Assembly (NCBI RefSeq): GCF_009755225.1
Contig: NZ_WQKZ01000002.1
Coordinates: 868,001-932,000, forward strand
Direction of reading: 5' to 3'
Length of the DNA: 64,000 bases
Source of the DNA: Hymenobacter ginkgonis
GTDB lineage: Bacteria > Bacteroidota > Bacteroidia > Cytophagales > Hymenobacteraceae
The number at the start of each line of letters is the position of its first letter. The first letter of the stretch is position 1. Below, one piece after another: positions 1 through 64,000 of the stretch. Under the pieces are notes generated by a model. The model did no database searches. It saw nothing but the letters and a program-made list of their open reading frames with translations, and was not told the DNA's origin. Both the position numbers and the translations under genes were made by a program.

Positions 1-1503
1 GTTATAGTCGCTGTTTACGCGCCGCACAATGTCCTTGGCGCCCAACTCCAGGAGCTGGTTTTTGACGGTGGGCGTTTGGTAGTCTATCTGGCCAGTGTAT
101 TCCTCGTTGTAGCTGTCGTTGTTGTTGCCCAACTGGCCAACATATTTGCTTTTCGACAAGTCGCTAGGGTCGAAAACGCTGTTGGTGAAGTCGTTCGTCT
201 GGTTGTTGCGGCTGAAGAGCGTCAGCACGCTCAGTTCGCGCTGCTCTACCTGGTAGGTATGGGTATAGTTGAGGCTGGCGTCGATGGTGTTCGAGTTGGT
301 GGTCGATTTCACATCGCGTAGCGAGTTGGCGACTAGCGAGCCGCCATTGGTGCCAATGCGGCTGAGCAGGCCATCCTGGTAGTTGTCGGCGTTGCGAATG
401 CCGTAGGCCAGCGAGCCGGCCAGCGAGTTGTGCTTGTCGAAGTCGTAGGTGAGGCCCAGCGTGTAGCGCCCAAAGGCGTCGTTGCGGCGGGTGTCGGCAC
501 TCTGCGCCACCGTGGTGCGGTCGCCGGCCTTTGTAGTCGTGGTGCCGGTCGTGTTACTGGCCAGGGCCACGCTGGTCTGCGAGTTGTCGAAGCTACCCGG
601 CTGGTTGTAGCTGGCCCGCCCAAAGCCGCCCAGGCTCACCCCAAACTTGTTGTTGCGGTAGTTGCCGTTCAGGCCCAGGTTGCTGGCCCGCAAGCCCGCG
701 CTGGTGTTGATGCCCAGCGAGCCGCCCTTCAGGTTGTTTGTCTTCGTGACGATGTTGATAATGCCGCCCGAGCCCTCGGCATCGTACTTAGCCGACGGCG
801 AAGTAATCACCTCCACCGTCTGAATCTGGTCGGCTGGAATCTGCTTCAGCGCGTCGGCCACGCTGCTCGCCGCAATGGTCGAGGGCTTGTTGTTAATCAG
901 CACCCGAATATTACTCGAGCCGCGCAGGCTCACGTTGCCATCCAGGTCCACGCTCAGCAGCGGCACGCGCTTGAGCACGTCGGTCGCGTCGCCGCCCTGG
1001 GTGGTTTTGTCCACGTCGGCGTTGTAGATAGTGCGGTCTACGCGCTCCTCAATGAGGGGCTTTTTACCGGTAACTACCACTTCGCCCAGCTTTTGGGCCG
1101 AGGCGCTCAGCGCCACCGTGCCCAGGGCTACATTGCCCCCTCCCGCCGGAATAACTATCCCATTGCGCACCTGCGTCTGGTAGCCCAAGAAGCTGACCTC
1201 GATGCGGTAGGTGCCCGCCGGCAGGCCGGGTAGCGCAAACTTGCCGTCGTCGCCGCACACGCCGCCGTTCACGGGGCTATTCGTAGCGGGATTGATGACG
1301 TTGACCGTGGCGTAGGAAACCGGCTTGCCCGTGGCCGCGTCCGTTACGGTGCCCGTGAGGCGGCCGCTGGCGCGGGGGGTAGGGGCGGCAGCACTAGTCG
1401 CCGGGCGGCCGCCTGCCTGGCTGTACGCCAGTAAAGGGCTGGCTGCTAAAGCCGCAGCTAGCCAGGCCGTGGTGGGAAAAGTAGACTTCTTCATAAAATT
1501 CAT
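1..1503 (-). CDS. TonB-dependent receptor, outer-membrane beta-barrel family (3' end outside window)
   Basis: The frame is open from an ATG at 1503 to the window edge, so 501 codons of the N-terminal part are visible and the C-terminal barrel is cut off. A signal peptide (about residues 1-28) is followed by a carboxypeptidase-regulatory-like domain (about 48-140, with GTVTDAATGKPVSYATVNV) and a TonB plug (about 165-280, with VLINNKPS and GSGGIINIVTKTN), then the first barrel strands. This order is typical of Bacteroidota outer-membrane receptors, which import substrates with energy from TonB. The substrate cannot be read from the sequence. An ATG three codons downstream (1494) is an alternative start. 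The gene is divergent from dxs across about 250 bp. Confidence 0.9.
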   Translation of the reverse strand, partial: MNFMKKSTFPTTAWLAAALAASPLLAYSQAGGRPATSAAAPTPRASGRLTGTVTDAATGKPVSYATVNVINPATNSPVNGGVCGDDGKFALPGLPAGTYRIEVSFLGYQTQVRNGIVIPAGGGNVALGTVALSASAQKLGEVVVTGKKPLIEERVDRTIYNADVDKTTQGGDATDVLKRVPLLSVDLDGNVSLRGSSNIRVLINNKPSTIAASSVADALKQIPADQIQTVEVITSPSAKYDAEGSGGIINIVTKTNNLKGGSLGINTSAGLRASNLGLNGNYRNNKFGVSLGGFGRASYNQPGSFDNSQTSVALASNTTGTTTTKAGDRTTVAQSADTRRNDAFGRYTLGLTYDFDKHNSLAGSLAYGIRNADNYQDGLLSRIGTNGGSLVANSLRDVKSTTNSNTIDASLNYTHTYQVEQRELSVLTLFSRNNQTNDFTNSVFDPSDLSKSKYVGQLGNNNDSYNEEYTGQIDYQTPTVKNQLLELGAKDIVRRVNSDYN

Positions 1504-1680
1504 AACGGCCAAAGTGCGTAAATCGCCGGCAATAGTTGCACATCTAACCCATATTTTTGGCAAATGGTCGGCCGAAACCTTGCTTCCGCCGACTAAGGCA
1601 GCTGTACCGCCGACTTCGGGGGTGAGGTAGGGGTGAATTTTTTGGCGCCACTGCCTACAACCGCCGGCCCCCGCTTGTCG

Positions 1681-1688
1681 TACCTTTG
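1681..1688 (+). promoter_or_regulatory. Bacteroidota -7 box (TACCTTTG) upstream of dxs
   Basis: TACCTTTG matches the Bacteroidota sigma-ABfr -7 consensus TAnnTTTG and lies about 70 bp before the dxs ATG. I see no clear -33 TTG at the usual spacing, so this is a motif-based call only. Confidence 0.45.
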
Positions 1689-1756
1689 AGGTCGGCTAAC
1701 CAATCTTTTAGCCCACTCGGCGGTTCTTCACCGCGACCTCTTTTCTGCTTGTCCCG

Positions 1757-3700
1757 ATGATAATTGAACCCGGCCCGCTGCTGGCGGCGATACACTCGCC
1801 CGACGACCTTAAGAAGCTTGCTCCCGAGCAATTAGTCCAAGTCAGCACCGAGCTGCGCGAGTTTATTATTGATACGGTTAGCATCTACGGCGGGCACTTT
1901 GGCGCTTCGCTGGGGGTAGTCGAATTAACGGTAGCCCTCCACTACGTCTTCAACACGCCCTACGACCAGCTGGTGTGGGACGTGGGCCACCAGGCCTACG
2001 GCCATAAAATACTGACCGGCCGGCGCGACCGCTTTCCTACCAACCGGCGCTACGGTGGCATGTCGGGCTTCCCGAAGATGTCGGAAAGCAAATACGACGC
2101 CTTCGGCGTGGGCCACAGCAGCACCAGCATTGGGGCGGCGCTGGGCATGGCCGTGGCTTCGGATTATAAGAAGGAGTTTGACCGCCAGCACATTGCCGTG
2201 ATTGGCGACGGAGCCATGACGGCCGGCATGAGCTTCGAAGCGCTCAACCAGGCCGGCGCGCTCAACAACAACATGATTGTTGTGCTCAACGACAACTGCA
2301 TGAGCATCGACCCCAACGTGGGCGCGCTCAAGGAGTACCTAACCGATATCACCACGTCGCGCACCTACAATAAAGTGCGCGACGAACTATGGAACGTGCT
2401 GGGCAAGCTCTCGAAGTTTGGCCCTAACCCCCAGCAAATTGCCCGCAAAGTGGAGGCCGCCATGAAGGCTACCCTTATGAAGCAGAGCAACCTGTTTGAG
2501 GCGCTGAATTTCCGCTACTTCGGCCCCGTCGATGGGCACGATGTGCAGCACTTGGTGGCGGTGCTAAACGACCTAAAGAGCATTCCGGGTCCCAAGCTGC
2601 TGCACTGCGTCACGGTGAAAGGCAAGGGCTATGCGCTGGCCGAAAAAGACCAGACGCTGTGGCACGCGCCGGGCTTGTTCGATAAAATCACGGGCGAGAT
2701 TTTCACAAAAGTCCCCGACAAGCCGCAGCCGCCGAAATACCAGGATGTGTTCGGCCACACGCTGCTGGAGCTGGCTCAGGCCAACGACAAAATAATGGGC
2801 GTGACGCCGGCCATGCCCTCGGGTTCGTCCTTGAACATCATGATGGCCGCCATGCCCGAGCGGGCCTTCGACGTGGGCATTGCCGAGCAACACGCCGTCA
2901 CGTTTTCGGCCGGCTTGGCCACGCAGGGCTTGGTGCCGTTCTGCAATATCTATTCGTCGTTTATGCAGCGCGGCTACGACCAGGTGGTGCACGACGTGGC
3001 GCTGCAAAACCTGCACGTGGTGTTCTGCCTCGACCGCGCCGGCTTTGCCGGGGCCGACGGCCCTACCCACCACGGCTGCTACGACCTGGCCTATATGCGC
3101 TGCATCCCCAACATCGTGGTGGCCGCGCCCATGAACGAGCAGGAGTTGCGCAACCTCATGTACACGGCCCAGCTACCCGAAAACGCGGGGCCGTTCAGCA
3201 TTCGCTACCCCCGCGGCGAGGGCGTGATGCCCGAGTGGCGCACCGCCTTGCAGCGCGTGGCTGTGGGCACGGGCCGCGTGGTGCACGAGGGCGAAGAAGG
3301 AGGAGTAGCCCTCCTCACCATCGGCCACATCGGCAACTACGCCGTGAAAGCCGCCACCGCCCTGGCCGCCGAAGGCCTCGACGTGGGCCACTACGATATG
3401 CGCTTCTGCAAGCCGCTCGACGAGGAAATGCTGCTCGCCGTGGCGCGCCGCTACCGTGCCATCGTCACGGTAGAGGACGGCTGCCTACCCGGTGGTTTTG
3501 GCTCGGCGGTGCTCGAATTTCTTAGCGAGAATGGCCAGCACCTGCCAGTGCGCCGCCTCGGCATCCCCGACCGCGTGGTGGAGCACGGCACCCAGGACCA
3601 GCTCTACAAAGAGTGTGGCTTCGACGCCGCTGGCATTGCGCAGGCCGTGCGCGAAATGGCCGAGCTGACGCTTGACAAGGCGCTGAACAAGACCTTTTAA
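1757..3700 (+). CDS. dxs: 1-deoxy-D-xylulose-5-phosphate synthase
   Basis: This cytoplasmic enzyme condenses pyruvate and glyceraldehyde-3-phosphate to DXP, the first step of the MEP isoprenoid pathway, using thiamine diphosphate. At 647 residues it is a full-length DXS. The N-terminal half has the ThDP/Mg signature GDGAMTAGMSFEALNQAG (about residue 150-167) and the early substrate-site stretch VWDVGHQAYGHKILTGR. The pyrimidine-binding domain has VGIAEQHAVTFSAGLA with the catalytic Glu, and a C-terminal transketolase domain (VTVEDG, GGFGSAV) closes the protein. The ATG at 1757 gives the expected N-terminus. The gene stands alone, with its own -7 box and a terminator hairpin right after the stop. 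Confidence 0.97.
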   Translation: MIIEPGPLLAAIHSPDDLKKLAPEQLVQVSTELREFIIDTVSIYGGHFGASLGVVELTVALHYVFNTPYDQLVWDVGHQAYGHKILTGRRDRFPTNRRYGGMSGFPKMSESKYDAFGVGHSSTSIGAALGMAVASDYKKEFDRQHIAVIGDGAMTAGMSFEALNQAGALNNNMIVVLNDNCMSIDPNVGALKEYLTDITTSRTYNKVRDELWNVLGKLSKFGPNPQQIARKVEAAMKATLMKQSNLFEALNFRYFGPVDGHDVQHLVAVLNDLKSIPGPKLLHCVTVKGKGYALAEKDQTLWHAPGLFDKITGEIFTKVPDKPQPPKYQDVFGHTLLELAQANDKIMGVTPAMPSGSSLNIMMAAMPERAFDVGIAEQHAVTFSAGLATQGLVPFCNIYSSFMQRGYDQVVHDVALQNLHVVFCLDRAGFAGADGPTHHGCYDLAYMRCIPNIVVAAPMNEQELRNLMYTAQLPENAGPFSIRYPRGEGVMPEWRTALQRVAVGTGRVVHEGEEGGVALLTIGHIGNYAVKAATALAAEGLDVGHYDMRFCKPLDEEMLLAVARRYRAIVTVEDGCLPGGFGSAVLEFLSENGQHLPVRRLGIPDRVVEHGTQDQLYKECGFDAAGIAQAVREMAELTLDKALNKTF

Positions 3701-3708
3701 GTAACGCC

Positions 3709-3757
3709 AGCGCCCCGCAATGCTCTTTACTGCATTGCGGGGCGCTGTCCTTTTTTA
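3709..3757 (+). terminator. Rho-independent terminator of dxs
   Basis: A 14-bp perfect stem (3709-3722 with 3733-3746, AGCGCCCCGCAATG and its complement) with a 10-nt loop is followed by a T-rich tail. It sits 8 bp after the dxs stop. Confidence 0.9.
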
Positions 3758-3831
3758 GAAGAATAAAAGAAGTCAACTTAAAGCCTGGGTTACTCAGTAT
3801 TTTCTATGTTTACTAAAGAGTTGAATTCGAG

Positions 3832-4281
3832 ATGAATACAAATATCCTGTGGCGAGCAATTCTACTTGTAGGCTTGTGCACCAGCTGTGGTTCTGCCTCC
3901 TCCGACGACCCCCAGCCCACGCCAACAACCCCTGTGCAATCGTCCATTACGGTGCAAGTATCCGAAGCGGGCGCGCCGAGCTACAACTTGCTGGAGGCGC
4001 AGGTAGTAAATTATAATTATCAAACCGGTGCCACAAATCTCACTATCTCCGGGAAGCTGACCAGTGGAAAAGCCCTGACGCTGCGATTCACCAGAAGCGG
4101 TACTGCGGCAGTGTATACCACCAATTTGCTAAGCGCCACTCTCGATGGGGTAGCTGCCGCGCCAGCTACTGGTACTACTACTTTCAGCACCCAAGCGCGC
4201 ACGGTAGACGGCACCTTTCAGGCGACATTTCCAGTCCTGGGGGTGCTGAACGGCTCCTTCGCCGGCATCGCATTGCCCTAG
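3832..4281 (+). CDS. Small secreted or lipoprotein of unknown function
   Basis: This encodes 149 residues. The N-terminus is a short hydrophobic signal ending in cysteines at 16 and 19 (LCTSC), followed by an acidic/Pro-Thr linker (SSDDPQPTPTTP), which is the usual look of a Bacteroidota lipoprotein. The rest is a beta-rich, Thr/Ser/Gly-rich domain (SITVQVSEAGAPSYNLLEA, then LTISGKLTSGKALTLRF) that I do not recognise. Its length and composition suit a small beta-sandwich. It is a single gene between two terminators. The lipobox is imperfect (Cys at -3 if Cys19 is lipidated), so ordinary secretion is possible. Confidence 0.75.
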   Translation: MNTNILWRAILLVGLCTSCGSASSDDPQPTPTTPVQSSITVQVSEAGAPSYNLLEAQVVNYNYQTGATNLTISGKLTSGKALTLRFTRSGTAAVYTTNLLSATLDGVAAAPATGTTTFSTQARTVDGTFQATFPVLGVLNGSFAGIALP

Positions 4282-4363
4282 GGGAAGGGTGCAAACCCAC
4301 GGCGTGGCAGTCGGGACAGCGGCACTACAGCAAGGCATTTCTTCTCAACTGATTGGACACGAA

Positions 4364-4397
4364 AGCTCCCCAGCCATTTGCTGGGGAGCTTTTTTAG
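4364..4397 (+). terminator. Rho-independent terminator
   Basis: A 10-bp stem AGCTCCCCAG/CTGGGGAGCT (4364-4373 with 4381-4390) is followed by a T tract, 80 bp after the stop of the small lipoprotein gene. Confidence 0.88.
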
Positions 4398-4715
4398 CTT
4401 ATTTTCTATTTATGCAACATAGTTGCTTTATCTGGTCTAATCAACCTGAAGTTAATGTGCAACGTTGATGCATTATTTATAATGGTTTGTCTATCAATGA
4501 GAAACGCAGGCATAGTACATAGATTTCTGTCAAATGCAAACCGCCTAGGCAATTTATTGGCTTCCTCTAATGGCTGCATGCATACCGCGCACCTTAGATA
4601 ACCGGCCGTTGATTCTGGCTTAATCGCCGCCGCCAGCTTGCTGAAACAATAGGGGGTAGGAGGTAGTAATTACCAACCGCCAGGCAATTTGGCGCTGCTT
4701 AAACTCTCGATTTCA
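4398..4715. other. Intergenic region without a recognisable gene
   Basis: About 320 bp, AT-rich in its first half. I see no convincing ORF, RNA or repeat. It contains one copy of the G-rich word (AGGGGGTAGGAGG near 4650) and presumably the promoter of the aldo/keto reductase gene. Confidence 0.5.
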
Positions 4716-5573
4716 ATGGCAACTACCACCGCTTCCTACCCCACGACATTCACCATTGGCGGCGACCTCACGGTTAACCGCTTGGGCTATGGTGCTATGC
4801 GCATTACTGGCAAAGGCATTTGGGGCCCGCCTGCCAACCACGACGAATCTATTCGGGTGCTGCAGCGCGCTGTAGAACTGGGCGTCAACTTCATTGATAC
4901 TGCCGACAGCTACGGGCCCAACGTGTCGGAGGAACTGATTGCGGAAGCGCTGCACCCTTACAAGCAGGGCCTCGTGATTGGTACGAAGGGCGGGCTGCTG
5001 CGCACCGGCCCCGACCAATGGCCTATCGACTCTAGCCCCAAGCACCTCGAAGAGGCGCTGCACGGTAGCCTCAAGCGCCTCAAGCTCGACCAGATTGACT
5101 TGTACCAGCTGCACCGCGTAGACCCCAATGTGCCATTTGAGGATACCTTAAAATTCTTGCAAAAGGCGCAGCAGGATGGCCTTGTTAAGCATATAGGCTT
5201 GTCGGAAGTAGACGTAGACCAGATTAAAAAAGCCCAGGAGTACGTCGAAATCGTGTCGGTGCAGAACATGTACAGCGTCGATAACCGCAAGTGGGAGCCG
5301 GTGCTCGACTACACCCGCGAGCAGCACATGGCCTTCATTCCGTGGTATCCACTGGCGGGCGGCAATAAGAGTGCGCTTGCCGCGCTCGACCAAGTAGCCC
5401 AGAAGCACGGCGTTACGCCCCAGCAAATTGCCCTGAGCTGGCTGCTACACCACTCGCCCAACATTCTGCTTATTCCGGGTACCTCGCAGGTGAAGCACCT
5501 GGAGGAGAATATGAAAACGGCTGATATTCAGCTTTCGGCTGAGGACATGGCCTCGCTGGATAAAATTAAGTAA
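4716..5573 (+). CDS. Aldo/keto reductase
   Basis: This is a cytoplasmic NAD(P)H-dependent oxidoreductase of the aldo/keto reductase superfamily, 285 residues from the ATG at 4716. The catalytic tetrad is visible: Asp and Tyr in FIDTADSYG, Lys in GTKGG, and His in YQLHRVD. The cofactor-binding end of the barrel has LLIPGTSQVKHLEENM, and the sequence ends with the usual short C-terminal loop. An in-frame TTG 27 bp upstream (4689) would add nine residues (MALLKLSIS) not expected for the family, so the ATG was chosen. The aldehyde or ketone substrate cannot be told. Single gene. Confidence 0.92.
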   Translation: MATTTASYPTTFTIGGDLTVNRLGYGAMRITGKGIWGPPANHDESIRVLQRAVELGVNFIDTADSYGPNVSEELIAEALHPYKQGLVIGTKGGLLRTGPDQWPIDSSPKHLEEALHGSLKRLKLDQIDLYQLHRVDPNVPFEDTLKFLQKAQQDGLVKHIGLSEVDVDQIKKAQEYVEIVSVQNMYSVDNRKWEPVLDYTREQHMAFIPWYPLAGGNKSALAALDQVAQKHGVTPQQIALSWLLHHSPNILLIPGTSQVKHLEENMKTADIQLSAEDMASLDKIK

Positions 5574-5758
5574 GGGGCATTTTTTAGCAGTTTACAAGCT
5601 AGCTGCCGCCCCTGGGGCAGGGCTGGCTTAGGTAAGGCCGGCGGCATTGGTGGGGTAGCCCCCAGCGGTGCCGCCGACTTGCGTTAACATGCGCCACCCA
5701 ACTAGCGTAAGGGCGGGGTACGGTTGCTTTTTTCACCCCTTACTATCCGCGCTCCGCC

Positions 5759-6322
5759 ATGCCTACCCCCCTCCATTTTCTGAAGAAGCCCCTGCTCGTG
5801 CTGGCCCTAGGGCTCGGCGCCTGCTCGGCGGAGCAGCACACGCAAACCGACAGCCGGCCGGGCGTAAATCTGACGCAGTACAAGACGTACAACTTCATGG
5901 ATGCCGTGGCCCGCAACGATTCGGCGTTTCAGAACTCAAGCTCCAATATCTTTGATGTGAAGCGCGCCGTGACGCGCGAGCTGGCCGCCCGCGGCTTTCA
6001 GCAGTCCGACAAGCCCGACCTGTGGGTGAACCTGGGCCTCGTGACGCAGCAGCGCGTGCAAACCCGCGAAACCAACTTTCGGCAAGATGGCGCGCCCTAC
6101 TACATTGGCCAGCGTAACTACCACTGGCAGGCCGGCGAGGTGGCCACGGGCACCTACCAAGATGGCACCGTGACCATCGAGCTAGTTGATGCTGCGCGCA
6201 AGGAACTGGTGTGGCAAGGCACTACAACCAGCATTTTATCGCAAACGCCCAGCCGGGCCGCCAAGCAGATAGACAAGGGAGTAGCCGACGTATTTGCGCG
6301 GTTTCCGGTGCCGGCCAGGTAA
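5759..6322 (+). CDS. DUF4136-type lipoprotein
   Basis: This encodes 187 residues. The signal peptide ends in the lipobox LGAC with Cys22. The domain that follows (TYNFMDAV near 40, DLWVNLGL near 92, and the end ELVWQG...AAKQIDKGVADVFARFP) matches the layout of DUF4136 lipoproteins, whose function is unknown. The protein probably faces the periplasm or the inner leaflet of the outer membrane. It is convergent with the Gfo/Idh gene across a perfect 27-bp inverted repeat that can terminate both. Confidence 0.85.
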   Translation: MPTPLHFLKKPLLVLALGLGACSAEQHTQTDSRPGVNLTQYKTYNFMDAVARNDSAFQNSSSNIFDVKRAVTRELAARGFQQSDKPDLWVNLGLVTQQRVQTRETNFRQDGAPYYIGQRNYHWQAGEVATGTYQDGTVTIELVDAARKELVWQGTTTSILSQTPSRAAKQIDKGVADVFARFPVPAR

Positions 6323-6343
6323 CGCAGTACTTGTCAGAAAAAC

Positions 6344-6408
6344 CTAGCGCCAAAAACAGCACGTCATTTCTCGGCAAGCGCGAAATGACGTGCTGTTTTT
6401 GGCGCTAG
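6344..6408. terminator. Perfect 27-bp inverted repeat, probable bidirectional terminator
   Basis: Arms 6344-6370 and 6382-6408 are exact reverse complements around an 11-nt loop. The hairpin lies between convergent genes and carries AAAAACAGC/GCTGTTTTT and an ACGTCAT core like that of other repeats in the window. There is no long terminal T tract outside the stem. Confidence 0.75.
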
Positions 6409-6412
6409 TTCC

Positions 6413-7564
6413 TTAACGGGGGGTAGGGTGGTCAACGAGCTGCCCCACGTCTTTGGTCGAAACCGACTGCCCGGTTTCGGCGGCGCGGTAGATGGCTTCG
6501 AGCAGTTGCACATCGCGCAGGCCCATGGCGCCGGGCACGCGGGTAGGCTTATTGTGCAGGATGCAGTCGGCAAAATCGTCCATTTGGGCAGCTTGCTGGT
6601 TGATGTTGGGCAGGTTGAGCTTGCCGTCGTTTTTGCTGGTGCGGCCGGCCAGCCCACCGTACCCGAAAGCCGGCTCCAACTCAAACCAACCGTTGGCCGC
6701 CTCGGCACGCAGGCGGCCCTGCATATTTTGGGCGTAGCTGGTGCGGCAGTCGGCCACCGACCCATCGGCAAACTGCATTTGCCAATTCACGCCGGCCTCT
6801 ACCTCCTTAAAATACCCAGTGCCGGTTTCGGGTGTCAGCTTAGCGGTAACCGCTATCGGCACTTGGCCTTTGGTATAAATGCAGCCTTGCAGGCAGTAAA
6901 TGCCCATGTCCATGAGCGGCCCGCCGCCACTCAGTTTTTTATTGACGCGCCAGGGCGTGCCGTTGCTATCGAATTTAAAACCATTGTCGGCCGCTAGGTG
7001 CTTCACTGCGCCGTAGGCTTGCTGCTGGCCCAGGCGCATCATTTCCTGGTTGTGCGGCTCGAAGTGCAGGCGGTAGCCGATGCTCAGCTTTTTGCCGGCC
7101 TTATCGCAGGCCGCAATCATGCGGCGCGCATCGGCGGCAGTGGTTGCCATGGGCTTCTCGCAAATGACGTGTTTGCCCGCCTGCGCGGCCCGCACCACGT
7201 ACTCGGCGTGCAGGGCATTGGGCGTCACCACGTACACAAGGTCGATGTCAGGGTTGTCGGCAATGCGGTCGAAGGTGGTGTAGTCGTAGCAATTTTTGGC
7301 CGGCAGGCCGTACTGCTTCTGCCACTGCGCCGCCTTGGCCGGCGACCCAGTTACTACCCCCGCCAGCCGGCAATACTTGGTTTGCTGCAAAGCTGGCGCT
7401 AACTGGCCGGTGCTATAGTTGCCCAGCCCCAGAAGCGCTACCCCCAGCTTGCGCTCGGGTGGGCCGGCGAGCGCCGCGGGGCTCAGCAAGGCCGCCCCCG
7501 CGCCCAGCGAAAGCAAGCGAACAAACTCGCGGCGCGAAGCAGCGGTGGCAAAAACGTCTTTCAT
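6413..7564 (-). CDS. Tat-exported Gfo/Idh/MocA-family oxidoreductase
   Basis: This encodes 383 residues. The N-terminus has a twin-arginine-like motif (SRREFVRLLSLGAG) and ends in PAALAGPP, so the protein is likely folded and exported to the periplasm with its cofactor. A Rossmann fold follows, with ALLGLGNYSTG for NAD(P) binding and the family motif VICEKPMA (about residue 133-140). The C-terminal Gfo/Idh substrate domain has the lysine-containing DNGFKFD and GGGPLMDMGIYCLQ. Family members oxidise or reduce sugars and inositols. Secreted members are common in Bacteroidota polysaccharide metabolism, but no glycan genes are adjacent. Substrate unknown. Confidence 0.92.
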   Translation of the reverse strand: MKDVFATAASRREFVRLLSLGAGAALLSPAALAGPPERKLGVALLGLGNYSTGQLAPALQQTKYCRLAGVVTGSPAKAAQWQKQYGLPAKNCYDYTTFDRIADNPDIDLVYVVTPNALHAEYVVRAAQAGKHVICEKPMATTAADARRMIAACDKAGKKLSIGYRLHFEPHNQEMMRLGQQQAYGAVKHLAADNGFKFDSNGTPWRVNKKLSGGGPLMDMGIYCLQGCIYTKGQVPIAVTAKLTPETGTGYFKEVEAGVNWQMQFADGSVADCRTSYAQNMQGRLRAEAANGWFELEPAFGYGGLAGRTSKNDGKLNLPNINQQAAQMDDFADCILHNKPTRVPGAMGLRDVQLLEAIYRAAETGQSVSTKDVGQLVDHPTPR

Positions 7565-7672
7565 GCAAGAATAGGAAATAAAGTAAAACCCTACCTACCC
7601 CATACGTCCTAAGCAGGTTACGACGAGCTTACTCATACTGCAGTTAAGAAAGCAGGCTATACTTCTAAAAAC

Positions 7673-7759
7673 GAACGTCCTACTGCGCAAAGCGAAGTAT
7701 TTCTACCGCACCTTTCAAGGATACAGTAGCAATGCTTCGCTTTGCGCAGTAGGACGTTC
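7673..7759. repeat. Intergenic inverted repeat, GAACGTC family
   Basis: Perfect 25-bp arms 7673-7697 and 7735-7759 (GAACGTCCTACTGCGCAAAG...) surround a 37-nt loop. It sits between the 5' end of the Gfo/Idh gene and the 3' end of the pirin gene, both on the minus strand. Confidence 0.85.
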
Positions 7760-7800
7760 TTTATTTGGCTTATTATGAAAGAGTTAAAACAGCAAAAGGC

Positions 7801-8679
7801 TTACTCGTCTTCCGGAAATTTGCCCATGTTGCCGCTCTCAAAGTCAGCGATGGCGGCCATCAACTCCTCGTTGGTGTTCATTACGAAGGGGCCGTAGGTG
7901 GCGAGCGGCTCCTCAATGGGGGCGCCGGCCAGCACCAGCACGAGGCTGTCCTCAGAAGCCGTGATTTGTACATCGGCTGAGTTCCAGCCCAGCACCACGA
8001 GCTGCTGGGTTTTGGCGGGCCGGTCGCCGTTCACCAGTACCGCGCCGCGCACTACGTAGAGGCCTACGTTGTAGGCGGGGGGTAGGGTGAGCACAAAATC
8101 GGCTCCCTTATTCAAGTGCAAATCGAGCAGTGTGATGGGCGAAAACGTATCGGCCGGGCCGGTGGCGCCGCCGTAGCTGCCCGCAATCACGCGGAGGCTA
8201 CCCCCCTCCTGGGGCAGCGGCACGCTCGGAATGGCCGCGGCGCGCAGCTCCTGGTACTTGGGCGGCACCAGCTTGTCGGCCTTGGGCATGTTCACCCACA
8301 GCTGCAGCAACTCTAGGGTGCCGCCGCGCCGGGCAAAGTCGCGGTCGTACATCTCGGCGTGGCGCAGGCCGGCGCCGGCGGTCATCCACTGCACGTCGCC
8401 GGGGCCAATGCTGCCGTCGTGGCCGGCGGTGTCGCGGTGCGCCAAGTGGCCGTCGTACACCACCGTCACGGTTTCGAAGCCGCGGTGCGGGTGGGGTGGC
8501 GAGCCCAGCGGCGTGTCGGTGGGCGCAATCTGCATTGGCCCAATGTGGTCGATGAGCAGGTAGGGGCTAAGCTGCCGAATGCGCGGCCCCGGCATGGGGC
8601 TGGTCACGTCGAAGCCGTCGCCGACGAGCTTCTTGTTGCCATCAATAACTTGAAAAACACGGCGGAATGCGGAGGACAT
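7801..8679 (-). CDS. Pirin family protein
   Basis: This 292-residue protein is a bicupin of the pirin family, members of which act as quercetinases or redox-linked regulators. The N-terminal cupin has the metal ligands in HPHRGFETVT, HRDTAGHDG and LRHAE (about residues 62-110). A pirin C-terminal cupin follows (VLTLPPAYNVGLYVVRGAVLVNG, here split: VLTLPPAYNVG then LYVVRGAVLVNG). Length and domain order are normal. The ATG at 8679 is the only good start. It is a single gene, ending next to a GAACGTC-family hairpin. The physiological role is not shown by context. Confidence 0.92.
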   Translation of the reverse strand: MSSAFRRVFQVIDGNKKLVGDGFDVTSPMPGPRIRQLSPYLLIDHIGPMQIAPTDTPLGSPPHPHRGFETVTVVYDGHLAHRDTAGHDGSIGPGDVQWMTAGAGLRHAEMYDRDFARRGGTLELLQLWVNMPKADKLVPPKYQELRAAAIPSVPLPQEGGSLRVIAGSYGGATGPADTFSPITLLDLHLNKGADFVLTLPPAYNVGLYVVRGAVLVNGDRPAKTQQLVVLGWNSADVQITASEDSLVLVLAGAPIEEPLATYGPFVMNTNEELMAAIADFESGNMGKFPEDE

Positions 8680-8927
8680 ACGAAAGGACTGCTTGCAAAG
8701 TGAGTACAGCTTTTAAAGCTGAGGCGCGCCAAAATGTTCTTCGCTAGCCTGAGTTATCAGTGCTTAGAAACAGCCGTTTTGGTGACCTTAGCTTTCTGAC
8801 GGCCGTTGCGTTGGCTAACCTTTGTGCTGCCCATGCGGGTAGGAAAAACAGGCGTGGTGCTCACCGTTCAGTAGAGGAGGTAGATAAAAGCATGGGGGCT
8901 AGCGTTTAAGAACTACTAGTTGGTTGA

Positions 8928-9827
8928 CTAAGCTGCCCAGGGCCAGCGGCGGGTGGGCTGCACCTGCGCCTGGGGTTTCTGGGTGGCGGTGCGGCCGGCG
9001 GCTTCCACAGCCCAAATGAGGCCCAGCATCTCCATGCCGCGCACCAGCAGCCAGCCTAAGTCTAGTTCATACCAAGCGGTGCCCATACGAGCTGAGCGCG
9101 GGTGGGCATGGTGAGTATTATGAAATCCCTCACCAAAGCTGAGCACCCCCAGCAGCAGGTTGTTGTAGCCGCTTTCGCTAGCGCCTGCTACGTGGTAGTG
9201 GGCATAGCCCGAGGTGTGCGACACGTAAGTCACAAACCAGTGGCCGAGCATCGCCAGGGCGATGCGCAGGCACACGACGGCGGCCATCACTTCAAAGCCG
9301 AAGCCCCACCACACCAGCCCAGCCAGCGCGAATACGTGCAACACCCAGGTTTTTTCGAGCCATACAAGCCATGGGTCGTGCAGGTCGGCGGGCGGGATGT
9401 CGTAGCGGGCATCATCGGCCGAGTGCAAGGCCAAGTGGTGGTTCCAATGGAAATCTTGCCAGATGGAATGGTCGTAGCGGAAGTAGGCGGGACTAGTAGG
9501 CTGGTTCTGCCAGTAGTCGCGGTAGTAATGCGATTTTAGCCATGAAACTGGCCCGCCCAGGCCCGCTAGCACACTTAAGTAAGCCAGTGTGCCGCGCCAG
9601 AAGCGAGAAGTTTGAAAAGCCCGGTGAATGATGCCCCGGTGCAGCCCCACGGCGTGGCCCAGTCCTACGGTGAGCACCATTAGGCCCAGCGACGCCAGGC
9701 TGCGCTGCCAGGTGAGATGAGGCAGCCCCCAAATTAGACCGATAAGTAAGTTGCCGTAGAGCCAGCAGCCGTGAAACCAAGCAGTGGTGAGGCGGTGGTG
9801 GGCCGGCAGCAAAGGAGCTAGGCGCAT
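8928..9827 (-). CDS. Membrane fatty-acid desaturase (acyl-CoA desaturase-like)
   Basis: This is a 299-residue integral membrane di-iron desaturase. Three histidine clusters are visible: HRGIIH (His63-x4-His68), HWNHH (near 130) and HNTHH in GEGFHNTHHAHP (near 237), the pattern of stearoyl-CoA/acyl-lipid delta-9-type desaturases. Hydrophobic segments flank them (residues about 20-60 and 160-200). Such enzymes introduce a double bond into acyl chains and adjust membrane fluidity. The region specificity cannot be read. It is a single gene; the 250 bp downstream (8680-8927) hold nothing I recognise. Confidence 0.88.
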   Translation of the reverse strand: MRLAPLLPAHHRLTTAWFHGCWLYGNLLIGLIWGLPHLTWQRSLASLGLMVLTVGLGHAVGLHRGIIHRAFQTSRFWRGTLAYLSVLAGLGGPVSWLKSHYYRDYWQNQPTSPAYFRYDHSIWQDFHWNHHLALHSADDARYDIPPADLHDPWLVWLEKTWVLHVFALAGLVWWGFGFEVMAAVVCLRIALAMLGHWFVTYVSHTSGYAHYHVAGASESGYNNLLLGVLSFGEGFHNTHHAHPRSARMGTAWYELDLGWLLVRGMEMLGLIWAVEAAGRTATQKPQAQVQPTRRWPWAA

Positions 9828-10000
9828 AAGGCAGGGGCTTACGATACTATCAACTTTATAACAGTATTAGCAGGATAAAGTATAGCATAAGCACCAGTTT
9901 ATCTGTTGGGAAAACGGCCTTTTTAGCTTTGGTTTGACTAAAAACAACTACGCGGCGGCCCCGTTGCCGGAACCGCCGCGTAACCATATCAGTAGCGTGG

Positions 10001-10459
10001 TTATTTGAGGGTAGCGCGCACGGCTTTCACCTCGGCCACCTGCACGGCGCTGGCTTTGTTGCCGAAGTTGTTGCGCACGTAGGTGAGCACGTCGGCCACC
10101 TGCTGGTCGGTGAGGTAGGCTTGGGCCGGCATGTGCTGCTTGTAGTCTTCGCCGTCTATTTCGATGGGCTCGGCGAGGCCGGCCAGCACGATGTGGGCCA
10201 GGCGGGCTTTGTCGCCGAGCACGTACTGGGTTTTGATGAGCGGCGGGTTCATATTGGGCACGCCACCGCCATCGGCCTGGTGGCAGGTGATGCACACATT
10301 TTTATACACTACCGCACCGCGGGTAATAGAAGCCGTGAGCGCCGGGTCGGCGGCGGTTTTGGCCTTGGGCTTGGCGGCGGGGGTAGGGCGGTGCTGCGCT
10401 TGCAGCGACAGCGCGCCACCCGCCAGCACCAGTGCCAGGAGAGCTTGCTTACAATTCAT
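10001..10459 (-). CDS. Periplasmic c-type cytochrome
   Basis: This encodes 152 residues: a signal peptide (ending ALSLQAQ), an Ala/Lys/Pro linker, and one class-I cytochrome c domain with haem site CITCH and the following GGGVPNMNPPL. The C-terminal part (MPAQAYLTDQQVADVLTY, with the likely axial Met) is typical. The start overlaps the stop of the upstream dehydrogenase by one base (TAATG), so the two are translationally coupled. The cytochrome is likely the electron acceptor of that dehydrogenase. This partnership is inferred from the overlap and from known sorbosone-dehydrogenase/cytochrome pairs. Confidence 0.92.
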   Translation of the reverse strand: MNCKQALLALVLAGGALSLQAQHRPTPAAKPKAKTAADPALTASITRGAVVYKNVCITCHQADGGGVPNMNPPLIKTQYVLGDKARLAHIVLAGLAEPIEIDGEDYKQHMPAQAYLTDQQVADVLTYVRNNFGNKASAVQVAEVKAVRATLK

Positions 10460-11742
10460 TATTTCTTAGCGTTATACACGATGCGGTAGATGGTGCCCTT
10501 CGAGTCGTCGCTCACGTAGAGCGAGCCGTCGGGGCCCTGAGCGAGGCCGCAAGGGCGGTGGTCGGCGCGGCCGCTGGCCACTTTAGCCGCCGAACCGGCA
10601 AAATTATCGGCGAATACCTCCCACTGGCCGCTGGGCTTACCATCCTTAAAAGGCTGAAAAACTACGTAGTAGCCCGCCTGCGGCTCGGGCGCGCGGTTCC
10701 AGGAGCCGTGGAAGGCGATGAAGGCACCGTTGCGGTACTTGGCCGGAAACATAGTGCCCGTGTAGAACAGCAGCCCATCGGGGGCCATGTGGGCGGGGTA
10801 GGCAGCGGCGGGGTCGATGTAGTTGCCGGTGGCCTCTTTTTTTCCATCGCCGCCGTACTCGGGGCCCAAGATTTTCTTCTTCTGCTGCGGGTCGTAGTAG
10901 AGGTAGGGCCAGCCGGCGTTGTCGCCTTTTTTGATAGCGTACATGCACTCGGCGGGCAGCTGGGCCGACTGCTGGTCGGTGTAGAGTTCGGGCCAGTTGT
11001 CGTGCAGTTGGTCGCGGCCGTGCTGCATCACAAAGAGCTGGTTGTCTTGGGGGTTCCAGTCGAGGCCCACCACGTTGCGCAGGCCGGTAGCGTAGCGCGT
11101 GCCGTTGGCGTAGCGCTGGTTGGTTTGGCTGGCCTTGAACTGCCAGATGCCACCCGCCGAATCCAGAATGGGGCAGTTGGCGATGCCCTTCGAGCCACGC
11201 GTGCGGTCCTGCTCCTGGCAGGCGTTGGCGTAGGCGCCCACGTTCACGTAGAGGTTGTCGGCGTTGTCGAGCACGATGGATTTTGACTCGTGCTGGCTGC
11301 CCACTTTCAGGCCGCTTACTAGCAGCTCGGGTTTGGCGGGGGCAGCCACTTCGCCCTTGGCGTCGAGCTTGTAGCGGTACACATTGTAGTCAGACGAAGC
11401 GTAGAGGTAGCCGTTTTTCTCGTACATGCCTGTGCCGCCATAGTCGCCAAAGCCCCCCGTCACGGTGGCCTTGCCCGTGGGCTGGCTGTGCAGCACCAAG
11501 ATGCCCTTGCCATCTTTCACCTTATTGAGCTTCACGTAGATAACTCCCTGGGGCGTGACGGCGATGTGGCGGGCTTTGCCGCCCGTTTCGGCTACTTTGA
11601 GGGCGCCAAAGCCGGCGGGCAGCTTCAGGCCCGCATTATCGGGGTCGGGCGCCACGCGCACGTTGGTTTGGCTGGCGTAGAGCGCCAGGCTGCCCGCCAC
11701 CACGGGCACGGCAAGCAGGAGGCGGGTCGAAGGAAAACGCAT
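10459..11742 (-). CDS. PQQ-type glucose/sorbosone dehydrogenase, periplasmic
   Basis: This encodes 427 residues with a signal peptide (LLLAVPVVAGSLALYASQ) and a six-bladed beta-propeller of the glucose/sorbosone dehydrogenase family. Visible landmarks are HIAVTPQGVIYVKL near the start, GLRNVVGLDWNP and MQHGRDQLHDNWPE in the middle, and GAFIAFHGSWNR with GPDGSLYVSDD at the end. Members oxidise sugars or polyols with PQQ in the periplasm and pass electrons to a cytochrome, here probably the coupled cytochrome c downstream. PQQ synthesis genes are not in the window. The substrate is unknown. Confidence 0.9.
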   Translation of the reverse strand: MRFPSTRLLLAVPVVAGSLALYASQTNVRVAPDPDNAGLKLPAGFGALKVAETGGKARHIAVTPQGVIYVKLNKVKDGKGILVLHSQPTGKATVTGGFGDYGGTGMYEKNGYLYASSDYNVYRYKLDAKGEVAAPAKPELLVSGLKVGSQHESKSIVLDNADNLYVNVGAYANACQEQDRTRGSKGIANCPILDSAGGIWQFKASQTNQRYANGTRYATGLRNVVGLDWNPQDNQLFVMQHGRDQLHDNWPELYTDQQSAQLPAECMYAIKKGDNAGWPYLYYDPQQKKKILGPEYGGDGKKEATGNYIDPAAAYPAHMAPDGLLFYTGTMFPAKYRNGAFIAFHGSWNRAPEPQAGYYVVFQPFKDGKPSGQWEVFADNFAGSAAKVASGRADHRPCGLAQGPDGSLYVSDDSKGTIYRIVYNAKK

Positions 11743-11894
11743 GGGTAGGGAGGGGTGGAAATAGGAAAATGACGAGGCGAAATAAGCGGAAACTAAGCCA
11801 TTTCCCCAACTGCGAATATAGCCCGAAGGTTGCAGCTAGTGGAGGGGGTAAGGGCCGGCCGTTACTTTTACCTTTTCTGTTAGTACCCGCTGCC

Positions 11895-12668
11895 ATGCCT
11901 GCTCCCGAGCCCGTTATCCTGTTTTTGCACGGCTTTGCCGAAAGCCGCGAAGTCTGGACCGACTTTACCCGGCCCTTCCCCGCTGGCTACCGCCTGCTGA
12001 TGCCCAATCTGCTGGGCCACGGCACCAACCGCGCCGCCGTGCCCGACTTTAGCATGGAGGCCCAGGCGCGCTACGTAGTGAGCTACCTCGACCAAAAAGG
12101 CTGCCCCGGGCCGGTGCTGGTGGTGGGCCACAGCATGGGCGGCTACGTGGCGCTGGCCCTAGCCGAGCGCTACCCCGACCGCGTGGCTGGCCTGGCGCTC
12201 ATCAATTCCACGGCCCACGCCGATACCGACGAGAAGCGCCAGAACCGCGAAAAAAACATCAGCTTCGTCGAGCGCCACGGGCTCGATAAGTTCATGGCCA
12301 GCTTCGTGCGGCCGCTTTTTGCGCCCAGCAACCGCGACCGGCTACCCGAAGCCCTGGCCTTGCTCGAAGACATTGGCAAGGCCACGCCCGAAGCCACCAT
12401 CGCCGGTGCCCTGCGCGCCATGGCCGCCCGCCCCGACCGCACCGCCGTGCTGCGCGCCGCCAAGTTTGCGGTGCTGCTGGTGGCTGGCAAGCACGATGTA
12501 GCCGTGCCCCTCGCCGACTCGGTGGCGCAGGCCGCCCTACCCCCTATCGGCGGCGCACTCTTCCTCGAAAGCAGCGGCCACCAAGCGTACCTAGAGCAGC
12601 CCGAGGCCACGCGTCGGGCCGTGCTGGCGCTGGCCGGGGCCGTGTTTGAGGGGGTGGGAAATAGCTGA
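11895..12668 (+). CDS. Alpha/beta hydrolase
   Basis: This encodes 257 residues from the ATG at 11895. The in-frame region upstream, back to 11769, is basic and low in similarity and was left out. The fold's landmarks are LFLHGFAE (oxyanion hole), the nucleophile elbow GHSMGG (Ser near 83), the acid in AGKHDVAVP and the catalytic His in SSGHQAYLEQP. There is no signal peptide, so it is cytoplasmic. It resembles small esterase/MenH-like hydrolases, but no menaquinone genes lie nearby, so a specific role would be a guess. It is divergent from the dehydrogenase operon. Confidence 0.9.
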   Translation: MPAPEPVILFLHGFAESREVWTDFTRPFPAGYRLLMPNLLGHGTNRAAVPDFSMEAQARYVVSYLDQKGCPGPVLVVGHSMGGYVALALAERYPDRVAGLALINSTAHADTDEKRQNREKNISFVERHGLDKFMASFVRPLFAPSNRDRLPEALALLEDIGKATPEATIAGALRAMAARPDRTAVLRAAKFAVLLVAGKHDVAVPLADSVAQAALPPIGGALFLESSGHQAYLEQPEATRRAVLALAGAVFEGVGNS

Positions 12669-13008
12669 TTTGTAGTGTGCTAAAACTAAAAGGGCAGCAC
12701 GCGCCCCACCTGCGCGAGGCGGTATGCTTGGCGGGTGGTCAGAGTCTAGGCAGCAGCATCGGCCGGCGCAACACTTCCGCATTAAGCGTCGAGCTGGGGT
12801 ATTCACCGTCGCCAGGCCGCGATAAAGAAGGCTGCAAAATTGGCGGCTACCCACCGCCAGCGCTGCGGCGCACAAGGGGGTTACCTCGAAATGATAAACA
12901 AAATCAGCCAAATGTTGGCTCACTGCATGCCGCTAACTAATTGATAGTTTGCGCGCTCAGCACTAGCGAGCTTAGTTGCAGCTAGCCACAACAGTTGCGC
13001 CTACGCGC
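12669..13008. other. Intergenic region without a recognisable gene
   Basis: About 340 bp. A possible plus-strand reading frame (12677-12940) has no family resemblance and a composition unlike neighbouring genes, so I do not call it. No repeat or RNA is recognised. The 3' end holds the promoter of the next gene. Confidence 0.5.
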
Positions 13009-13016
13009 TACCTTTG
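13009..13016 (+). promoter_or_regulatory. Bacteroidota -7 box (TACCTTTG)
   Basis: TACCTTTG, the same octamer as upstream of dxs, lies 51 bp before the ATG of the outer-membrane protein gene. This supports the ATG at 13067 rather than the longer frame that begins at 12995, upstream of the box. Confidence 0.5.
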
Positions 13017-13066
13017 CGGAGCGCCACCGTTTAGGGCGCCTTTGTGCCTTTATTAGTGAATTTTAT

Positions 13067-13906
13067 ATGAAGTTTTATACTGCTGGGGCCGCCTTGTTGC
13101 TGGCCCTGGTTAGCCTCGGTACCTCACAAACGGCCGCGGCGCAAACAGGGGTAGGGCCTGCCACTTTAGCCGGAGTACCCACCGCCCGCGACCACGGCAA
13201 CCTCTACTTCAGCTGGGGCTACAACCGCGACTGGTACACCAAATCGGATATCCGCTTTAAGAACGATAAATCGGACGATTACGACTTCGTTTTTCATGAT
13301 GCGGTGGCGCACGACCACCCCAGTATGAGCGATTTCTGGCGCTTCAAATCGCTCACCATTCCGCAGTATGATGCCACGGTCGGCTACATGTTTCACGACA
13401 AGAACGACCTGGGCATTGAGGTGAGCTGGAACCACCTCAAGTACGTGGTGGATGACTACCAGACGATGCGCGTGTCGGGTGAGATTCGAGGCTTCAAGTT
13501 TGACCGCGATACGCTTGTGACGCCCGATTTTGTGCACTTGCAGCACACCAACGGCAACAACTACTTGATGGTGAACTTGGTGAAGCGTTGGCAGTTTCTA
13601 GCCGGCCGCCACCTAGCCCTGAGCGCCATTACGAAGGTGGGCGGCGGGCCCATGATTTCCTACACCATCTCGTCCATCTTCACCAGCCACGCCGAAGGGC
13701 CATTCCACTACGAAGGTTGGGTGGCGGGCACCAGCGTAGGCCTGAAACTCGACGTTTTTCGGTATTTCTTCCTGCAAAGCGACATGCAGGGCGCCTACGC
13801 CAAGTACACCAACAGCTATATTGGCGCCGACCGCCAGGGCCGCGTCACGCACCAGTTTGGCTCGGCCCAGCTCATCTACGCCTTCGGGTTCAACGTGCCG
13901 CTCTAG
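13067..13906 (+). CDS. Predicted outer-membrane beta-barrel protein
   Basis: This encodes 279 residues. A signal peptide (to about residue 26, TAAAQT) is followed by alternating amphipathic strands rich in Tyr/Trp/Phe (LYFSWGYNRDWY, YDATVGYMFHDKNDLGIEVSW) and a C-terminus ending in a strand (QLIYAFGFNVPL), which indicates an outer-membrane barrel of about 8-12 strands. It has many His and Asp residues in an N-terminal loop (FVFHDAVAHDHPSM). I do not recognise the family. Homologues in Bacteroidota are usually annotated only as outer-membrane or hypothetical proteins. Confidence 0.8.
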   Translation: MKFYTAGAALLLALVSLGTSQTAAAQTGVGPATLAGVPTARDHGNLYFSWGYNRDWYTKSDIRFKNDKSDDYDFVFHDAVAHDHPSMSDFWRFKSLTIPQYDATVGYMFHDKNDLGIEVSWNHLKYVVDDYQTMRVSGEIRGFKFDRDTLVTPDFVHLQHTNGNNYLMVNLVKRWQFLAGRHLALSAITKVGGGPMISYTISSIFTSHAEGPFHYEGWVAGTSVGLKLDVFRYFFLQSDMQGAYAKYTNSYIGADRQGRVTHQFGSAQLIYAFGFNVPL

Positions 13907-13924
13907 CAGCAGCCCATAAAAAAA

Positions 13925-13966
13925 GGACGTCGGTTTTTTGCCAGTAACAGCATAAAACCGACGTCC
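13925..13966. terminator. Bidirectional terminator-like hairpin
   Basis: A 13-bp stem GGACGTCGGTTTT/AAAACCGACGTCC (13925-13937 with 13954-13966) lies in the short gap between the convergent outer-membrane protein and SPW genes. A-rich sequence lies to its left, which gives a T tract on the minus strand. Confidence 0.8.
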
Positions 13967-13987
13967 CTTGGTGTATTTTACGAGCTG

Positions 13988-14362
13988 CTACCGCAAGGCG
14001 GGGGTAGGCTCCGGTTGCGCACGCCACTGTGTGCACAGGAAAACCACCAAGAACACTACGCCCATCACCACGAAGAAATTGCGCGCTACCTCATTCTCGT
14101 GGGCAAAGCCAAATAGCCAGGGCGAGGCAATGAATACCGGCCCGCTTACCAGCTCTAGCCGGCCGTGCAGCCAGAAAGGCAGCACCTTAAGGGCACCCAG
14201 CGGCATGTTGGTAATCAGAGAAATAAGTAAGTAGCCGCCCGCTAGTACGTAGCACACGGTGGCATAAGCACCGCTAAAGCCGAATAGGCTGGGCGCGATT
14301 AAAAACAAGCCGCAGGTGAGGTAATCGAGCACACCGTGCAGCGTGGGAGTGATAAATTTCAT
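13988..14362 (-). CDS. SPW-repeat family small membrane protein
   Basis: This encodes 124 residues with four hydrophobic segments (about 8-28, 33-52, 73-92, 97-117). The last pair begins with the SPW motif (IASPWLFGF) and the first pair has the degenerate counterpart (IAPSLFGF), as in the SPW-repeat family (two SPW repeats, four helices). Function is unknown; it is an inner-membrane protein. It is convergent with the upstream outer-membrane gene. Confidence 0.82.
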   Translation of the reverse strand: MKFITPTLHGVLDYLTCGLFLIAPSLFGFSGAYATVCYVLAGGYLLISLITNMPLGALKVLPFWLHGRLELVSGPVFIASPWLFGFAHENEVARNFFVVMGVVFLVVFLCTQWRAQPEPTPALR

Positions 14363-14524
14363 GGCGCAAGCAGTTCAAAAGGGAAAGACGTGGTGCCGGC
14401 TACGTGTTAGCCGCTAACTGCCTCTTGCCTCTTACTACGGGCGGCTTGGCCGCTTGGGTATAGTCCCGCTTACTTCGTGAGCTGCCTTCGGCAGCGCTTC
14501 AAGGCCGAATCAATCAGTGGTGAT

Positions 14525-15751
14525 TTAGCCCAGCAACCCTGCTAGGGGGGCTACCCCCGCCCCCAGCACGAGGCTGGCGTCGGCGCCAAGCCAGTCGGTG
14601 AGGATGCTGGCGTAGAGGCTGCGAAAATCGAGTTGGTAGCGTAGGTCGCCCTGGTCGAGGTCAGCGAGGCTGGCGGCGGGATTTAGCAAGCCGGCTTTGC
14701 GCAGCGCCCCACTCAGCAAAAACACGTTGTTAGCGGTGCCGTGGTCGGTGCCGTTGCTGGCGTTTTGGGTCACGCGCCGGCCAAACTCGCTGAATACCAT
14801 CACCAAGGTGTTGCTCCACTCGCCGCTCTTTTGGAGGTCGGCGGCGAGCGCGGCCAGGCCGTCCGAGAGCTCGCCCAGCAGCTGGGCCTGCCGCCCGCGC
14901 TGCTGCACGTGGGTATCGAAGCCCGATAAGGCCAGGTAATATACCCGCGACTCGACGCCCGAATTCACTAGCTCGGCGGTGGTTTTTAGGTTGCGGCCAA
15001 AGTCGGTGTTGGGGTACGTGGCCGTGCTGTTGTGGATTTTCGACTTGTCGTAGAGGTAGTCAGCCGACGAGGCGGTTTCGGCCAGCGTCTTGTACAAGTA
15101 GTCTAGCTCCGAGCCGCTGGCCGCTGCTTTTTCCTGGCTCAGCCGGCTGAGGTAGCGGCTTTGCGTGAGCTGATGGAATTTGCCGGGGTTCTTGAGGGCC
15201 AGGCCGTTGCGGCTGGCGCCCTTCAGGGCCAGGCTCAGGGTGTCGTCGATTTCGAGGGCTTGGTAGGGGAGAGCGCAGCCCGCGCAACTATTGTCGAGGT
15301 AGCGGCCTAGCCAGCCAGTACTCAGCGTCTGGTCCGAGCCCGAGCCGCTTTGCCAAATATCCATCGAGCGAAAGTGCGAGCGGTCGGGGTTGGGGTAGCC
15401 CACGGCATTGCAAATTGCCACTTGGCCCTGGTCGAACAAGCTTTTGAGGCCCTTCATGGCCGGGTGCAGCGCCAGGTCGTCGCTCAGCGGCAGCAGGCCA
15501 TCAGTAGCCTGGAGCGCCAACGTAGGCCGGGCCTTGTAGTACAAGTCGTTGCGGTACGGAATGAGGGTATTCAGGCCGTCGTTGCCTCCGCTCAACTGCA
15601 CCACCACAAGGCGCCGCGCTTGGCCCGCCGGCGCATCTCGCAGCATAGTCGCCAGCCGGGCTTCGGGCCGGTCGAGGGCGTGCAAAAACTTAGGCACCAG
15701 CAGCAACGTGCTAGCCAAAGCGGACGATTGCAGGAAGCGGCGACGTTGCAT
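14525..15751 (-). CDS. DUF1501 protein with Tat-like signal
   Basis: This encodes 408 residues. The N-terminus (QRRRFLQSSALASTLLLVPKF, here read as RRRFLQSSA then a hydrophobic stretch) is a twin-arginine signal. The body matches DUF1501, a family in the alkaline-phosphatase/sulfatase-like fold: VVQLSGGNDGLNTLIPY (about 48-64), NAVGYPNPDRSHFRSMDIW, LSGFDTHVQQRG, VFSEFGRRVTQNASNGTDHG. DUF1501 genes are typically next to DUF1800 genes, as here, and the pair is thought to act on the outside of the cytoplasmic membrane. The exact reaction is not known. It lies downstream of the DUF1800 gene, separated by a GAACGTC-family repeat. Confidence 0.92.
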   Translation of the reverse strand: MQRRRFLQSSALASTLLLVPKFLHALDRPEARLATMLRDAPAGQARRLVVVQLSGGNDGLNTLIPYRNDLYYKARPTLALQATDGLLPLSDDLALHPAMKGLKSLFDQGQVAICNAVGYPNPDRSHFRSMDIWQSGSGSDQTLSTGWLGRYLDNSCAGCALPYQALEIDDTLSLALKGASRNGLALKNPGKFHQLTQSRYLSRLSQEKAAASGSELDYLYKTLAETASSADYLYDKSKIHNSTATYPNTDFGRNLKTTAELVNSGVESRVYYLALSGFDTHVQQRGRQAQLLGELSDGLAALAADLQKSGEWSNTLVMVFSEFGRRVTQNASNGTDHGTANNVFLLSGALRKAGLLNPAASLADLDQGDLRYQLDFRSLYASILTDWLGADASLVLGAGVAPLAGLLG

Positions 15752-15777
15752 AAGAGCTTAATTAATAAATGAATACT

Positions 15778-15902
15778 AAAGAACGTCCTGCTGAACGCAG
15801 GGAAGCATCTCGCTCGCACCGTTGACCCGCAGCACATCGCCGCTAACAATGGCGCTACTGCTGCACGCGAGATGCTTCTCTACGCTCAGCAGGACGTTCT
15901 TT
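15778..15902. repeat. Long intergenic inverted repeat, GAACGTC family
   Basis: Arms of 36 nt (15778-15813 with 15867-15902) match with about three mismatches. They start AAAGAACGTCCTGCTG and include GAAGCATCTCGC. The 53-nt loop carries ACTGCTGCAC next to the right arm, as in the copies at 27.5 and 29.7 kb. It sits between the DUF1800 and DUF1501 genes. Confidence 0.85.
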
Positions 15903-15929
15903 CAAATCAAAACAGATAAAATTCAACCC

Positions 15930-17525
15930 CTACGCCAACTGGTATTCCGGCAAACTCAGTACGCTGATGAGCGTAGTGCGCAGGCGCTCCTCGGGCGTGG
16001 CCGCCCGGTCGGCGGCTTGCTGAATGAGGGTTAAGTTTTCGGGCCGTAGCGGGGCCTGGAGTAAGAAGCTGGCCAACTGCTGCGGCTGCGCTGCCTGGGC
16101 GGTAGCGCCCAGCAATTGCTGCATGGGCGCCAGCGGCAGGTGCGTGGTATCGGTGTTTTTTACCAGGCGCTCCTTGCCCGTGGTTTGTGGGGTGATGTCG
16201 TTCTCATCGTCTTTGAGGCGCACCGCAAATTCGGCGTTCTTGAATAAGATGCTCGGCAACTGCAAGCGCAGCAGCAGCGACGACGAATCTATCCAGGCCC
16301 TACCCCCCGGCCAGCCGGCCACGTTGGGCGGCATAAAGAGTGTCTGGCCCATTGCCTTCTGGTAGCCGAGTAGCGTCTTGTCGTTGTCTACCTGCAAGTT
16401 GAGCGTGCGGCGCAGCCCCGCCACCAAGATTACGGGCGATTTAATAAGGGTGCCCACATTGGCTGCGTCATAGAACCAGCTGGCCGAAAATAGCCGCTCT
16501 AGCAAGTCGCTGATGTCGTAGCCACTCTGGCGAAACGCCTGCGCCAGCGGCTCGATGTGGGCCGGATTGGGCACATCGTTCACGAAGAAGCGGTACACCT
16601 TCGTCACCAAAAAAGTGGCCGCTGCCGGCTGCTGCATGATAATGCGCAGGGCATCCTCACCGCCCCAGTTTCCGGTTTGGCCGAGCAGCGTTTTGGCGTC
16701 GGCATCGTGCTCGCGCTCCCGAAACTTGAAGTTGTTTTCGTAGTCGTAGCCCCAACCGGTGAAGGCACGAGCGGCCTCCTTAACGTCGTTTTCGGTATAA
16801 TTTCCCCTACCCAACGTAAAAAGCTCCATCACCTCGCGGGCGAAATTCTCGTTGGGGTGCTGCTTTCTATTTTGCTGGTTATTAAGAAATTGTAGCATGG
16901 CTGGCTCCTTGCTCACGGCTAGCAGCAAGTCCGGAAACTTACCCAGCGCCCGCTCCCGAATGGTGTTGAGCAAGTTCAGGCTGTCGTCGGGCCGGCGCGT
17001 GCGGCAGGCAAAATGCCCGTGCCAAAACAGCGCTACCTTCTCGCGCAACTGGCCCGGCGAAGTCGCCATCTTGTCCATCCAAGCCGTGCTCATATTAATA
17101 AACGCGTCGCGAATGCCCTCGTTTTGCAGCTTGCGCTGCTCGGGCGTGAGGTCGGCCCGGCGCAGCTGCGGCACGCCCGCCCGGCGCACCGCCAGCGCCG
17201 AGCGAGGGCGCAGCGTGGGCGTGGCCAGCTCGGCCGGCGAGGCGGGGGTAGCCGTGCCCGGCTGTGCCGACACGGCCGGCCCAGCAGCTGCGGGCGCGGC
17301 CATTGTGGCCGGCGGGGGGGGAGGGGTGCCAGGCGGCACGGCCATCACGGCGCCCTGCGGGTCGGCGTAGTAGAGGCTGCGGCCCGCAATGGGTTCGTAG
17401 TGAGCAGCTTCGCGCAGCAGTTGGCGCAGCGCCTTGTTGGGGCTGAGGCCGGCGGCCACATCTTGGGGGCGTGGCCCGAAGCCGGCCCGCCAATACAAAT
17501 GCTGGAGCTTTTGCTGGGCGTTCAT
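15930..17525 (-). CDS. DUF1800 protein
   Basis: This encodes 531 residues of the DUF1800 family. Landmarks are LYWRAGFGPRPQDV at the N-terminus, KVALFWHGHFAC (near 190), NENFAREVMELFTLG (near 236), AARAFTGWGYD and PPNVAGWPGG near 400. A Pro/Ala/Thr-rich stretch (about residues 74-120) splits the N-terminal part and looks like a flexible insertion. I see no clear signal peptide, although the partner DUF1501 protein has one. The function of the family is unknown; genes of the two families co-occur widely. Part of a same-strand cluster with the lamin-tail protein upstream. Confidence 0.92.
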   Translation of the reverse strand: MNAQQKLQHLYWRAGFGPRPQDVAAGLSPNKALRQLLREAAHYEPIAGRSLYYADPQGAVMAVPPGTPPPPPATMAAPAAAGPAVSAQPGTATPASPAELATPTLRPRSALAVRRAGVPQLRRADLTPEQRKLQNEGIRDAFINMSTAWMDKMATSPGQLREKVALFWHGHFACRTRRPDDSLNLLNTIRERALGKFPDLLLAVSKEPAMLQFLNNQQNRKQHPNENFAREVMELFTLGRGNYTENDVKEAARAFTGWGYDYENNFKFREREHDADAKTLLGQTGNWGGEDALRIIMQQPAAATFLVTKVYRFFVNDVPNPAHIEPLAQAFRQSGYDISDLLERLFSASWFYDAANVGTLIKSPVILVAGLRRTLNLQVDNDKTLLGYQKAMGQTLFMPPNVAGWPGGRAWIDSSSLLLRLQLPSILFKNAEFAVRLKDDENDITPQTTGKERLVKNTDTTHLPLAPMQQLLGATAQAAQPQQLASFLLQAPLRPENLTLIQQAADRAATPEERLRTTLISVLSLPEYQLA

Positions 17526-17585
17526 GGCGGGTTAGAGAGCCAAAGGGGGGTAGGGTTTAATTAGATAAGGACGAAGAAGGGAAGC

Positions 17586-17676
17586 ACGTCCTGCTGAACG
17601 CCGGAAAGCAGCTCGCTCGCGTCGTTGAATGATTAAGTTAGTGCAGCGAGCTGCTTTCCGGCGTTCAGCAGGAAGT
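17586..17676. repeat. Long intergenic inverted repeat, GAACGTC family
   Basis: Arms of 32 nt (17586-17617 with 17645-17676), one mismatch, read ACGTCCTGCTGAACGCCGG and onward, with a 27-nt loop. It lies between the lamin-tail gene and the DUF1800 gene. Confidence 0.85.
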
Positions 17677-17700
17677 TCTGTTTGCTTAAACCTAAAAAAA

Positions 17701-20319
17701 TTAAAACCTGGCGCCGACCACTACCGTCTTGCGGTACTCGCGGCGCTCGCCGCCGCTGGGCCGAAACAGCTCTACATACATAAGGTAGTAGCCCACAGCG
17801 GCTTTGCGACCGTGCTCGTCGAGGCCGTCCCACTGCACGAAGCCGGTGGTGGGCAAGCTTTCGTTGCGCAGCAGGCGGCGCGTGAGCTGGCCCAGGGCGT
17901 CGTACACCGTTACCGAGCCCACGTAGCCGGGCTGGTCGAGCTGGTAATTGAGGGTGGTGAAATCCTGCTGGCCATCGTCATCGGGCGTGAAAAGCTCGGG
18001 CACTACGGTTAGCTCCTGGCCGTTGCCCACGGCATCCTGGGCCTGCGAATTGGGCCGGCCGGGCGTGGCGTAGCCCACCGTGCCCGCCGCCGAGTGGAAG
18101 TTGCTGGCCACGCTCGGACCACTGGCCCGAATACGCTCCAAGCTCACGCCGGCCTGGGTGCTTAGCAAGCTCAGCTGCTGGTTTTTATGGTAGTCATACT
18201 GGTCTAGCTCCGCGTTGCTTTGGTCGTAGAGGTACACGGTGCCCGCCGTGTTGTCGAGGGCCGGAAAGCCAGCCACGCTAAGCAGCGCGGCCGCGTCGCT
18301 GCTGGTTGGGTACTGCGCCTGCAAAATACCCGCGTCTGAGGTGAGAGCTACTAGCTGGCCAGGTGCTAGCACGTAGGGCGCGCCGGGGCTGATAAAGGCC
18401 GCGCCTGTGCCCGTAGCCTTCTGGTTCGTAAGCTGGTAGCCTTGCAAATTGACATAGCGCAGCGAGCGGTTCAGCACTTCCACGAAGTACACGCCGCCCG
18501 GGTTGTGGTTGAATAATACCTCGTTCACCACCACGTCGCCGGGCTGGGCGGCCTCGGGCAGCGCCACGCTCGCCGAGCTGAGCGTGCCACTGGCATTACC
18601 CACGCAGTCGGTGGCGCGGGCCACGGCCACCATAAGTGGTTGGCTGGGCAGCAAGGCCGCACTCAGCTGCAAGTCTACGGCCCGAAAATCGGGCCCTACC
18701 GGCACCGCCTGGCGCACGGCGGGGGCCACGCCGGTGCTGCTTTGTAAGGTGTATAAGGCTGAATTGCTAGCGATTAAGCTGTCCAACTTCTCGCCAAAAC
18801 TCAGTCGGATGGTGGTGGGCGTGAGGGCCACGGCGCCTAGTAGGGCGGGCGGCCGCCGGTCGGGGTTGGGGGTAGCCACGCTGTTGCGGCGGCCGGGCGT
18901 GCCGCCGCTGGCATCCTGACTGGCTTGCCAGTTTTCGGCGCTGCCGCAATAGTTGGCGGGGTCCAGCATTTCGAGCGTCCAGCCGCCGTTGCGCTTGCGC
19001 TGGTCGCGGTACCAAGTGTCGGCATAAGTTATTTCGAAGAGCGTAGTGCCACCCAGGCCGCGCAGCACAAGCTGGTCGCCGGCGTTGGTGAGGCTCGGGA
19101 AGTTGCTGATTCCATATACTTTGCCGTAAGCCGCAAACTGCCCGGCACGTGTGGCGCCGCACACCACTGCGTACTGCCCGGGCAAGAGCCGGGCGGTATC
19201 GGGCAGCACGGCGGCGGTGCCGCCACCGGGTTTCAGCAGGCGCACCCCGCGCAAGCTCAGGGTCTTCGTAGTGGGGTTGTACAGCTCGATAAACTCCGAG
19301 GCAGGTAGCCCCACCACGGGCGTTTCGTCGGCCATAATCTCCGTAATCAGTAGCTCGCCCACCCGCGGAGCCACCGGCACGCCGCCGAAGGCGGCCGTGA
19401 GCGGCCCGGTGGCCACGTTGCCATACAAGTCGGCTAGCTGCCGCACTTCCAAGGTGTTAGCGCTCAAAAAATCTTGCCCAAAGGTGAGCCGCACTACCGC
19501 CGGATTTAGCGCCGACACGGTGGCCGTGGCTGGCCCTACCCCTGTGCCTAGCCGGTAGTGCGCCGGCTGGGCAGCTGTGGCGGGGTCCACGGCTTCGTTA
19601 AACACGACGTCGAGCGTGCGGGCATCTGCGGCTACGGCCTTGGTCAGCAGCGGGGGGGTAGGGTCGGTGGCCGAAATATCGTCAAAGTAAAAATTCTTGC
19701 CATTGGCCGACGAGTACAGCAGCGATACGCCCACCACGGCGCTGCGTTGGTGGGTGTTGTCGGTGGGCGTGGCGACTTCGGCCACAAAGTTGCGGCCGCC
19801 GGTAGGGTCGCGGGCCAGGGTCCACTGCCCTTGTAGCGAGCGCGTTACGCGCACCCGCACGAGGTTGTTGGTGGTCGAGCTGAGGGTGCCGTTTTGGCCG
19901 TCGATGAGGACGGTGGCCGCGCGGGCCGAGTCCTTGCGAAAGAGGCTCACCTCGTCGTCGGTGCCACCCAGGCGCACGAAATAGCCTTTGGTAGCGGGGC
20001 TTTTAAGGTCGGCTTGCGAGGCCAGCAGCCACACGTCGGCGAGGTTGCTGGCGGAGGTGGCCAGCTTGAGGTTGGCCCAAAACTCCCAGGTAGTACCGGT
20101 GCTGGCCTGGCACGGCGTAACGAGTTGTAATTGAGTGCCCGTAACGGCCGGGCCATTGCTTTGCAGCACTTGGTTGGGGACCACGAAGCTGCCCACATCG
20201 CCAGTCCAGGCCGGGTTTTGAGTGAAGTTGCCGTCGGCAAAAGTTTCGGCAAGTTGGGCCTGCGCGGCCCGCGTTAAGAACAGCAGGAAGGTAAAAAATA
20301 CTACGTAAAAATGCTTCAT
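17701..20319 (-). CDS. Secreted lamin-tail-domain protein with CHU-type C-terminal domain
   Basis: This encodes 872 residues. A signal peptide (to about 22, AAQAQ) leads into a beta-sandwich of laminin-G-like character (about 25-215), an Ig-like segment (SALNPAVVRLTFGQDF near 285), a first lamin-tail domain (about 325-450: LLITEIMADETP, SEFIELYNPT), a second Ig-like segment, a second lamin-tail domain (about 590-720: VVVNEVLFNHNPGG, FVEVLNRS) and a C-terminal FlgD-Ig/CHU_C-like domain (FTPDDDGQQDF, VTVYDALGQLTRRL, YYLMYVELF). This is the architecture of Bacteroidota surface proteins exported by T9SS, possibly with a type B sorting domain. Role is probably adhesive or structural. Confidence 0.85.
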   Translation of the reverse strand: MKHFYVVFFTFLLFLTRAAQAQLAETFADGNFTQNPAWTGDVGSFVVPNQVLQSNGPAVTGTQLQLVTPCQASTGTTWEFWANLKLATSASNLADVWLLASQADLKSPATKGYFVRLGGTDDEVSLFRKDSARAATVLIDGQNGTLSSTTNNLVRVRVTRSLQGQWTLARDPTGGRNFVAEVATPTDNTHQRSAVVGVSLLYSSANGKNFYFDDISATDPTPPLLTKAVAADARTLDVVFNEAVDPATAAQPAHYRLGTGVGPATATVSALNPAVVRLTFGQDFLSANTLEVRQLADLYGNVATGPLTAAFGGVPVAPRVGELLITEIMADETPVVGLPASEFIELYNPTTKTLSLRGVRLLKPGGGTAAVLPDTARLLPGQYAVVCGATRAGQFAAYGKVYGISNFPSLTNAGDQLVLRGLGGTTLFEITYADTWYRDQRKRNGGWTLEMLDPANYCGSAENWQASQDASGGTPGRRNSVATPNPDRRPPALLGAVALTPTTIRLSFGEKLDSLIASNSALYTLQSSTGVAPAVRQAVPVGPDFRAVDLQLSAALLPSQPLMVAVARATDCVGNASGTLSSASVALPEAAQPGDVVVNEVLFNHNPGGVYFVEVLNRSLRYVNLQGYQLTNQKATGTGAAFISPGAPYVLAPGQLVALTSDAGILQAQYPTSSDAAALLSVAGFPALDNTAGTVYLYDQSNAELDQYDYHKNQQLSLLSTQAGVSLERIRASGPSVASNFHSAAGTVGYATPGRPNSQAQDAVGNGQELTVVPELFTPDDDGQQDFTTLNYQLDQPGYVGSVTVYDALGQLTRRLLRNESLPTTGFVQWDGLDEHGRKAAVGYYLMYVELFRPSGGERREYRKTVVVGARF

Positions 20320-20433
20320 TCAGAAATAGCAGAGTGCAGATTTAACGACCAAGTAACGAATTTATCCCGACATTTGCCCGGCACCGGCCGGCGCGAAGCC
20401 GCCCGTTTAACGTGCTGATTAACTGCTACCCTC

Positions 20434-21426
20434 ATGAAGATTGCTGTTGTGGGTGCCACCGGCCTGGTGGGCACCGAAATGCTGAAAGTGCTCGCCGAGC
20501 GCCAGTTTCCGGTTACCGAATTACTCCCCGTGGCTTCGGCCAAATCGGTAGGCCAGTTGGTTCATTTTCAAGGTAAAGACTACCCCGTGGTGAGCATGGA
20601 AGCTGCCATTGCGGCGCGGCCAGCCATCGCCATTTTCTCGGCCGGCGGCGGTGTGTCGCTGGAGTTTGCCCCCCAATTTGCCGAAGTAGGCACCACGGTG
20701 GTCGATAATTCGTCGGCTTGGCGCATGGACCCCAGCAAGAAGCTAGTAGTGCCCGAGGTGAATGCCCACGAGCTTACCAAGGACGATAAAATTATCGCCA
20801 ACCCCAATTGCTCGACCATTCAGATGGTGGTGGCGCTGAATGATTTGCATAAAAAATACCACGCCGCGCGCATCGTGGTGAGCACTTACCAGAGCGTAAC
20901 CGGCACCGGTAAAAAAGCCGTGGACCAACTCATGGAGGAGCGCGCCGGCCAGGCCGTGAGCAACGCCGCCTACCCCCACGCCATTGACCTAAACGTGCTG
21001 CCCCACATCGACGTGTTTCAGCCGAATGGCTACACCAAGGAGGAGCTAAAAATGGTGAATGAGACCAAAAAAATCATGAGCGACGACAGCATCCGCGTGA
21101 CCGCTACCTGCGTGCGGGTGCCCGTGATGGGCGGCCACTCCGAGTCGGTGAACATCGAGTTTGCCCAGGATTTTGACCTCGACGACGTGCGCGACATTCT
21201 GCGCCACACCGAGGGGGTAGAACTGGTGGATGACCCCAGCCGAAACAGCTACCCCATGCCCAAAGACAGCCACGGCCGCGACGCCGTGCTAGTGGGCCGC
21301 CTGCGCCGCGACGATACCCAGCCCAACACCCTCAACATGTGGATTGTGGCCGACAACCTGCGCAAAGGCGCCGCCACCAACGCCGTGCAGATTGCTGAAT
21401 ACTTGGTAGCCAAGGGTTTGGTATAG
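20434..21426 (+). CDS. asd: Aspartate-semialdehyde dehydrogenase
   Basis: This cytoplasmic enzyme makes L-aspartate-4-semialdehyde from aspartyl phosphate with NADPH, at the branch point to lysine/diaminopimelate, threonine and methionine. The protein has 330 residues, normal for the family. GATGLVGTEML (residues 7-17) binds NADP, the catalytic Cys126 lies in IIANPNCSTIQM, and the later part has CVRVPVMGGHSESV with the active-site His. It is transcribed alone and ends at a hairpin of the GAACGTC family with a T tract. Confidence 0.97.
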   Translation: MKIAVVGATGLVGTEMLKVLAERQFPVTELLPVASAKSVGQLVHFQGKDYPVVSMEAAIAARPAIAIFSAGGGVSLEFAPQFAEVGTTVVDNSSAWRMDPSKKLVVPEVNAHELTKDDKIIANPNCSTIQMVVALNDLHKKYHAARIVVSTYQSVTGTGKKAVDQLMEERAGQAVSNAAYPHAIDLNVLPHIDVFQPNGYTKEELKMVNETKKIMSDDSIRVTATCVRVPVMGGHSESVNIEFAQDFDLDDVRDILRHTEGVELVDDPSRNSYPMPKDSHGRDAVLVGRLRRDDTQPNTLNMWIVADNLRKGAATNAVQIAEYLVAKGLV

Positions 21427-21446
21427 CGTAAACAGATGCTATTGAG

Positions 21447-21486
21447 AACGTCCTGCTAAGCTTCGCGCAGCAGGACGTTTTTTTTG
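21447..21486 (+). terminator. Terminator of asd, GAACGTC-family hairpin
   Basis: An 11-bp stem AACGTCCTGCT/AGCAGGACGTT (21447-21457 with 21469-21479) and an 11-nt loop are followed by a run of eight or more T. This shows that members of the repeat family can act as intrinsic terminators. Confidence 0.9.
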
Positions 21487-21498
21487 TGAACTACTTAC

Positions 21499-22626
21499 AT
21501 GAAACCACGCTGGCGCTGGCTGTTATTATTGGTTGTACTGGGGTGCGCCTGGGCTAGCTATAGCCGCCCTACCTATACCCCACCGCGCCCACCTCACGTA
21601 CGCCTGCGGCTGGCCTACCTAGAGCGTATAATGCGCGAAGGCAGCGGACCGGGTACGGCGCTGGGAGGCCTTATTCAGCAAAACTCAGAGTGGGGACTAT
21701 TCACTTTATCGTTCACGACTTATGCGCTGGCTAGCTTAGCGGAGCATGACCCCAGTTTGCGGCCCGAGGCCGCTGAATACATTGGTTTGGCTATCCAGCA
21801 GGTACTAGGGGCTCCTATCCGCCAGTCTTTCGCAGCCGATAGGCCTACCCCAGTAGCACCCGGCGACACGTTGCCTAGTTCAGTACTCTACCTTGGCCAC
21901 CTCAACCTGATGCTGGGTTGCCACCGGCAATTAGTGGCGTCGTCGCCCTATAAGGCGCTGCACGATACCCTGTCGGCTAGGCTGTATCGGCGCTATGAGC
22001 AGGCCACCGAGGGTAACCTGACCTCCTACCCCCACCTGCGCTGGGTACCCGACAACACAGTGGCCCTGGCCTCGCTGGCCCTGCACAGCCACCTCACAGG
22101 TAGCACCTACGCCGCGGCGGGTCGCCGCTGGGTGGCACTAGCCAAGGGGCGCTGGCTCGACCCCGCTACCGGCCTGCTGGCGTCGCAGACTGATGCGCAG
22201 GGGCGTGTTCGAGAAGGGCCCCGCGGCTCGATGCTTGGCTGGAGTATCTGGTTTTTGGCGCGGTTCGATTCAACTTTTGCCCGGCAGCAGTACCAGCGCT
22301 ACCAGGCGGCGCAGAGCACCAATCTGGGCGTATTGCGCTTGTACCGCGAGCTGCCCGGCGACTATACCACCGGTGCGGGCGACGTAGATAGCGGGCCGCT
22401 GCTGGTGGGCTACGGCATTCCGGCCACTGCCTTTGCCTGCGCCGATGCTATAGCGCTGCACGATTGGCGCAATGCGCAGCGGCTGCGGCGTGTTATCAGC
22501 TTGGGTAGCCGCGAAATAGAGGAGAATGGGGAGCTGCGCTACGGCGTGCGATTGGTTGATTTAGACGTGAGCCCGCTGTCGGAAGCACTGCTGCTGTGGG
22601 TGGATGGGCCAGGGCCTACCAAGTAA
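21499..22626 (+). CDS. Secreted protein of unknown function, possibly alpha/alpha-toroid
   Basis: This encodes 375 residues. The N-terminus is a signal segment (WLLLLVVLGCAWAS) whose LGC could be a lipobox. The rest is helical, with regularly spaced hydrophobic helices (LFTLSFTTYALASLAEHD, SSVLYLGHLNLMLGCHRQL, RWVPDNTVALASLALHSH, GSMLGWSIWFLARFD, PLLVGYGIPATAFACADAI). The spacing of about 50 residues and the motifs resemble (alpha/alpha)6-barrel proteins of glycosidase or terpenoid-processing type. That is a fold-level guess; no catalytic signature is clear to me. It starts only 72 bp after asd but beyond its terminator. Confidence 0.75.
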   Translation: MKPRWRWLLLLVVLGCAWASYSRPTYTPPRPPHVRLRLAYLERIMREGSGPGTALGGLIQQNSEWGLFTLSFTTYALASLAEHDPSLRPEAAEYIGLAIQQVLGAPIRQSFAADRPTPVAPGDTLPSSVLYLGHLNLMLGCHRQLVASSPYKALHDTLSARLYRRYEQATEGNLTSYPHLRWVPDNTVALASLALHSHLTGSTYAAAGRRWVALAKGRWLDPATGLLASQTDAQGRVREGPRGSMLGWSIWFLARFDSTFARQQYQRYQAAQSTNLGVLRLYRELPGDYTTGAGDVDSGPLLVGYGIPATAFACADAIALHDWRNAQRLRRVISLGSREIEENGELRYGVRLVDLDVSPLSEALLLWVDGPGPTK

Positions 22627-22635
22627 GCCTACCAT

Positions 22636-23460
22636 TTAGCTTAGCAGGTGCCCGACTAGCAAAGTGCTGTTTATCAGGCAATGCGTGGCGGCGGCAGCCC
22701 ACACTGACCCGGTGCGCTCGCGAACCCATAAAAACAGCGTACCCATCACTAGTTGAAACACTACGTCGGTGAGCGAAAAGCGGAGCAGCCCCGCCCACCA
22801 GTAGGGCAGTAGCTGTACGCCGGAGCCATCGGCCAGCGGCAGCCATATGTTGCCCGGAAACTTGAGGCCGTGGCCCAGCACGAACAGCAATATCCCCACT
22901 ACTCCGCCCCAACTGGTGCGGGTGCCGGGTAGGGAAATAGTGCGGGGAAACACGCGGCTGAGCAGCCCCAGCAATACGCCCCGGTAGAATAGTTCTTCCT
23001 CTAAGCCGGGCACCAGGGCAAAAAACACGCGCTCGTTCCACCACAGGTGAGTGAATGCGTGCCGCGAAAAATAAGCATCCGCAAAAACCAGGGCCACGCT
23101 AGCGACTACTACCGGTGCCACAGCCCGCAGGGCCTGAGGCCGCTTGAGCCCCGCTTCGGCTGGCTTTACCCAGCGCAGGCCATATACCAAACCGGCCGAC
23201 AAAAGCAGGCCCGCTACTTTGTTGGTCCAGGTTACGGGGTGGTAGAGGGGGTTGGTCCAACTGGCGGGTAGGGTGAAGCCAGTCGCTAGGGCCCAGTAGG
23301 TAAAAGAAGGTAGCACAAGCACCAGGGCGTGCAGCGCGCAAGCTGCTGCTGCTAAGCCCAGTAGCCGGGGCGCCACCACCAGGCGCGGCGCGCCCAAAAC
23401 CAAACACAGCAGGCCCCAGAGCAGGCCCCAAAGCAAGAGGGTAGCAATGTCAAATAGCAT
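22636..23460 (-). CDS. CPBP family intramembrane glutamic protease
   Basis: This encodes 274 residues from the ATG at 23460; the frame extends to 23517, but those 19 residues are not hydrophobic or conserved-looking. Several transmembrane helices carry the three CPBP/Abi motifs: EEELFYRG (motif 1), FVLGH (F-x3-H, motif 2) and HCLIN (H-x3-N, motif 3). Members are membrane proteases related to Rce1 and are often linked to bacteriocin immunity, but no bacteriocin gene is visible here. It is convergent with the unknown secreted protein, with a 9-bp gap. Confidence 0.88.
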   Translation of the reverse strand: MLFDIATLLLWGLLWGLLCLVLGAPRLVVAPRLLGLAAAACALHALVLVLPSFTYWALATGFTLPASWTNPLYHPVTWTNKVAGLLLSAGLVYGLRWVKPAEAGLKRPQALRAVAPVVVASVALVFADAYFSRHAFTHLWWNERVFFALVPGLEEELFYRGVLLGLLSRVFPRTISLPGTRTSWGGVVGILLFVLGHGLKFPGNIWLPLADGSGVQLLPYWWAGLLRFSLTDVVFQLVMGTLFLWVRERTGSVWAAAATHCLINSTLLVGHLLS

Positions 23461-23562
23461 CCGAGTACAACCGCGAGTCGCCAGGCAATTAGTGGTGCTG
23501 GTAGCCGGCTGTGCCACCGCCCAACGCTAAAAGCCCGGCCGCATTGTTCTGGCTGTGCCGGG

Positions 23563-25002
23563 CTACATCGGCCGCATCCAGGGCGCATTAAGGCGCACGT
23601 ACATGGAGGCCGAGAGCGGCAGTTGGCCGTAGCCCGGCCCTACGTAGCCAACCACGCCGTAGTAGCGGTCGTTTTGCAAATCCTGCGGAATGAAGTAACC
23701 CGTGAGCTGGCCGCCTACGCTCAGCTCGGGGCCGTGCGGGCCGCCGAGGGTAGTGAAGCGGTAGCTGGCGCCCACGGTGAGCGCATGCACATTGAAAACG
23801 CGGCTCCGCAGCGGCTCGGTAGGCGGGGTAGAAGGAAAAAAACTTAGCTCCTCGCTGTCTTTCTGCACAAACTCGTAGCGGCCGTAGAAAGTGGGCCGGC
23901 CCAGCGTAAGGTTAGTTTCGGCCAGCACGGCGTGTTCGGGGCGGGCAGTGTGGCCCTCATTCATGCCCCAAATAAGCGACGACGCGCTATAGTGCCGCTC
24001 GCCCCAGCTGTGGCTATGCAGGATGGAGGCCGTAGTGCGGGTCACGTTTTCGGCGGGGTGCAGGTCTTCGGGACTTTTAATGAAGGCGCGGCTAACCTGC
24101 AAGGCCAGCGAGGGGGTAGGGTTCCAATTCAGGCGGGCGGCCCACGAGTCGGCGCGGGGCCGGTCAAAATCGTAGCGGTATTGGTCGGGCTCGCGGCCCG
24201 TAAAATTGCTGCCTTCCAGCTTCAACTGCTTGTAGCGCAGGCCCAGCGTGGCCACCCCAAAGGTAATGTGCGTGGCATCGGTCCAGTGGTGGGCCAGGGA
24301 GGCGTCGGGGTTTGGCATGGCCGAAATGCGGTGCATAAAGGCCGCCGGCCCAATGGCCGGTTCGCCGGGGTAGCCGAGGTAGGCCGTTAGGTCCACAGCT
24401 GGCGAGAAAGCATACGTATAGCCCACGCTCAGCCCCGAAACTAAGTCGTGCGGGTGCTGCCGGTCGATGAGCGGCTGGCCCCGATACGACTCACCCGTTT
24501 GAAAAAGCAGGGGGTAGCCGCCGCGCGTTTCCGTGAGCGGGTCGAGGCTCACCATGAGGGTCAGGTTCAGCAAGCCGCGCTCCCCTACGTTGCGCTGAGC
24601 CATGGCCATCAGCCAGTTGGGGCCGTCCACGGCGTTGGCGTGGCCGCGGCCACTAGCGTGGTTGAAGTTCTGGCTGGTGTAGCGGCCAAAAGCGCTGCCG
24701 TGGTACATCAGCATCCAGGGGCCCTGGTGCTGCATCCACATGTACATCGGCGTCTGGTCGGGTTGCCAGGCGGTGCCCGAGCCATTGCGCGCCATCGGCA
24801 AATGGCGCGAATAGGCATGGCTCATGCGCGGGCTGCCCATCTCCGGGCCGCTCATGCCTGCCATGGGCTGCGGGCCGGGGGTAGGCTGGGCGCGAGTGGT
24901 ATCTGCCGGCATGGCCATGCCGGGGGTGTGCCGGTGTTGGGCCAGGGCGGGGGTAGCGAGCAGCACAGCGGCCAGCCAGCGCAATAGGGTCGGGGGTTTC
25001 AT
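23563..25002 (-). CDS. Met/His-rich N-terminus, predicted outer-membrane barrel protein
   Basis: This encodes 479 residues from the ATG at 25002. A signal peptide (ATPALAQ) is followed by a Met/His/Pro-rich segment of about 80 residues (HRHTPGMAMP, PMAGMSGPEMG, MYMWMQHQGPWMLMYHG), a composition often seen in copper-handling proteins. The remaining part consists of amphipathic beta strands (ITFGVATLGLRYKQLKLEGSNF; FYGRYEFVQKDSEEL), ending in LSASMYVRLNAPW, like an outer-membrane barrel. It is divergent from the Csp-like copper protein, which supports a metal-related role. Inference only; the family has no known function that I can name. Confidence 0.78.
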   Translation of the reverse strand: MKPPTLLRWLAAVLLATPALAQHRHTPGMAMPADTTRAQPTPGPQPMAGMSGPEMGSPRMSHAYSRHLPMARNGSGTAWQPDQTPMYMWMQHQGPWMLMYHGSAFGRYTSQNFNHASGRGHANAVDGPNWLMAMAQRNVGERGLLNLTLMVSLDPLTETRGGYPLLFQTGESYRGQPLIDRQHPHDLVSGLSVGYTYAFSPAVDLTAYLGYPGEPAIGPAAFMHRISAMPNPDASLAHHWTDATHITFGVATLGLRYKQLKLEGSNFTGREPDQYRYDFDRPRADSWAARLNWNPTPSLALQVSRAFIKSPEDLHPAENVTRTTASILHSHSWGERHYSASSLIWGMNEGHTARPEHAVLAETNLTLGRPTFYGRYEFVQKDSEELSFFPSTPPTEPLRSRVFNVHALTVGASYRFTTLGGPHGPELSVGGQLTGYFIPQDLQNDRYYGVVGYVGPGYGQLPLSASMYVRLNAPWMRPM

Positions 25003-25177
25003 GCCAGCGAATGTTAAGCAACTGCTCATCTAAACGCGCAAACCCAGGCGGCAGTGGGGCTGCCCGCCCGCAAGGTTCGGGCAGCCAGCGTGCATAATTT
25101 GGGCTGTTTGTCAATGAGCCCCTGATTTTATACGTTGGCTGCCCGTATGTTATACTGCCCTACCCCCGGTGGTGCGT

Positions 25178-25220
25178 ATAAGGCAAGTGCCCGGCCGCTG
25201 TGGCCGGGCACTTGCCTTAT
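25178..25220 (+). promoter_or_regulatory. Perfect stem-loop in the leader of the Csp-like gene
   Basis: A 19-bp perfect stem (25178-25196 with 25202-25220, ATAAGGCAAGTGCCCGGCC and its complement) with a 5-nt loop ends 7 nt before the ATG at 25228. It is not a GAACGTC-family repeat and has no T tract. Its position suggests control of translation or of read-through, or a terminator for a short upstream transcript. Confidence 0.6.
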
Positions 25221-25227
25221 TACCGCT

Positions 25228-25563
25228 ATGAAAAACGCGCCCGTCGAATATTATTCCCTCCTCAATGTCCTGGCTCGCTGCGTGGTCGCCTGCGAATACT
25301 GCGCCGACGCCTGCCTCGTAGAGCCAGACATCGCCATGATGGTGCCCTGCATTCGCACCGACCGCGACTGTGCCGACATCTGTCGGCTCACGGCCGCGCT
25401 CATCGCCCGTAACTCGCCCCACGCCCCGCATCTTATCAAGGAGTGCATTGAGGTTTGCCAAAAGTGCCACGACGAGTGTGCCAAGCACCCGCACGACCAC
25501 TGCCAGCAGTGTGCCCAAGCTTGCCAAGAATGCGTGAATGCTTGTGAAAATTATGCGGCTTAA
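25228..25563 (+). CDS. Four-helix-bundle copper-binding protein (Csp/DUF326-like)
   Basis: This encodes 111 residues with 16 cysteines and several histidines. The cysteines line up along helices as CxxxC and CxxC motifs (CVVACEYCADAC, CADIC, CIEVCQKCHDEC, HCQQCAQACQECVNAC), the pattern of Csp copper-storage proteins that hold Cu(I) inside a four-helix bundle. There is no signal peptide, so it resembles cytosolic Csp3-type proteins. The frame extends upstream to a TTG at 25135, but that would run through the stem-loop; the ATG at 25228 gives the family's start. It probably buffers or stores copper. It ends at a perfect palindromic repeat. Confidence 0.9.
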   Translation: MKNAPVEYYSLLNVLARCVVACEYCADACLVEPDIAMMVPCIRTDRDCADICRLTAALIARNSPHAPHLIKECIEVCQKCHDECAKHPHDHCQQCAQACQECVNACENYAA

Positions 25564-25593
25564 GTTATTTAAAACTAAGTAAGTAGTAATGCA

Positions 25594-25635
25594 AAAAGAA
25601 CGTCATGCTTCACTAGTGAAGCATGACGTTCTTTT
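25594..25635. repeat. Perfect 42-bp palindrome, GAACGTC family
   Basis: Positions 25594-25614 and 25615-25635 are exact reverse complements with no loop (AAAAGAACGTCATGCTTCAC and onward). It lies between the convergent Csp-like and MFS genes. A-rich and T-rich outer edges let it work as a terminator in both directions. Confidence 0.9.
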
Positions 25636-25648
25636 GAGTTTCGTTCGC

Positions 25649-26953
25649 CTACTTTTTGCTGGCGCCCATCTCTAGGGTGCGCAGCTGGTCGGCGCGCCAG
25701 GCGGTGAAGGCCACAATGGCCATCGTCATAACCCCGCCAAATACCACGCTCGGCACCGTGCCGATGAGCTTGGCCGCCGTGCCACTCTCGAAGCTGCCAA
25801 TTTCGTTGCTGGAACCGATGAAAATGCTGTTCACCGCCGATACGCGCCCCTTCATATACTCGGGCGTGTAGGTGTGCACCAGCGTCGAGCGCACTATTAC
25901 GGACACGGAATCGAACACGCCGGTCAGGAAGAGCATAAATAGCGATAGGTACAGGTTGGTAGATAGCGCAAACGCCACCGTAGCTGCCCCAAAACCAGCC
26001 ACGGCCCACAGCATTTTGCGCCCCGCCCCCCTGCGCAAAGGCGAGAAGGTAAGGAAGATAGCCATGAGCACCGAGCCCACGGCTGGGGCGGCACGCAGGT
26101 AGCCAAAGGCACTGGGGCCGGCCTTTAGCACATTGGCCGCAAAGAAGGGCAGCAAGGCTACCGCCCCCCCAAAGAGCACCGCAAACATATCGAGCGACAA
26201 GGCCGCCAGCACTAGCTGGTTGCTGAAAATGAACTTGATACCACTCGTGATGCTCTCGCCCAAGCTCAGCCGCTCGCCTTCGATGGGGGGTAGTTCGCGG
26301 CTGGCAATGCTGATAAACAACAGCAGCGCCAGCCCCTCCAGCACGGTATCGACGCCGTAGGCAAACTCGATGCTCAGGTTCACGAGCAGCAGCCCACCGA
26401 TGGCTGGCCCCAACACCGCCGATGCTTGCCAGGTGGTTGAGTTCCAGGTAATAGCATTAGGTAGAAAGCTGCGGTCGGGCAATAGCTGTGGCATAAAGGC
26501 AAACAGCGCCGGGCTGAGAAAACCCCGCGCAATGCCACTGACAAAAATGACCAGGTAGAGCGGCCATACCACCGTGGCGTGAAAGGCCGTGAGGTTGATG
26601 CGCCCGCGCTCCAGCAGGAGCTGTTGCAGCGGGTGCGCCAGCCACCACAGCGTAACGGCGCACAAAACCAGCACTATTACCGCTGGCACCACAATGCGCT
26701 TGCGCCGCACCGAGTCGGCCACGTGGCCGGCGTAGAGCGAAACGGTGATGCTCGGAATCGCCTCGGCCAAGCCAATGAGGCCCAGGGCCAGCGGGTCGTT
26801 GGTGAGCTTAAAAATCTGCCAGCTTACGACTACCCCCTGAATTTGGGTAGCCACCGAAAATAGGGCGCGGGCCGTGACGTAGCGGCGAAAATCGGGGAGC
26901 CGCAGCGCGGCGTAGGGGTCGTGGGGAACAACTGGGGGCACACTCGGGCTCAT
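25649..26953 (-). CDS. MFS transporter, EntS-like exporter
   Basis: This encodes 434 residues with about 12 transmembrane helices. It resembles the MFS_3/EntS group: FRRYVTARALFSVATQIQGVVVSW, split here as FRRYVTARAL and VVVSWQIF; the loop 2-3 motif GHVADSVRRKRI; and GVFDSVSVIVRSTLVH in the second half. Members export siderophores, drugs or other small molecules. The substrate is not shown by context. The ATG at 26953 was chosen over an in-frame TTG two codons upstream. A -7 box on the minus strand lies just upstream. Confidence 0.9.
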   Translation of the reverse strand: MSPSVPPVVPHDPYAALRLPDFRRYVTARALFSVATQIQGVVVSWQIFKLTNDPLALGLIGLAEAIPSITVSLYAGHVADSVRRKRIVVPAVIVLVLCAVTLWWLAHPLQQLLLERGRINLTAFHATVVWPLYLVIFVSGIARGFLSPALFAFMPQLLPDRSFLPNAITWNSTTWQASAVLGPAIGGLLLVNLSIEFAYGVDTVLEGLALLLFISIASRELPPIEGERLSLGESITSGIKFIFSNQLVLAALSLDMFAVLFGGAVALLPFFAANVLKAGPSAFGYLRAAPAVGSVLMAIFLTFSPLRRGAGRKMLWAVAGFGAATVAFALSTNLYLSLFMLFLTGVFDSVSVIVRSTLVHTYTPEYMKGRVSAVNSIFIGSSNEIGSFESGTAAKLIGTVPSVVFGGVMTMAIVAFTAWRADQLRTLEMGASKK

Positions 26954-27001
26954 AGGCAACTAAAACAAAATCAAACAAAAAATACTAACCGCCACTATCG
27001 G

Positions 27002-27009
27002 CAAAGGTA
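27002..27009 (-). promoter_or_regulatory. Bacteroidota -7 box (TACCTTTG) of the MFS gene
   Basis: CAAAGGTA on the plus strand reads TACCTTTG on the minus strand, 48 bp before the MFS start. It is the third identical octamer in the window at this distance from a start codon. Confidence 0.5.
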
Positions 27010-27075
27010 TGCCGGGGGGTAGGCGAAAGCGGCCTATATTGCAGACACGCCCGCTAAGGCCGAGCTTATTATCTT

Positions 27076-27465
27076 ATGCACCTCCACGGCCTCGACCTGC
27101 TGCACCGCCCCGACCTGCCGGCGCTTATTGCGCGCTGGCAGCGCGAAGTGACGCCCGCCGAGCTGCGCGCCGGCTACGAAGCGGTGCTGGCCGCCGCCGA
27201 TGCCGCCGCCTGTGGCCGCTGGCTGCTCGACCTGCGCCGCCGCGAAGACCTCACCGAGCCTACCGTTAATGCGTGGTTCGGGGCGGTGTTTGCGCCTTCC
27301 CTGCGCGGCCGCTACCCCGAGGCCGTGCGCCTGGCCTTTCTGGTGTCGCCGCTGCGGGCTGGGCAGGCCGTCACGGCCATTGTATCGGCCGCTGATACGG
27401 ATTGCGAAATTGCCACCTTCACCGACGAAGCCGCCGCTCACGCTTGGCTGGCTAGGGAGGGGTAG
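27076..27465 (+). CDS. Small conserved-looking protein of unknown function
   Basis: This encodes 129 residues without signal or membrane segments. The pattern of alternating beta strands and helices (RWLLDLRRREDLTEP, AVRLAFLVSP, CEIATFTDEAAAHAWL) is like small STAS/SpoIIAA-type alpha/beta proteins, ending with the typical helix after FTDEAAAHAWL. I infer the fold only. The stop codon TAG is part of the G-rich word GGGGTAGGG. Single gene between the MFS gene (divergent) and a long inverted repeat. Confidence 0.78.
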   Translation: MHLHGLDLLHRPDLPALIARWQREVTPAELRAGYEAVLAAADAAACGRWLLDLRRREDLTEPTVNAWFGAVFAPSLRGRYPEAVRLAFLVSPLRAGQAVTAIVSAADTDCEIATFTDEAAAHAWLAREG

Positions 27466-27486
27466 GGTAGTACAAGTGTCGGCCAA

Positions 27487-27592
27487 GAGAACGTCGTGCT
27501 GAGCTGGCCGAAACCCCTTGCTCGCTCCGTTGCAACGGGCATGAAATACTGCTGCATGCGAGCTGCTTCGGCCAGCTCAGCACGACGTTCTC
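27487..27592. repeat. Long intergenic inverted repeat, GAACGTC family
   Basis: Perfect 26-bp arms (27487-27512 with 27567-27592), GAGAACGTCGTGCTGAGCTG and onward, with a 54-nt loop that carries TGCTCGCTCCGTTGC and ACTGCTGCATGCGAG. It lies in the gap between convergent genes. Confidence 0.87.
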
Positions 27593-27615
27593 GCTGCGCA
27601 CTGGTACGTGTTCTT

Positions 27616-28527
27616 TCACGCGCGTTGCTCTTTGGTCAGCGCTTCGTTGAGGCAGATGGCAGCTTTGGCACCCGTGGCAGCAGCCAGTAGCGCCTGCTGC
27701 TGGCCGGGTGCCGTGTCGCCGGCCGCATAAAGACCAACCACGGTGGTTTGCGCATTTTTATCGACCCACACCGCACCCTTCCCCGTGATGCGCGCACCTA
27801 GCTCGGCGGCCAGCGGGCTGCGCTGCTCCTGCGGCGCGTGCAGAAACAGCGCCGTACGCTCGAGGTACGTGCCATCCGTAAACTCGACGCAGCGCAACCC
27901 TAAGGGGCCGCCCACGAGGCGGGCCACCACTTCTTCGCGCACCAAAATGTGGTGGCGGCGCAGGCGCTGGCGGGCATAATCGGTGAGGTGGCCGGGGCCG
28001 TCGGTTACCACCACCACATCCTGGCTCCAGTTGGTGAGCAGCAGCGCCAAGCCTACCACCGCCTTGCCGCGGCCATATACGGCCAGCGGCTGGTCGCGCA
28101 CCTCGTAGCCGTGGCAATACGGGCAGTGCAGCACGCCCGAGCCCCACAGCTCGCGGAAGCCCGGCAGCGGCGGCAGCACATCCTCGACGCCCGTAGCTAG
28201 CAGCACGCGCCGCGCCGTACCCGTCCAGGCGTGGCCCTGGGCAGTTTTGCCTTCGGCCCGAAACCCGTGCGGCTGCTTGGTAAGCTTGGTTATTTTAAGC
28301 TCGCGCACTTCCACAGTGGGGTAGGGGGCCAGCTGCTCGCGGCCCAGGCGCAGCAGCTCGGCCGGCCGAATACCATCGCGCGACAAAAAGCCGTGCACCC
28401 CGCCCGACGGCGCATTGCGCGGGGCCCCGCCGTCGGCTACCAGCACCCGGCGGCGGCAGCGGCCCAGCGTAAGTGCTGCGCTTAGCCCCGCGCTACCGGC
28501 TCCCACCACGATAACATCGTAATCCAT
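27616..28527 (-). CDS. Thioredoxin-reductase-like NAD(P)/FAD oxidoreductase
   Basis: This encodes 303 residues. It has the FAD-binding VVGAGSAGLSAALTLGR (residues 7-23), a CPYC pair in HCPYCHGYEV (near 135), where thioredoxin reductases keep their redox disulfide, and the C-terminal FAD motif GLYAAGDTAPGQQQ. The NADPH-binding glycine motif of true thioredoxin reductase (GxGxxA) is weak here (VYGRGKAVVGLAL). Related short flavoproteins are widespread in bacteria as TrxB-like oxidoreductases of unknown partner. Cytoplasmic. It is divergent from the ModE-like regulator gene. Confidence 0.88.
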   Translation of the reverse strand: MDYDVIVVGAGSAGLSAALTLGRCRRRVLVADGGAPRNAPSGGVHGFLSRDGIRPAELLRLGREQLAPYPTVEVRELKITKLTKQPHGFRAEGKTAQGHAWTGTARRVLLATGVEDVLPPLPGFRELWGSGVLHCPYCHGYEVRDQPLAVYGRGKAVVGLALLLTNWSQDVVVVTDGPGHLTDYARQRLRRHHILVREEVVARLVGGPLGLRCVEFTDGTYLERTALFLHAPQEQRSPLAAELGARITGKGAVWVDKNAQTTVVGLYAAGDTAPGQQQALLAAATGAKAAICLNEALTKEQRA

Positions 28528-28638
28528 CGTAATCTACTTGATAAAAAGCGGTTGATTTATCCGTTAGCTAGCTGGCTATACTAGCCTGGGTGGGGGGAGG
28601 GTTGTGCCCGCCGCTGGCTTTGCCTTGTGGCAGGCGGG

Positions 28639-28646
28639 TACTTTTG
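28639..28646 (+). promoter_or_regulatory. Putative -7 box (TACTTTTG) of the ModE-like gene
   Basis: TACTTTTG matches TAnnTTTG, with TTTG 16 bp upstream (28619-28622) as a possible -33 element. It is flanked by GGGTA (28636-28640) and TACCC (28648-28652), a small dyad that overlaps the box. It supports the ATG at 28699. Confidence 0.4.
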
Positions 28647-28698
28647 CTACCCTACCCCCGCCGCTGCGTACACCTTCGCTGCACTTTACTACCCCACC

Positions 28699-29058
28699 AT
28701 GCACGAGCTTTTTGCCGAAAACCAAGCCTTTCGCGCCAATGGCCGCCTCTGGATAGAAGGGCCCGCCGACCGTTTTCTGGGCATCGGTCGGCTCGAATTA
28801 CTAGAGCACATCCAGGCTACGGGCTCCATCTCGAAGGCCGCTAAAACAATGGGTATGTCGTACAAAAAGGCCTGGGATTTAGTGAGTTCTATGAATACGC
28901 AGGCCCGCCAGCCGCTGGTGGGCGCGCAAGCCGGCGGCGCCCACGGCGGCGGGGCGGCCCTCACGCCGGCCGGTGCGCAAGCAGTGGCCGAGTTTCGGGC
29001 TATGCAAGAGCGGTTCGAGGCGTTTCTGGCTGCCGAGACAGCTCGACTGTACCAGTAA
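28699..29058 (+). CDS. ModE-like HTH regulator without a molybdate-binding domain
   Basis: This encodes 119 residues and matches the N-terminal LysR-type winged-helix domain of ModE: RFLGIGRLELLEHIQATGSI (helix), SKAAKTMGMSYKKAWDLV (recognition helix), and LTPAGAQAVAEFRAM (wing and dimer helix). The Mop/TOBE molybdate-binding repeats of full ModE are absent; the protein stops right after the HTH. ModE represses molybdate-uptake genes when molybdate is bound. Short HTH-only forms are known in several phyla and need another ligand sensor or act otherwise. It heads a group of molybdenum-related genes. The frame reaches upstream to 28627, but that region contains the putative promoter. Confidence 0.85.
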   Translation: MHELFAENQAFRANGRLWIEGPADRFLGIGRLELLEHIQATGSISKAAKTMGMSYKKAWDLVSSMNTQARQPLVGAQAGGAHGGGAALTPAGAQAVAEFRAMQERFEAFLAAETARLYQ

Positions 29059-29109
29059 AAAGCAGCGGCCCACTTAAAAAAAGGCCAAACATTCCGGGAA
29101 AACTACCGT

Positions 29110-29117
29110 TATATTTG
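29110..29117 (+). promoter_or_regulatory. Putative -7 box (TATATTTG) of the SUOX-fold gene
   Basis: TATATTTG fits TAnnTTTG and lies 31 bp before the ATG at 29148. The alternative TTG start at 29115 falls inside the box, which argues against it. Confidence 0.45.
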
Positions 29118-29147
29118 CCCGAACATAACGAAGTTTTTATTTCCCAA

Positions 29148-29681
29148 ATGCTACTTTCTATCGCCGGCCGCCGGCATTTGCTGGCCGCCGCGCTCGGGGC
29201 TGGCTTGGCAATGGCTACACTGCCAAACGCTTATGGCCAGGCAGCTCCTGCTGCCCCACCCGCTACCCTGCGCCTTGAAGGCTTGGTAACCACGCCCCGC
29301 ACTTTCACGGCGGCCGAGTTAGCGGCCCTGCCCCACATCGAGCAAAAAACCACCGACAAGGAAGGCAAGCAGCACGTGTACCGCGGCGTGGCCCTGCGCG
29401 AAGTGCTGCACCTCGCCGGCGCTCCCGAGGGCAAGGGTATTCACGGCCAGGTGCTGGCCGAGGCAGTGCTGGCCACCGCCGCCGACGGCTACCAAGCCGT
29501 GTTCGCGCTGCCCGAAATCGACGTTGATTTTTCGCCCCAAACCATCCTGCTCGCTGACCGCCGCGACGGCCAGCCCCTACCCCCCCACGACGGCCCCTAC
29601 CAGCTCATCGTGCCGCTCGAAAAAAAGCCCGCCCGCTGGGTCCGCCAAGTCACGAGCCTGCGGGTAGTGAAGGTGCAATAG
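29148..29681 (+). CDS. Secreted molybdopterin-binding-fold (SUOX-like) protein lacking cysteine
   Basis: This encodes 177 residues. A signal peptide (about 1-29, NAYGQA) is followed by one oxidoreductase molybdopterin-binding domain like the core of sulfite oxidase/YedY: LRLEGLVTTPRTFTAAELAALP, split here as LRLEGLVTTPRTFT and AAELAALP; YRGVALREVLHLAG; DGYQAVFALPEID; GPYQLIVPLEKKPARWVRQV. The mature protein has no cysteine at all, so the conserved Mo-ligating Cys of catalytic family members is missing and enzyme activity of that type is unlikely. Alternative roles are a binding protein for molybdopterin or an oxyanion. It sits between the ModE-like gene and a TonB receptor. Confidence 0.85.
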   Translation: MLLSIAGRRHLLAAALGAGLAMATLPNAYGQAAPAAPPATLRLEGLVTTPRTFTAAELAALPHIEQKTTDKEGKQHVYRGVALREVLHLAGAPEGKGIHGQVLAEAVLATAADGYQAVFALPEIDVDFSPQTILLADRRDGQPLPPHDGPYQLIVPLEKKPARWVRQVTSLRVVKVQ

Positions 29682-29712
29682 ATAAAGCACATAATGAGGC
29701 ATATAACCCCAG

Positions 29713-29816
29713 AAGGTGGTCCTGCTGAGCTGGCTGAAGCATCTCGCGTGCAGCAGTAACCAAGACCATTGGACGAGGCGAGCAAGATGCTTCGGCCAGC
29801 TCAGCAGGACCGCCTT
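29713..29816. repeat. Long intergenic inverted repeat, GAACGTC-related
   Basis: Arms 29713-29744 and 29785-29816 (32 nt, two differences, both compatible with G-U pairs) carry GGTCCTGCTGAGCTGGC and GAAGCATCT. The loop contains TGCAGCAGTAAC and GGCGAGCAAG, the reverse orientation of the loop parts in the 15.8-kb copy. It lies between the SUOX-fold and TonB receptor genes and may terminate or attenuate transcription. Confidence 0.82.
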
Positions 29817-29842
29817 TTTGATTGATAAATAAAACTTAATCT

Positions 29843-32551
29843 ATGAAACAGAGGCTACGCATTTTGCGCGGCTCGTTGGCTTGTGTGTCGGTGCTGGCGC
29901 TGGCCCAAACCGCCGTGGCTCAGACTACTAAACTCCCGCGCCGCCCTACCCCCCAGGATACGCTGCACTCCGACCTGAACGAGGTGGTGGTGTCGGCCTC
30001 GCGAGTAGAGGAGAGCTTTTTGCAATCGCCGGTGACGGTAGAAAAGCTCAACGCCCGCGCCATTCGCCTCACGCCTGCGCCGTCGTTTTTCGATGCCATC
30101 GAGCACCTCAAAGGTGTGCAGGTGATTACGCCCAGCATTGGCTTCAAGGTGATTAACGCCCGGGGCTTCACCAATACTACTAACGTGCGTTTCGCGCAGC
30201 TCGTAGATGGCGTGGACAACCAGGCGCCGCACATCGGCGGGCCTATTGGCAACGTGCTGGGGCCGAGCGACCTCGACATTAACAATGTGGAGATTGTGCC
30301 CGGCACTGCTGCCGCGCTCTATGGCCTCAACGCCATTAATGGCCTGGCCAACTTCACCACTAAGAATCCCTTCAATTCGGAGGGGCTGAGCGTGCGCCAG
30401 CAAACGGGCATCAACCACCTCAACGACCCCAACGTGAAGACGTTTGGCCAGGACGGCTCCACGGTGAAAAGCTACTCCGAAACCAGCGTGCGCTACGCAA
30501 AAGTGCTGATACCAGATAAGTTAGCTTTCAAAGTAAACGGCACTTACCTGCGCGCCTACGACTGGGTAGCCAACGACCAGACCGACATTAACCCCACCGG
30601 CAACTCGACCGTTGGCTTGTTTGGAGCCGACAACCCGGCCCAGGACCAGGTGAACCGCTACGGCAACGAGTCGTCGGACCGCACCACGCTCACGCTGGGC
30701 GGCAAGCAGTATTCGGTGGCCCGCACTGGCTACAACGAGCGCGACCTGGTAGACTATAACGTGCAGACCCTCAAGGCTGATGCGGCGCTGCACTACCGCT
30801 TCCGGCCGGGGGTAGAGCTGGCTTACACCTACCGCGTGGCCAGCTTCGACAACGTGTACCAGCGCTCGAACCGCTTCCGGCTGCAAGACTACCTCTTGCA
30901 GCAGCACGCCCTCACGTTTACCTCGCCCGTGGTGCAGGCCCGCGCCTACCTCACCCAGGAAAACACCGGCAAAAGCTACAACCTGCGCTCGATGGGCGAG
31001 AACATCGACCGCAGCTACAAGACGGACGCCGTGTGGAATACGGATTTCACCAACGCCTGGAACGCGGCCTCGGCCAGTGGGCAGGGGGTAGCCGCCGCGC
31101 TGGCCACGGCTCGCACCGCTGCCGACGCTGGCCGCCTCCAGCCCGGCACCGAGTCCTTCAACCAGCGCCTGAGCCAGCTGCAAGACATTAACAACTGGGA
31201 CGTGGGTGCCGCCCTGCGCGTGCGCGCCAGCCTGCTGCACGGCGAGGCCCAGGTAAACATCGCCGAAGCCCTGCGGCGCCGCGGCAGTGCGCTGCCCGCG
31301 GGCCTCGACCTGCTGGCCGGCGCCGACCACCGCACCTACATCGTGGTGCCCGACGGCAACTACTTTGTGAACCCCAACCCCGGCAAAGACGCGCTCAACG
31401 ACAACCTTACCTATTCCAAAACTGGGGGCTTTGTGCAGGCCGGCGGCCGGCTTTTCAACGAGATGCTGCGCCTCACGGCCACGCTGCGGGTAGATAAGAA
31501 CGACTACTTCGACGTGAAATTTAACCCGCGCTTCACGGCCGTGTTTTCGCCCACGCAGCGCCAGAATTTCCGCCTCAGCTACCAGAGCGGCTACCGGTTC
31601 CCGAGCTTGTTCGAGGGTTTTTCCAACGTGAACAGCGGGCAGGTGAAGCGCATTGGCGGCCTGCGGGTGATGTCGAACGGCGTGTTTGAAAACAGCTACC
31701 TGCGCAGCAGCATCGACGCTTTCAACACGGCCGTGACGGCGGCCATCAACGCCAATACCTCGGCCCAAACCACGGCCCAGAAGCGCCAGGCGGCTATTCT
31801 GGCCAACCAGGGCACGCTCGTTAAAACGCCCTACACCTACCTCAAGCCGGAGTATATCAAGTCATTGGAAGTGGGCTACAAGGCAGCATTTGGGCCGCAG
31901 GGTCGCCTGCTGGTCGATGTCGATTTCTACTACAACTCGTACCGCGATTTTATCGCGCAAGTAGAGGCCTACGTGCCCATTGCCAGCACCACGGGCGGCA
32001 CCACCATCCAGGACCCGCTGCCCGCTACCTACGTGCCCGTGAGCGGCGATAACCTCAACGCCGTGGCCACGGCCCTTAATGCCCGCGCCGGCCAGGCCCG
32101 CTACCGCCTCTGGACGAACTCGCAAAGCCAAGTGTACAACTACGGCGGCTCGGCCGGCTTGCGCTACGACGTGGGCCGCGGCTTTTTGGCCGGCGGCAAC
32201 TCCACCTATACCCGCCTCGACCGTACCGAAAACGGCGACGGCCTCGAAGATGGCTTCAACACCCCGCGCTGGGCCTACAACCTAAGCTTGGCCAACGAAA
32301 ACGTGTTTGGCAACGTGGGTTTTGGGCTGAATTTCCGCCACCAAATCAGCTACTATTCCCAAACCTTTCTCGTGAATGGCACCGTGCCCGCCTACAGCAC
32401 CCTTGATGCGCAGGTGAGCTACCGCGTGCCCGCCGCGCAAGTGCGGTTTAAGCTGGGCGCCAGCAACGTGCTCAACCAATACTACGTGTCGTACTTGGGC
32501 GGCCCCAGCGTGGGCGGCTTATATTATTTGGCCGTTACTTACGGGTTGTAA
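29843..32551 (+). CDS. TonB-dependent receptor in the molybdenum locus
   Basis: This encodes 902 residues. A signal peptide (to about 27, AVAQT) is followed directly by the plug (about 45-180: LNEVVVSASRVEESFLQSP, VQVITPSIGFKVINARGF, GPSDLDINNVEIVPGTAAALYG) and a full 22-strand-type barrel ending in GGLYYLAVTYGL. There is no carboxypeptidase-like N-terminal domain, unlike the receptor at the left edge. No SusD partner gene is next to it, so it is not a glycan-uptake pair. Its neighbours are a ModE-like regulator, a SUOX-fold protein and Moco synthesis genes. That context suggests a molybdate, tungstate or chelate substrate; this is inference from context. Confidence 0.93.
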   Translation: MKQRLRILRGSLACVSVLALAQTAVAQTTKLPRRPTPQDTLHSDLNEVVVSASRVEESFLQSPVTVEKLNARAIRLTPAPSFFDAIEHLKGVQVITPSIGFKVINARGFTNTTNVRFAQLVDGVDNQAPHIGGPIGNVLGPSDLDINNVEIVPGTAAALYGLNAINGLANFTTKNPFNSEGLSVRQQTGINHLNDPNVKTFGQDGSTVKSYSETSVRYAKVLIPDKLAFKVNGTYLRAYDWVANDQTDINPTGNSTVGLFGADNPAQDQVNRYGNESSDRTTLTLGGKQYSVARTGYNERDLVDYNVQTLKADAALHYRFRPGVELAYTYRVASFDNVYQRSNRFRLQDYLLQQHALTFTSPVVQARAYLTQENTGKSYNLRSMGENIDRSYKTDAVWNTDFTNAWNAASASGQGVAAALATARTAADAGRLQPGTESFNQRLSQLQDINNWDVGAALRVRASLLHGEAQVNIAEALRRRGSALPAGLDLLAGADHRTYIVVPDGNYFVNPNPGKDALNDNLTYSKTGGFVQAGGRLFNEMLRLTATLRVDKNDYFDVKFNPRFTAVFSPTQRQNFRLSYQSGYRFPSLFEGFSNVNSGQVKRIGGLRVMSNGVFENSYLRSSIDAFNTAVTAAINANTSAQTTAQKRQAAILANQGTLVKTPYTYLKPEYIKSLEVGYKAAFGPQGRLLVDVDFYYNSYRDFIAQVEAYVPIASTTGGTTIQDPLPATYVPVSGDNLNAVATALNARAGQARYRLWTNSQSQVYNYGGSAGLRYDVGRGFLAGGNSTYTRLDRTENGDGLEDGFNTPRWAYNLSLANENVFGNVGFGLNFRHQISYYSQTFLVNGTVPAYSTLDAQVSYRVPAAQVRFKLGASNVLNQYYVSYLGGPSVGGLYYLAVTYGL

Positions 32552-32570
32552 GATAACTGGTTACGAAAGG

Positions 32571-32663
32571 TAGAAACGCAAAATTTTGCGTCTTGTCGTT
32601 GGAACCGTCCACTTTTGGGGAGGTTTATTGTTCAACGATAAGACGCAAAAATTGGCGTCTCTA
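32571..32663. repeat. Imperfect inverted repeat, TAGAGACGC type
   Basis: Arms 32571-32601 and 32633-32663 (31 nt, about four mismatches), each containing a smaller GACGCAAAATTTTGCGTC-like dyad, surround a 31-nt loop. They lie between the TonB receptor and moeB genes. This is a different repeat type from the GAACGTC family. Confidence 0.7.
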
Positions 32664-32675
32664 CTGCGTTTTAGT

Positions 32676-33779
32676 ATGTCTGACTTTTCTGCCGCCGAGC
32701 GCCAGCGCTACCGCCGCCACCTCCAGTTGGCCGAAATCGGCGAAGCCGGCCAGCAGCGCCTGCGCCAGGCCCGCGTGCTGGTAATTGGTGCGGGCGGCCT
32801 GGGCTGCCCTATTTTGCAGTACCTGGCCGCGGCGGGGGTAGGGACGCTTGGCCTGGCCGACGCCGACCAAGTGGAGCTGACCAACCTGCCCCGCCAAATT
32901 CTCTATGGCCCCGCCGACGTGGGCCAGCTGAAAGTAGAAGCCGCTGCCCGCGCCCTGCGCCGCCTCAACGATTTGGTGACGTATGAGTTACACGCCGTGC
33001 GCGTAAGCCCCGCCAACGTACGCGAGCTGGTAGCGGCGTACGATGTGGTGGTCGATGGCTCCGACAATTTTCCGACCCGCTACCTGCTCAACGATGCCTG
33101 CGTGAGCCTGGGCCGGCCGCTGGTGTCGGGCGCCATTTACAAGTTTGAAGGCCAGGTATCGGTGTTCAATTACCAGGGTGGGCCTACCTACCGCTGCCTG
33201 TTTCCCGAGCCGCCGAGCGCCGCCGAAGCACCCGACTGCAACACCACCGGCGTGCTCAATGTGCTGCCTGGCCTCATTGGCACGGTGCAGGCCACCGAGG
33301 CGCTGAAAGTAGTGCTCGGCCTGGGCGACGTGCTCAGCGGCCGCCTCTGGATACTCGACACGCTTAGCTTTCAAAGCCGCACCCTGCGCTTCCGGCGCGA
33401 CCCGGTGCAGAGCCTTCTCAACCTCGACTCGGCGAACCCCGCCGACTACTTCGATGCCAGCTGTGCCCCGGCGCTGCCATTGGCAACGGCCATTAGTGCC
33501 AGCGACTTGCAGGCGCTACTAGCCGCCGCCGAGCCGCCCCTGCTGCTCGATGTGCGCGGCCGCCTCGAGTACCAGCGCCGCCACTTGCCCGGTGCCTTGC
33601 TGCTGCCGCTGCCCGAGCTAGCCGCTCGCGCCGCCGAGGTGCCGCGCACCCGCCCAGTGGTGGTGTATTGCCAAAGCGGCGTGCGCAGTGCCAAAGCCGT
33701 GGAGCTGCTCCAGCGCGACTTTGGGTTTGCTAATCTGCAAACCCTCAGCGGTGGGCTAGAAGAGTATCCGGGTTTTTGA
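32676..33779 (+). CDS. moeB: MoeB-type adenylyltransferase fused to rhodanese domain
   Basis: This encodes 367 residues. The ThiF/MoeB/E1-like domain (about 1-245) has the ATP site VIGAGGLGCPILQYLAAAGVG, the family DGSDNFPTRYLLND and the GTVQATEALKVVLG stretch. A C-terminal rhodanese domain (about 265-365) has LLLDVRGRLEYQRRHLPGA and the active-site loop VYCQSGVRS. MoeB adenylates the C-terminal glycine of MoaD; the rhodanese part can supply sulfur, as in eukaryotic MOCS3. Unlike E. coli MoeB, the two zinc CxxC pairs are not intact (TYRC instead of CYRC, and no second pair). The frame extends to 32586, but the ATG at 32676 gives the normal start. Confidence 0.9.
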   Translation: MSDFSAAERQRYRRHLQLAEIGEAGQQRLRQARVLVIGAGGLGCPILQYLAAAGVGTLGLADADQVELTNLPRQILYGPADVGQLKVEAAARALRRLNDLVTYELHAVRVSPANVRELVAAYDVVVDGSDNFPTRYLLNDACVSLGRPLVSGAIYKFEGQVSVFNYQGGPTYRCLFPEPPSAAEAPDCNTTGVLNVLPGLIGTVQATEALKVVLGLGDVLSGRLWILDTLSFQSRTLRFRRDPVQSLLNLDSANPADYFDASCAPALPLATAISASDLQALLAAAEPPLLLDVRGRLEYQRRHLPGALLLPLPELAARAAEVPRTRPVVVYCQSGVRSAKAVELLQRDFGFANLQTLSGGLEEYPGF

Positions 33780-33953
33780 GGGGGGTAGGGCCTGGGCCGA
33801 AGCTAGCATGTGCCGGTAGCGTGAGGCCAGGCCGCCAGGTTGGCGCTATATTTTGCTGTACATAGCGCTAAAAAATTTAGAAGGAATGAAAACACACGGG
33901 CGGTGTTTAGGGTAATGCAATGACCGGCTTGGCTGGTCTACTTAGTTATCCGC

Positions 33954-34973
33954 ATGAGCAGTTTTACTTTGCCAACCACGCTGCACGACGCCCATGGCCG
34001 GCCGCTAGAATACCTGCGCCTGGCCGTTACGGACCGTTGCAACTTGCGCTGTTTCTACTGCATGCCCGAAGAAGGCATTAAATATATGCCTAAGCACGAG
34101 TTGCTTAGCTATGAAGAAATGCTGCGCCTGGTCGAAATAATGACTCACCTGGGCGTGCGCAAGGTGCGCCTCACTGGCGGCGAGCCTTTCGTGCGGCGCG
34201 ACCTAGTGCCCTTTATGGAGCGCCTGGCCGCCCTACCTGGCCTCGACGACCTGAGCCTCACCACCAACGGCGTACTCACCGCGCCGCACGTGCCTACCCT
34301 GGCCCGCCTCGGCGTGAAGGCCGTGAACCTCAGCCTCGATACCCTCGACCGGCAGCGCTTTTTTGAGATAACGCGCCGCGACGAGTTGCCACAGGTAATG
34401 CGCACATTTTACGCGCTGCTCGATGCGGGTATTCAAGTGAAAATCAACGCCGTCGTGATGGATGGCCGTAATATTCAGGACCTGGTGCCGCTGGCCGAGC
34501 TCACCCGCGACCTGCCGGTAGAAGTGCGTTTTATTGAAGAAATGCCTTTCAACGGGGGTAGCCACGTGGCCACGCCCGAGTCGCTGCCCTGGAACCACCG
34601 CCGCATTCGGCAGCACCTAGAGGCGCACCTCGGCGCGCTCGTGCCGGCCTACACCGCCACCGGGGCCACTGCCGACGAGTATACCATCGCCGGCCACCAG
34701 GGCCGGGTAGGCATCATTGCCGCTTATTCGCGCACTTTCTGCGGCACTTGCAACCGCCTGCGCCTCACCGCCGAAGGTGGCATCAAAACTTGCCTCTACG
34801 ACCAAGGCGTGCTCGACCTGCGCGCCATGCTGCGCGGGGGCGCTACCGACCAGGAAATCGCCCAGGCCCTGAGCCAAGCCTTCTACCACCGCGCCGCCAA
34901 CGGCTTCGAGGCCGAGCGCCTGCGCCCCGTGCACCAACTCAATTTTGAGAGCATGGCCACGATTGGCGGTTAA
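33954..34973 (+). CDS. moaA: GTP 3',8-cyclase (molybdenum cofactor synthesis)
   Basis: This encodes 339 residues. It is a radical-SAM enzyme that starts Moco synthesis by rearranging GTP into 3',8-cyclo-7,8-dihydro-GTP. The N-terminal [4Fe-4S] site is CNLRCFYC (Cys29, 33, 36), followed by RLTGGEPFVRRDL (SAM binding). The C-terminal second cluster site is CGTC-x13-C (TFCGTCNRLRL...KTCLY). The extreme C-terminus lacks the usual GG pair only in part: it ends SMATIGG, so GG is present. The 174-bp leader after moeB holds a small dyad (33843-33868). Confidence 0.96.
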   Translation: MSSFTLPTTLHDAHGRPLEYLRLAVTDRCNLRCFYCMPEEGIKYMPKHELLSYEEMLRLVEIMTHLGVRKVRLTGGEPFVRRDLVPFMERLAALPGLDDLSLTTNGVLTAPHVPTLARLGVKAVNLSLDTLDRQRFFEITRRDELPQVMRTFYALLDAGIQVKINAVVMDGRNIQDLVPLAELTRDLPVEVRFIEEMPFNGGSHVATPESLPWNHRRIRQHLEAHLGALVPAYTATGATADEYTIAGHQGRVGIIAAYSRTFCGTCNRLRLTAEGGIKTCLYDQGVLDLRAMLRGGATDQEIAQALSQAFYHRAANGFEAERLRPVHQLNFESMATIGG

Positions 34974-35045
34974 ATTTTAGGTAGCAGTAAGTAGTTATCC
35001 GGTGATAAGTATTTGCTGCCAATTACTCACTGCATAATTGGAAAA

Positions 35046-35288
35046 ATGAACCTTACCATCGCCCTTTTTGGCATTGCCCGCGAAATCGTGGGGAAGTCGT
35101 CGCTCGACCTCACGGTGCCCGCTGGCCAGTCGGCGGCTGGGTTGCTCGCTGACTTGCGCCTTCAATATCCGGCGCTGGCTGGCTTGCGCAGCTTGGCCGT
35201 AGCTGTCAACAATGAATACGCTGCCGAGGACGTGGCCCTGCACGAGCGCGACGAAATTGCGCTTATTCCACCCGTAAGTGGGGGGTAG
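35046..35288 (+). CDS. moaD: Molybdopterin synthase sulfur-carrier subunit
   Basis: This encodes 80 residues with a ubiquitin-like fold: LTIALFGIAREIVGKSSLDL, split here as LTIALFGIAREI and VGKSSLDL; VNNEYAAEDVAL; and the C-terminal PPVSGG. The terminal Gly-Gly is adenylated by MoeB and thiocarboxylated to deliver sulfur to cyclic pyranopterin monophosphate. The ATG at 35046 gives the family length; the longer frame is not needed. The stop codon TAG lies in the G-rich word GGGGGGTAGGG. Between moaA and moaE. Confidence 0.95.
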   Translation: MNLTIALFGIAREIVGKSSLDLTVPAGQSAAGLLADLRLQYPALAGLRSLAVAVNNEYAAEDVALHERDEIALIPPVSGG

Positions 35289-35319
35289 GGCAATACCTAT
35301 TCTACTAATTAGTAGAGAC

Positions 35320-35354
35320 GAACGTCATGCTGCGCGAAGCGCAGCATGACGTTC
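35320..35354. repeat. Short inverted repeat, GAACGTC family, in the moaD-moaE gap
   Basis: Perfect 16-bp arms (35320-35335 with 35339-35354, GAACGTCATGCTGCGC and its complement) have a GAA triloop. The hairpin interrupts the moa operon and could reduce read-through into moaE or protect the 3' end of the moaD message. Confidence 0.85.
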
Positions 35355-35382
35355 TTGCTAGTTCTTACCAAAATCAAAAACC

Positions 35383-35802
35383 ATGCACCACATTGCCCTC
35401 ACCGACCAGCCCATCGACGTACCTGCCGTGCTGCAAGCCGCCGAATCGGATGAGGCCGGGGCCGTCAATGCCTTCATCGGTACGGTGCGCAACCGCAGCG
35501 ACGGCCGCCGCGTGGTGCGCCTGCACTACGAGGCCTACCCCCCCATGGCGGTGCACCAGCTCGGCCGCGTGGCCGAAATGGCCCAGGAAAAGTGGCCCAT
35601 GCTGCGCCAGGTAGCCGTGACGCACCGCCACGGCACCCTTGAAATAGGCGATGTGGCGGTAGTCGTAGCCGTGTCGACGCCGCACCGCGCCGACTCGTTT
35701 GCCGCCTGCCAATACATCATCGACACGCTAAAGGAAGTTGTACCCATCTGGAAAAAAGAAGAGTACGAAGACGGTACCGTGTGGGTATCGGCCCACCCAT
35801 AG
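35383..35802 (+). CDS. moaE: Molybdopterin synthase catalytic subunit
   Basis: This encodes 139 residues. The MoaE landmarks are GAVNAFIGTVRNRSDGRRV, split here as GAVNAFIGTVR and NRSDGRRV; LHYEAYPPMA; VTHRHGTLEIGDVAVVVAV; and the C-terminal PIWKKEEYEDG with the catalytic lysines. Together with MoaD it converts cyclic pyranopterin monophosphate to molybdopterin. It is convergent with moaC across a shared terminator hairpin. Confidence 0.96.
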   Translation: MHHIALTDQPIDVPAVLQAAESDEAGAVNAFIGTVRNRSDGRRVVRLHYEAYPPMAVHQLGRVAEMAQEKWPMLRQVAVTHRHGTLEIGDVAVVVAVSTPHRADSFAACQYIIDTLKEVVPIWKKEEYEDGTVWVSAHP

Positions 35803-35814
35803 GGTGGGCGCAGC

Positions 35815-35862
35815 CACAAAAAAGCCGGTCATGCTTTGCGAAGCATGACCGGCTTTTTTGTG
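35815..35862. terminator. Bidirectional terminator between moaE and moaC
   Basis: A perfect 22-bp stem (35815-35836 with 35841-35862) has a TGCG loop. The stem holds CCGGTCATGCTT and an A6/T6 outer part, so each strand has a T tract. It resembles the GAACGTC family in its GTCATGCTT core. Confidence 0.9.
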
Positions 35863-35872
35863 CGCAAAAGGC

Positions 35873-36364
35873 TTAGTCTTGGTGGTGGAAGTCGGACTTG
35901 CCGCCCGTCTTTTCCAGTAGCCTAATCTCTTCAATTACAATGTTGTGCGACATGGCTTTGCACATGTCGTACACCGTGAGGGCCGCTACCGAGGCGCCGG
36001 TCAGGGCTTCCATTTCGATGCCAGTTTTGCCCGTCACGCGGGCCGTGCACTCAATTAGGAGCGAATCGGGGGGTAGGACTTCGATACTTACCTGGCAATC
36101 ATCGAGGCCCAGTGGGTGGCAGAGGGGAATAAGGTCGGCCGTTTTTTTGGCCGCCATTACGCCGGCGATAATGGCCGTCTGAAACACCGGGCCCTTGCGG
36201 GTGGGCAAATCGCCGGCCTGCACCAGGGCCACAATGTCGGCTCCGAGGCGCACGCGGGCCCGGGCTCGCGCCACACGCGCCGTAACGGCTTTGCCACCGA
36301 CGTTGACCATGGCCGGCTGGCCGGCGTCGTTGAGGTGCGTGAGTTTGGGGGCTAAATCGGACAT
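35873..36364 (-). CDS. moaC: Cyclic pyranopterin monophosphate synthase
   Basis: This encodes 163 residues from the ATG at 36364; 20 more in-frame residues upstream are not family-like. MoaC motifs are MVNVGGKAVTARVARA, KGPVFQTAIIAGVMAAKKT, the catalytic-site LIPLCHPLGLDDC, and GIEMEALTGASVAALTVYDMCKA, split here as GIEMEALTGASV and AALTVYDMCKA. It converts the MoaA product into cyclic pyranopterin monophosphate. It is on the opposite strand to moaADE but convergent and adjacent, so all Moco steps up to molybdopterin are encoded here; the Mo-insertion genes moeA and mogA are not in the window. Confidence 0.96.
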   Translation of the reverse strand: MSDLAPKLTHLNDAGQPAMVNVGGKAVTARVARARARVRLGADIVALVQAGDLPTRKGPVFQTAIIAGVMAAKKTADLIPLCHPLGLDDCQVSIEVLPPDSLLIECTARVTGKTGIEMEALTGASVAALTVYDMCKAMSHNIVIEEIRLLEKTGGKSDFHHQD

Positions 36365-36426
36365 GAAGGGAGTGGCTGGCGAAAACACAAAGTACGGGCT
36401 ACCGGCCTCAGTGGCTAGAACCACTC

Positions 36427-36495
36427 AGCGCCAAGGGGGCATAAAAAGCGTTTTCTGCACCTTGTGTCAAGCGCTTTTTATGCCCCCTTGGCGCT
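36427..36495. repeat. Inverted repeat upstream of moaC
   Basis: Perfect 24-bp arms (36427-36450 with 36472-36495, AGCGCCAAGGGGGCATAAAA and onward) have a 21-nt loop. It begins with GCGCCAA/TTGGCGC, like the inverted repeat at 6.3 kb. It sits on the 5' side of moaC and about 420 bp before the giant gene. Confidence 0.82.
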
Positions 36496-36915
36496 ACTAC
36501 TCGGCCCGATGCGCCACTCGCGCCAGTAGTTCTAACTCGGCGCCGGGCGGCTACTACTCGCGGGTAGCTACTAGGTACTAGAAGTGTGGGTTGGGGGTGG
36601 TGCCTAATCGCCCAAACGACCTCCATCCAAAACCAGCCGTGCTCGACAGAAAAATGTTTCCAGCTAAGTTGAATTAATCAATTCATAGAATAGTTCAACT
36701 CTAATGTTGGTTAACTATCGCCTAATTTTTTCACTTTAAGGTGATAAAGTTTTCTGGTTTAAAGATAATCATTCATTTACTTTTTCCCTGCCCAGTGTCA
36801 TTTTTTATAACCAGCTAATTGTGCAAACTTTGCGTACCTATAGGATAAAGCTCGCCTTTCTGGATTTAGACAGTAACGCGTTTTTACTATTTTTTTCCAT
36901 TATTATTTTCCTTTC
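36496..36915. other. AT-rich intergenic region before the giant adhesin-like gene
   Basis: About 420 bp; roughly the last 270 are much richer in A and T than the genes around. I see no ORF of merit and no clean TAnnTTTG box. It presumably holds the promoter of the 2665-residue protein gene. Confidence 0.5.
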
Positions 36916-39900
36916 ATGAAAACATTCCTACTTGGACTTTTTGCTATTTTCTGGAGTAACCTGGCAATTGGGCAAACCTTGTATACGTTCAATGGTGGGG
37001 GCACCAGCGGCAATTGGAATAATAGCAATACTTGGACCACCGACCCTACGGGCTCGACCAAAGTTGCCTCTCGCGTGCCAACTGCCAACGACAATGTGGT
37101 GGTGACGAATAGCTTCGTGGTATCGGTAACTGACCCCATCGCTACTACGGGGCTCAAGGTTACCATACAGCGCGGTGGGGTACTCGATTTGACGTCGAGC
37201 ACCGCGACGTTTGCCCAGCTAAGCAGCCTTTCGGGCCAGGGAACGCTGCGCATCGGTGCGCCTTACTTCCCTAGCATTGCGATGGGCAATAACAACTTTG
37301 ATGATGCCAATACCGGCACCGTCGAGTTTTACAACTGGCCAGCGGGGCTTACGGTGCTGCCGCAGCCAACTTCGGGGCAATACAACAACCTGCGCCTGCT
37401 TAATACAACCGCTACGGCCTACACGGCACAGCTCGACAATACGCTAACGCTAACGGGCAGCCTGACGCTGACGCGCACCAACACTACGGTTGCTACCCCC
37501 CTCGTTTCGTTTAACCTAGGCAAAACGGCCAGCACTAACCGCACGCTTAATGTGCAGGGCGACATTGCGGTGGGTGCCGGCACGGCGCTGGGCGTCACGG
37601 CCGTGACGGGCTCGCATACACTAAACGCGGGTGGCAGCTTTAGCAACGCGGGCACGGTGAACCTGCACAACGGTACCACCAATGATAACCAAGTAGCCCT
37701 GCTCAATTTCATGGGGGCTACTGACGCCAATTTTGCCTGCAACGGCCCTACCGACCTCGATATTTTGCAGGTAAACAAGGGCATTGACAGCCAGGTACTG
37801 CTCAACGTGACCGGCACTGCCAGCAGCACCGCGCAAGGCAACCTACGCCTGAACCACGTCGGCAACGGTCGGCTGCTCGTGCTGATTAACGGCGTGGCCA
37901 AGTTTGGCGGCAATATCTACCTGGCGAAAATTCACAACGGTAACGTTGAGAACTCCCCGGCCAACGACCCGGCCTCCGGCTGGTGGGAGCTGGGCTCCCC
38001 CACCACCAGCCCTACCCTGTGGGTGGCCGGCGCGCAGATATATAACGACAACGCTTCTGCATTCATCATTTACGGTACATACCGCATTAGCAGCGGCACG
38101 CTATCCACCAAAACCCCCGACGCCATGGTAATTCGGGAAGATGGCCAGGTGCTGATTGAGGGCGGGGTTACTTCGGTTAATAAATACCGGCCGTCCAGCA
38201 CTTCGGCCACGCATCGGGGCTCATTTATAATGACGGGCGGCACATTTGAGAGCCTAGGCACGGTGGCCCGCCTGGGCAACGACCAGTTCGCGCGCTTCTC
38301 GATTCCTTACGTGACGCAGGCCTTCCGGATGACGGGGGGCACGCTACGGGTGCAAAATCCGAATACCAACGGCATTGATGGCTTGTTTCATATTGGGGTG
38401 AACCCCAACAACGCCATCGTATCCGGCGGTACGATTGAGGTGATACTGCCCGGCTCCAACGTGAACGGCACCATCCTGACTACGGCGCCCCTGTGGAACC
38501 TCACCATTAAGAAAGCGGCGGCGGCTGGCACCAGCAAAGCGCTGCTCGACGCCGTGGCCGTGCCCGCCGCCTACACCAGCGGGGCTACCACGACGGCGCA
38601 GCCCCTGACGGTACTCAACAACTTTACCATCGACGGCACCAACCCCACGACGTTTGACGCCAACGCACAAAACCTGAACATCCAGGGGACGCTTACCATT
38701 GCCTCTGGCAGCAAGTACCTGCCCGGCAACAACACCACGACTTTCAGCGGCGGCCAGGACCAGCAGCTAGTCAATAACGGCGCCATCGGCGCGGCGGCTA
38801 CCCTCAACACGTTCTATAACTGGGTGGTGGACAAATCGGCGGGCACGCTGGTGCTGGCCGGCACGGCCAAAACCTACACCGTGGCCGCCGCCGGCACCCT
38901 GAGCTTGCTCAACGGCGTGCTCAGCGACAACGGCAGCACCATCAACGTGCTGGGCAACATGGTCAACTCGGCCTCGCACACCAGCGGCGGCGGCACGGGC
39001 AGCATCACGCTTGCCGGAAGCACCAACCAGACGGTGAGCGGCAACGACATGGGCGTGTTTGGCAACCTCAACATCAACAGCAGTGTGGCCGCCGGTGGGG
39101 TGGCGGCCACGTTTACGGCCAACATGAGCGTGGCCAACGCGCTTACATTCATCAGCGAGAATATTCTGGCTATTGGGGCCAATCGGCTATCGCTCACTAA
39201 TGTGGGTGCCGGCGATGCCGCAATTTCCGGCGTGTTTTCCAACAAATGCTTTGTGCAAACGGCCGGTAACCAGAGCGACCTGGGCCTACAAAAAACCTAC
39301 GGCGGAGCCGATAGCTTTGTCTTCCAGGTGGGCACGGGCACTAAGTACGCGCCAGCTACGGTGAAGCTCGCTCTGGCCACGACCCTGGCCAAGTACGGCC
39401 AGGTAAGCGTGAGCCCGGTGGCCGCCCGCAACCCCTTCGTGACCAACGGCACCGCTGGCTCGCTGGCTTACTACTGGAAAGTGCGTAGCACGGGCTTTGG
39501 CACCATCCCCTCCGGAGCCATTAACATGAGCTTCACTATGACGAACACAGATGCCTCGGGCACGCTCACCAGCTACGTGCCCGGCCGCTACTCCGCTACC
39601 GCCGTCGCCTGGACGCCGCAGTACACCGATGTGAACCTGGTAGTGGAAAGGGCCACCACTGCCGTTATCAATTTCAATAGCCTCAACCAGTTTGAGGGTG
39701 AATACACCGCCGGCCTGCCCGCCGCCTTCGGCACCGTAACGGCCTACTACAGCCGCGCGAGCGGCACCTGGGCTACCCCGGCCACCTGGAGCACGGTCGG
39801 CTTCAATGGGGCCGCTGCCACCGCCGCCCCGGCCGCCAACAACCCCGTATTTATCGGCTCGGCCAGCGGCAAAATCTATCATAATGTGACGGTAGCCGCC

Positions 39901-42900
39901 AACGGCGCCAATTCGGGCTCGCTGGTGATTGACCGCGGCTCGACGATGGACGTAGGCATCACCACCGGCCACAACTTTGGTGCGCTGCCCGATGCCAAAG
40001 TAGGCGGCTCGGGGCGGCTGCGCGTGAGCTCCAGCGGGGCCACGGCCACCTTCCCTGGTGGCGACTTTGGTTCTTTTCTGCAAGAGAACGGCGGCACGGT
40101 GGAATACTACACTAATACCACCAATAACCAAGATTTTACGGTGCCCGCTACGTCGACCACGACCATCGGCGCTACCACGACTACGCTGGCGCTGAACTCA
40201 TACAAAAACTTGTCGCTGGATGCCGGCGCCAGCCGCACTATCACCCTGCCCAACCTCGACCTGCGGGTGTTCTCGCAGCTGAAAACCGGCACCTCGGGCG
40301 GCACGGGCACAGTGCTGTTGAGCGCGGCCGCCAGCGGCAACCTGCGCGCCGACTCGCTCATCGCGGTGCAGGCGGGCACCTTGCGCTACCCCAACGGCGT
40401 GGTCCGCACCCTGACCGCCAACACCGACGTGCGCATCGACGCCAACGCCAAGTTTGACGTGAACAGCACGGGCACGGCCGTGGCCAACGCCCTGACCATC
40501 GGCGGCTCGCTGACTAACAACGGCGTGCTGGATTTCAACCTCGGCGCCAGCCGAATAGTTAACCTGACCTTCCTGGGCGGCCAGAATGCGAATTTCACCG
40601 GCACTACCGGCACCCTCACCGACCTTTACACCCTAACCCTGAACAAGGGGGTAGGGCAGGCCGCCACTCTGAACCTGGACGTGGCCGGCTCGCTCACTAC
40701 GCCTGCCAGCAGTTGGCTCACACTCACTAACGGCACACTGCGCTACGCCAAGACGACGGGCACGCTCGGCATTCACAATGCCGACAGCCCGTACCTGATT
40801 CCGAGCACGGCGGGCCTGACCGTGGACGCCGTAGGCGCCGACGTGACGGTGGCTACCGGCCCCACTGCCACCACCGACAACACGACCCCGGCCAACAACA
40901 CCAGCGCGGTTTCGGACTTGAAGCTGGCCGGCCAGCTCCAGGTATTGCAGGGTAAGCTGAGCGTAGGTACGGCCACTGGCCTGGGCAACGACCTCGAATA
41001 TGCTAGCGCCGGCGCCCCAACCATCCGGGTGGGTCCAGCCGGCACCCTGTACGTGAACGGCCAGATTCGGCGCACCACGGCCAACACCAACGGCTCGCTG
41101 CGCTACGACCAGACCGGCGGCAGCGTCGAGATTCGCGGCGCCCGCGCCGAAGTGTACCAGAACAACGAGCGCGGCTTGTTTGAAGTGCAGGGCTCCGGCA
41201 GCATCTTCCGCATGAGCGGCGGCACGCTGGCCCTGCGCGGCACCAACACCCGCCCTACCATTATCGCCGACCTCTACCTGCGCCCCGACTCGACGGTGGT
41301 GACCGCTGGTACCATGGTGCTGGGCAACACCGTGGCCGGCAACATCACAGTGAGCGTGGAGTCGCTGGTGCCGCTCTACGATATGAAGGTGGAAGCCGGC
41401 AACGACGCCACCAGTACCAACACGGGCTTGCTCACGGGCGTGAACCCACTGCGGCTGCAAGGCTCGCTGACCATTTCCAACAACTTTGCCTACTTCAACG
41501 CTAACGGTCTGGGGCTGAGCATCGACCGCGACCTGCTGAACAACAACGCTTCGGCCAATACGGGCCTGGCCAACGGCGGCTTCCAGCCTGGCACTGCTAC
41601 CCAGACCACGATTTTCACCGGCAAGGGCCCGGTGGTGCAGCAGATTACGAGCACCACGACCGGCAACCTCACCGTGTTTGGGGGCTTGGTTGTGAACAAC
41701 GCCCAAACCGGCGGCACCCTGCAGCTGGGCCGCAACGCCCGCGTTATCGGCACGCTCACCATTGCCAAGGGCACGCTGGCTGACAATGGCCAGACGCTGA
41801 CCGCGCTGGGCGACGTAGTGAACACGGCCACCCACACCAGCGCCACGGGGGGGAGCCTCACGCTGGCTGGCACCGTGAACCAGAACATTGACGGCAACGG
41901 CAAGGGCAAGTTTGGCAACGTTATCCTCAACAATAGCACGGGCGCCACCACCCTAGCCGACCAGGAAATTACGGGCGTGCTCACCCTGACCAGCGGTGTG
42001 CTCACCATCGGCTCTAACCTGCTGAGCTTGAGCAATACTGCGGCTGGCGCGGTGACGGGCTTCAACAGCACGAATTTTATTCGTACCAACGGCATCGTGG
42101 CCGACCTAGGCGTGCGCAAAAGCTACCCTGCCGGGGCCTCGGACTTTACGTTTCCCATTGGCGCGGCGGCCAAGTACACGCCCGTGCGCATGAATGTGAC
42201 TACCAACTCGGCCGCTGGCACGCTCACCGTGCAGCCCATCGACCTGGCGCACCCCTCTACCACCGACCCGGCGGCCAAGGAGCTGAGCTTTTACTGGAAA
42301 GTGCGCAGCACGGGTTTTAGCGCCACGCCTATCGTCACGCAGGTATTTAACTACATCGACAATGGCGTGGGCAATGACGTGAACGGCACCGAAGCCAACT
42401 ACAAGCTGGGCCGCTTCCTGAATGGGGCCTGGGTGCCGCAGAATGGCCTGCCGCTTGTAGGCTATGCAGTAAACACAACGGCTAATACCTTAATTAACAC
42501 CGAAGCCACCTACTTCGACGGCGACTACACCGGCGGCGAGGCTTCGGAGTTTGGCAGCGTGCCCACGTTTTACAGCCGCAACTCTACGGCCGGGCAGGCG
42601 GGCGGAGCCAGCTGGGACAACCCCACTACCTGGACTACTAACTCCGACGGCTCAAACCCGATTGTGGCCCTCACTACCTACCCCACCGCGGCCAACCCGG
42701 TGGTTATCCGCAGCGGTCACCTCGTCAATTCGACGGCGGGTGATAAGGGTGCGGCCACCTTGCAGCTGCTGGGCACCGGCATCCTGGACCTGGGCGCCTC
42801 GACGGCTAACAACTTCAATACCGTGACGGGCACCGGTACCGTGCGCATCGGCTCAGCCTTGTTTCCGGCCGGCAACTACTCGGCCTTCGTGGCGGCTACC

Positions 42901-44913
42901 GGCGGCACCGTGGACTACACGGCCGCCGTGCAGCTGCCCGCCCGCGATACGTACAACAACCTGACCTTCTCGGGCGGTAACATCAAACTGCTGAGCAACC
43001 TTGACCTGACCATCAACGGGGCCCTGAACGTGGCTGCCTACACGACCGTCAACAACCCCACCAACCAGAGCATCACCCTGACCTCGGCCACGAGCGGGGC
43101 TACCCTAGACGGCACGCTCAACCTGAACGATGGCCCCCTCACCACCGGGGCTTTCCTGACCAGCAACGCCGGCAGCACGCTCAACCTGGGCGCGGGCGCC
43201 GTCAACATCGGCACCGCTTTCACCAGTGGCGGCACCCTCAACAACGGCGGCGGCGCGGTCGCGGTGGGCACGGCCTTCACCAACACCGGCACCTACAACG
43301 CCACCGTGGGCGCGGGTACCCTCACGGTGGGCACCACATTCGCCAACAATGGCACTTACAATGCCGGCGCGGGCAGCCTCACGGTCAGCGGTAATTTCAG
43401 CAACGCCGCCAACCAGTCGTTCATCGCCAACACGGGCAACGTAATGGTGGGCGGTAATTTCTCGAATGCCGGCTCCTACACCGTGGCCGATGGGGTAGCG
43501 GGTAACCTGCTGCGCGTGGCCGGCGATTTCAGCAACCTTGCCACCGGCTCGTTCGCGGCCGCTACGAGCAACCTAGTGCTGCGCGGCAACTTCACCAATA
43601 GTGGGGGTCAGGGCTTCGACGCCGGCCAGGGTCTGGTGCAGTTTATCACTGACGACAACCGCCGCCTGACCGGGGTCACCACCTTTTTCAACGTGCAGAA
43701 AGTGGGCGCCGCCACCCTCACGCTCGGCACCAGCACCGACGTGGCGGTTGGCAACGTGCTCACCCTGAGCAATGGCCTCATCGTGACGGGCACAGCGAAT
43801 ACGCTCTCGCTCACCAACACGGCCGTGCAGCCCATTGTGGGCACCAGCACCAGCGCCTACGTGGCGGGCCGACTGGCCATTACGCTGCCCGCTGCGGTTA
43901 GCATCCGAATGTTTCCGGTGGGCCTAGGCGGGCGCTACCGCCCGGTTACGCTCAAGACGGAGGACGTGTCGAGCCAGCCCCAAATTATTCTGACCGAAAT
44001 CTTCAACGGTGCCCCCAAAGGCAGCATCGACGCCACGCTGTCTAACTTGTCGGCCAACCGCTACTACCGCATCCAGCGCCTCTCGGCAGGCACCCTGGCC
44101 CCAGTAACGGTGCAGCTGAGCTTCAACACCGACGTGGTAGACGAGGAAGTGCACGTGCCCGGCAACCTGCGCGTGGCCCAATCGACGGGCAATGCAGGCC
44201 CCTGGACCACGGCCGGCGGTGCCGGGGTATTCACGCCCGCCGACCCGCGGGGCTACACCACCTCGGCTTCGTCGCAGACGACCCTCGACAGCAATTCCTT
44301 CTTCGCGCTGGCCTCGACCAACAAGGTGGATAACCCACTCACGGGCACGGCCCCGCTGCCGGTGCAGCTGCTGAGCTTCACGGCGGCGCGCCAGGGCACG
44401 GCAGTACGCACGGCCTGGGCCACGGCCTCAGAAACCAACAGCGCCTATTTCGTAGTGCAGCGCTCGGCCGACGGCCGCACCTTTGCCGATGTGCAGCAGG
44501 TGCAGGCCCAGGGCAGCAGCGTGGTGCGCCACGACTACGCCGCTCTCGATGCTACCCCCCTGGGCGGCACGAGCTACTACCGCCTGCGCCAGGTAGACCA
44601 GGATGGCACGGCGAACTACTCGCCCGTAGTGGCCGTGCGCTTCGATGGCCAGGCCGGGGCGCCGGCCTTGGCAGCTTACCCCAACCCAGCTTCGGGGCAG
44701 GGTTTCCAGCTGCTCACCTCCAACCTTGGTGCCACCGGGGGCACGGTGCGGGTGTTCGACAACGTAGGGCGCCTCGTGCTGACGCACGTGGCGGCCACCG
44801 GCGCGGTAGATGCCCTCATTCAGCCGGCCCAGCCGCTGGCCAGTGGCATGTACTTCGTGACGTGGCAGACGGCCGATGGCCTGAAGCTCACCACCAAAGT
44901 GGCCGTGGAATAA
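36916..44913 (+). CDS. Giant T9SS-exported G8/beta-helix adhesin-like protein
   Basis: This encodes 2665 residues. After a signal peptide (to about 20, LAIGQ) come three long related units that start near residues 20, 940 and 1880. Each opens with a G8-like module (GTSGNWNNSNTWTTDP; SGTWATPATWSTVG; GGASWDNPTTWTTN) followed by hundreds of residues of beta-helix-type repeats rich in Asn, Gly, Thr (LNNFTIDG, TFSGG, LNIQG). The segment YYWKVRSTGFG near 852 recurs near 1791 as FYWKVRSTGFS. A fibronectin-like segment (about 2480-2575) and a type A T9SS sorting domain (about 2585-2665, LAAYPNPASGQG to TKVAVE) end the protein. It is probably exported to the surface as an adhesin or matrix protein. 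No enzyme signature seen. Confidence 0.92.
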   Translation: MKTFLLGLFAIFWSNLAIGQTLYTFNGGGTSGNWNNSNTWTTDPTGSTKVASRVPTANDNVVVTNSFVVSVTDPIATTGLKVTIQRGGVLDLTSSTATFAQLSSLSGQGTLRIGAPYFPSIAMGNNNFDDANTGTVEFYNWPAGLTVLPQPTSGQYNNLRLLNTTATAYTAQLDNTLTLTGSLTLTRTNTTVATPLVSFNLGKTASTNRTLNVQGDIAVGAGTALGVTAVTGSHTLNAGGSFSNAGTVNLHNGTTNDNQVALLNFMGATDANFACNGPTDLDILQVNKGIDSQVLLNVTGTASSTAQGNLRLNHVGNGRLLVLINGVAKFGGNIYLAKIHNGNVENSPANDPASGWWELGSPTTSPTLWVAGAQIYNDNASAFIIYGTYRISSGTLSTKTPDAMVIREDGQVLIEGGVTSVNKYRPSSTSATHRGSFIMTGGTFESLGTVARLGNDQFARFSIPYVTQAFRMTGGTLRVQNPNTNGIDGLFHIGVNPNNAIVSGGTIEVILPGSNVNGTILTTAPLWNLTIKKAAAAGTSKALLDAVAVPAAYTSGATTTAQPLTVLNNFTIDGTNPTTFDANAQNLNIQGTLTIASGSKYLPGNNTTTFSGGQDQQLVNNGAIGAAATLNTFYNWVVDKSAGTLVLAGTAKTYTVAAAGTLSLLNGVLSDNGSTINVLGNMVNSASHTSGGGTGSITLAGSTNQTVSGNDMGVFGNLNINSSVAAGGVAATFTANMSVANALTFISENILAIGANRLSLTNVGAGDAAISGVFSNKCFVQTAGNQSDLGLQKTYGGADSFVFQVGTGTKYAPATVKLALATTLAKYGQVSVSPVAARNPFVTNGTAGSLAYYWKVRSTGFGTIPSGAINMSFTMTNTDASGTLTSYVPGRYSATAVAWTPQYTDVNLVVERATTAVINFNSLNQFEGEYTAGLPAAFGTVTAYYSRASGTWATPATWSTVGFNGAAATAAPAANNPVFIGSASGKIYHNVTVAANGANSGSLVIDRGSTMDVGITTGHNFGALPDAKVGGSGRLRVSSSGATATFPGGDFGSFLQENGGTVEYYTNTTNNQDFTVPATSTTTIGATTTTLALNSYKNLSLDAGASRTITLPNLDLRVFSQLKTGTSGGTGTVLLSAAASGNLRADSLIAVQAGTLRYPNGVVRTLTANTDVRIDANAKFDVNSTGTAVANALTIGGSLTNNGVLDFNLGASRIVNLTFLGGQNANFTGTTGTLTDLYTLTLNKGVGQAATLNLDVAGSLTTPASSWLTLTNGTLRYAKTTGTLGIHNADSPYLIPSTAGLTVDAVGADVTVATGPTATTDNTTPANNTSAVSDLKLAGQLQVLQGKLSVGTATGLGNDLEYASAGAPTIRVGPAGTLYVNGQIRRTTANTNGSLRYDQTGGSVEIRGARAEVYQNNERGLFEVQGSGSIFRMSGGTLALRGTNTRPTIIADLYLRPDSTVVTAGTMVLGNTVAGNITVSVESLVPLYDMKVEAGNDATSTNTGLLTGVNPLRLQGSLTISNNFAYFNANGLGLSIDRDLLNNNASANTGLANGGFQPGTATQTTIFTGKGPVVQQITSTTTGNLTVFGGLVVNNAQTGGTLQLGRNARVIGTLTIAKGTLADNGQTLTALGDVVNTATHTSATGGSLTLAGTVNQNIDGNGKGKFGNVILNNSTGATTLADQEITGVLTLTSGVLTIGSNLLSLSNTAAGAVTGFNSTNFIRTNGIVADLGVRKSYPAGASDFTFPIGAAAKYTPVRMNVTTNSAAGTLTVQPIDLAHPSTTDPAAKELSFYWKVRSTGFSATPIVTQVFNYIDNGVGNDVNGTEANYKLGRFLNGAWVPQNGLPLVGYAVNTTANTLINTEATYFDGDYTGGEASEFGSVPTFYSRNSTAGQAGGASWDNPTTWTTNSDGSNPIVALTTYPTAANPVVIRSGHLVNSTAGDKGAATLQLLGTGILDLGASTANNFNTVTGTGTVRIGSALFPAGNYSAFVAATGGTVDYTAAVQLPARDTYNNLTFSGGNIKLLSNLDLTINGALNVAAYTTVNNPTNQSITLTSATSGATLDGTLNLNDGPLTTGAFLTSNAGSTLNLGAGAVNIGTAFTSGGTLNNGGGAVAVGTAFTNTGTYNATVGAGTLTVGTTFANNGTYNAGAGSLTVSGNFSNAANQSFIANTGNVMVGGNFSNAGSYTVADGVAGNLLRVAGDFSNLATGSFAAATSNLVLRGNFTNSGGQGFDAGQGLVQFITDDNRRLTGVTTFFNVQKVGAATLTLGTSTDVAVGNVLTLSNGLIVTGTANTLSLTNTAVQPIVGTSTSAYVAGRLAITLPAAVSIRMFPVGLGGRYRPVTLKTEDVSSQPQIILTEIFNGAPKGSIDATLSNLSANRYYRIQRLSAGTLAPVTVQLSFNTDVVDEEVHVPGNLRVAQSTGNAGPWTTAGGAGVFTPADPRGYTTSASSQTTLDSNSFFALASTNKVDNPLTGTAPLPVQLLSFTAARQGTAVRTAWATASETNSAYFVVQRSADGRTFADVQQVQAQGSSVVRHDYAALDATPLGGTSYYRLRQVDQDGTANYSPVVAVRFDGQAGAPALAAYPNPASGQGFQLLTSNLGATGGTVRVFDNVGRLVLTHVAATGAVDALIQPAQPLASGMYFVTWQTADGLKLTTKVAVE

Positions 44914-44920
44914 GGCTCGC

Positions 44921-44981
44921 CCTACCCCCTAAAAAAAGCCCCGGCTGCCTTGCGCAGTCGGGGCTTTTTTTAGGGGGTAGG
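44921..44981. terminator. Bidirectional terminator with G-rich word in the stem
   Basis: A perfect 23-bp stem (44921-44943 with 44959-44981) with a 15-nt loop contains CCCCGACT-like core sequence, an A7/T7 run and CCTACCCCCT/AGGGGGTAGG at its base. It lies just after the giant gene's stop codon. Confidence 0.92.
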
Positions 44982-45180
44982 ACAACTAGTGCTGTGCTTG
45001 CGGCCACTTGTTATGTGGCCTCGCCAGCCAACCTGCTGGGCGGCTTTGCTAGCTGGCTAGCCGGCCAGTTGGCAGGCCGTTGCGTGGGTTATGCAATTCG
45101 GTTTGCTGCGGTTTGAGGAGTGTAGGCTTAACTCTGTGCCCGGCAGCGGCCTGTTCGCTCCGGCCAACCTGCTCACCTCA

Positions 45181-45239
45181 GCCAACAAACTAAAAGGCCC
45201 CGCCCGAATAGTTCGAGCGGGGCCTTTTAGTTTGTTGGC
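45181..45239. terminator. Bidirectional terminator hairpin
   Basis: A perfect 23-bp stem (45181-45203 with 45217-45239; GCCAACAAACTAAAAGGCCC and onward), with CGAA/TTCG pairing inside the 13-nt loop. It lies downstream of the minus-strand TIG-domain gene and probably terminates it. The 200 bp between this and the previous terminator hold nothing I recognise. Confidence 0.88.
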
Positions 45240-45270
45240 CAAAGCCTCGGCCTGCACCGAGGGGGTAAGG

Positions 45271-47115
45271 CTACTTGATGGCAACGCGGCGCACCGCCGT
45301 GGCCGAGCCTTGCCGAACTTCGAGCAAGTACAGGCCAGCAGCCAAGCCAGCGGGTAGGCGTAGCGGCTGGTGGGCCACCAGCGCTACCGGGGCCAATACT
45401 ACCCGGCCCGTAAGGTCGCGCAGGGCTACGGTAGCGGCCCCGGCCTGGGGCAGTTCCACTACTAAGTAGTCGGTGGCGGGGTTGGGGTACACTGCCAGGC
45501 CCGGCAGGGCCTGGCTGGCTGCCGCGCCCAGCACCACTAGGTTGAAGGGCGTGGCGCTAGTAGCCGTGCCGCCGGGCGTAACCACCGTCAGCAGGCCGCT
45601 CACGCTAGCGGTAGCCGCCGGCAGCACCAGCGTGATGCTAGTGGCCGAAACCACGGTGTAAGTAGGAATAGCTAGGCTGCCAATGCTAACGGCCGTGGCC
45701 CCCGTAAAGCCGGTGCCCGTGATGGTGACCGTAGTGCCCGCGCTGCCCGTAGTCGGCGTGAAGCTAGTAATAGTAGGGGCCGCCACAGGCGCTGTTACCG
45801 AGAAGGCGCTGGTGCTGGTGGCCGTGCCGCCCGGCGTGGTAACGGCAATAGTGCCCGACGTAGCGCCGGCCGGCACCACAAACGTGAGGGTAGTGGCATT
45901 CACCACCGTGAAGCCCGTAACGGCTGCCCCATTTAGGGTAAGAGCGGTAGCCCCCGTGAGGTTGGTGCCGGTTACGGTAACGGTGGTGCCCACCGGCCCG
46001 CTCGCCGGCGTGAAGCTGGCAATAACTGGTGCCGCCGCTACCGGCGCAAAGGCCAGGCCCCGAAAGGCTGTATTGGTGCCGGCCGTGGCAATAGCCGCCG
46101 GCAGCGCCGCCACGCTCGGGGCCGCGTTGTAGCCCGCGTTGTCGGCCAGCACAAACAGCCCGGTGCCGCTGCTGGCTACCAGCGAAACCGAGGTGCCGCT
46201 TGTGCTGCCATTGAGGCCGCGCACCGCCGCGGCGGCTGTGCTCGTGATGGTGCCGTTCAGTACCCAACTGCCCGCCACGAGGCTCCATTTCTGAATGCCG
46301 CCGGCGGTAGTTGTGCGGTCGTCGGCCACGTAAGCCACGTCTACGCCCGGCACATCGGTGCTCAGGTCGGCCAGGTAAAAACCGTAGGGGCTGCTGCCCG
46401 TGGCGGTGCCCGGAAAGCCCGGCAGAACGGCGGCCGTTTGGGCCGTGGTGGGCAGGCCCGTGCCCACCTGGCTCAGGCCGAAGTAGGGGCTCGAAGCGGT
46501 CGAGATGTAGAGGTTGCCCCCGGCCACGCTCACGCTGCGAATATTCGTCGGAGCCGTGGTGAGCTGCGTGGAGCCAAAAGTGCCAAACGCCTGGTAGCGC
46601 ACGCCCGAGTTGCCGCCGACGCTGTAAAAGCTCGTGCCATCAACGGTGGCCGCTGCCCGAATGCTGACGCCGTTGAAAGCGTCGCCGGTGCTGGTGCTGG
46701 TGTCAAGGCTGCCGTCGGCGCCAATAAGGCCAATCACGCGGGTGACGTCAGCAGCCTGCGAAGCCGTTACTGCACCGGTGCCCGGCGCGGCGCCGTAGCC
46801 AGCAAGCACCAGGTAGTGGCCATCGGCCGAGCGCGTCAGGTTCAGCTCGGAGGTGGCGTTGCCGCTGGCGGTCAGGATGCGGTTGTTGCCATTCACCGCC
46901 GTCGGCAGGTCAATAGATTGCACCAGCGTGCCGCTGGGCGTGTACTCATCCAAAAACACCGCCGCTGCCACGGCCGATAGCGCTGCCGAACCGTCGCCTA
47001 CGCGCGCCACCACAATGTTGCCGGGCTTAAAAGGGGCCGCCGAGGCCAGAGTGGGCACCAGCGAAAAAGCTGCGCCCAAAAAGGCCAGCGTCCGCAGTGG
47101 ATAAAAACATTTCAT
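45271..47115 (-). CDS. T9SS-exported protein with two TIG domains
   Basis: This encodes 614 residues. A signal peptide (to about 27, LASAAP) is followed by a beta-propeller-like region (about 30-355: GNIVVARVGDGSAAL, LTRSADGHYLVLAGYG, YVADDRTTTAGGIQKWSL, LNGSTSGTSVSLVASSGTG), two IPT/TIG domains (about 360-440, SFTPASGPVGTTVTVTG; about 445-525, SFTPTTGSAGTTVTITG) and a type A T9SS sorting domain (about 535-614, LAVYPNPATDYLVVEL to RRVAIK). The propeller part resembles secreted proteins that report values over an axis, but no enzyme motif is visible. Surface or secreted, role unknown. Confidence 0.9.
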   Translation of the reverse strand: MKCFYPLRTLAFLGAAFSLVPTLASAAPFKPGNIVVARVGDGSAALSAVAAAVFLDEYTPSGTLVQSIDLPTAVNGNNRILTASGNATSELNLTRSADGHYLVLAGYGAAPGTGAVTASQAADVTRVIGLIGADGSLDTSTSTGDAFNGVSIRAAATVDGTSFYSVGGNSGVRYQAFGTFGSTQLTTAPTNIRSVSVAGGNLYISTASSPYFGLSQVGTGLPTTAQTAAVLPGFPGTATGSSPYGFYLADLSTDVPGVDVAYVADDRTTTAGGIQKWSLVAGSWVLNGTITSTAAAAVRGLNGSTSGTSVSLVASSGTGLFVLADNAGYNAAPSVAALPAAIATAGTNTAFRGLAFAPVAAAPVIASFTPASGPVGTTVTVTGTNLTGATALTLNGAAVTGFTVVNATTLTFVVPAGATSGTIAVTTPGGTATSTSAFSVTAPVAAPTITSFTPTTGSAGTTVTITGTGFTGATAVSIGSLAIPTYTVVSATSITLVLPAATASVSGLLTVVTPGGTATSATPFNLVVLGAAASQALPGLAVYPNPATDYLVVELPQAGAATVALRDLTGRVVLAPVALVAHQPLRLPAGLAAGLYLLEVRQGSATAVRRVAIK

Positions 47116-47716
47116 AAGCTAGAAAGTGAGAAAATGGACGTGAAAAAATCGGTTGTAATTGGCTTGTAAAGAGCTGGATAGACTGTATTGATAGGCAGAG
47201 ATTCTTGCACCGGCTCTGCCTATCGTAGTCAGCGCTTGCCGACGGGCCTAGCCCTGCACTGCAGCAGCTATCCACCGAGCGGATAAGTCAAGCACCCTAG
47301 TAGCTGACTCTGCTGACCCCACAGTGCAGGAGTAGGTTGAAAACGTGTTTATACTATTAACTTCAGTAGTAAATGGAATTTAGTGAATAGTATAAAAGAA
47401 AGAACAATACTTCCTAATTGGATAGCGCTTTTTATAATGACGCAAAGATAATTGAGATTCTGAATAAGCCCGGTTTTAATTAATAAGCCTGTATTTGATT
47501 CATAGAGAAGGTTTTTGTTATATGCTGTCATGTTTACTCTTTCTAAATTATGTGCTTGGTTGGAGCAAATTATCACTTGCTCGGATTGGTATTATTGTAT
47601 TTTAAGAATAATAAAAATTGCGATTGGTTGATTGCGCAAGTATCCCTATCCCCTTCCGCTACCTCCGGCAAGCAGAAGGGGGTAGGGCCGGCCTTGCCCA
47701 CGGCAGCTCTAAAAAA
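47116..47716. other. AT-rich intergenic region, 5' side of the TIG-domain gene
   Basis: About 600 bp. From 47340 to 47640 it is strongly AT-rich. A possible -7 box (CAAAGATA, 47443-47450, reading TATCTTTG on the minus strand) lies far from the TIG gene start (about 330 bp). A 75-residue minus frame at 47349-47576 is of AT-rich composition and is not called. Confidence 0.45.
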
Positions 47717-47749
47717 CAAAACCCCTGCTGGAAGCCAGCAGGGGTTTTG
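47717..47749 (-). terminator. Terminator of the 2833-residue protein gene
   Basis: A perfect 15-bp stem CAAAACCCCTGCTGG/CCAGCAGGGGTTTTG with an AAG loop lies 26 bp past the stop codon on the minus strand, with A-rich plus-strand sequence giving the T tract. Confidence 0.9.
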
Positions 47750-47774
47750 AGGGAAGCCAGGAAAGACGTTCGGC

Positions 47775-50700
47775 CTATTCCTTAGTCAGGCGCAGCACCT
47801 GGCGCAGGGCCGAGCCATTGGCTAAGGTGCCGGTCACGAGCACTTGGTAGGTGCCGGTGGGCAGCGCCTGCACATCTAGGGGCTGGGGCAAACCACCGCC
47901 CAGGGTAGTGCTCAGCACCTGGCGGCCCACGGCGTCGAGCACGAGCACCTGGTAGGTGGCAGCGCTCGGCAGCTGGCTCAGGTCGAGCTGGGTGGTGCGC
48001 TGGGCTGGGTTAGGGTACAAGCTCAAGGCCACGGCAGCCTGGGTGAAGCTGACGGTGCGCACTGGCGAGTAAGTGGCCGTGCCGTCGAGGTCTACTTGCT
48101 GGAGGCGGTAGTAGACAGGAGCCGAAGTGCGAGTGCCGATGCCAGCATCCGTGAACGTGTAAGTGGTATTCGTCACGGAATTACCCTGGGCCGCTACCTG
48201 GCCTACTTTGGTGAAGCTAGTGCCATCGAGGCTACGCTCTACCACGAAGTAGGCACTGTTGAGCTCGGAAGCGGTAGTCCAGTTTACCAAGGCATCGCGG
48301 TTCTGCACGGCTTTGGCGGTGAAGGCCGTCAGCGACACGGGCAGGGGGTAGGCTCCGATGGTGAAGGCTACGGGCTGCGTAGTGCGCCCACCGTAGAGGT
48401 CGATGGTCGTGATATTCACCGTATAGGTGGTGGCAGTGGTTACGTTCACCAGCTTGGTGGCATCGCTCACGAAGAGCTGGCCGGTTACCGGGTTCAGGCT
48501 TACGCCGGCGGGCAGCGTGTTGGCCGTGTTGCCGGCAGGGCCGGTGGCCGCCAAGAAGGCATTGGTAGAGCCGGCTACCGTCGACAAGCCGTTGGCTACC
48601 GTGGCATCGGCCAGGGCCCCCGTGGTGGGGTTGTAGATGGCGCCGCTCGTGTTGTACTGCGCCCCGTTGGTATCCGTCACATAGGCAATGATGTAACCGG
48701 TGGTGTAGGGGTTATTGCCTCCTTTGGTCGGCGTGTTGGCGTACTGCGAGTTGGTATCGACACCCACCGGAATGGTGTAGAGGGCCGGCAGGCTGCTGAG
48801 TGCCGGGCTGCCGTTGTCGGTAGCCAGGTAGTTGAAGAAGGCATTGCCAGCGAAGCCAGCGGCCGGCGTGTAGCGCAGCGTCTGGGCCTGGGTAGGCGTC
48901 AGGTTGAGCTGGCTACCGCCACCCAGCAGGTTGGCCGCCGTAATGGCCGTGTAGGTAGTGCCACTGCTGTTGTAGAACAAGGTGCCACTGGTGGGCAGGC
49001 TCGTGAGCGTGAAGGTGCTCACGCTGCCATCGGGGTCGGTAGCGGCCAGAGGCGAAATAGGCAGTTGCAGCGCCGTATTGGCTTCGGGTGCTTGCAGTGA
49101 ATTCACGACGTTGCTGGCTACTGGCGGCTGGTTGGCTGCCGTCGTCGTGATAGCCGCCGTGTTGGTGGCGTTAGTAGTCGGCTCCGTGGTGGCCGTAGCT
49201 ACCGTGCTCGTGAGCGTGTAGCCGGCCGTCGAGGTGATGGTGCTCGGCGCCAGCAGCGAGATGGTGTACTCCAGCTGCGGTGCCGCCTGGTTGGCAGCGG
49301 CCGTGCCCGAGTAGCCGGGTAAGCTGTTCACAGTGGGGAAGGTTACGAGGCCCGAGTTGACATCGTAAACCCCGCCGCTGCTCACTACTACGTTCGAGAG
49401 GCCAGCGGGCAACTGCACGGTGGTGTTCACCGAGGCGGCGGCCGACGGACCTACGTTGCGGGTCGTCACGAGGTAGGTAGCTACCGAGCCCGGCACCACC
49501 TTAGCTGGGCCAGCAATGGTCGTCGTCACGTCGGCGCGGGGCGATACGGGTACCGTCACCGAAATCGCGTTGTTGGTGGGGTTCGAGTCGCTGCTGGTCG
49601 TGCTTACATAAGCAGTAGCCGTGAGGGCAGTGCTACCCCCTGGGGCCACGGCCACGTTTATGGTGTAGGTAGCAGTAGCGGTGCTGGCCTGGCTGGTTAC
49701 GGTTGGGAACGTGACGACGCCAGTGTTAGCATCGTACGTGCCAGCCGTGCCGGTGGGGTAGGTAACGTCGGCGGGGTTGAGGCCGGCGGGTAGCTGCACG
49801 CGCTGGATAACGCCAGTGGCCGAGGTGCCCGCGGTGTTGTTCACCGAAGTAACCACAAACCGGACGGCGCTGCCGGCAATGGCCGGGTTGGTATCGCTGG
49901 CGGCCGTGCCGCCCACCGTAGCCACAATAGTCGTCGACTCGTCAACCAGCGTCGTGCTCGAAGGCGTCACGTCGGTGTTCAAGGTAGCCGAGTTGTTGTT
50001 CAGGTTCGGGTCGTTGCCGGCCGGCGTCACGGCCACCTGGGCCGTTACCGTGATGGGCGTAGCCGTAGGGGCCACGAAGGTGATGGTATTGTTTACCGCC
50101 CCGGCTGCGCCAACCGCTTGGTTGCTGCTAGCTGGGAAAGTAACCACGCCCGTGCTCGTATTGTATGAGCCGCCGCCGCTCACCTGCACGTTGGCCAGGC
50201 CAGTAGGCAGCTGCACCGTCGTAGTCGAGCTCGGGTTTACGGAAGCACCAATGTTGGTCGTGGCCACGGTATAGGTTACCGAGTTGCCTTGCAGCGTGGT
50301 CGTGGGGCCGCTGAGGGCTACGCTGATGTCGGCCTGGGGGGTAGGAGTAGTCACTACCGTAGCCGAATTGTTGGTCGAGTTCGATTCGGGCGTCGTCGTT
50401 GCTACGCCGGCCGTTACTGGGTAGCTGGTGGCCGAGGGGGTAGCAAACGAAACGTAGTTCAGTACCGAAGCGCCCGCCAACTGCGTAGCCGCTACCGCTG
50501 CCGTGGGCAGGGTAAATAAGCCCGTAGCTGCGTTGTAGGTGCCCCCCGTAATGGCAGTACCTGCTGCGTTGGTTAGGGTGACGGAGCTGAGGCCTAAGGG
50601 CAGCAGCACCGTTTGCACCACGCCAGTAGCCGTAGCCGGGCCATTGTTGGTCGTCGTGATAGCGTAAGTCGCATTCTGGCCGGCAGTAGGAGCCATAGGC

Positions 50701-53700
50701 CCTACAATGGCCGTCGTAACGTCGGCCAGCAGCGTAACATCTACCTTAGTCGAAGCCACGTTGTCAGCCAGTACCGTTTCGGGCGTGGCCGACGTAATGC
50801 TGGCCACCGGAACGAGCGGCCCCGTGGCAGGCGCCGGGAGCTGAATCGTGTAGGCCACCGTAGCGCCCTGCGCCAGGTTTGAAGCAGCCGGGAACGTGAC
50901 GATGCCCGTAGTGGCGTCGTACGTGCCTTCGTTGCTGGGGACTACCCCGGCCAGGCCGGCGGGCAAAGCCACCCGCGTTACGGCGTTGGTAGCTGCGCTG
51001 GGGCCGTAGTTGCCCGAGGTAATGTTGAGCTGCAAGGTCGTGTTGGGTGCTACCGGGCCGGTGAGGGGGGTAGTCGGCGCAGCGGCCGTAGCGGCCGAGA
51101 TGGTCGTGTACAGGTTTACCGTGCCCGCGTTGGCCGTGGCCGTGCCTACCGTGGCCGTGGCCGTGTTGGTGAGGCTGTTGGTTTCGCCGGCGGCGGCTAC
51201 GGTAGCCGTGATGTTAGTCAGGGCCGTGGCCGGCATCGTCAGGGTAATGCTGTTGTTCACGTTGGCGCCGCTAGCCAGGCCGATGGCGGCCGGGAAGGTT
51301 ACCGTCGTGTTCGTGCCGTTGTTGCTGTAAGTACCCCCGTTGCTCACGTACAGGTTCGTGAATACGCCAGGGATTACTACCGTCTGGGTCGTACTCGGGG
51401 CCGTGCCGGGGCCAGCATTCAGCGTTACCACGCTCAGCGTGACCGACGTACCGGGCGCGGCCGTAGTTGGGCCGGTGATGCGTGTCGTCACGTCGAAGTT
51501 TGAGCTGGCATTGATGGCGACAGTAGCCGTGTTGTTAGCCGTGTTTGCCCCTTCGTTCGTGTCCGTATTTACCGTCGATGAAGCAGCCACCGTGCCGCTG
51601 GGCATCGTGAAGTTGATGGTCGATGTTACCGAAGAACCCGAAGCCAACGAGGCAGTAGCGGGGTAGGTAATCAAGCCCGTAGTAGCGTCGTACACGCCGC
51701 CGAGGGTCGTCGTTACGTTGGCCAGGCCGGTAGGCAGCTGCACGCTCGGCACCACGTTAGTAGCAACGCTCGGGCCGTTGTTGGTGAAGATGGCGATGAA
51801 GGTACCCGTGCCACCAGTCGCTACCGTAGCCACACCGTTGTTGGTGATGGTAGTAGCTACATCGGCCAGCGGCGCTATCGCGAAGCCGAAGGTAGCGACG
51901 TCGGGTAGGTTGCCGGCAATGGTAGTCTGGTTGGTTGTGCTCGTGTTTACGTTGCTCTGAATCGTAGCGGCGCCCGGCGTGGCCGAAGCCGTGATGGGGA
52001 AGCTAAACGTATTCGTAGCGCCCGATGCCAGGGTAAGCGCGGCTGGGAAGGTGAGCACTCGTGAAGTGGCGTCGTAGGCGGTAGTAGCTCCGTAGGAACT
52101 TCTCAACGAAGCAAGCTGCGCCGCCGAAATGCTAGACCCAACTGGTAGCGTTACTGACTGCGTCACGTTGGCAGCTCCTACTGGGCCGTTGTTGGTGAAG
52201 TTAGCCGTGAAGTTGCCGGTGGCCAAGCCTGGGTTTACCGAAGCAGGGCCCGTGATGGTCGTCGTTACGTCGGCGTAAGCGCCAACCGTCGTGGTCACCG
52301 TGCTGGTGTTGTTCACCGTGTACACATCGGGCTGGGCCGCGGCTGGGCCAATGTTGGCGGTAGCTGCTACGCTGCCGTTGGTCGGCGCCACGTAGGATAT
52401 AGTAAAGGTGTTGCTGGCATTAGCCGCCAGGGTAGCCAGAGTAGGATAGGTAACAGTGTATCCCGCTGCTGCAGAACCTGAAACACTACCACCCGGGGCC
52501 GTGATGCCTGCGGTGGTAGCAGCTACCGTACCGGGTAGGGTTACTGTGCGTGTTACGTTGGCACCGTTTAGCGCGCCATTATTGCTGAAGCTAACGGCGA
52601 GGTTCACAGTGGTGCCGGCTGCTGCCGTGCTTGGCCCAGTGATAGCCGTAGCCAGGTCGGCTACGCAGCTAGCATCGGCGGCCGAGCCGGCAATGCTGTT
52701 GCTGATGGCCGTGTTCGTAATGCCTACCGTGCCGGCTTCGGCGCCGAAGGCAATGCCAGGGGTAGCGTTGTTGATGGTCAGGCCGTTGGCGCCGGGTAGG
52801 GCTGCCGTGCTGGCTACCGCACCGTTGGTAACGATAATGCCTGCGCCGCCTCCGCCGCCGGGGCCGTGGGGAGCACCGCCCGGGTTGTTGGTGCCGCCCG
52901 TGCCGCCGTTAGCAATAAGCTTCACGTTGCCGAGCGTCGAGGTTTGCTGCGAAGTCAGCAGAATGGAGCCACCGGCGCCGCCGCCGCCCGCGCCGTCGTT
53001 CTGCACGCTGTTGTCCGAGTTAAAGCCGTTGGCGATAATGCTGCCCGAACCCAGTACTGAGCCCGTGCGCACCAGCACCAAGCCGCCACCGGGGGCACCG
53101 CTGCTGGCCAGGCCATCGTAGGCGCCACCTGTGCCATCGGTGCCAGTGCCATTGTTAGTGCTACCCGCGCCGCCGCCGCCGCCTAATACCAAGCGCGAGC
53201 TGCTAGCTAGAGGAAATGCTGCGCCCGGCTCGCCGCCAACGGCTAGAGCACTTGCCCAGGAATTGCCGCCGCGGCCGCCACGGCCGCCGTTGGCGCCGCC
53301 GCCGCCACCCGAGTTTTGGTCATTAACCGCGGGGTTGCCATCGGTGCCACCACCGCCGGCATTGCCGGGGGCACCGCGGCCGGCGTCGCCGCCGGGGTAG
53401 GTATTAGTAGCGCCAGTATTTACGAGAGTGGCCACTGTGCCGCTAGCAGTGTAGGTAGCCACGTACTGGGGCGTGCCGGCCGTGCCTTCCCCCTTGCTGC
53501 CGTTGGAGGAGTTGGCCGTGCGGTAGTCGGTAGCCGTGAAGCCAGCTGTGCCACCCAGTGCCCGGCCCGCGCCGCCGCGGAAGCCTTTGCCCGAAGCATC
53601 GAGCGAGAAGGTTGCAAAATTGAGGGGGCCTGCTACATCGAGGGCCAGTACGCCGCCGAGGGCGCCGTTCCAGGCTGGGGGCGCAATGTTGCCACCCAAC

Positions 53701-56276
53701 GTAAGGGCCGCGTACTGCGGAATGCGGATAACTTGGTACGTCTGCTGGCCCTGGGTAGTGGTAGCTGCGGCCTGCGTGTAAGCATAAGTGAGGTTATCGC
53801 GCAGGGTAAGCGTGCCGGCCGTGCCCGGCGTGATGGTAGCGCTGGTAGTCGCTACAATGCCGTACTCATAGCGGCCCGCCGTGAAGCCGGTAGCCGTGTT
53901 GCCGTTGGCCGAAGGGCCTACCACACCATCGCCATACGTGTCGTCGTTGGCCGAAGTAATGGCGGCGCCCTGCATTTGAATGATGAGCACCAGGTCGCCG
54001 GGGGCTAGAGTCGAACCCGCGCCGTTCAGCGTGGTAGCGCTGATGCCAATAGTTTTCTGGTTTGCCGCTGCGCTGGCGCTGGGCAAGAAGTAGGCGTTCG
54101 GTGCCGCCGTAATGGGCGCTGGGGTACCGTTTTTACCGGGGGTAGGGGGGCAGCTTACAACGGGACCGCTGGCGCCCGTAGCGCCGACGGTGGTGGTTAC
54201 GTTGGCCGTGGTGGCCGAGCCGTTGTTGTTGGCCGCTGTGTTATCCACTTCCAAAGCCGAGCTTTTGGCCTGGCCGGTGAACGAGGTAACGCCAGTAGGC
54301 ATCACAAAGCTCACATAGTTAACTACCTGCGCGCCCACGGCCAGGGCCGAAGGGTTGAAGGTGACGATGCCGGTGGTGGCATCGTAGGTGCCGTTGGGTA
54401 CGTTGACGGTGCTGGCGGCCGGCTTGCCGGGTAGGGTAATAGTGGTAACGGCGCTGGTCGTGGGGCGCGGGCCGTTGTTAGTGGTAGTAGCGTAGTAGTA
54501 CACCGTTTGGCCCGCCGCGGCCGTGGCCGGCCCGCTGAGGGTAGTAGCTAGGTCAGCCTCGCCGCACCACGATAAGAAGAGCAACGTGATGGCTTGGTTA
54601 GCCGGGTTAGCGGCTGCATCGGCCGAGGCGTAGGTGACGGTTACGTCGCGCACCGGTACCGGAAAAGCCAGTACAATATTGCCCGATGGGCTGCCCGACG
54701 GGCCAATGCCCGTAACGGTGTTGGTTGCGCTAAGCGTGTTGGTGGGCGCCAGGGCCACGTCGGCAGCCGAGAGCGTCACGGTGTTGCCATTGGCATCGGT
54801 ACCCGAAAACACCACTTGGTCGACGAAGCCAACGGCGGGCGAAACGCCCAGCGCCGAAGCACGGTCGATGTCGCCTACCACCATTGTAAAGTTCTGGAGC
54901 AGTTTGGCAGCGTTGGTATTCGCATCCGTAAACGTGAACTTCAGGCTCGATTGGCGGCTGCCGGTGCCATAGTTGGCCGTCCACACTAAGCCTTTGCCAG
55001 GCTGAGCTCCACTTGGGTCCAAGCCAGTTTGGTCGTCGATAAGCAGTGACATGGCATCGGTCGCAGTTGTGGCAGGCGTGTAGGTGCTCGTAATCACTAC
55101 CCCATCCACAGTGGCCGTCTGTGAGTTCTGCCAGTTTTCAGTTAGCGTCCGGTCTCCGAAGCTGAACAGCGACTGCGTGTTGCAGGCGTTGTCATTCACG
55201 GGAATACCGTAGTTCAAGGGCAGGCTTTCGTCACCCAAGTTGTCAGTGGCCGTGTAGGTAAAGAGGGCGTTGCCCGAAAAGCCAGTGTTCGGGTCAAAGG
55301 TCAGCATGGCTGCCTCCGTCGTCGTGAGCGACTGGTTTGTGCGCACAGCCGAGCCGTTAAGGTAAAGCGTGCCTTGTGCAGCAGGTGGTAGGGCTGTTAT
55401 TTTGTAGCCTACCACCGAGCCATCGGGGTCGGGGTCATCGGCACGCAGCGTAGGAATGGCCACCGCTCCCTGGCGGCCAAAAACTGTGGGGGCCGTTTGC
55501 TGGCCGCGCGGCAATTGGTTTACGCGTCGCAGTGAAATAGCCGTGAGCGCCAGGTCGCCGCCGTTAGCCGCCGCCGTAGTACTCCCGTCATACAAGATAA
55601 AACGGAGGGTGTTAGACCCCGCCGTCGCAATGTAGCTGGCCATATTTTCGGCCGGAATAGCAATTTGAAACCGAGTCCAAATATCCTGGCCATTGTTGGC
55701 AGTGGCTTCTTCGGCTATCGTAGCCGCGCCAAAATTAGCAATACCTGTATTATCGGTTTTGCGGATGCGTAGTCCGATGGATGGGAGTGCCTTACCCGAT
55801 AAGGTTGGGTTTTCGGCATTCGAAACATAGAACGAGAACACGTAGTTACCCCCAGTGACCACCGTAATATTCTGGTTCCAATAGAACGCGGTGTTTAAGG
55901 TAGTTTGATTACCGGCTACCCCCAGGTTACCGTTGTAGAGCAGCCAGGTATTAATAGCAGTGACTCCATTGCTAGCGTCGCCGGGGAATGGTACTTGCCG
56001 AATGGCACTGCCCGTGCGATAAGTTGCCGTACCAGTCTGGTCGGCCACTTGGCCCTCAGCTGCATCAACGTTGGAACCCGTGTAGCTGCGGGCACTGTAC
56101 CACCCGTTCAGGTCGGTGCCTGCGGCGATATTAGTGCCCGTAGGCTGGGTGCCAAAAGTACCATTTGTAACCAGATTAGCCCCGATATATTGCTGGGCCA
56201 AACTGGTTGCGGGTCTGGCTAATCCGGCGGCGAGCAGCCAGACAGCAAGAGGCCAGCGACGTAGTGCTGTTGTCAT
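47775..56276 (-). CDS. Giant T9SS-exported DUF11-repeat surface protein, paralogue 1
   Basis: This encodes 2833 residues from the ATG at 56276 (an in-frame TTG lies 7 codons upstream). Domain order: signal peptide (to about 28); beta-sandwich (about 30-265); Ig/cadherin-like segment (about 270-365); a region with LSAADVALAPTN (about 370-565); first DUF11 repeat (about 571, ADLATTLSGPATAAAG); glycine-rich module (about 960-1150, with SGGGGGANGGRGGRGG); nine more DUF11 repeats (about 1204-2370), each starting like ADVTTTITGPA and having TNNGP; cadherin-like PPVASNVVNSLQAPE (about 2380); a fibronectin-like segment (about 2645); and a type A sorting domain (about 2748-2833). It is likely a long fibrous stalk on the cell surface. 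Its tandem paralogue lies upstream on the same strand. Confidence 0.93.
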   Translation of the reverse strand: MTTALRRWPLAVWLLAAGLARPATSLAQQYIGANLVTNGTFGTQPTGTNIAAGTDLNGWYSARSYTGSNVDAAEGQVADQTGTATYRTGSAIRQVPFPGDASNGVTAINTWLLYNGNLGVAGNQTTLNTAFYWNQNITVVTGGNYVFSFYVSNAENPTLSGKALPSIGLRIRKTDNTGIANFGAATIAEEATANNGQDIWTRFQIAIPAENMASYIATAGSNTLRFILYDGSTTAAANGGDLALTAISLRRVNQLPRGQQTAPTVFGRQGAVAIPTLRADDPDPDGSVVGYKITALPPAAQGTLYLNGSAVRTNQSLTTTEAAMLTFDPNTGFSGNALFTYTATDNLGDESLPLNYGIPVNDNACNTQSLFSFGDRTLTENWQNSQTATVDGVVITSTYTPATTATDAMSLLIDDQTGLDPSGAQPGKGLVWTANYGTGSRQSSLKFTFTDANTNAAKLLQNFTMVVGDIDRASALGVSPAVGFVDQVVFSGTDANGNTVTLSAADVALAPTNTLSATNTVTGIGPSGSPSGNIVLAFPVPVRDVTVTYASADAAANPANQAITLLFLSWCGEADLATTLSGPATAAAGQTVYYYATTTNNGPRPTTSAVTTITLPGKPAASTVNVPNGTYDATTGIVTFNPSALAVGAQVVNYVSFVMPTGVTSFTGQAKSSALEVDNTAANNNGSATTANVTTTVGATGASGPVVSCPPTPGKNGTPAPITAAPNAYFLPSASAAANQKTIGISATTLNGAGSTLAPGDLVLIIQMQGAAITSANDDTYGDGVVGPSANGNTATGFTAGRYEYGIVATTSATITPGTAGTLTLRDNLTYAYTQAAATTTQGQQTYQVIRIPQYAALTLGGNIAPPAWNGALGGVLALDVAGPLNFATFSLDASGKGFRGGAGRALGGTAGFTATDYRTANSSNGSKGEGTAGTPQYVATYTASGTVATLVNTGATNTYPGGDAGRGAPGNAGGGGTDGNPAVNDQNSGGGGGANGGRGGRGGNSWASALAVGGEPGAAFPLASSSRLVLGGGGGAGSTNNGTGTDGTGGAYDGLASSGAPGGGLVLVRTGSVLGSGSIIANGFNSDNSVQNDGAGGGGAGGSILLTSQQTSTLGNVKLIANGGTGGTNNPGGAPHGPGGGGGAGIIVTNGAVASTAALPGANGLTINNATPGIAFGAEAGTVGITNTAISNSIAGSAADASCVADLATAITGPSTAAAGTTVNLAVSFSNNGALNGANVTRTVTLPGTVAATTAGITAPGGSVSGSAAAGYTVTYPTLATLAANASNTFTISYVAPTNGSVAATANIGPAAAQPDVYTVNNTSTVTTTVGAYADVTTTITGPASVNPGLATGNFTANFTNNGPVGAANVTQSVTLPVGSSISAAQLASLRSSYGATTAYDATSRVLTFPAALTLASGATNTFSFPITASATPGAATIQSNVNTSTTNQTTIAGNLPDVATFGFAIAPLADVATTITNNGVATVATGGTGTFIAIFTNNGPSVATNVVPSVQLPTGLANVTTTLGGVYDATTGLITYPATASLASGSSVTSTINFTMPSGTVAASSTVNTDTNEGANTANNTATVAINASSNFDVTTRITGPTTAAPGTSVTLSVVTLNAGPGTAPSTTQTVVIPGVFTNLYVSNGGTYSNNGTNTTVTFPAAIGLASGANVNNSITLTMPATALTNITATVAAAGETNSLTNTATATVGTATANAGTVNLYTTISAATAAAPTTPLTGPVAPNTTLQLNITSGNYGPSAATNAVTRVALPAGLAGVVPSNEGTYDATTGIVTFPAASNLAQGATVAYTIQLPAPATGPLVPVASITSATPETVLADNVASTKVDVTLLADVTTAIVGPMAPTAGQNATYAITTTNNGPATATGVVQTVLLPLGLSSVTLTNAAGTAITGGTYNAATGLFTLPTAAVAATQLAGASVLNYVSFATPSATSYPVTAGVATTTPESNSTNNSATVVTTPTPQADISVALSGPTTTLQGNSVTYTVATTNIGASVNPSSTTTVQLPTGLANVQVSGGGSYNTSTGVVTFPASSNQAVGAAGAVNNTITFVAPTATPITVTAQVAVTPAGNDPNLNNNSATLNTDVTPSSTTLVDESTTIVATVGGTAASDTNPAIAGSAVRFVVTSVNNTAGTSATGVIQRVQLPAGLNPADVTYPTGTAGTYDANTGVVTFPTVTSQASTATATYTINVAVAPGGSTALTATAYVSTTSSDSNPTNNAISVTVPVSPRADVTTTIAGPAKVVPGSVATYLVTTRNVGPSAAASVNTTVQLPAGLSNVVVSSGGVYDVNSGLVTFPTVNSLPGYSGTAAANQAAPQLEYTISLLAPSTITSTAGYTLTSTVATATTEPTTNATNTAAITTTAANQPPVASNVVNSLQAPEANTALQLPISPLAATDPDGSVSTFTLTSLPTSGTLFYNSSGTTYTAITAANLLGGGSQLNLTPTQAQTLRYTPAAGFAGNAFFNYLATDNGSPALSSLPALYTIPVGVDTNSQYANTPTKGGNNPYTTGYIIAYVTDTNGAQYNTSGAIYNPTTGALADATVANGLSTVAGSTNAFLAATGPAGNTANTLPAGVSLNPVTGQLFVSDATKLVNVTTATTYTVNITTIDLYGGRTTQPVAFTIGAYPLPVSLTAFTAKAVQNRDALVNWTTASELNSAYFVVERSLDGTSFTKVGQVAAQGNSVTNTTYTFTDAGIGTRTSAPVYYRLQQVDLDGTATYSPVRTVSFTQAAVALSLYPNPAQRTTQLDLSQLPSAATYQVLVLDAVGRQVLSTTLGGGLPQPLDVQALPTGTYQVLVTGTLANGSALRQVLRLTKE
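47968..48161 (-). repeat. 194-bp exact direct repeat, copy 1
   Basis: This is identical base for base to 57017-57210 (offset 9049). It covers the end of the fibronectin-like segment and the start of the sorting domain, from TFTDAGIGTRTSAPVYYRLQ to LDLSQLP. Flanking bases differ at both ends. Confidence 0.97.
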
Positions 56277-56762
56277 AGAAAAAAGGTAAAAAAACAACTA
56301 ATAGAAAGCGTTGTGAGAGAAATAGTCCAGTAAAAGCGATGGCAAAAATAAAAGGGTTATCTGAGCCAAGCTGGTCTGTATTCGGCAAACGAGCGATTAA
56401 ACGGTCCGAGCTACGGCTTTTAAATGCTGAACGGATTTTACTCATAAATAAAAAAAGTGCTATAAGTAGCACTTTGGAAATTTATTTTATGACGAAAAAA
56501 TGAAACCGCTTTATTTCTTTATATTTCGCTTTTTTCCGTGATTTTTCGATAAAAAAATCAATGCTAAGCCTCTTCTCTAAGAGAAAAGGCAATGGATTAA
56601 ATAGCTCACTTTTAAAAGGAATAAGAATTGTGTTTTTAATGCAATAGATAAAATGAGCTTATCATATGCGTGGGAGGTATTTTGATTAAGCTGCGCTCGG
56701 CTAAGCAGTTGCCGTACCTAGCAGCCCTACCCCCCTTGTGCTAGCCGAATCAACCGGCATCA
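56277..56762. other. AT-rich intergenic region between the two giant paralogues
   Basis: About 490 bp, very AT-rich from 56280 to 56690, and the 5' region of paralogue 1. No gene is recognised. A minus frame (56176-56472) runs over the start of the giant gene and is not called. Confidence 0.5.
56343..56350 (-). promoter_or_regulatory. Putative -7 box (TATTTTTG) of paralogue 1
   Basis: CAAAAATA on the plus strand reads TATTTTTG on the minus strand, 67 bp before the ATG at 56276. A TTG (CAA at 56367-56369) lies 16 bp further upstream, slightly short of the usual spacing. Confidence 0.35.
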
Positions 56763-56799
56763 AAAAAGCCCCCTTGCCAATTTGGCAAGGGGGCTTTTT
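56763..56799. terminator. Terminator downstream of paralogue 2
   Basis: A perfect 18-bp stem AAAAAGCCCCCTTGCCAA (56763-56780) with its complement at 56782-56799 lies 25 bp after the stop codon of the second giant gene. A and T runs at the ends make it active on the minus strand. Confidence 0.92.
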
Positions 56800-56823
56800 C
56801 AGTGGGTTGTTACCCGGCAAGTG

Positions 56824-59800
56824 CTATTCCTTGGTGAGGCGTAGTACCTGGCGGAGCGGTGTGCCAGTGGCTGAGGTTCCGGTCACGAGCACGTTGTAGG
56901 TGCCAGTGGCCAGGCCGTTCAGGTCCAGCGGCTGGGGTAGGCCTCCGCCCATCGTCGTGCTTAGTACTGTGCGGCCCGTAGCGTCGAGCAGCGTCACGTG
57001 GTACGAACCGGTGGTGGGCAGCTGGCTCAGGTCGAGCTGGGTGGTGCGCTGGGCTGGGTTAGGGTACAAGCTCAAGGCCACGGCAGCCTGGGTGAAGCTG
57101 ACGGTGCGCACTGGCGAGTAAGTGGCCGTGCCGTCGAGGTCTACTTGCTGGAGGCGGTAGTAGACAGGAGCCGAAGTGCGAGTGCCGATGCCAGCATCCG
57201 TGAACGTGTAGCTAGTGCCAGTGCTCTTGGTGCCTTGGCCAGCCACTTGGCCTACCTTCACGAACGTCGTGCCATCGAGGCTACGCTCGACGTCGAAGTA
57301 GGCGTTGTTGAGCTCGGAAGCGGTGCTCCAATTGAGCAGGGCATCGCGGTTCTGCACGGCCTGGGCCGTGAAGGCCGTCAGCGACACGGGCAGCGGAACG
57401 GCGCCGATAGTGAACGTCACCGGTACTGTGGTGATGCCCCCGAACAGGTCAGTCGTCGTCACGTTCACCGAGTAGGTTTTCGCCGTGAGGTTGTTCACCA
57501 GCAAGCTGGCATTGCTCACGTAGATGCGGCCGGTGGCGGCGTCGAGGCTCACACCCGAAGGCAGGGTGTTGGTCGGGTTGCTGGTGGGGCCTGCCCCAGC
57601 CAGCGAAGCGTCGCCAATCCCGTTGCCGGCCGTGGTCTGCTTCACCCCAGTCGTCGCATCGTAGATGATGCCAGTGGTGGTGTAGGTAGCGGCGTTGCGG
57701 TCAGTGGCCTGGGCCAGCACGTCGCCGGTTACGTAGGGGTTGGCGCGGCCCTTGCCGGCATTGTAGGTGGCGTAGGTCGAGGCCAGGTCGAGGCCCACCG
57801 GGATGGTGTACAGGGCCGAAGCCGCTGATACTACTCCCTGGTCGTCGGTGGCGGTGTAGCCGAAGAAAGCATTGCCGATGAAGCCGGTTACTGGGTCAAA
57901 CCGGAGGCTGGCTGCATTGGCCGCCGTAACCACCGACCCTACTGCCAGCGGGCTGCCGTTCAGGGTGAGAACGCCCTGGATATCCGCATCCGGAATCGAG
58001 GTGATGCGATACGAAGCGATGGTGCCGGCGCCATTGGCATCGGTAGCGCTGAGCGGCGAGATGAGCAGCGGGCCCGCGGTATTGCCCTCGGGGGTTTGCA
58101 GCGCATTCACCACGGCATTGGCCACGGGGGCCGTGTTGCCGGGCGCTACCGTCACGGTCGAGCTGTTGTTGAGCGTGCCCGGGGCAGTTGGCTCTACCGT
58201 AGTGGTCGATACGTTGCCCACTACCGTGAAGCTGGTGCTCGGGGCTACGAAGCTAATGGTGTTCATCACCTGCCCACCGGCGCCCGGCTCCTGGCTGTCA
58301 ATATCCGGGAAGGTTACTACCCCCGAGCCGGAGTTGTAGGTGCCGCCCCCCGAAATTGTAACGCTTGCGGCTGCCAGCCCACTCGGGATGGTAACCGTCT
58401 GCTTCACGGTAGCAGCGGGCGAAGGCCCGTTGTTGAGCGTTACCACCGAGTAGGTGACGGCATCGCCGGTGGCTACCACCGTGGGGCCGCTTACGGTCGT
58501 GGCAATGTCGGCCCGCGGCGAAACCGTCAGGTTCAGGAAATCGGTGTTGTTGGCCGCTACCGGGTCCGACTGGTCGCCCGTTACCAGGGCACGAGCTTGC
58601 AGCGTGGGCGAGCTGGGCGTGGACAACACAATAGTGTTGGTCACGGCCGTGCCGTTGGTCAGCGCGATAGCCGGGAAGGTGACGATGCCCGTTGTTGGAT
58701 CGTAAGTGCCGCCGTTGGTGATGGTACCAATGATGGTGAGACCAGCCTCTAGGGCCACGCGCTGCACCACGCCGGTGGCATTGCCGGTGGGGGCCGCGGT
58801 GGTCGATTTCACGTTGGTAGTCGTTACCGTCAGGCTTATTGACTGCCCGGCCACCGGCGTGGTGGGCAAGGCAGAGATTTCCGTCATCAGGTTGGTGAGC
58901 ACCGCTGTCGGAGCCGTTTCCGTGGTGATGATGCTGGCGGTATTGTTGAGGTAGTTCGACTCTTCAACCGTGCCGGGCACGCTTACGGTGGCCGTAGCAT
59001 TCAGCTGGCTGAGGTTGCTTGGCGCGTTGAAGCGGATGATGTTGGTCACAGTGCCTTCCGCGCCCGGTGCCTGGTTGGCAATAGTGGGGAAAGTGACAAT
59101 GCCCGTAGCATTATCATACTTAGCACCTGCGGCCGCGTTTGAAACCACCACCGTGCCCAGGCCGGGCGGCAGCTGCACCCGCGTGGCCACATTGGCCGCC
59201 GACGAAGGGCCGTTGTTGGTGGTCACGATGGCGTAGTCTACCTGGTTGCCCTGCACAATGCTCATGGGGCCCGTGATGGACACCGCGATATCCGAAATAG
59301 CTTCCACAGCCGTCGTTACTGCCGACCGGTTGTTGGTGCGCACGTTATCGGGCGAGGCCGAAGAAACCAGGGCTACGTTCACCAGCGAGGTAGTGGCCGG
59401 GGCCACGTACGTGATGGTATTGAGCACCGAGTTGCCGCTGGCTTGGCTAGTGATGTTGGGGAAAGTTACTACCCCCGTAGTAGTGTCGTAGGTGCCCGAG
59501 CCCGAGAGCGTTACGCTGGCCAGGCCAGCGGGGATGTTTACGGTTTGTGCCACGTTGGCGGCCGGCGCGAGGCCGTTGTTGGTCGTCGTCACGGTGTAGG
59601 TCACGGCCTGGCCGGCGCCTACTTGGGTGGGGCCGGTGAGGGTGGTGGCTACGTCGCCGGGGCTGCTCACCGTTACGTCGGCGGTGGCCAAGTTGTCGGC
59701 CATCATCACGTCGTTGGTGGTAGCGGCAATGCTGGCGCTGGCCGTGAGCAAGCCCGAGGCCGGCGCATTCACCGTGATGAGGTACAGGTTCTTCACCGAG

Positions 59801-62800
59801 CTGGACAGCATGCCGATGGTGGGTAGGGTTACTACTCCCGTCGTGGTGTTGTAGCTAGCACCGGTGATGGCTACGCCCGTCGAGTCGGTGATGGTGACGC
59901 CGCCCGTTAGGCCAGTCGGCAGCAATACGCTCTCAACTACGCTGGTAGCCGCATTGGGCCCGCGGTTGCCGGCCCGCACTCGGAAAGTTACGGCTGCGCC
60001 GGGCGCCACATTGGCGCTGGTGGTGCTGATGGTCGTATAGATGTTGGCATCGGTGGTCGAAGCCGTCGATACGCTGGTTGTAACCGTCGAGGTGTTGTCG
60101 CTCAGCACGGTTTCGGCCGTGGTGGTGCTAACGGTAGCTTTGGCCGTGATGGCCGAGCCCGGGGCTACAAAGCTGATGGTGTTGTTCACCAGGCTGCCGC
60201 TGGCCAGCGTGCCCAGGCTCGGGAAGGTTACTACCCCCGACGTGCCGTCGTAGGTGCCACCGTTCGAGATGTAAACCGGGGTGAGGCCCTTGGGTATCTC
60301 TACCGATTGGGCTACGGCGGCGGCCGCCGAGGGGCCGTTGTTGGTCGTTACCAAGCTGTAGGTGGTCAGGGTGCCGGCTACCGTCGAGGCCGGGCCCGAG
60401 AGGACGGTGGCGAGGTTGGTGCCCGGCGTGGCCGACACAGTAGCCGACTGCGCGTTGTTGGCCGTGCGGCCCATTTCGTTGGTAGTGGTGCCGCTGGCTG
60501 CCGTGGCCGTGACTGTGCCGGTAGAGGGCACCGTGAAGGAGATGGCCGAGTTGATGGTCGTGCCGCTCGGAATAGCCGTGCCGCTCGTGCCATAGGTGTA
60601 GGTTACTACCCCCGTCGTGGGGTTGTAGCTCGCCGTAGTGCCGGCATCCACCGAAATCGAAATACCAGCCAGGTTGGCGGGCAGCTGCACTTGCAGCGTG
60701 GGGGTGGCCGCCGGGTTGGGGCCGCCGTTGGTGAACTTCACATTGAAGGTGCCGGTCTGGCCGGTAGCTACCGCAGCGTTGGCCGCCGAAACAGTCGCCG
60801 CCACATCCGCAATCGCGCCAATGGTGGAAGTAAACGTAGCCGCGTTGTTTGTGGCGCTGGTTTCAGCGGTGGTCGTCGTTACGTTGCTAGTCTGGGCAAA
60901 CGAGCCCGTAGTGTTGGGCGCCGTAAAGCTGTACGTGAACGTGTTGGTGGCGCCGCTGGCCAAAGTAGCCGCCGTGCCGAAGGTAATAACGTTGCCGACG
61001 GGCGAGTAGGGCAAGCCGCCGACCAGCACGTTGGTGGCCCCGGCGGGCAGGGTCACGGTCTGCAACACGGAGCTAGCCGCCGAAGGACCGTAGTTGGTAT
61101 ACGTAGCCGTGAAGGTGCCCGAGGGCTGGCCGGCATTCAGGGCCAGCGGGCCCGCCAGCGTCGTGCTCACATCGGCCACCAGCGTCACGCCCAAAGAAAG
61201 CGAGCTGGTGTTGTTTTCCGTAACCGGGTCGGCCGTGGCCGTACCGATGGTCGAGGTAACGGCTACCGGCCCGGCGGCCGGCGCCGTGAACGTGATAACC
61301 GAGCTGGCGTCGCCGCCGTTGGCTAGGCTCGCTACGTTGGGGTAGGTAACCAAGCCGCTGGTCGAGTTGTAGGCCGCGCCGGTGATAACGGCACCCAGCG
61401 CATCCTTGATAACCACGTTGGCCAGGCCAGCTACCAGCTGCACTTGCCGCGTAACGGCCGTGGCAGTAAGGGCGCCGTTGTTGACGAATGCCACGTTGAG
61501 CGTAGCCGTTTGGCCAGCTGCTACCGGGTTAGTAGGAGCCGTAACCGTGGTGGCTACGTCGGCAATGCAGCTCGAGCCCGCTACGCTGTTGGCGATGCTG
61601 TTGCTGATTTGGGTGTTGCTAACCCCGCCCGAGCCGGCGGCCGACCCGAAGGCGACGCCGCCTTTGGTGGTGCCGTTAGCGCCGCCGGTGGCCGAAGAAG
61701 CCGTAGCTACCGCGCTGTTGGCGAAGATGACGCCGCCACCGCCGCCGCCGCCGGGGCCGTGGGCGCCGTTCGCCGTGTTGTTGCCCGTGTTGCTGCCACC
61801 CGTGCCGCCATTAGCGGTCAGCACGATGTTGGCCAGGCCCGCGGGGTTGGTAGCCGTTACCAAGATGGTGCCGCCGGCCCCGCCGCCGCCGCTGCCGTCG
61901 TCGGCTAGGCTGGTGTTGGCGCTGCCGCCGTTGGCCAGTATGCTGCCCGTGCCGCTTACGCTGCCCGTGCGCAGCAGCACAATGCCGCCGCCCGGAGCGC
62001 CGCTGCTAGCCGCGCCGCCGCCGGGGGTGCCGGTGGCGTTGTTGGTGGTGCCGGCGCCGCCGCCGCCACCTAGTACAAGGCGGCTGCTGGTCACGACGCC
62101 AAAGTAAGCACCGGGCTCACCGCCCACGGCTTCGTTGGTGCCGGCAAACTTGTTGCCGCCGCGGCCGCCTACGCCGCCGTTGGCGCCGCCGCCGCCGCCG
62201 CTGTTGTCAATGTTGTTGCCGCCGCCGCCGCCGGCGTTGCCAGGGGCGCCGCGGCCGCTGGTGCCGCCGGGGTAGCCGTCGGTTGTGAGGGTCAGGGTCG
62301 TGTTGGTGGTTGCATCGGTGGGGGTAGTCGGCGCGTTTACGTAGTGCGGCGTGCCGGCTGTGCCTTCGCCTTTCTGGGCGTTGGCATCGGCAGCTGTCGT
62401 GTTCACGTAGTCGGCCTGGTTGCCCGCGGCCGTAGCCTGCGTGCGGCCGCCACCGCCGCGGAAGCCGCGAGCCGAAGCGTCAATCACCGCATTGGTGCCG
62501 AAGGTCGTTTGCCCGGCCACGTCGAGGGCCAGAATGCCGCCGGTAGTGCCGTTCCAGGGGGTAGGCACAATGGTGCCGCTCAGGGTCAGGGTTGTGTACT
62601 GGGGCACGCGTATCACCTGGAAGCGCTGCTGCCCGGTGGTAGTGGTCGCGTTCGCGTTGATGTAGCTGTTCTTGAGGCCCGAAACCAGGGCGATAATGCC
62701 GCCCGTGCCCGCCGTGATGGGGGCAGTGTTGTTGGCCACTACATACTCGTAGGTGCCGGCCGTGAAGTTGGTGTTCAGGTTGCCGCTGGCGCCGCCACCA

Positions 62801-64000
62801 GCCACGCCGTCGCCGTAGGCATCGGTATTCGTGTAGTTGATATCAGCCCCCTGCATCTGCACAACCAGCAGCAGGTCGCCCTTCGAAATAGTAGTAGGCG
62901 TACCCGTAGTGGTGCTGCCAATGGTAGCGGCGCCCACGGTGATGCTCGTGGCATTCACCGCGGCCGATTGGGTACCGGGGTAGTAGGTGTCGGGGTTAGC
63001 GTCGAGCGTTTTGGCGCCGTCTTTGCCCGCTGTGGCGCAGGCGGCGGGCGTGCCGGCCGCGCCGGTGTTGGTTACCGGAATGGCGTAGGTGGCAGTGGGG
63101 CTGGCAATGCCCGCGTCATCGGTGGCGATATACGTGAAGCCGGCCGTGCCGCTAAACGAGGCCGCCGGCGCAAACGACAGCTGCGTCGCCTGGGTCGGCG
63201 TCAGTACCAGGCCCGGGAAGGCGGCCGTGGTCAGGGCCACGCCGTTTACGTAGTAAGTGCCCTGCGTAGCGGGGGGTAGGGCCGTGATGGTGTACGAAGT
63301 TATCGTGCCTTCGGCCGTAGCGCTCAGGCTGTTGATGCTGGCTGCGTCCTGGCCGCTGGGGCGGCTGGCGTTGGTGATGTCGTTGGCCACGGGCGCCAAG
63401 CGGCACCAAGTAAGGCGGTCGATGCCCAATACCTGGTTATTGACAGTAGTGGCCGTCGTAACGTTGCGGTACCGAATAGTGAGCGACGTAACCGGGCTGG
63501 CAAACGTGGCAATTACTGATGCATCCGTGGGGCTGCTGCTGCCTCCTACAGCTGGGTTGGCAGTAGCAGTATTGGCATTAATAGTAAAGAAAGTTGAGGC
63601 TGTGTTCACCTTGGTAAGGGTAGGCGTTACAGCGGTGGCACCGTCGCTGCCAACACCCGTAAACCGCACCTCATCGGTGTAGCCACTGCTGGGCGTTAAA
63701 GCACCTAAAACGCCGGCTGCGGTAAAAGACCCGTCGATGTCCTGCACCTGCACACTCAGGTTCGATACAGCCCGGCTAAACTTGTAGGTTACCGTGGAGG
63801 TACCATTGGCCGCCGTATAATCGGCCGACCAGCCCAACGTTTGCACCCCATTCACTTGGGCCACTGAGAATATGCTATTGGCATCGCCCGAAGCGTACGT
63901 GGTGGTGACGTTGGTAGTCGAAGTAGCCGTGGGCGCGTTTTCCGGGCCCCGGTTTTTCCAGCTGCCATCCGTGGCTGGCCGGGTAGCGTAGTTCAGCGAA
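56824..64000 (-). CDS. Giant T9SS-exported DUF11-repeat surface protein, paralogue 2 (5' end outside window)
   Basis: The frame is open to the right edge (readable as SLNYATRPATDGSW, then KNRGPENAPTATS), so at least 2391 residues are present and the signal peptide lies outside. Visible order: beta-sandwich (63.3-63.99 kb); cadherin-like segment (about 63.1-63.3 kb); glycine-rich module (about 61.65-62.3 kb, SGGGGGANGGVGGRGG); nine DUF11 repeats (about 57.9-61.6 kb; ADVATTVTAP, ADVSTTLAGP, GDVATTLTGP and similar); cadherin-like PVANAVVNALQTPEG; fibronectin-like LPVSLTAFTAQAVQNRDALL; and a type A sorting domain (VALSLYPNPAQRTTQL to VLRLTKE). Order and repeats match paralogue 1 collinearly. It is probably a surface stalk or adhesin. 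Confidence 0.93.
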   Translation of the reverse strand, partial: SLNYATRPATDGSWKNRGPENAPTATSTTNVTTTYASGDANSIFSVAQVNGVQTLGWSADYTAANGTSTVTYKFSRAVSNLSVQVQDIDGSFTAAGVLGALTPSSGYTDEVRFTGVGSDGATAVTPTLTKVNTASTFFTINANTATANPAVGGSSSPTDASVIATFASPVTSLTIRYRNVTTATTVNNQVLGIDRLTWCRLAPVANDITNASRPSGQDAASINSLSATAEGTITSYTITALPPATQGTYYVNGVALTTAAFPGLVLTPTQATQLSFAPAASFSGTAGFTYIATDDAGIASPTATYAIPVTNTGAAGTPAACATAGKDGAKTLDANPDTYYPGTQSAAVNATSITVGAATIGSTTTGTPTTISKGDLLLVVQMQGADINYTNTDAYGDGVAGGGASGNLNTNFTAGTYEYVVANNTAPITAGTGGIIALVSGLKNSYINANATTTTGQQRFQVIRVPQYTTLTLSGTIVPTPWNGTTGGILALDVAGQTTFGTNAVIDASARGFRGGGGRTQATAAGNQADYVNTTAADANAQKGEGTAGTPHYVNAPTTPTDATTNTTLTLTTDGYPGGTSGRGAPGNAGGGGGNNIDNSGGGGGANGGVGGRGGNKFAGTNEAVGGEPGAYFGVVTSSRLVLGGGGGAGTTNNATGTPGGGAASSGAPGGGIVLLRTGSVSGTGSILANGGSANTSLADDGSGGGGAGGTILVTATNPAGLANIVLTANGGTGGSNTGNNTANGAHGPGGGGGGGVIFANSAVATASSATGGANGTTKGGVAFGSAAGSGGVSNTQISNSIANSVAGSSCIADVATTVTAPTNPVAAGQTATLNVAFVNNGALTATAVTRQVQLVAGLANVVIKDALGAVITGAAYNSTSGLVTYPNVASLANGGDASSVITFTAPAAGPVAVTSTIGTATADPVTENNTSSLSLGVTLVADVSTTLAGPLALNAGQPSGTFTATYTNYGPSAASSVLQTVTLPAGATNVLVGGLPYSPVGNVITFGTAATLASGATNTFTYSFTAPNTTGSFAQTSNVTTTTAETSATNNAATFTSTIGAIADVAATVSAANAAVATGQTGTFNVKFTNGGPNPAATPTLQVQLPANLAGISISVDAGTTASYNPTTGVVTYTYGTSGTAIPSGTTINSAISFTVPSTGTVTATAASGTTTNEMGRTANNAQSATVSATPGTNLATVLSGPASTVAGTLTTYSLVTTNNGPSAAAAVAQSVEIPKGLTPVYISNGGTYDGTSGVVTFPSLGTLASGSLVNNTISFVAPGSAITAKATVSTTTAETVLSDNTSTVTTSVSTASTTDANIYTTISTTSANVAPGAAVTFRVRAGNRGPNAATSVVESVLLPTGLTGGVTITDSTGVAITGASYNTTTGVVTLPTIGMLSSSVKNLYLITVNAPASGLLTASASIAATTNDVMMADNLATADVTVSSPGDVATTLTGPTQVGAGQAVTYTVTTTNNGLAPAANVAQTVNIPAGLASVTLSGSGTYDTTTGVVTFPNITSQASGNSVLNTITYVAPATTSLVNVALVSSASPDNVRTNNRSAVTTAVEAISDIAVSITGPMSIVQGNQVDYAIVTTNNGPSSAANVATRVQLPPGLGTVVVSNAAAGAKYDNATGIVTFPTIANQAPGAEGTVTNIIRFNAPSNLSQLNATATVSVPGTVEESNYLNNTASIITTETAPTAVLTNLMTEISALPTTPVAGQSISLTVTTTNVKSTTAAPTGNATGVVQRVALEAGLTIIGTITNGGTYDPTTGIVTFPAIALTNGTAVTNTIVLSTPSSPTLQARALVTGDQSDPVAANNTDFLNLTVSPRADIATTVSGPTVVATGDAVTYSVVTLNNGPSPAATVKQTVTIPSGLAAASVTISGGGTYNSGSGVVTFPDIDSQEPGAGGQVMNTISFVAPSTSFTVVGNVSTTTVEPTAPGTLNNSSTVTVAPGNTAPVANAVVNALQTPEGNTAGPLLISPLSATDANGAGTIASYRITSIPDADIQGVLTLNGSPLAVGSVVTAANAASLRFDPVTGFIGNAFFGYTATDDQGVVSAASALYTIPVGLDLASTYATYNAGKGRANPYVTGDVLAQATDRNAATYTTTGIIYDATTGVKQTTAGNGIGDASLAGAGPTSNPTNTLPSGVSLDAATGRIYVSNASLLVNNLTAKTYSVNVTTTDLFGGITTVPVTFTIGAVPLPVSLTAFTAQAVQNRDALLNWSTASELNNAYFDVERSLDGTTFVKVGQVAGQGTKSTGTSYTFTDAGIGTRTSAPVYYRLQQVDLDGTATYSPVRTVSFTQAAVALSLYPNPAQRTTQLDLSQLPTTGSYHVTLLDATGRTVLSTTMGGGLPQPLDLNGLATGTYNVLVTGTSATGTPLRQVLRLTKE
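57017..57210 (-). repeat. 194-bp exact direct repeat, copy 2
   Basis: Identical to 47968-48161. Identity stops sharply on both sides, with the two genes diverging at once in flanking codons. Confidence 0.97.

Follow-up and report, generated by a model that had tools for sequence, protein, structure and literature searches.

The window analysed here, a 64,000-nucleotide stretch of the Hymenobacter ginkgonis genome, encodes a 177-residue member of a family of Cys-less SUOX-fold proteins, for which we use the label SUOX* with the window protein (29148–29681) as the reference. We lean towards the view that SUOX* is a PruR-type protein of the periplasm that binds a ligand without catalysing a reaction, and that it serves a ModE-controlled unit for molybdenum acquisition. 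A binding role appears much the likelier when set against an oxidoreductase role, because the SUOX fold is kept, the catalytic Cys and the His of the HGxPxR motif are lost, and a molybdenum-related neighbourhood with a palindrome recurs around the gene. The points that support our reading, all of them computed, are the fold, the pattern of residues, the linkage to genes for ModE, a TonB-dependent receptor (TBDT) and ModABC, and the palindrome. The first-pass annotation of this DNA had suggested a binding or sensing protein rather than an oxidoreductase; the non-enzymatic part of that suggestion is supported, and the suggestion as a whole stands in part. The relevant features of the window are as follows.

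28699–29058, + strand: ModE-like regulator, winged-helix/HTH only, about 120 aa (TIGR00637, 83 bits; PF00126, 31 bits)
29107–29130, no strand assigned: ModE-box-like palindrome CGTTATATTTGCCCGAACATAACG, CGTTAT-N12-ATAACG, 17 nt from its end to the SUOX* ATG
29148–29681, + strand: SUOX* gene, ATG start, 177 aa
29712–29817, + strand: very strong hairpin, followed by a T run, in the gap from SUOX* to the TBDT gene
29843–32551, + strand: TonB-dependent outer-membrane receptor (TBDT), 902 aa (PF00593, PF07715)
32676–33779, + strand: MoeB/MoeZ-type adenylyltransferase with a rhodanese domain (PF00899, PF00581; NCBIfam MoeB/MoeZ models)
33844–33867, no strand assigned: second ModE-box-like palindrome CGCTATATTTTGCTGTACATAGCG, 86 nt 5' of moaA
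33954–34973, + strand: MoaA (PF06463, PF04055)
35046–35288, + strand: MoaD-like (PF02597)
35383–35802, + strand: MoaE (PF02391)
35873–36424, − strand: MoaC (PF01967)

The window protein, for which the first-pass annotation had reported no Cys in the mature part, has no Cys at all, and it matches PF00174 (Oxidored_molyb) at 38.7 bits against a cut-off of 24; the same model is found in 72/72 family members at E 0.01. Its hydrophobic N terminus, with AYGQ-A at its end, is, judged by eye, consistent with the export proposed earlier. An alternative TTG start at 29115 in the list of open reading frames would begin within the palindrome. Because the genome has three Cys-containing PF00174 genes elsewhere, the Cys-less SUOX* is an extra gene and not a replacement. 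A twin-Arg pair is present in the N termini of 4/17 listed genus members, besides the window's own, so that export by Tat with the cofactor already loaded does not characterize the family, and we dropped it as a general trait.

The gene is flanked by the genes for the ModE-like regulator and the TBDT, the position that had been described for it, and not by a DcpA- or DTB-type membrane regulator. The regulator consists of the HTH domain only. Its match to TIGR00637 (83 bits, E 1.2e-23) lies below the cut-off of 98.5, no match to a molybdate-binding TOBE/Mop domain was obtained for it in Pfam and NCBIfam domain scans, and it is the sole ModE match in the genome at E 0.001. Divergent from it is a gene for a thioredoxin-reductase-like flavoprotein (27616–28527, − strand), which keeps this position in 10 of the 20 Hymenobacter loci retrieved. 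The window also encodes a Cys-rich four-helix protein (25225–25563, + strand), whose best model is that of the Csp1-family copper storage protein (53 bits against a cut-off of 100), and, adjoining moaC, a repetitive protein of 2665 aa whose N terminus is signal-like (36916–44913, + strand).

Between SUOX* and the receptor gene, the segment 29680–29845 folds with −82.9 kcal/mol (z −9.4). The hairpin at 29712–29817 has inverted copies of one 26-nt stretch and is probably a repeat element, since GCTGAGCTNGCCGAAGCA-like stretches also occur at 27562 and in L159, the stretch with the genome's own modABC. It is a possible terminator or attenuator; given a hairpin of −83 kcal/mol with a T run, SUOX* and the TBDT may be unequally transcribed in this genome. 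Named loci of the clade to which the window belongs have 27–130 nt between SUOX* and the receptor gene, or the two overlap.

Family-wide comparisons were made on an alignment (A2) of 72 SUOX* sequences: 68 of 80 named loci, three genus loci and the window. The remaining 12 named loci are near-duplicates or have broken frames, and the 80 are themselves the best 80 of 131 confirmed stretches. The AlphaFold model of the predicted mature protein, made with the 72-sequence alignment, has a mean pLDDT of 92.7 and a pTM of 0.87. Foldseek matched it to PruR and SUOX/YedY structures at E 1.2e-7 to 2.7e-4; the top PDB matches are the PruR entries 7kos, 7rkb and 7kom (E about 1e-7; TM-score 0.69–0.74 by query length), followed by SorA, YedY and other SUOX enzymes. 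VIA gave Z-scores of 10.0 to 18.9 against PruR and SUOX/YedY structures, with 18.9 for the C185S variant of chicken sulfite oxidase, 15.5–17.4 for PruR entries and 16.2–17.4 for 7kos, 7rkb and 7kom. Among the matches of a sequence profile of the family are SorA, at E 1e-5, and 7kos, named 'Pterin Binding Protein', at E 0.0044. SUOX* is thus predicted to have the SUOX fold, in line with the domain pattern that the first-pass annotation had recognized; an unrelated fold, which would have spoken against it, was not what the model returned.

Catalytic members of the sulfite-oxidase/YedY family ligate Mo through one conserved Cys, and the His of HGxPxR is a cofactor-site residue of SUOX/YedY molybdoenzymes. 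We aligned SUOX* jointly with seven Cys-type proteins, which include Caballeronia L153, itself a bearer of the Cys. The catalytic column holds Cys in 7/7 of the Cys-type proteins and in 0/72 SUOX*, where it is Asp in 52/72 and elsewhere Q, E, G, H, N, T or a gap (Glu72 in the window protein). The HGxPxR His is present in 6/7 Cys-type proteins, L153 having Tyr, and in 0/72 SUOX*; the window protein has Asp148 at this position and Gln in place of the Arg of the motif. The Lys before W is replaced by Arg in 72/72 (Arg163 in the window). Gly, Asp, Tyr, Glu, Lys and Arg residues are invariant across the 72 sequences, which come from several phyla, and the Lys and Arg of an EKKPAR stretch are invariant throughout. 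Within the alignment, loss of the catalytic Cys is a trait of the family, and none of the 72 homologues has the Cys whose presence would have undone the earlier proposal. The idea that absence of Cys marks the clade holds at the catalytic column and fails for Cys in general, because 26/72 members have some Cys in the aligned part. In a second Hymenobacter subclade (L020–L024, L118, L125, L126, L130), two Cys are conserved, in DRCDG and GRCV; both lie outside the catalytic column and are possibly a disulfide or a new site.

The top structural match by Foldseek is PruR (Atu3496; PDB 7KOS, 7KOU, 7RKB, 7KOM, 7KP2), a periplasmic pterin-binding regulator of Proteobacteria. According to a review, PruR lacks the catalytic Cys and has at that position a Trp that is mostly conserved among PruR proteins, its pterin-site Tyr is conserved or replaced by Phe, and its Asn102 is Asp in some groups (PMC13259868). 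From the numbering of 7KOS we infer that the pterin-site Tyr is the Tyr of the NDY motif. The Asn102 column is Asp in 72/72 SUOX* (Asp113 in the window), Tyr follows two residues on in 72/72 (Tyr115), and Trp occupies the Cys column in 0/72; SUOX* thus has the Asp/Asn and the Tyr of PruR and not its Trp.

The palindrome upstream of the window gene resembles the ModE/Mo-box, and TATATTTG within it fits the Bacteroidota −7 element, TAnnTTTG. Mo-boxes are named, without their sequence, in passages of two papers (PMC7294313; PMC6925177). The pattern CGYTAT-N12-ATARCG occurs at four sites in the 5.67-Mb genome, and the reversed control pattern at two. Three of the four precede SUOX*, moaA and a xanthine-dehydrogenase-type operon of three genes (MoCoBD, FAD and 2Fe-2S subunits); the fourth is a GC-rich hairpin behind a catalase-like open reading frame, named by eye, and is probably unrelated. 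No exact box was found at the genome's own modABC (L159), and the near-box sites there, with 10–11 of 12 letters, look like chance. The same stretch carries a second TonB-receptor-like gene (L159:1851–4520; CarboxypepD_reg and Plug) about 260 nt before the modA match, which is followed by modB and modC; this is another receptor tied to molybdate uptake.

Beyond the window, 40 of the 80 named loci (best 80 of 131 stretches) contain the exact box, at 40 sites in all; 39 of these sites lie at the 5' end of the cluster, before SUOX* or before a TBDT or di-haem gene that heads it. Five first-order Markov simulations gave 0, 1, 1, 1 and 1 sites. The exact box was absent from all 37 Cys-type PF00174 loci, a set that counts one gene twice (L034, L177) and has the Cys in 37/37; a form with one mismatch was found in 11/37. 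Across 100 loci, 54 sites have a spacer of 12 and one has any other length from 9 to 15, the 54 not being independent because several genomes enter the set twice. Within Hymenobacter, window included, the exact box accompanies 16 of 24 SUOX* loci, or 19 of 24 with one mismatch allowed. Genus-wide, 75 genomes have a match; the sites listed, at least 75 in 49 of these genomes, include 43 that are at most 1 kb upstream of the receptor, and the box occurs near the receptor with or without a SUOX* gene; in one genome (G025) a box lies about 150 nt before the modA match. We conclude that the start of the SUOX* cluster carries a conserved putative operator of the ModE type, which would tie both the receptor and SUOX* to molybdenum.

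A survey of 101 Hymenobacter genomes gave SUOX* matches in 36, of which 24 were counted as family; the other 12 are weak (E 1.9e-6 to 3.8e-4), and the six of these that were fetched (L029–L034) all have the Cys motif. Of the 84 genomes with a clear ModE, 81 have it upstream of a TBDT gene, on the same strand and no more than 3 kb away; this count omits seven weak ModE matches (E at least 1.7e-4, frames of at least 302 aa) and 44–48% TBDT paralogues. The SUOX* gene sits between the two in 19 of its 24 occurrences, away from an intact pair in two genomes, and in three genomes where there is no pair. Because SUOX* is missing from 60 of the 81 genomes that have the pair, we regard the ModE–receptor pair as the core and SUOX* as an accessory. 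ModA accompanies SUOX* in 13/24 genomes, as against 10/77 without it (Fisher 1e-4, a statistic that ignores kinship). The tree places apart two Hymenobacter clades that have SUOX* between ModE and TBDT. Forcing them together was not rejected (p-AU 0.226 with all Hymenobacter rows, 0.052 with the two clades), and we therefore do not claim that they acquired it independently. In single genomes SUOX* is decaying, with an internal TGA in one (G024, L025) and a fragmented copy in another (G027, L027).

A wider scan covered 84,980 species, each represented by one genome. It confirmed 131 stretches, of which the best 80 were kept; these come from Bacteroidota, Acidobacteriota, Verrucomicrobiota and Planctomycetota. 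Within 4 kb of SUOX* in these 80 loci there is a TBDT gene in 32, a di-haem gene in 30, ModE in 27 and ModA/B/C in 10, three of the last being weak (28–30% identity). A ModE, ModA/B or exact-box mark is present in 49 of the 80. The 31 without a molybdenum mark include 7/7 from Terriglobia, and several of their contigs end near the gene. In five Terriglobia loci (L094, L098, L107, L109, L115), the genes that come after SUOX* resemble those of a class-I glutamine amidotransferase and, as judged by eye, an aldehyde dehydrogenase; molybdenum marks are absent beside SUOX* in these five. In six Spirosoma loci, SUOX* is followed, in two of them after a di-haem gene, by modA, modB and modC, so that it directly precedes modA in four, as it does in one Verrucomicrobiota locus. 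On a Deinococcus plasmid the order is modA, a TOBE gene, SUOX* and an ABC permease gene. A homologue on a Rhizobium plasmid (L150, 37% identity) has no annotated molybdenum neighbours, and a PruR homologue on a Nitratireductor plasmid (L154:3770–5694) overlaps a gene for a HAMP histidine kinase and has Val at the position of the PruR Trp.

We propose that the ModE-like regulator binds the palindrome at the start of the cluster and that, when molybdenum is short, its control would relax and expression of the cluster would rise. The TonB receptor would then carry a molybdenum compound into the periplasm, where SUOX* would bind it, or its pterin-like organic part, and molybdate would pass on to ModA and ModBC. 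Where an MbnH/MauG-like di-haem enzyme is adjacent, it may act on SUOX* or on the ligand by redox chemistry. Several points count against a PruR-type binding protein in a molybdenum-acquisition unit: the absence of SUOX* from 60 of the 81 ModE–TBDT genomes, the 31 of 80 loci without a molybdenum mark, the lack of a molybdate-binding domain in the regulator and of an exact box at the genome's own modABC, the hairpin between SUOX* and the TBDT, and the missing PruR Trp. Kinase genes near SUOX* in three examined loci also count here, as they suit a PruR-like sensor too: a histidine kinase and LytTR response regulator 154 nt downstream in Chitinophagales (L144:10577–12290), a HATPase protein preceding the box, 206 nt upstream of SUOX* (L092), and a HAMP kinase encoded on the opposite strand at a distance of about 1.3 kb (L078).

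Such a sensor, signalling pterin or redox state to a TonB receptor, a histidine kinase or a membrane protein with an indirect link to molybdenum, would share with PruR its fold, its size and the positions of Asp/Asn102 and Tyr. PruR acts by binding the periplasmic domain of a partner (PMC13259868), and the distant Nitratireductor homologue is followed by a histidine kinase, as in PruR–DTB pairs. However, ModE, TBDT, ModABC and di-haem genes are what recurs next to SUOX*, in the window as in most of the clustered gene orders, with no recurring sensor partner among the neighbours named, and the PruR Trp is missing; we consider a sensor role quite unlikely. Another possibility is that SUOX* itself binds a molybdate or tungstate oxyanion, in a basic pocket left by loss of the pterin cofactor, and carries it from the TonB receptor to ModA. 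The positions directly 5' of modA and, on the Deinococcus plasmid, between modA and the permease gene suit such a carrier, as do the invariant Lys and Arg of EKKPAR and the Arg that fills the Lys column. ModA already binds molybdate, however, the residues common to SUOX* and PruR point to a pterin-type ligand, and the window protein has lost the Arg of HGxPxR to Gln, so that we regard an oxyanion carrier as unlikely.

The di-haem genes suggest a further role, that of protein substrate or electron partner of an adjacent MbnH/MauG-like enzyme, comparable to the part played by MbnP towards MbnH in copper systems. All 30 di-haem genes in the best 80 of 131 loci lie within 130 nt of the SUOX* match, and the one member scanned has the MbnH family as its best NCBIfam model (257 bits, below the cut-off of 363). 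MbnH and MbnP are paired, often beside a TonB transporter, in methanobactin operons (PMC3621798). By analogy, SUOX* may hold the place of MbnP in the di-haem-linked loci. Against a partnership of this kind, the window cluster has no di-haem gene, and 9 of the 30 linked SUOX* have no Trp in their last 140 residues; MbnP-type oxidation of Trp cannot therefore be general, and we rejected it as a mechanism for the family. We hold the partner role to be very unlikely. For the window protein, NCBIfam at E 0.1 listed two families and no MbnP model; a natural fusion of SUOX* with a di-haem cytochrome, sought through NF041762, a weak hit of the NCBIfam scan, was discarded on weak matches below the cut-off in 2/118 genomes. 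That SUOX* has remained a Moco enzyme, its metal held by a different residue, is highly improbable in our judgement. The fold fits SUOX enzymes as well as PruR, the Cys column is Asp in 52/72, and Cys-type L153 also has no His, so that lacking the His is by itself compatible with an enzyme; but the Cys column is variable, the His is lost in 72/72, and a twin-Arg pair is confined, the window apart, to those 4 of 17 listed members. We reject catalysis mainly for the lost Cys, with the lost His in addition. Scarcely credible, finally, is a decaying and functionless leftover of a SUOX gene: two genus members have broken copies and most ModE–TBDT genomes have none, but residues are invariant across several phyla and both palindrome and position are conserved.

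The usual view is that molybdate crosses the outer membrane through porins. If the PruR-type binding role is correct, a ModE-linked TonB receptor with its binding protein would make active uptake of molybdenum across the outer membrane testable, and SUOX domains would have a second use without catalysis, outside c-di-GMP signalling. It would also give a lead to function for genes that lack the Cys and are annotated 'molybdopterin-dependent oxidoreductase'. A broader proposal, which we put forward tentatively and regard as rather doubtful, is that Bacteroidota and some other bacteria have a dedicated, ModE-controlled TonB system whose receptor brings in molybdenum in organic form, as Moco, a Mo-pterin fragment or a molybdophore. 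In this scheme a retired SUOX fold, without its Mo ligand, would accept the complex in the periplasm and release molybdate for ModA, joined in some lineages by an MbnH-like di-haem enzyme as redox partner. Searches of the open-licence PMC literature turned up no title or abstract opening that describes the SUOX*–ModE–TBDT cluster.

Among known systems, the SUOX/YedY/SorA molybdoenzymes (PF00174) have the domain fold and the order of motifs in common with SUOX*, whereas the catalytic Cys and the HGxPxR His are absent in 72/72 SUOX*, which are also too short to hold a second domain. The ModE regulon with ModABC resembles the SUOX* unit in its ModE-like HTH, in the palindrome before moa and Mo-enzyme genes and, in one genus member, before modA; it differs in that the regulator of the SUOX* unit has no molybdate-binding domain and that a TonB receptor and SUOX* belong to the unit. 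In some genera the SUOX* loci recall the MbnT–MbnP–MbnH copper units, with a TonB receptor, an MbnH-like enzyme and a small exported partner adjacent to one another, although here the partner is SUOX* and regulation looks molybdenum-linked. PruR is closest: it too has about 170 residues, looks exported and has the SUOX fold without the Mo-ligating Cys, shares Asp/Asn at position 102 with Tyr two residues on, and is the top structural match of the predicted SUOX* fold. In contrast, PruR has Trp at the Cys column and SUOX* has none, the loop before the C-terminal RW motif is shorter in SUOX*, and the neighbours of PruR are DcpA/DTB whereas those recurring beside SUOX* are ModE, the TonB receptor, and ModABC or di-haem genes. 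Because PruR was known earlier, a Cys-less SUOX-fold binding protein is not new as such; what is new relative to PruR is the molybdenum-acquisition setting, together with the absence of the Trp and the occurrence in several phyla.
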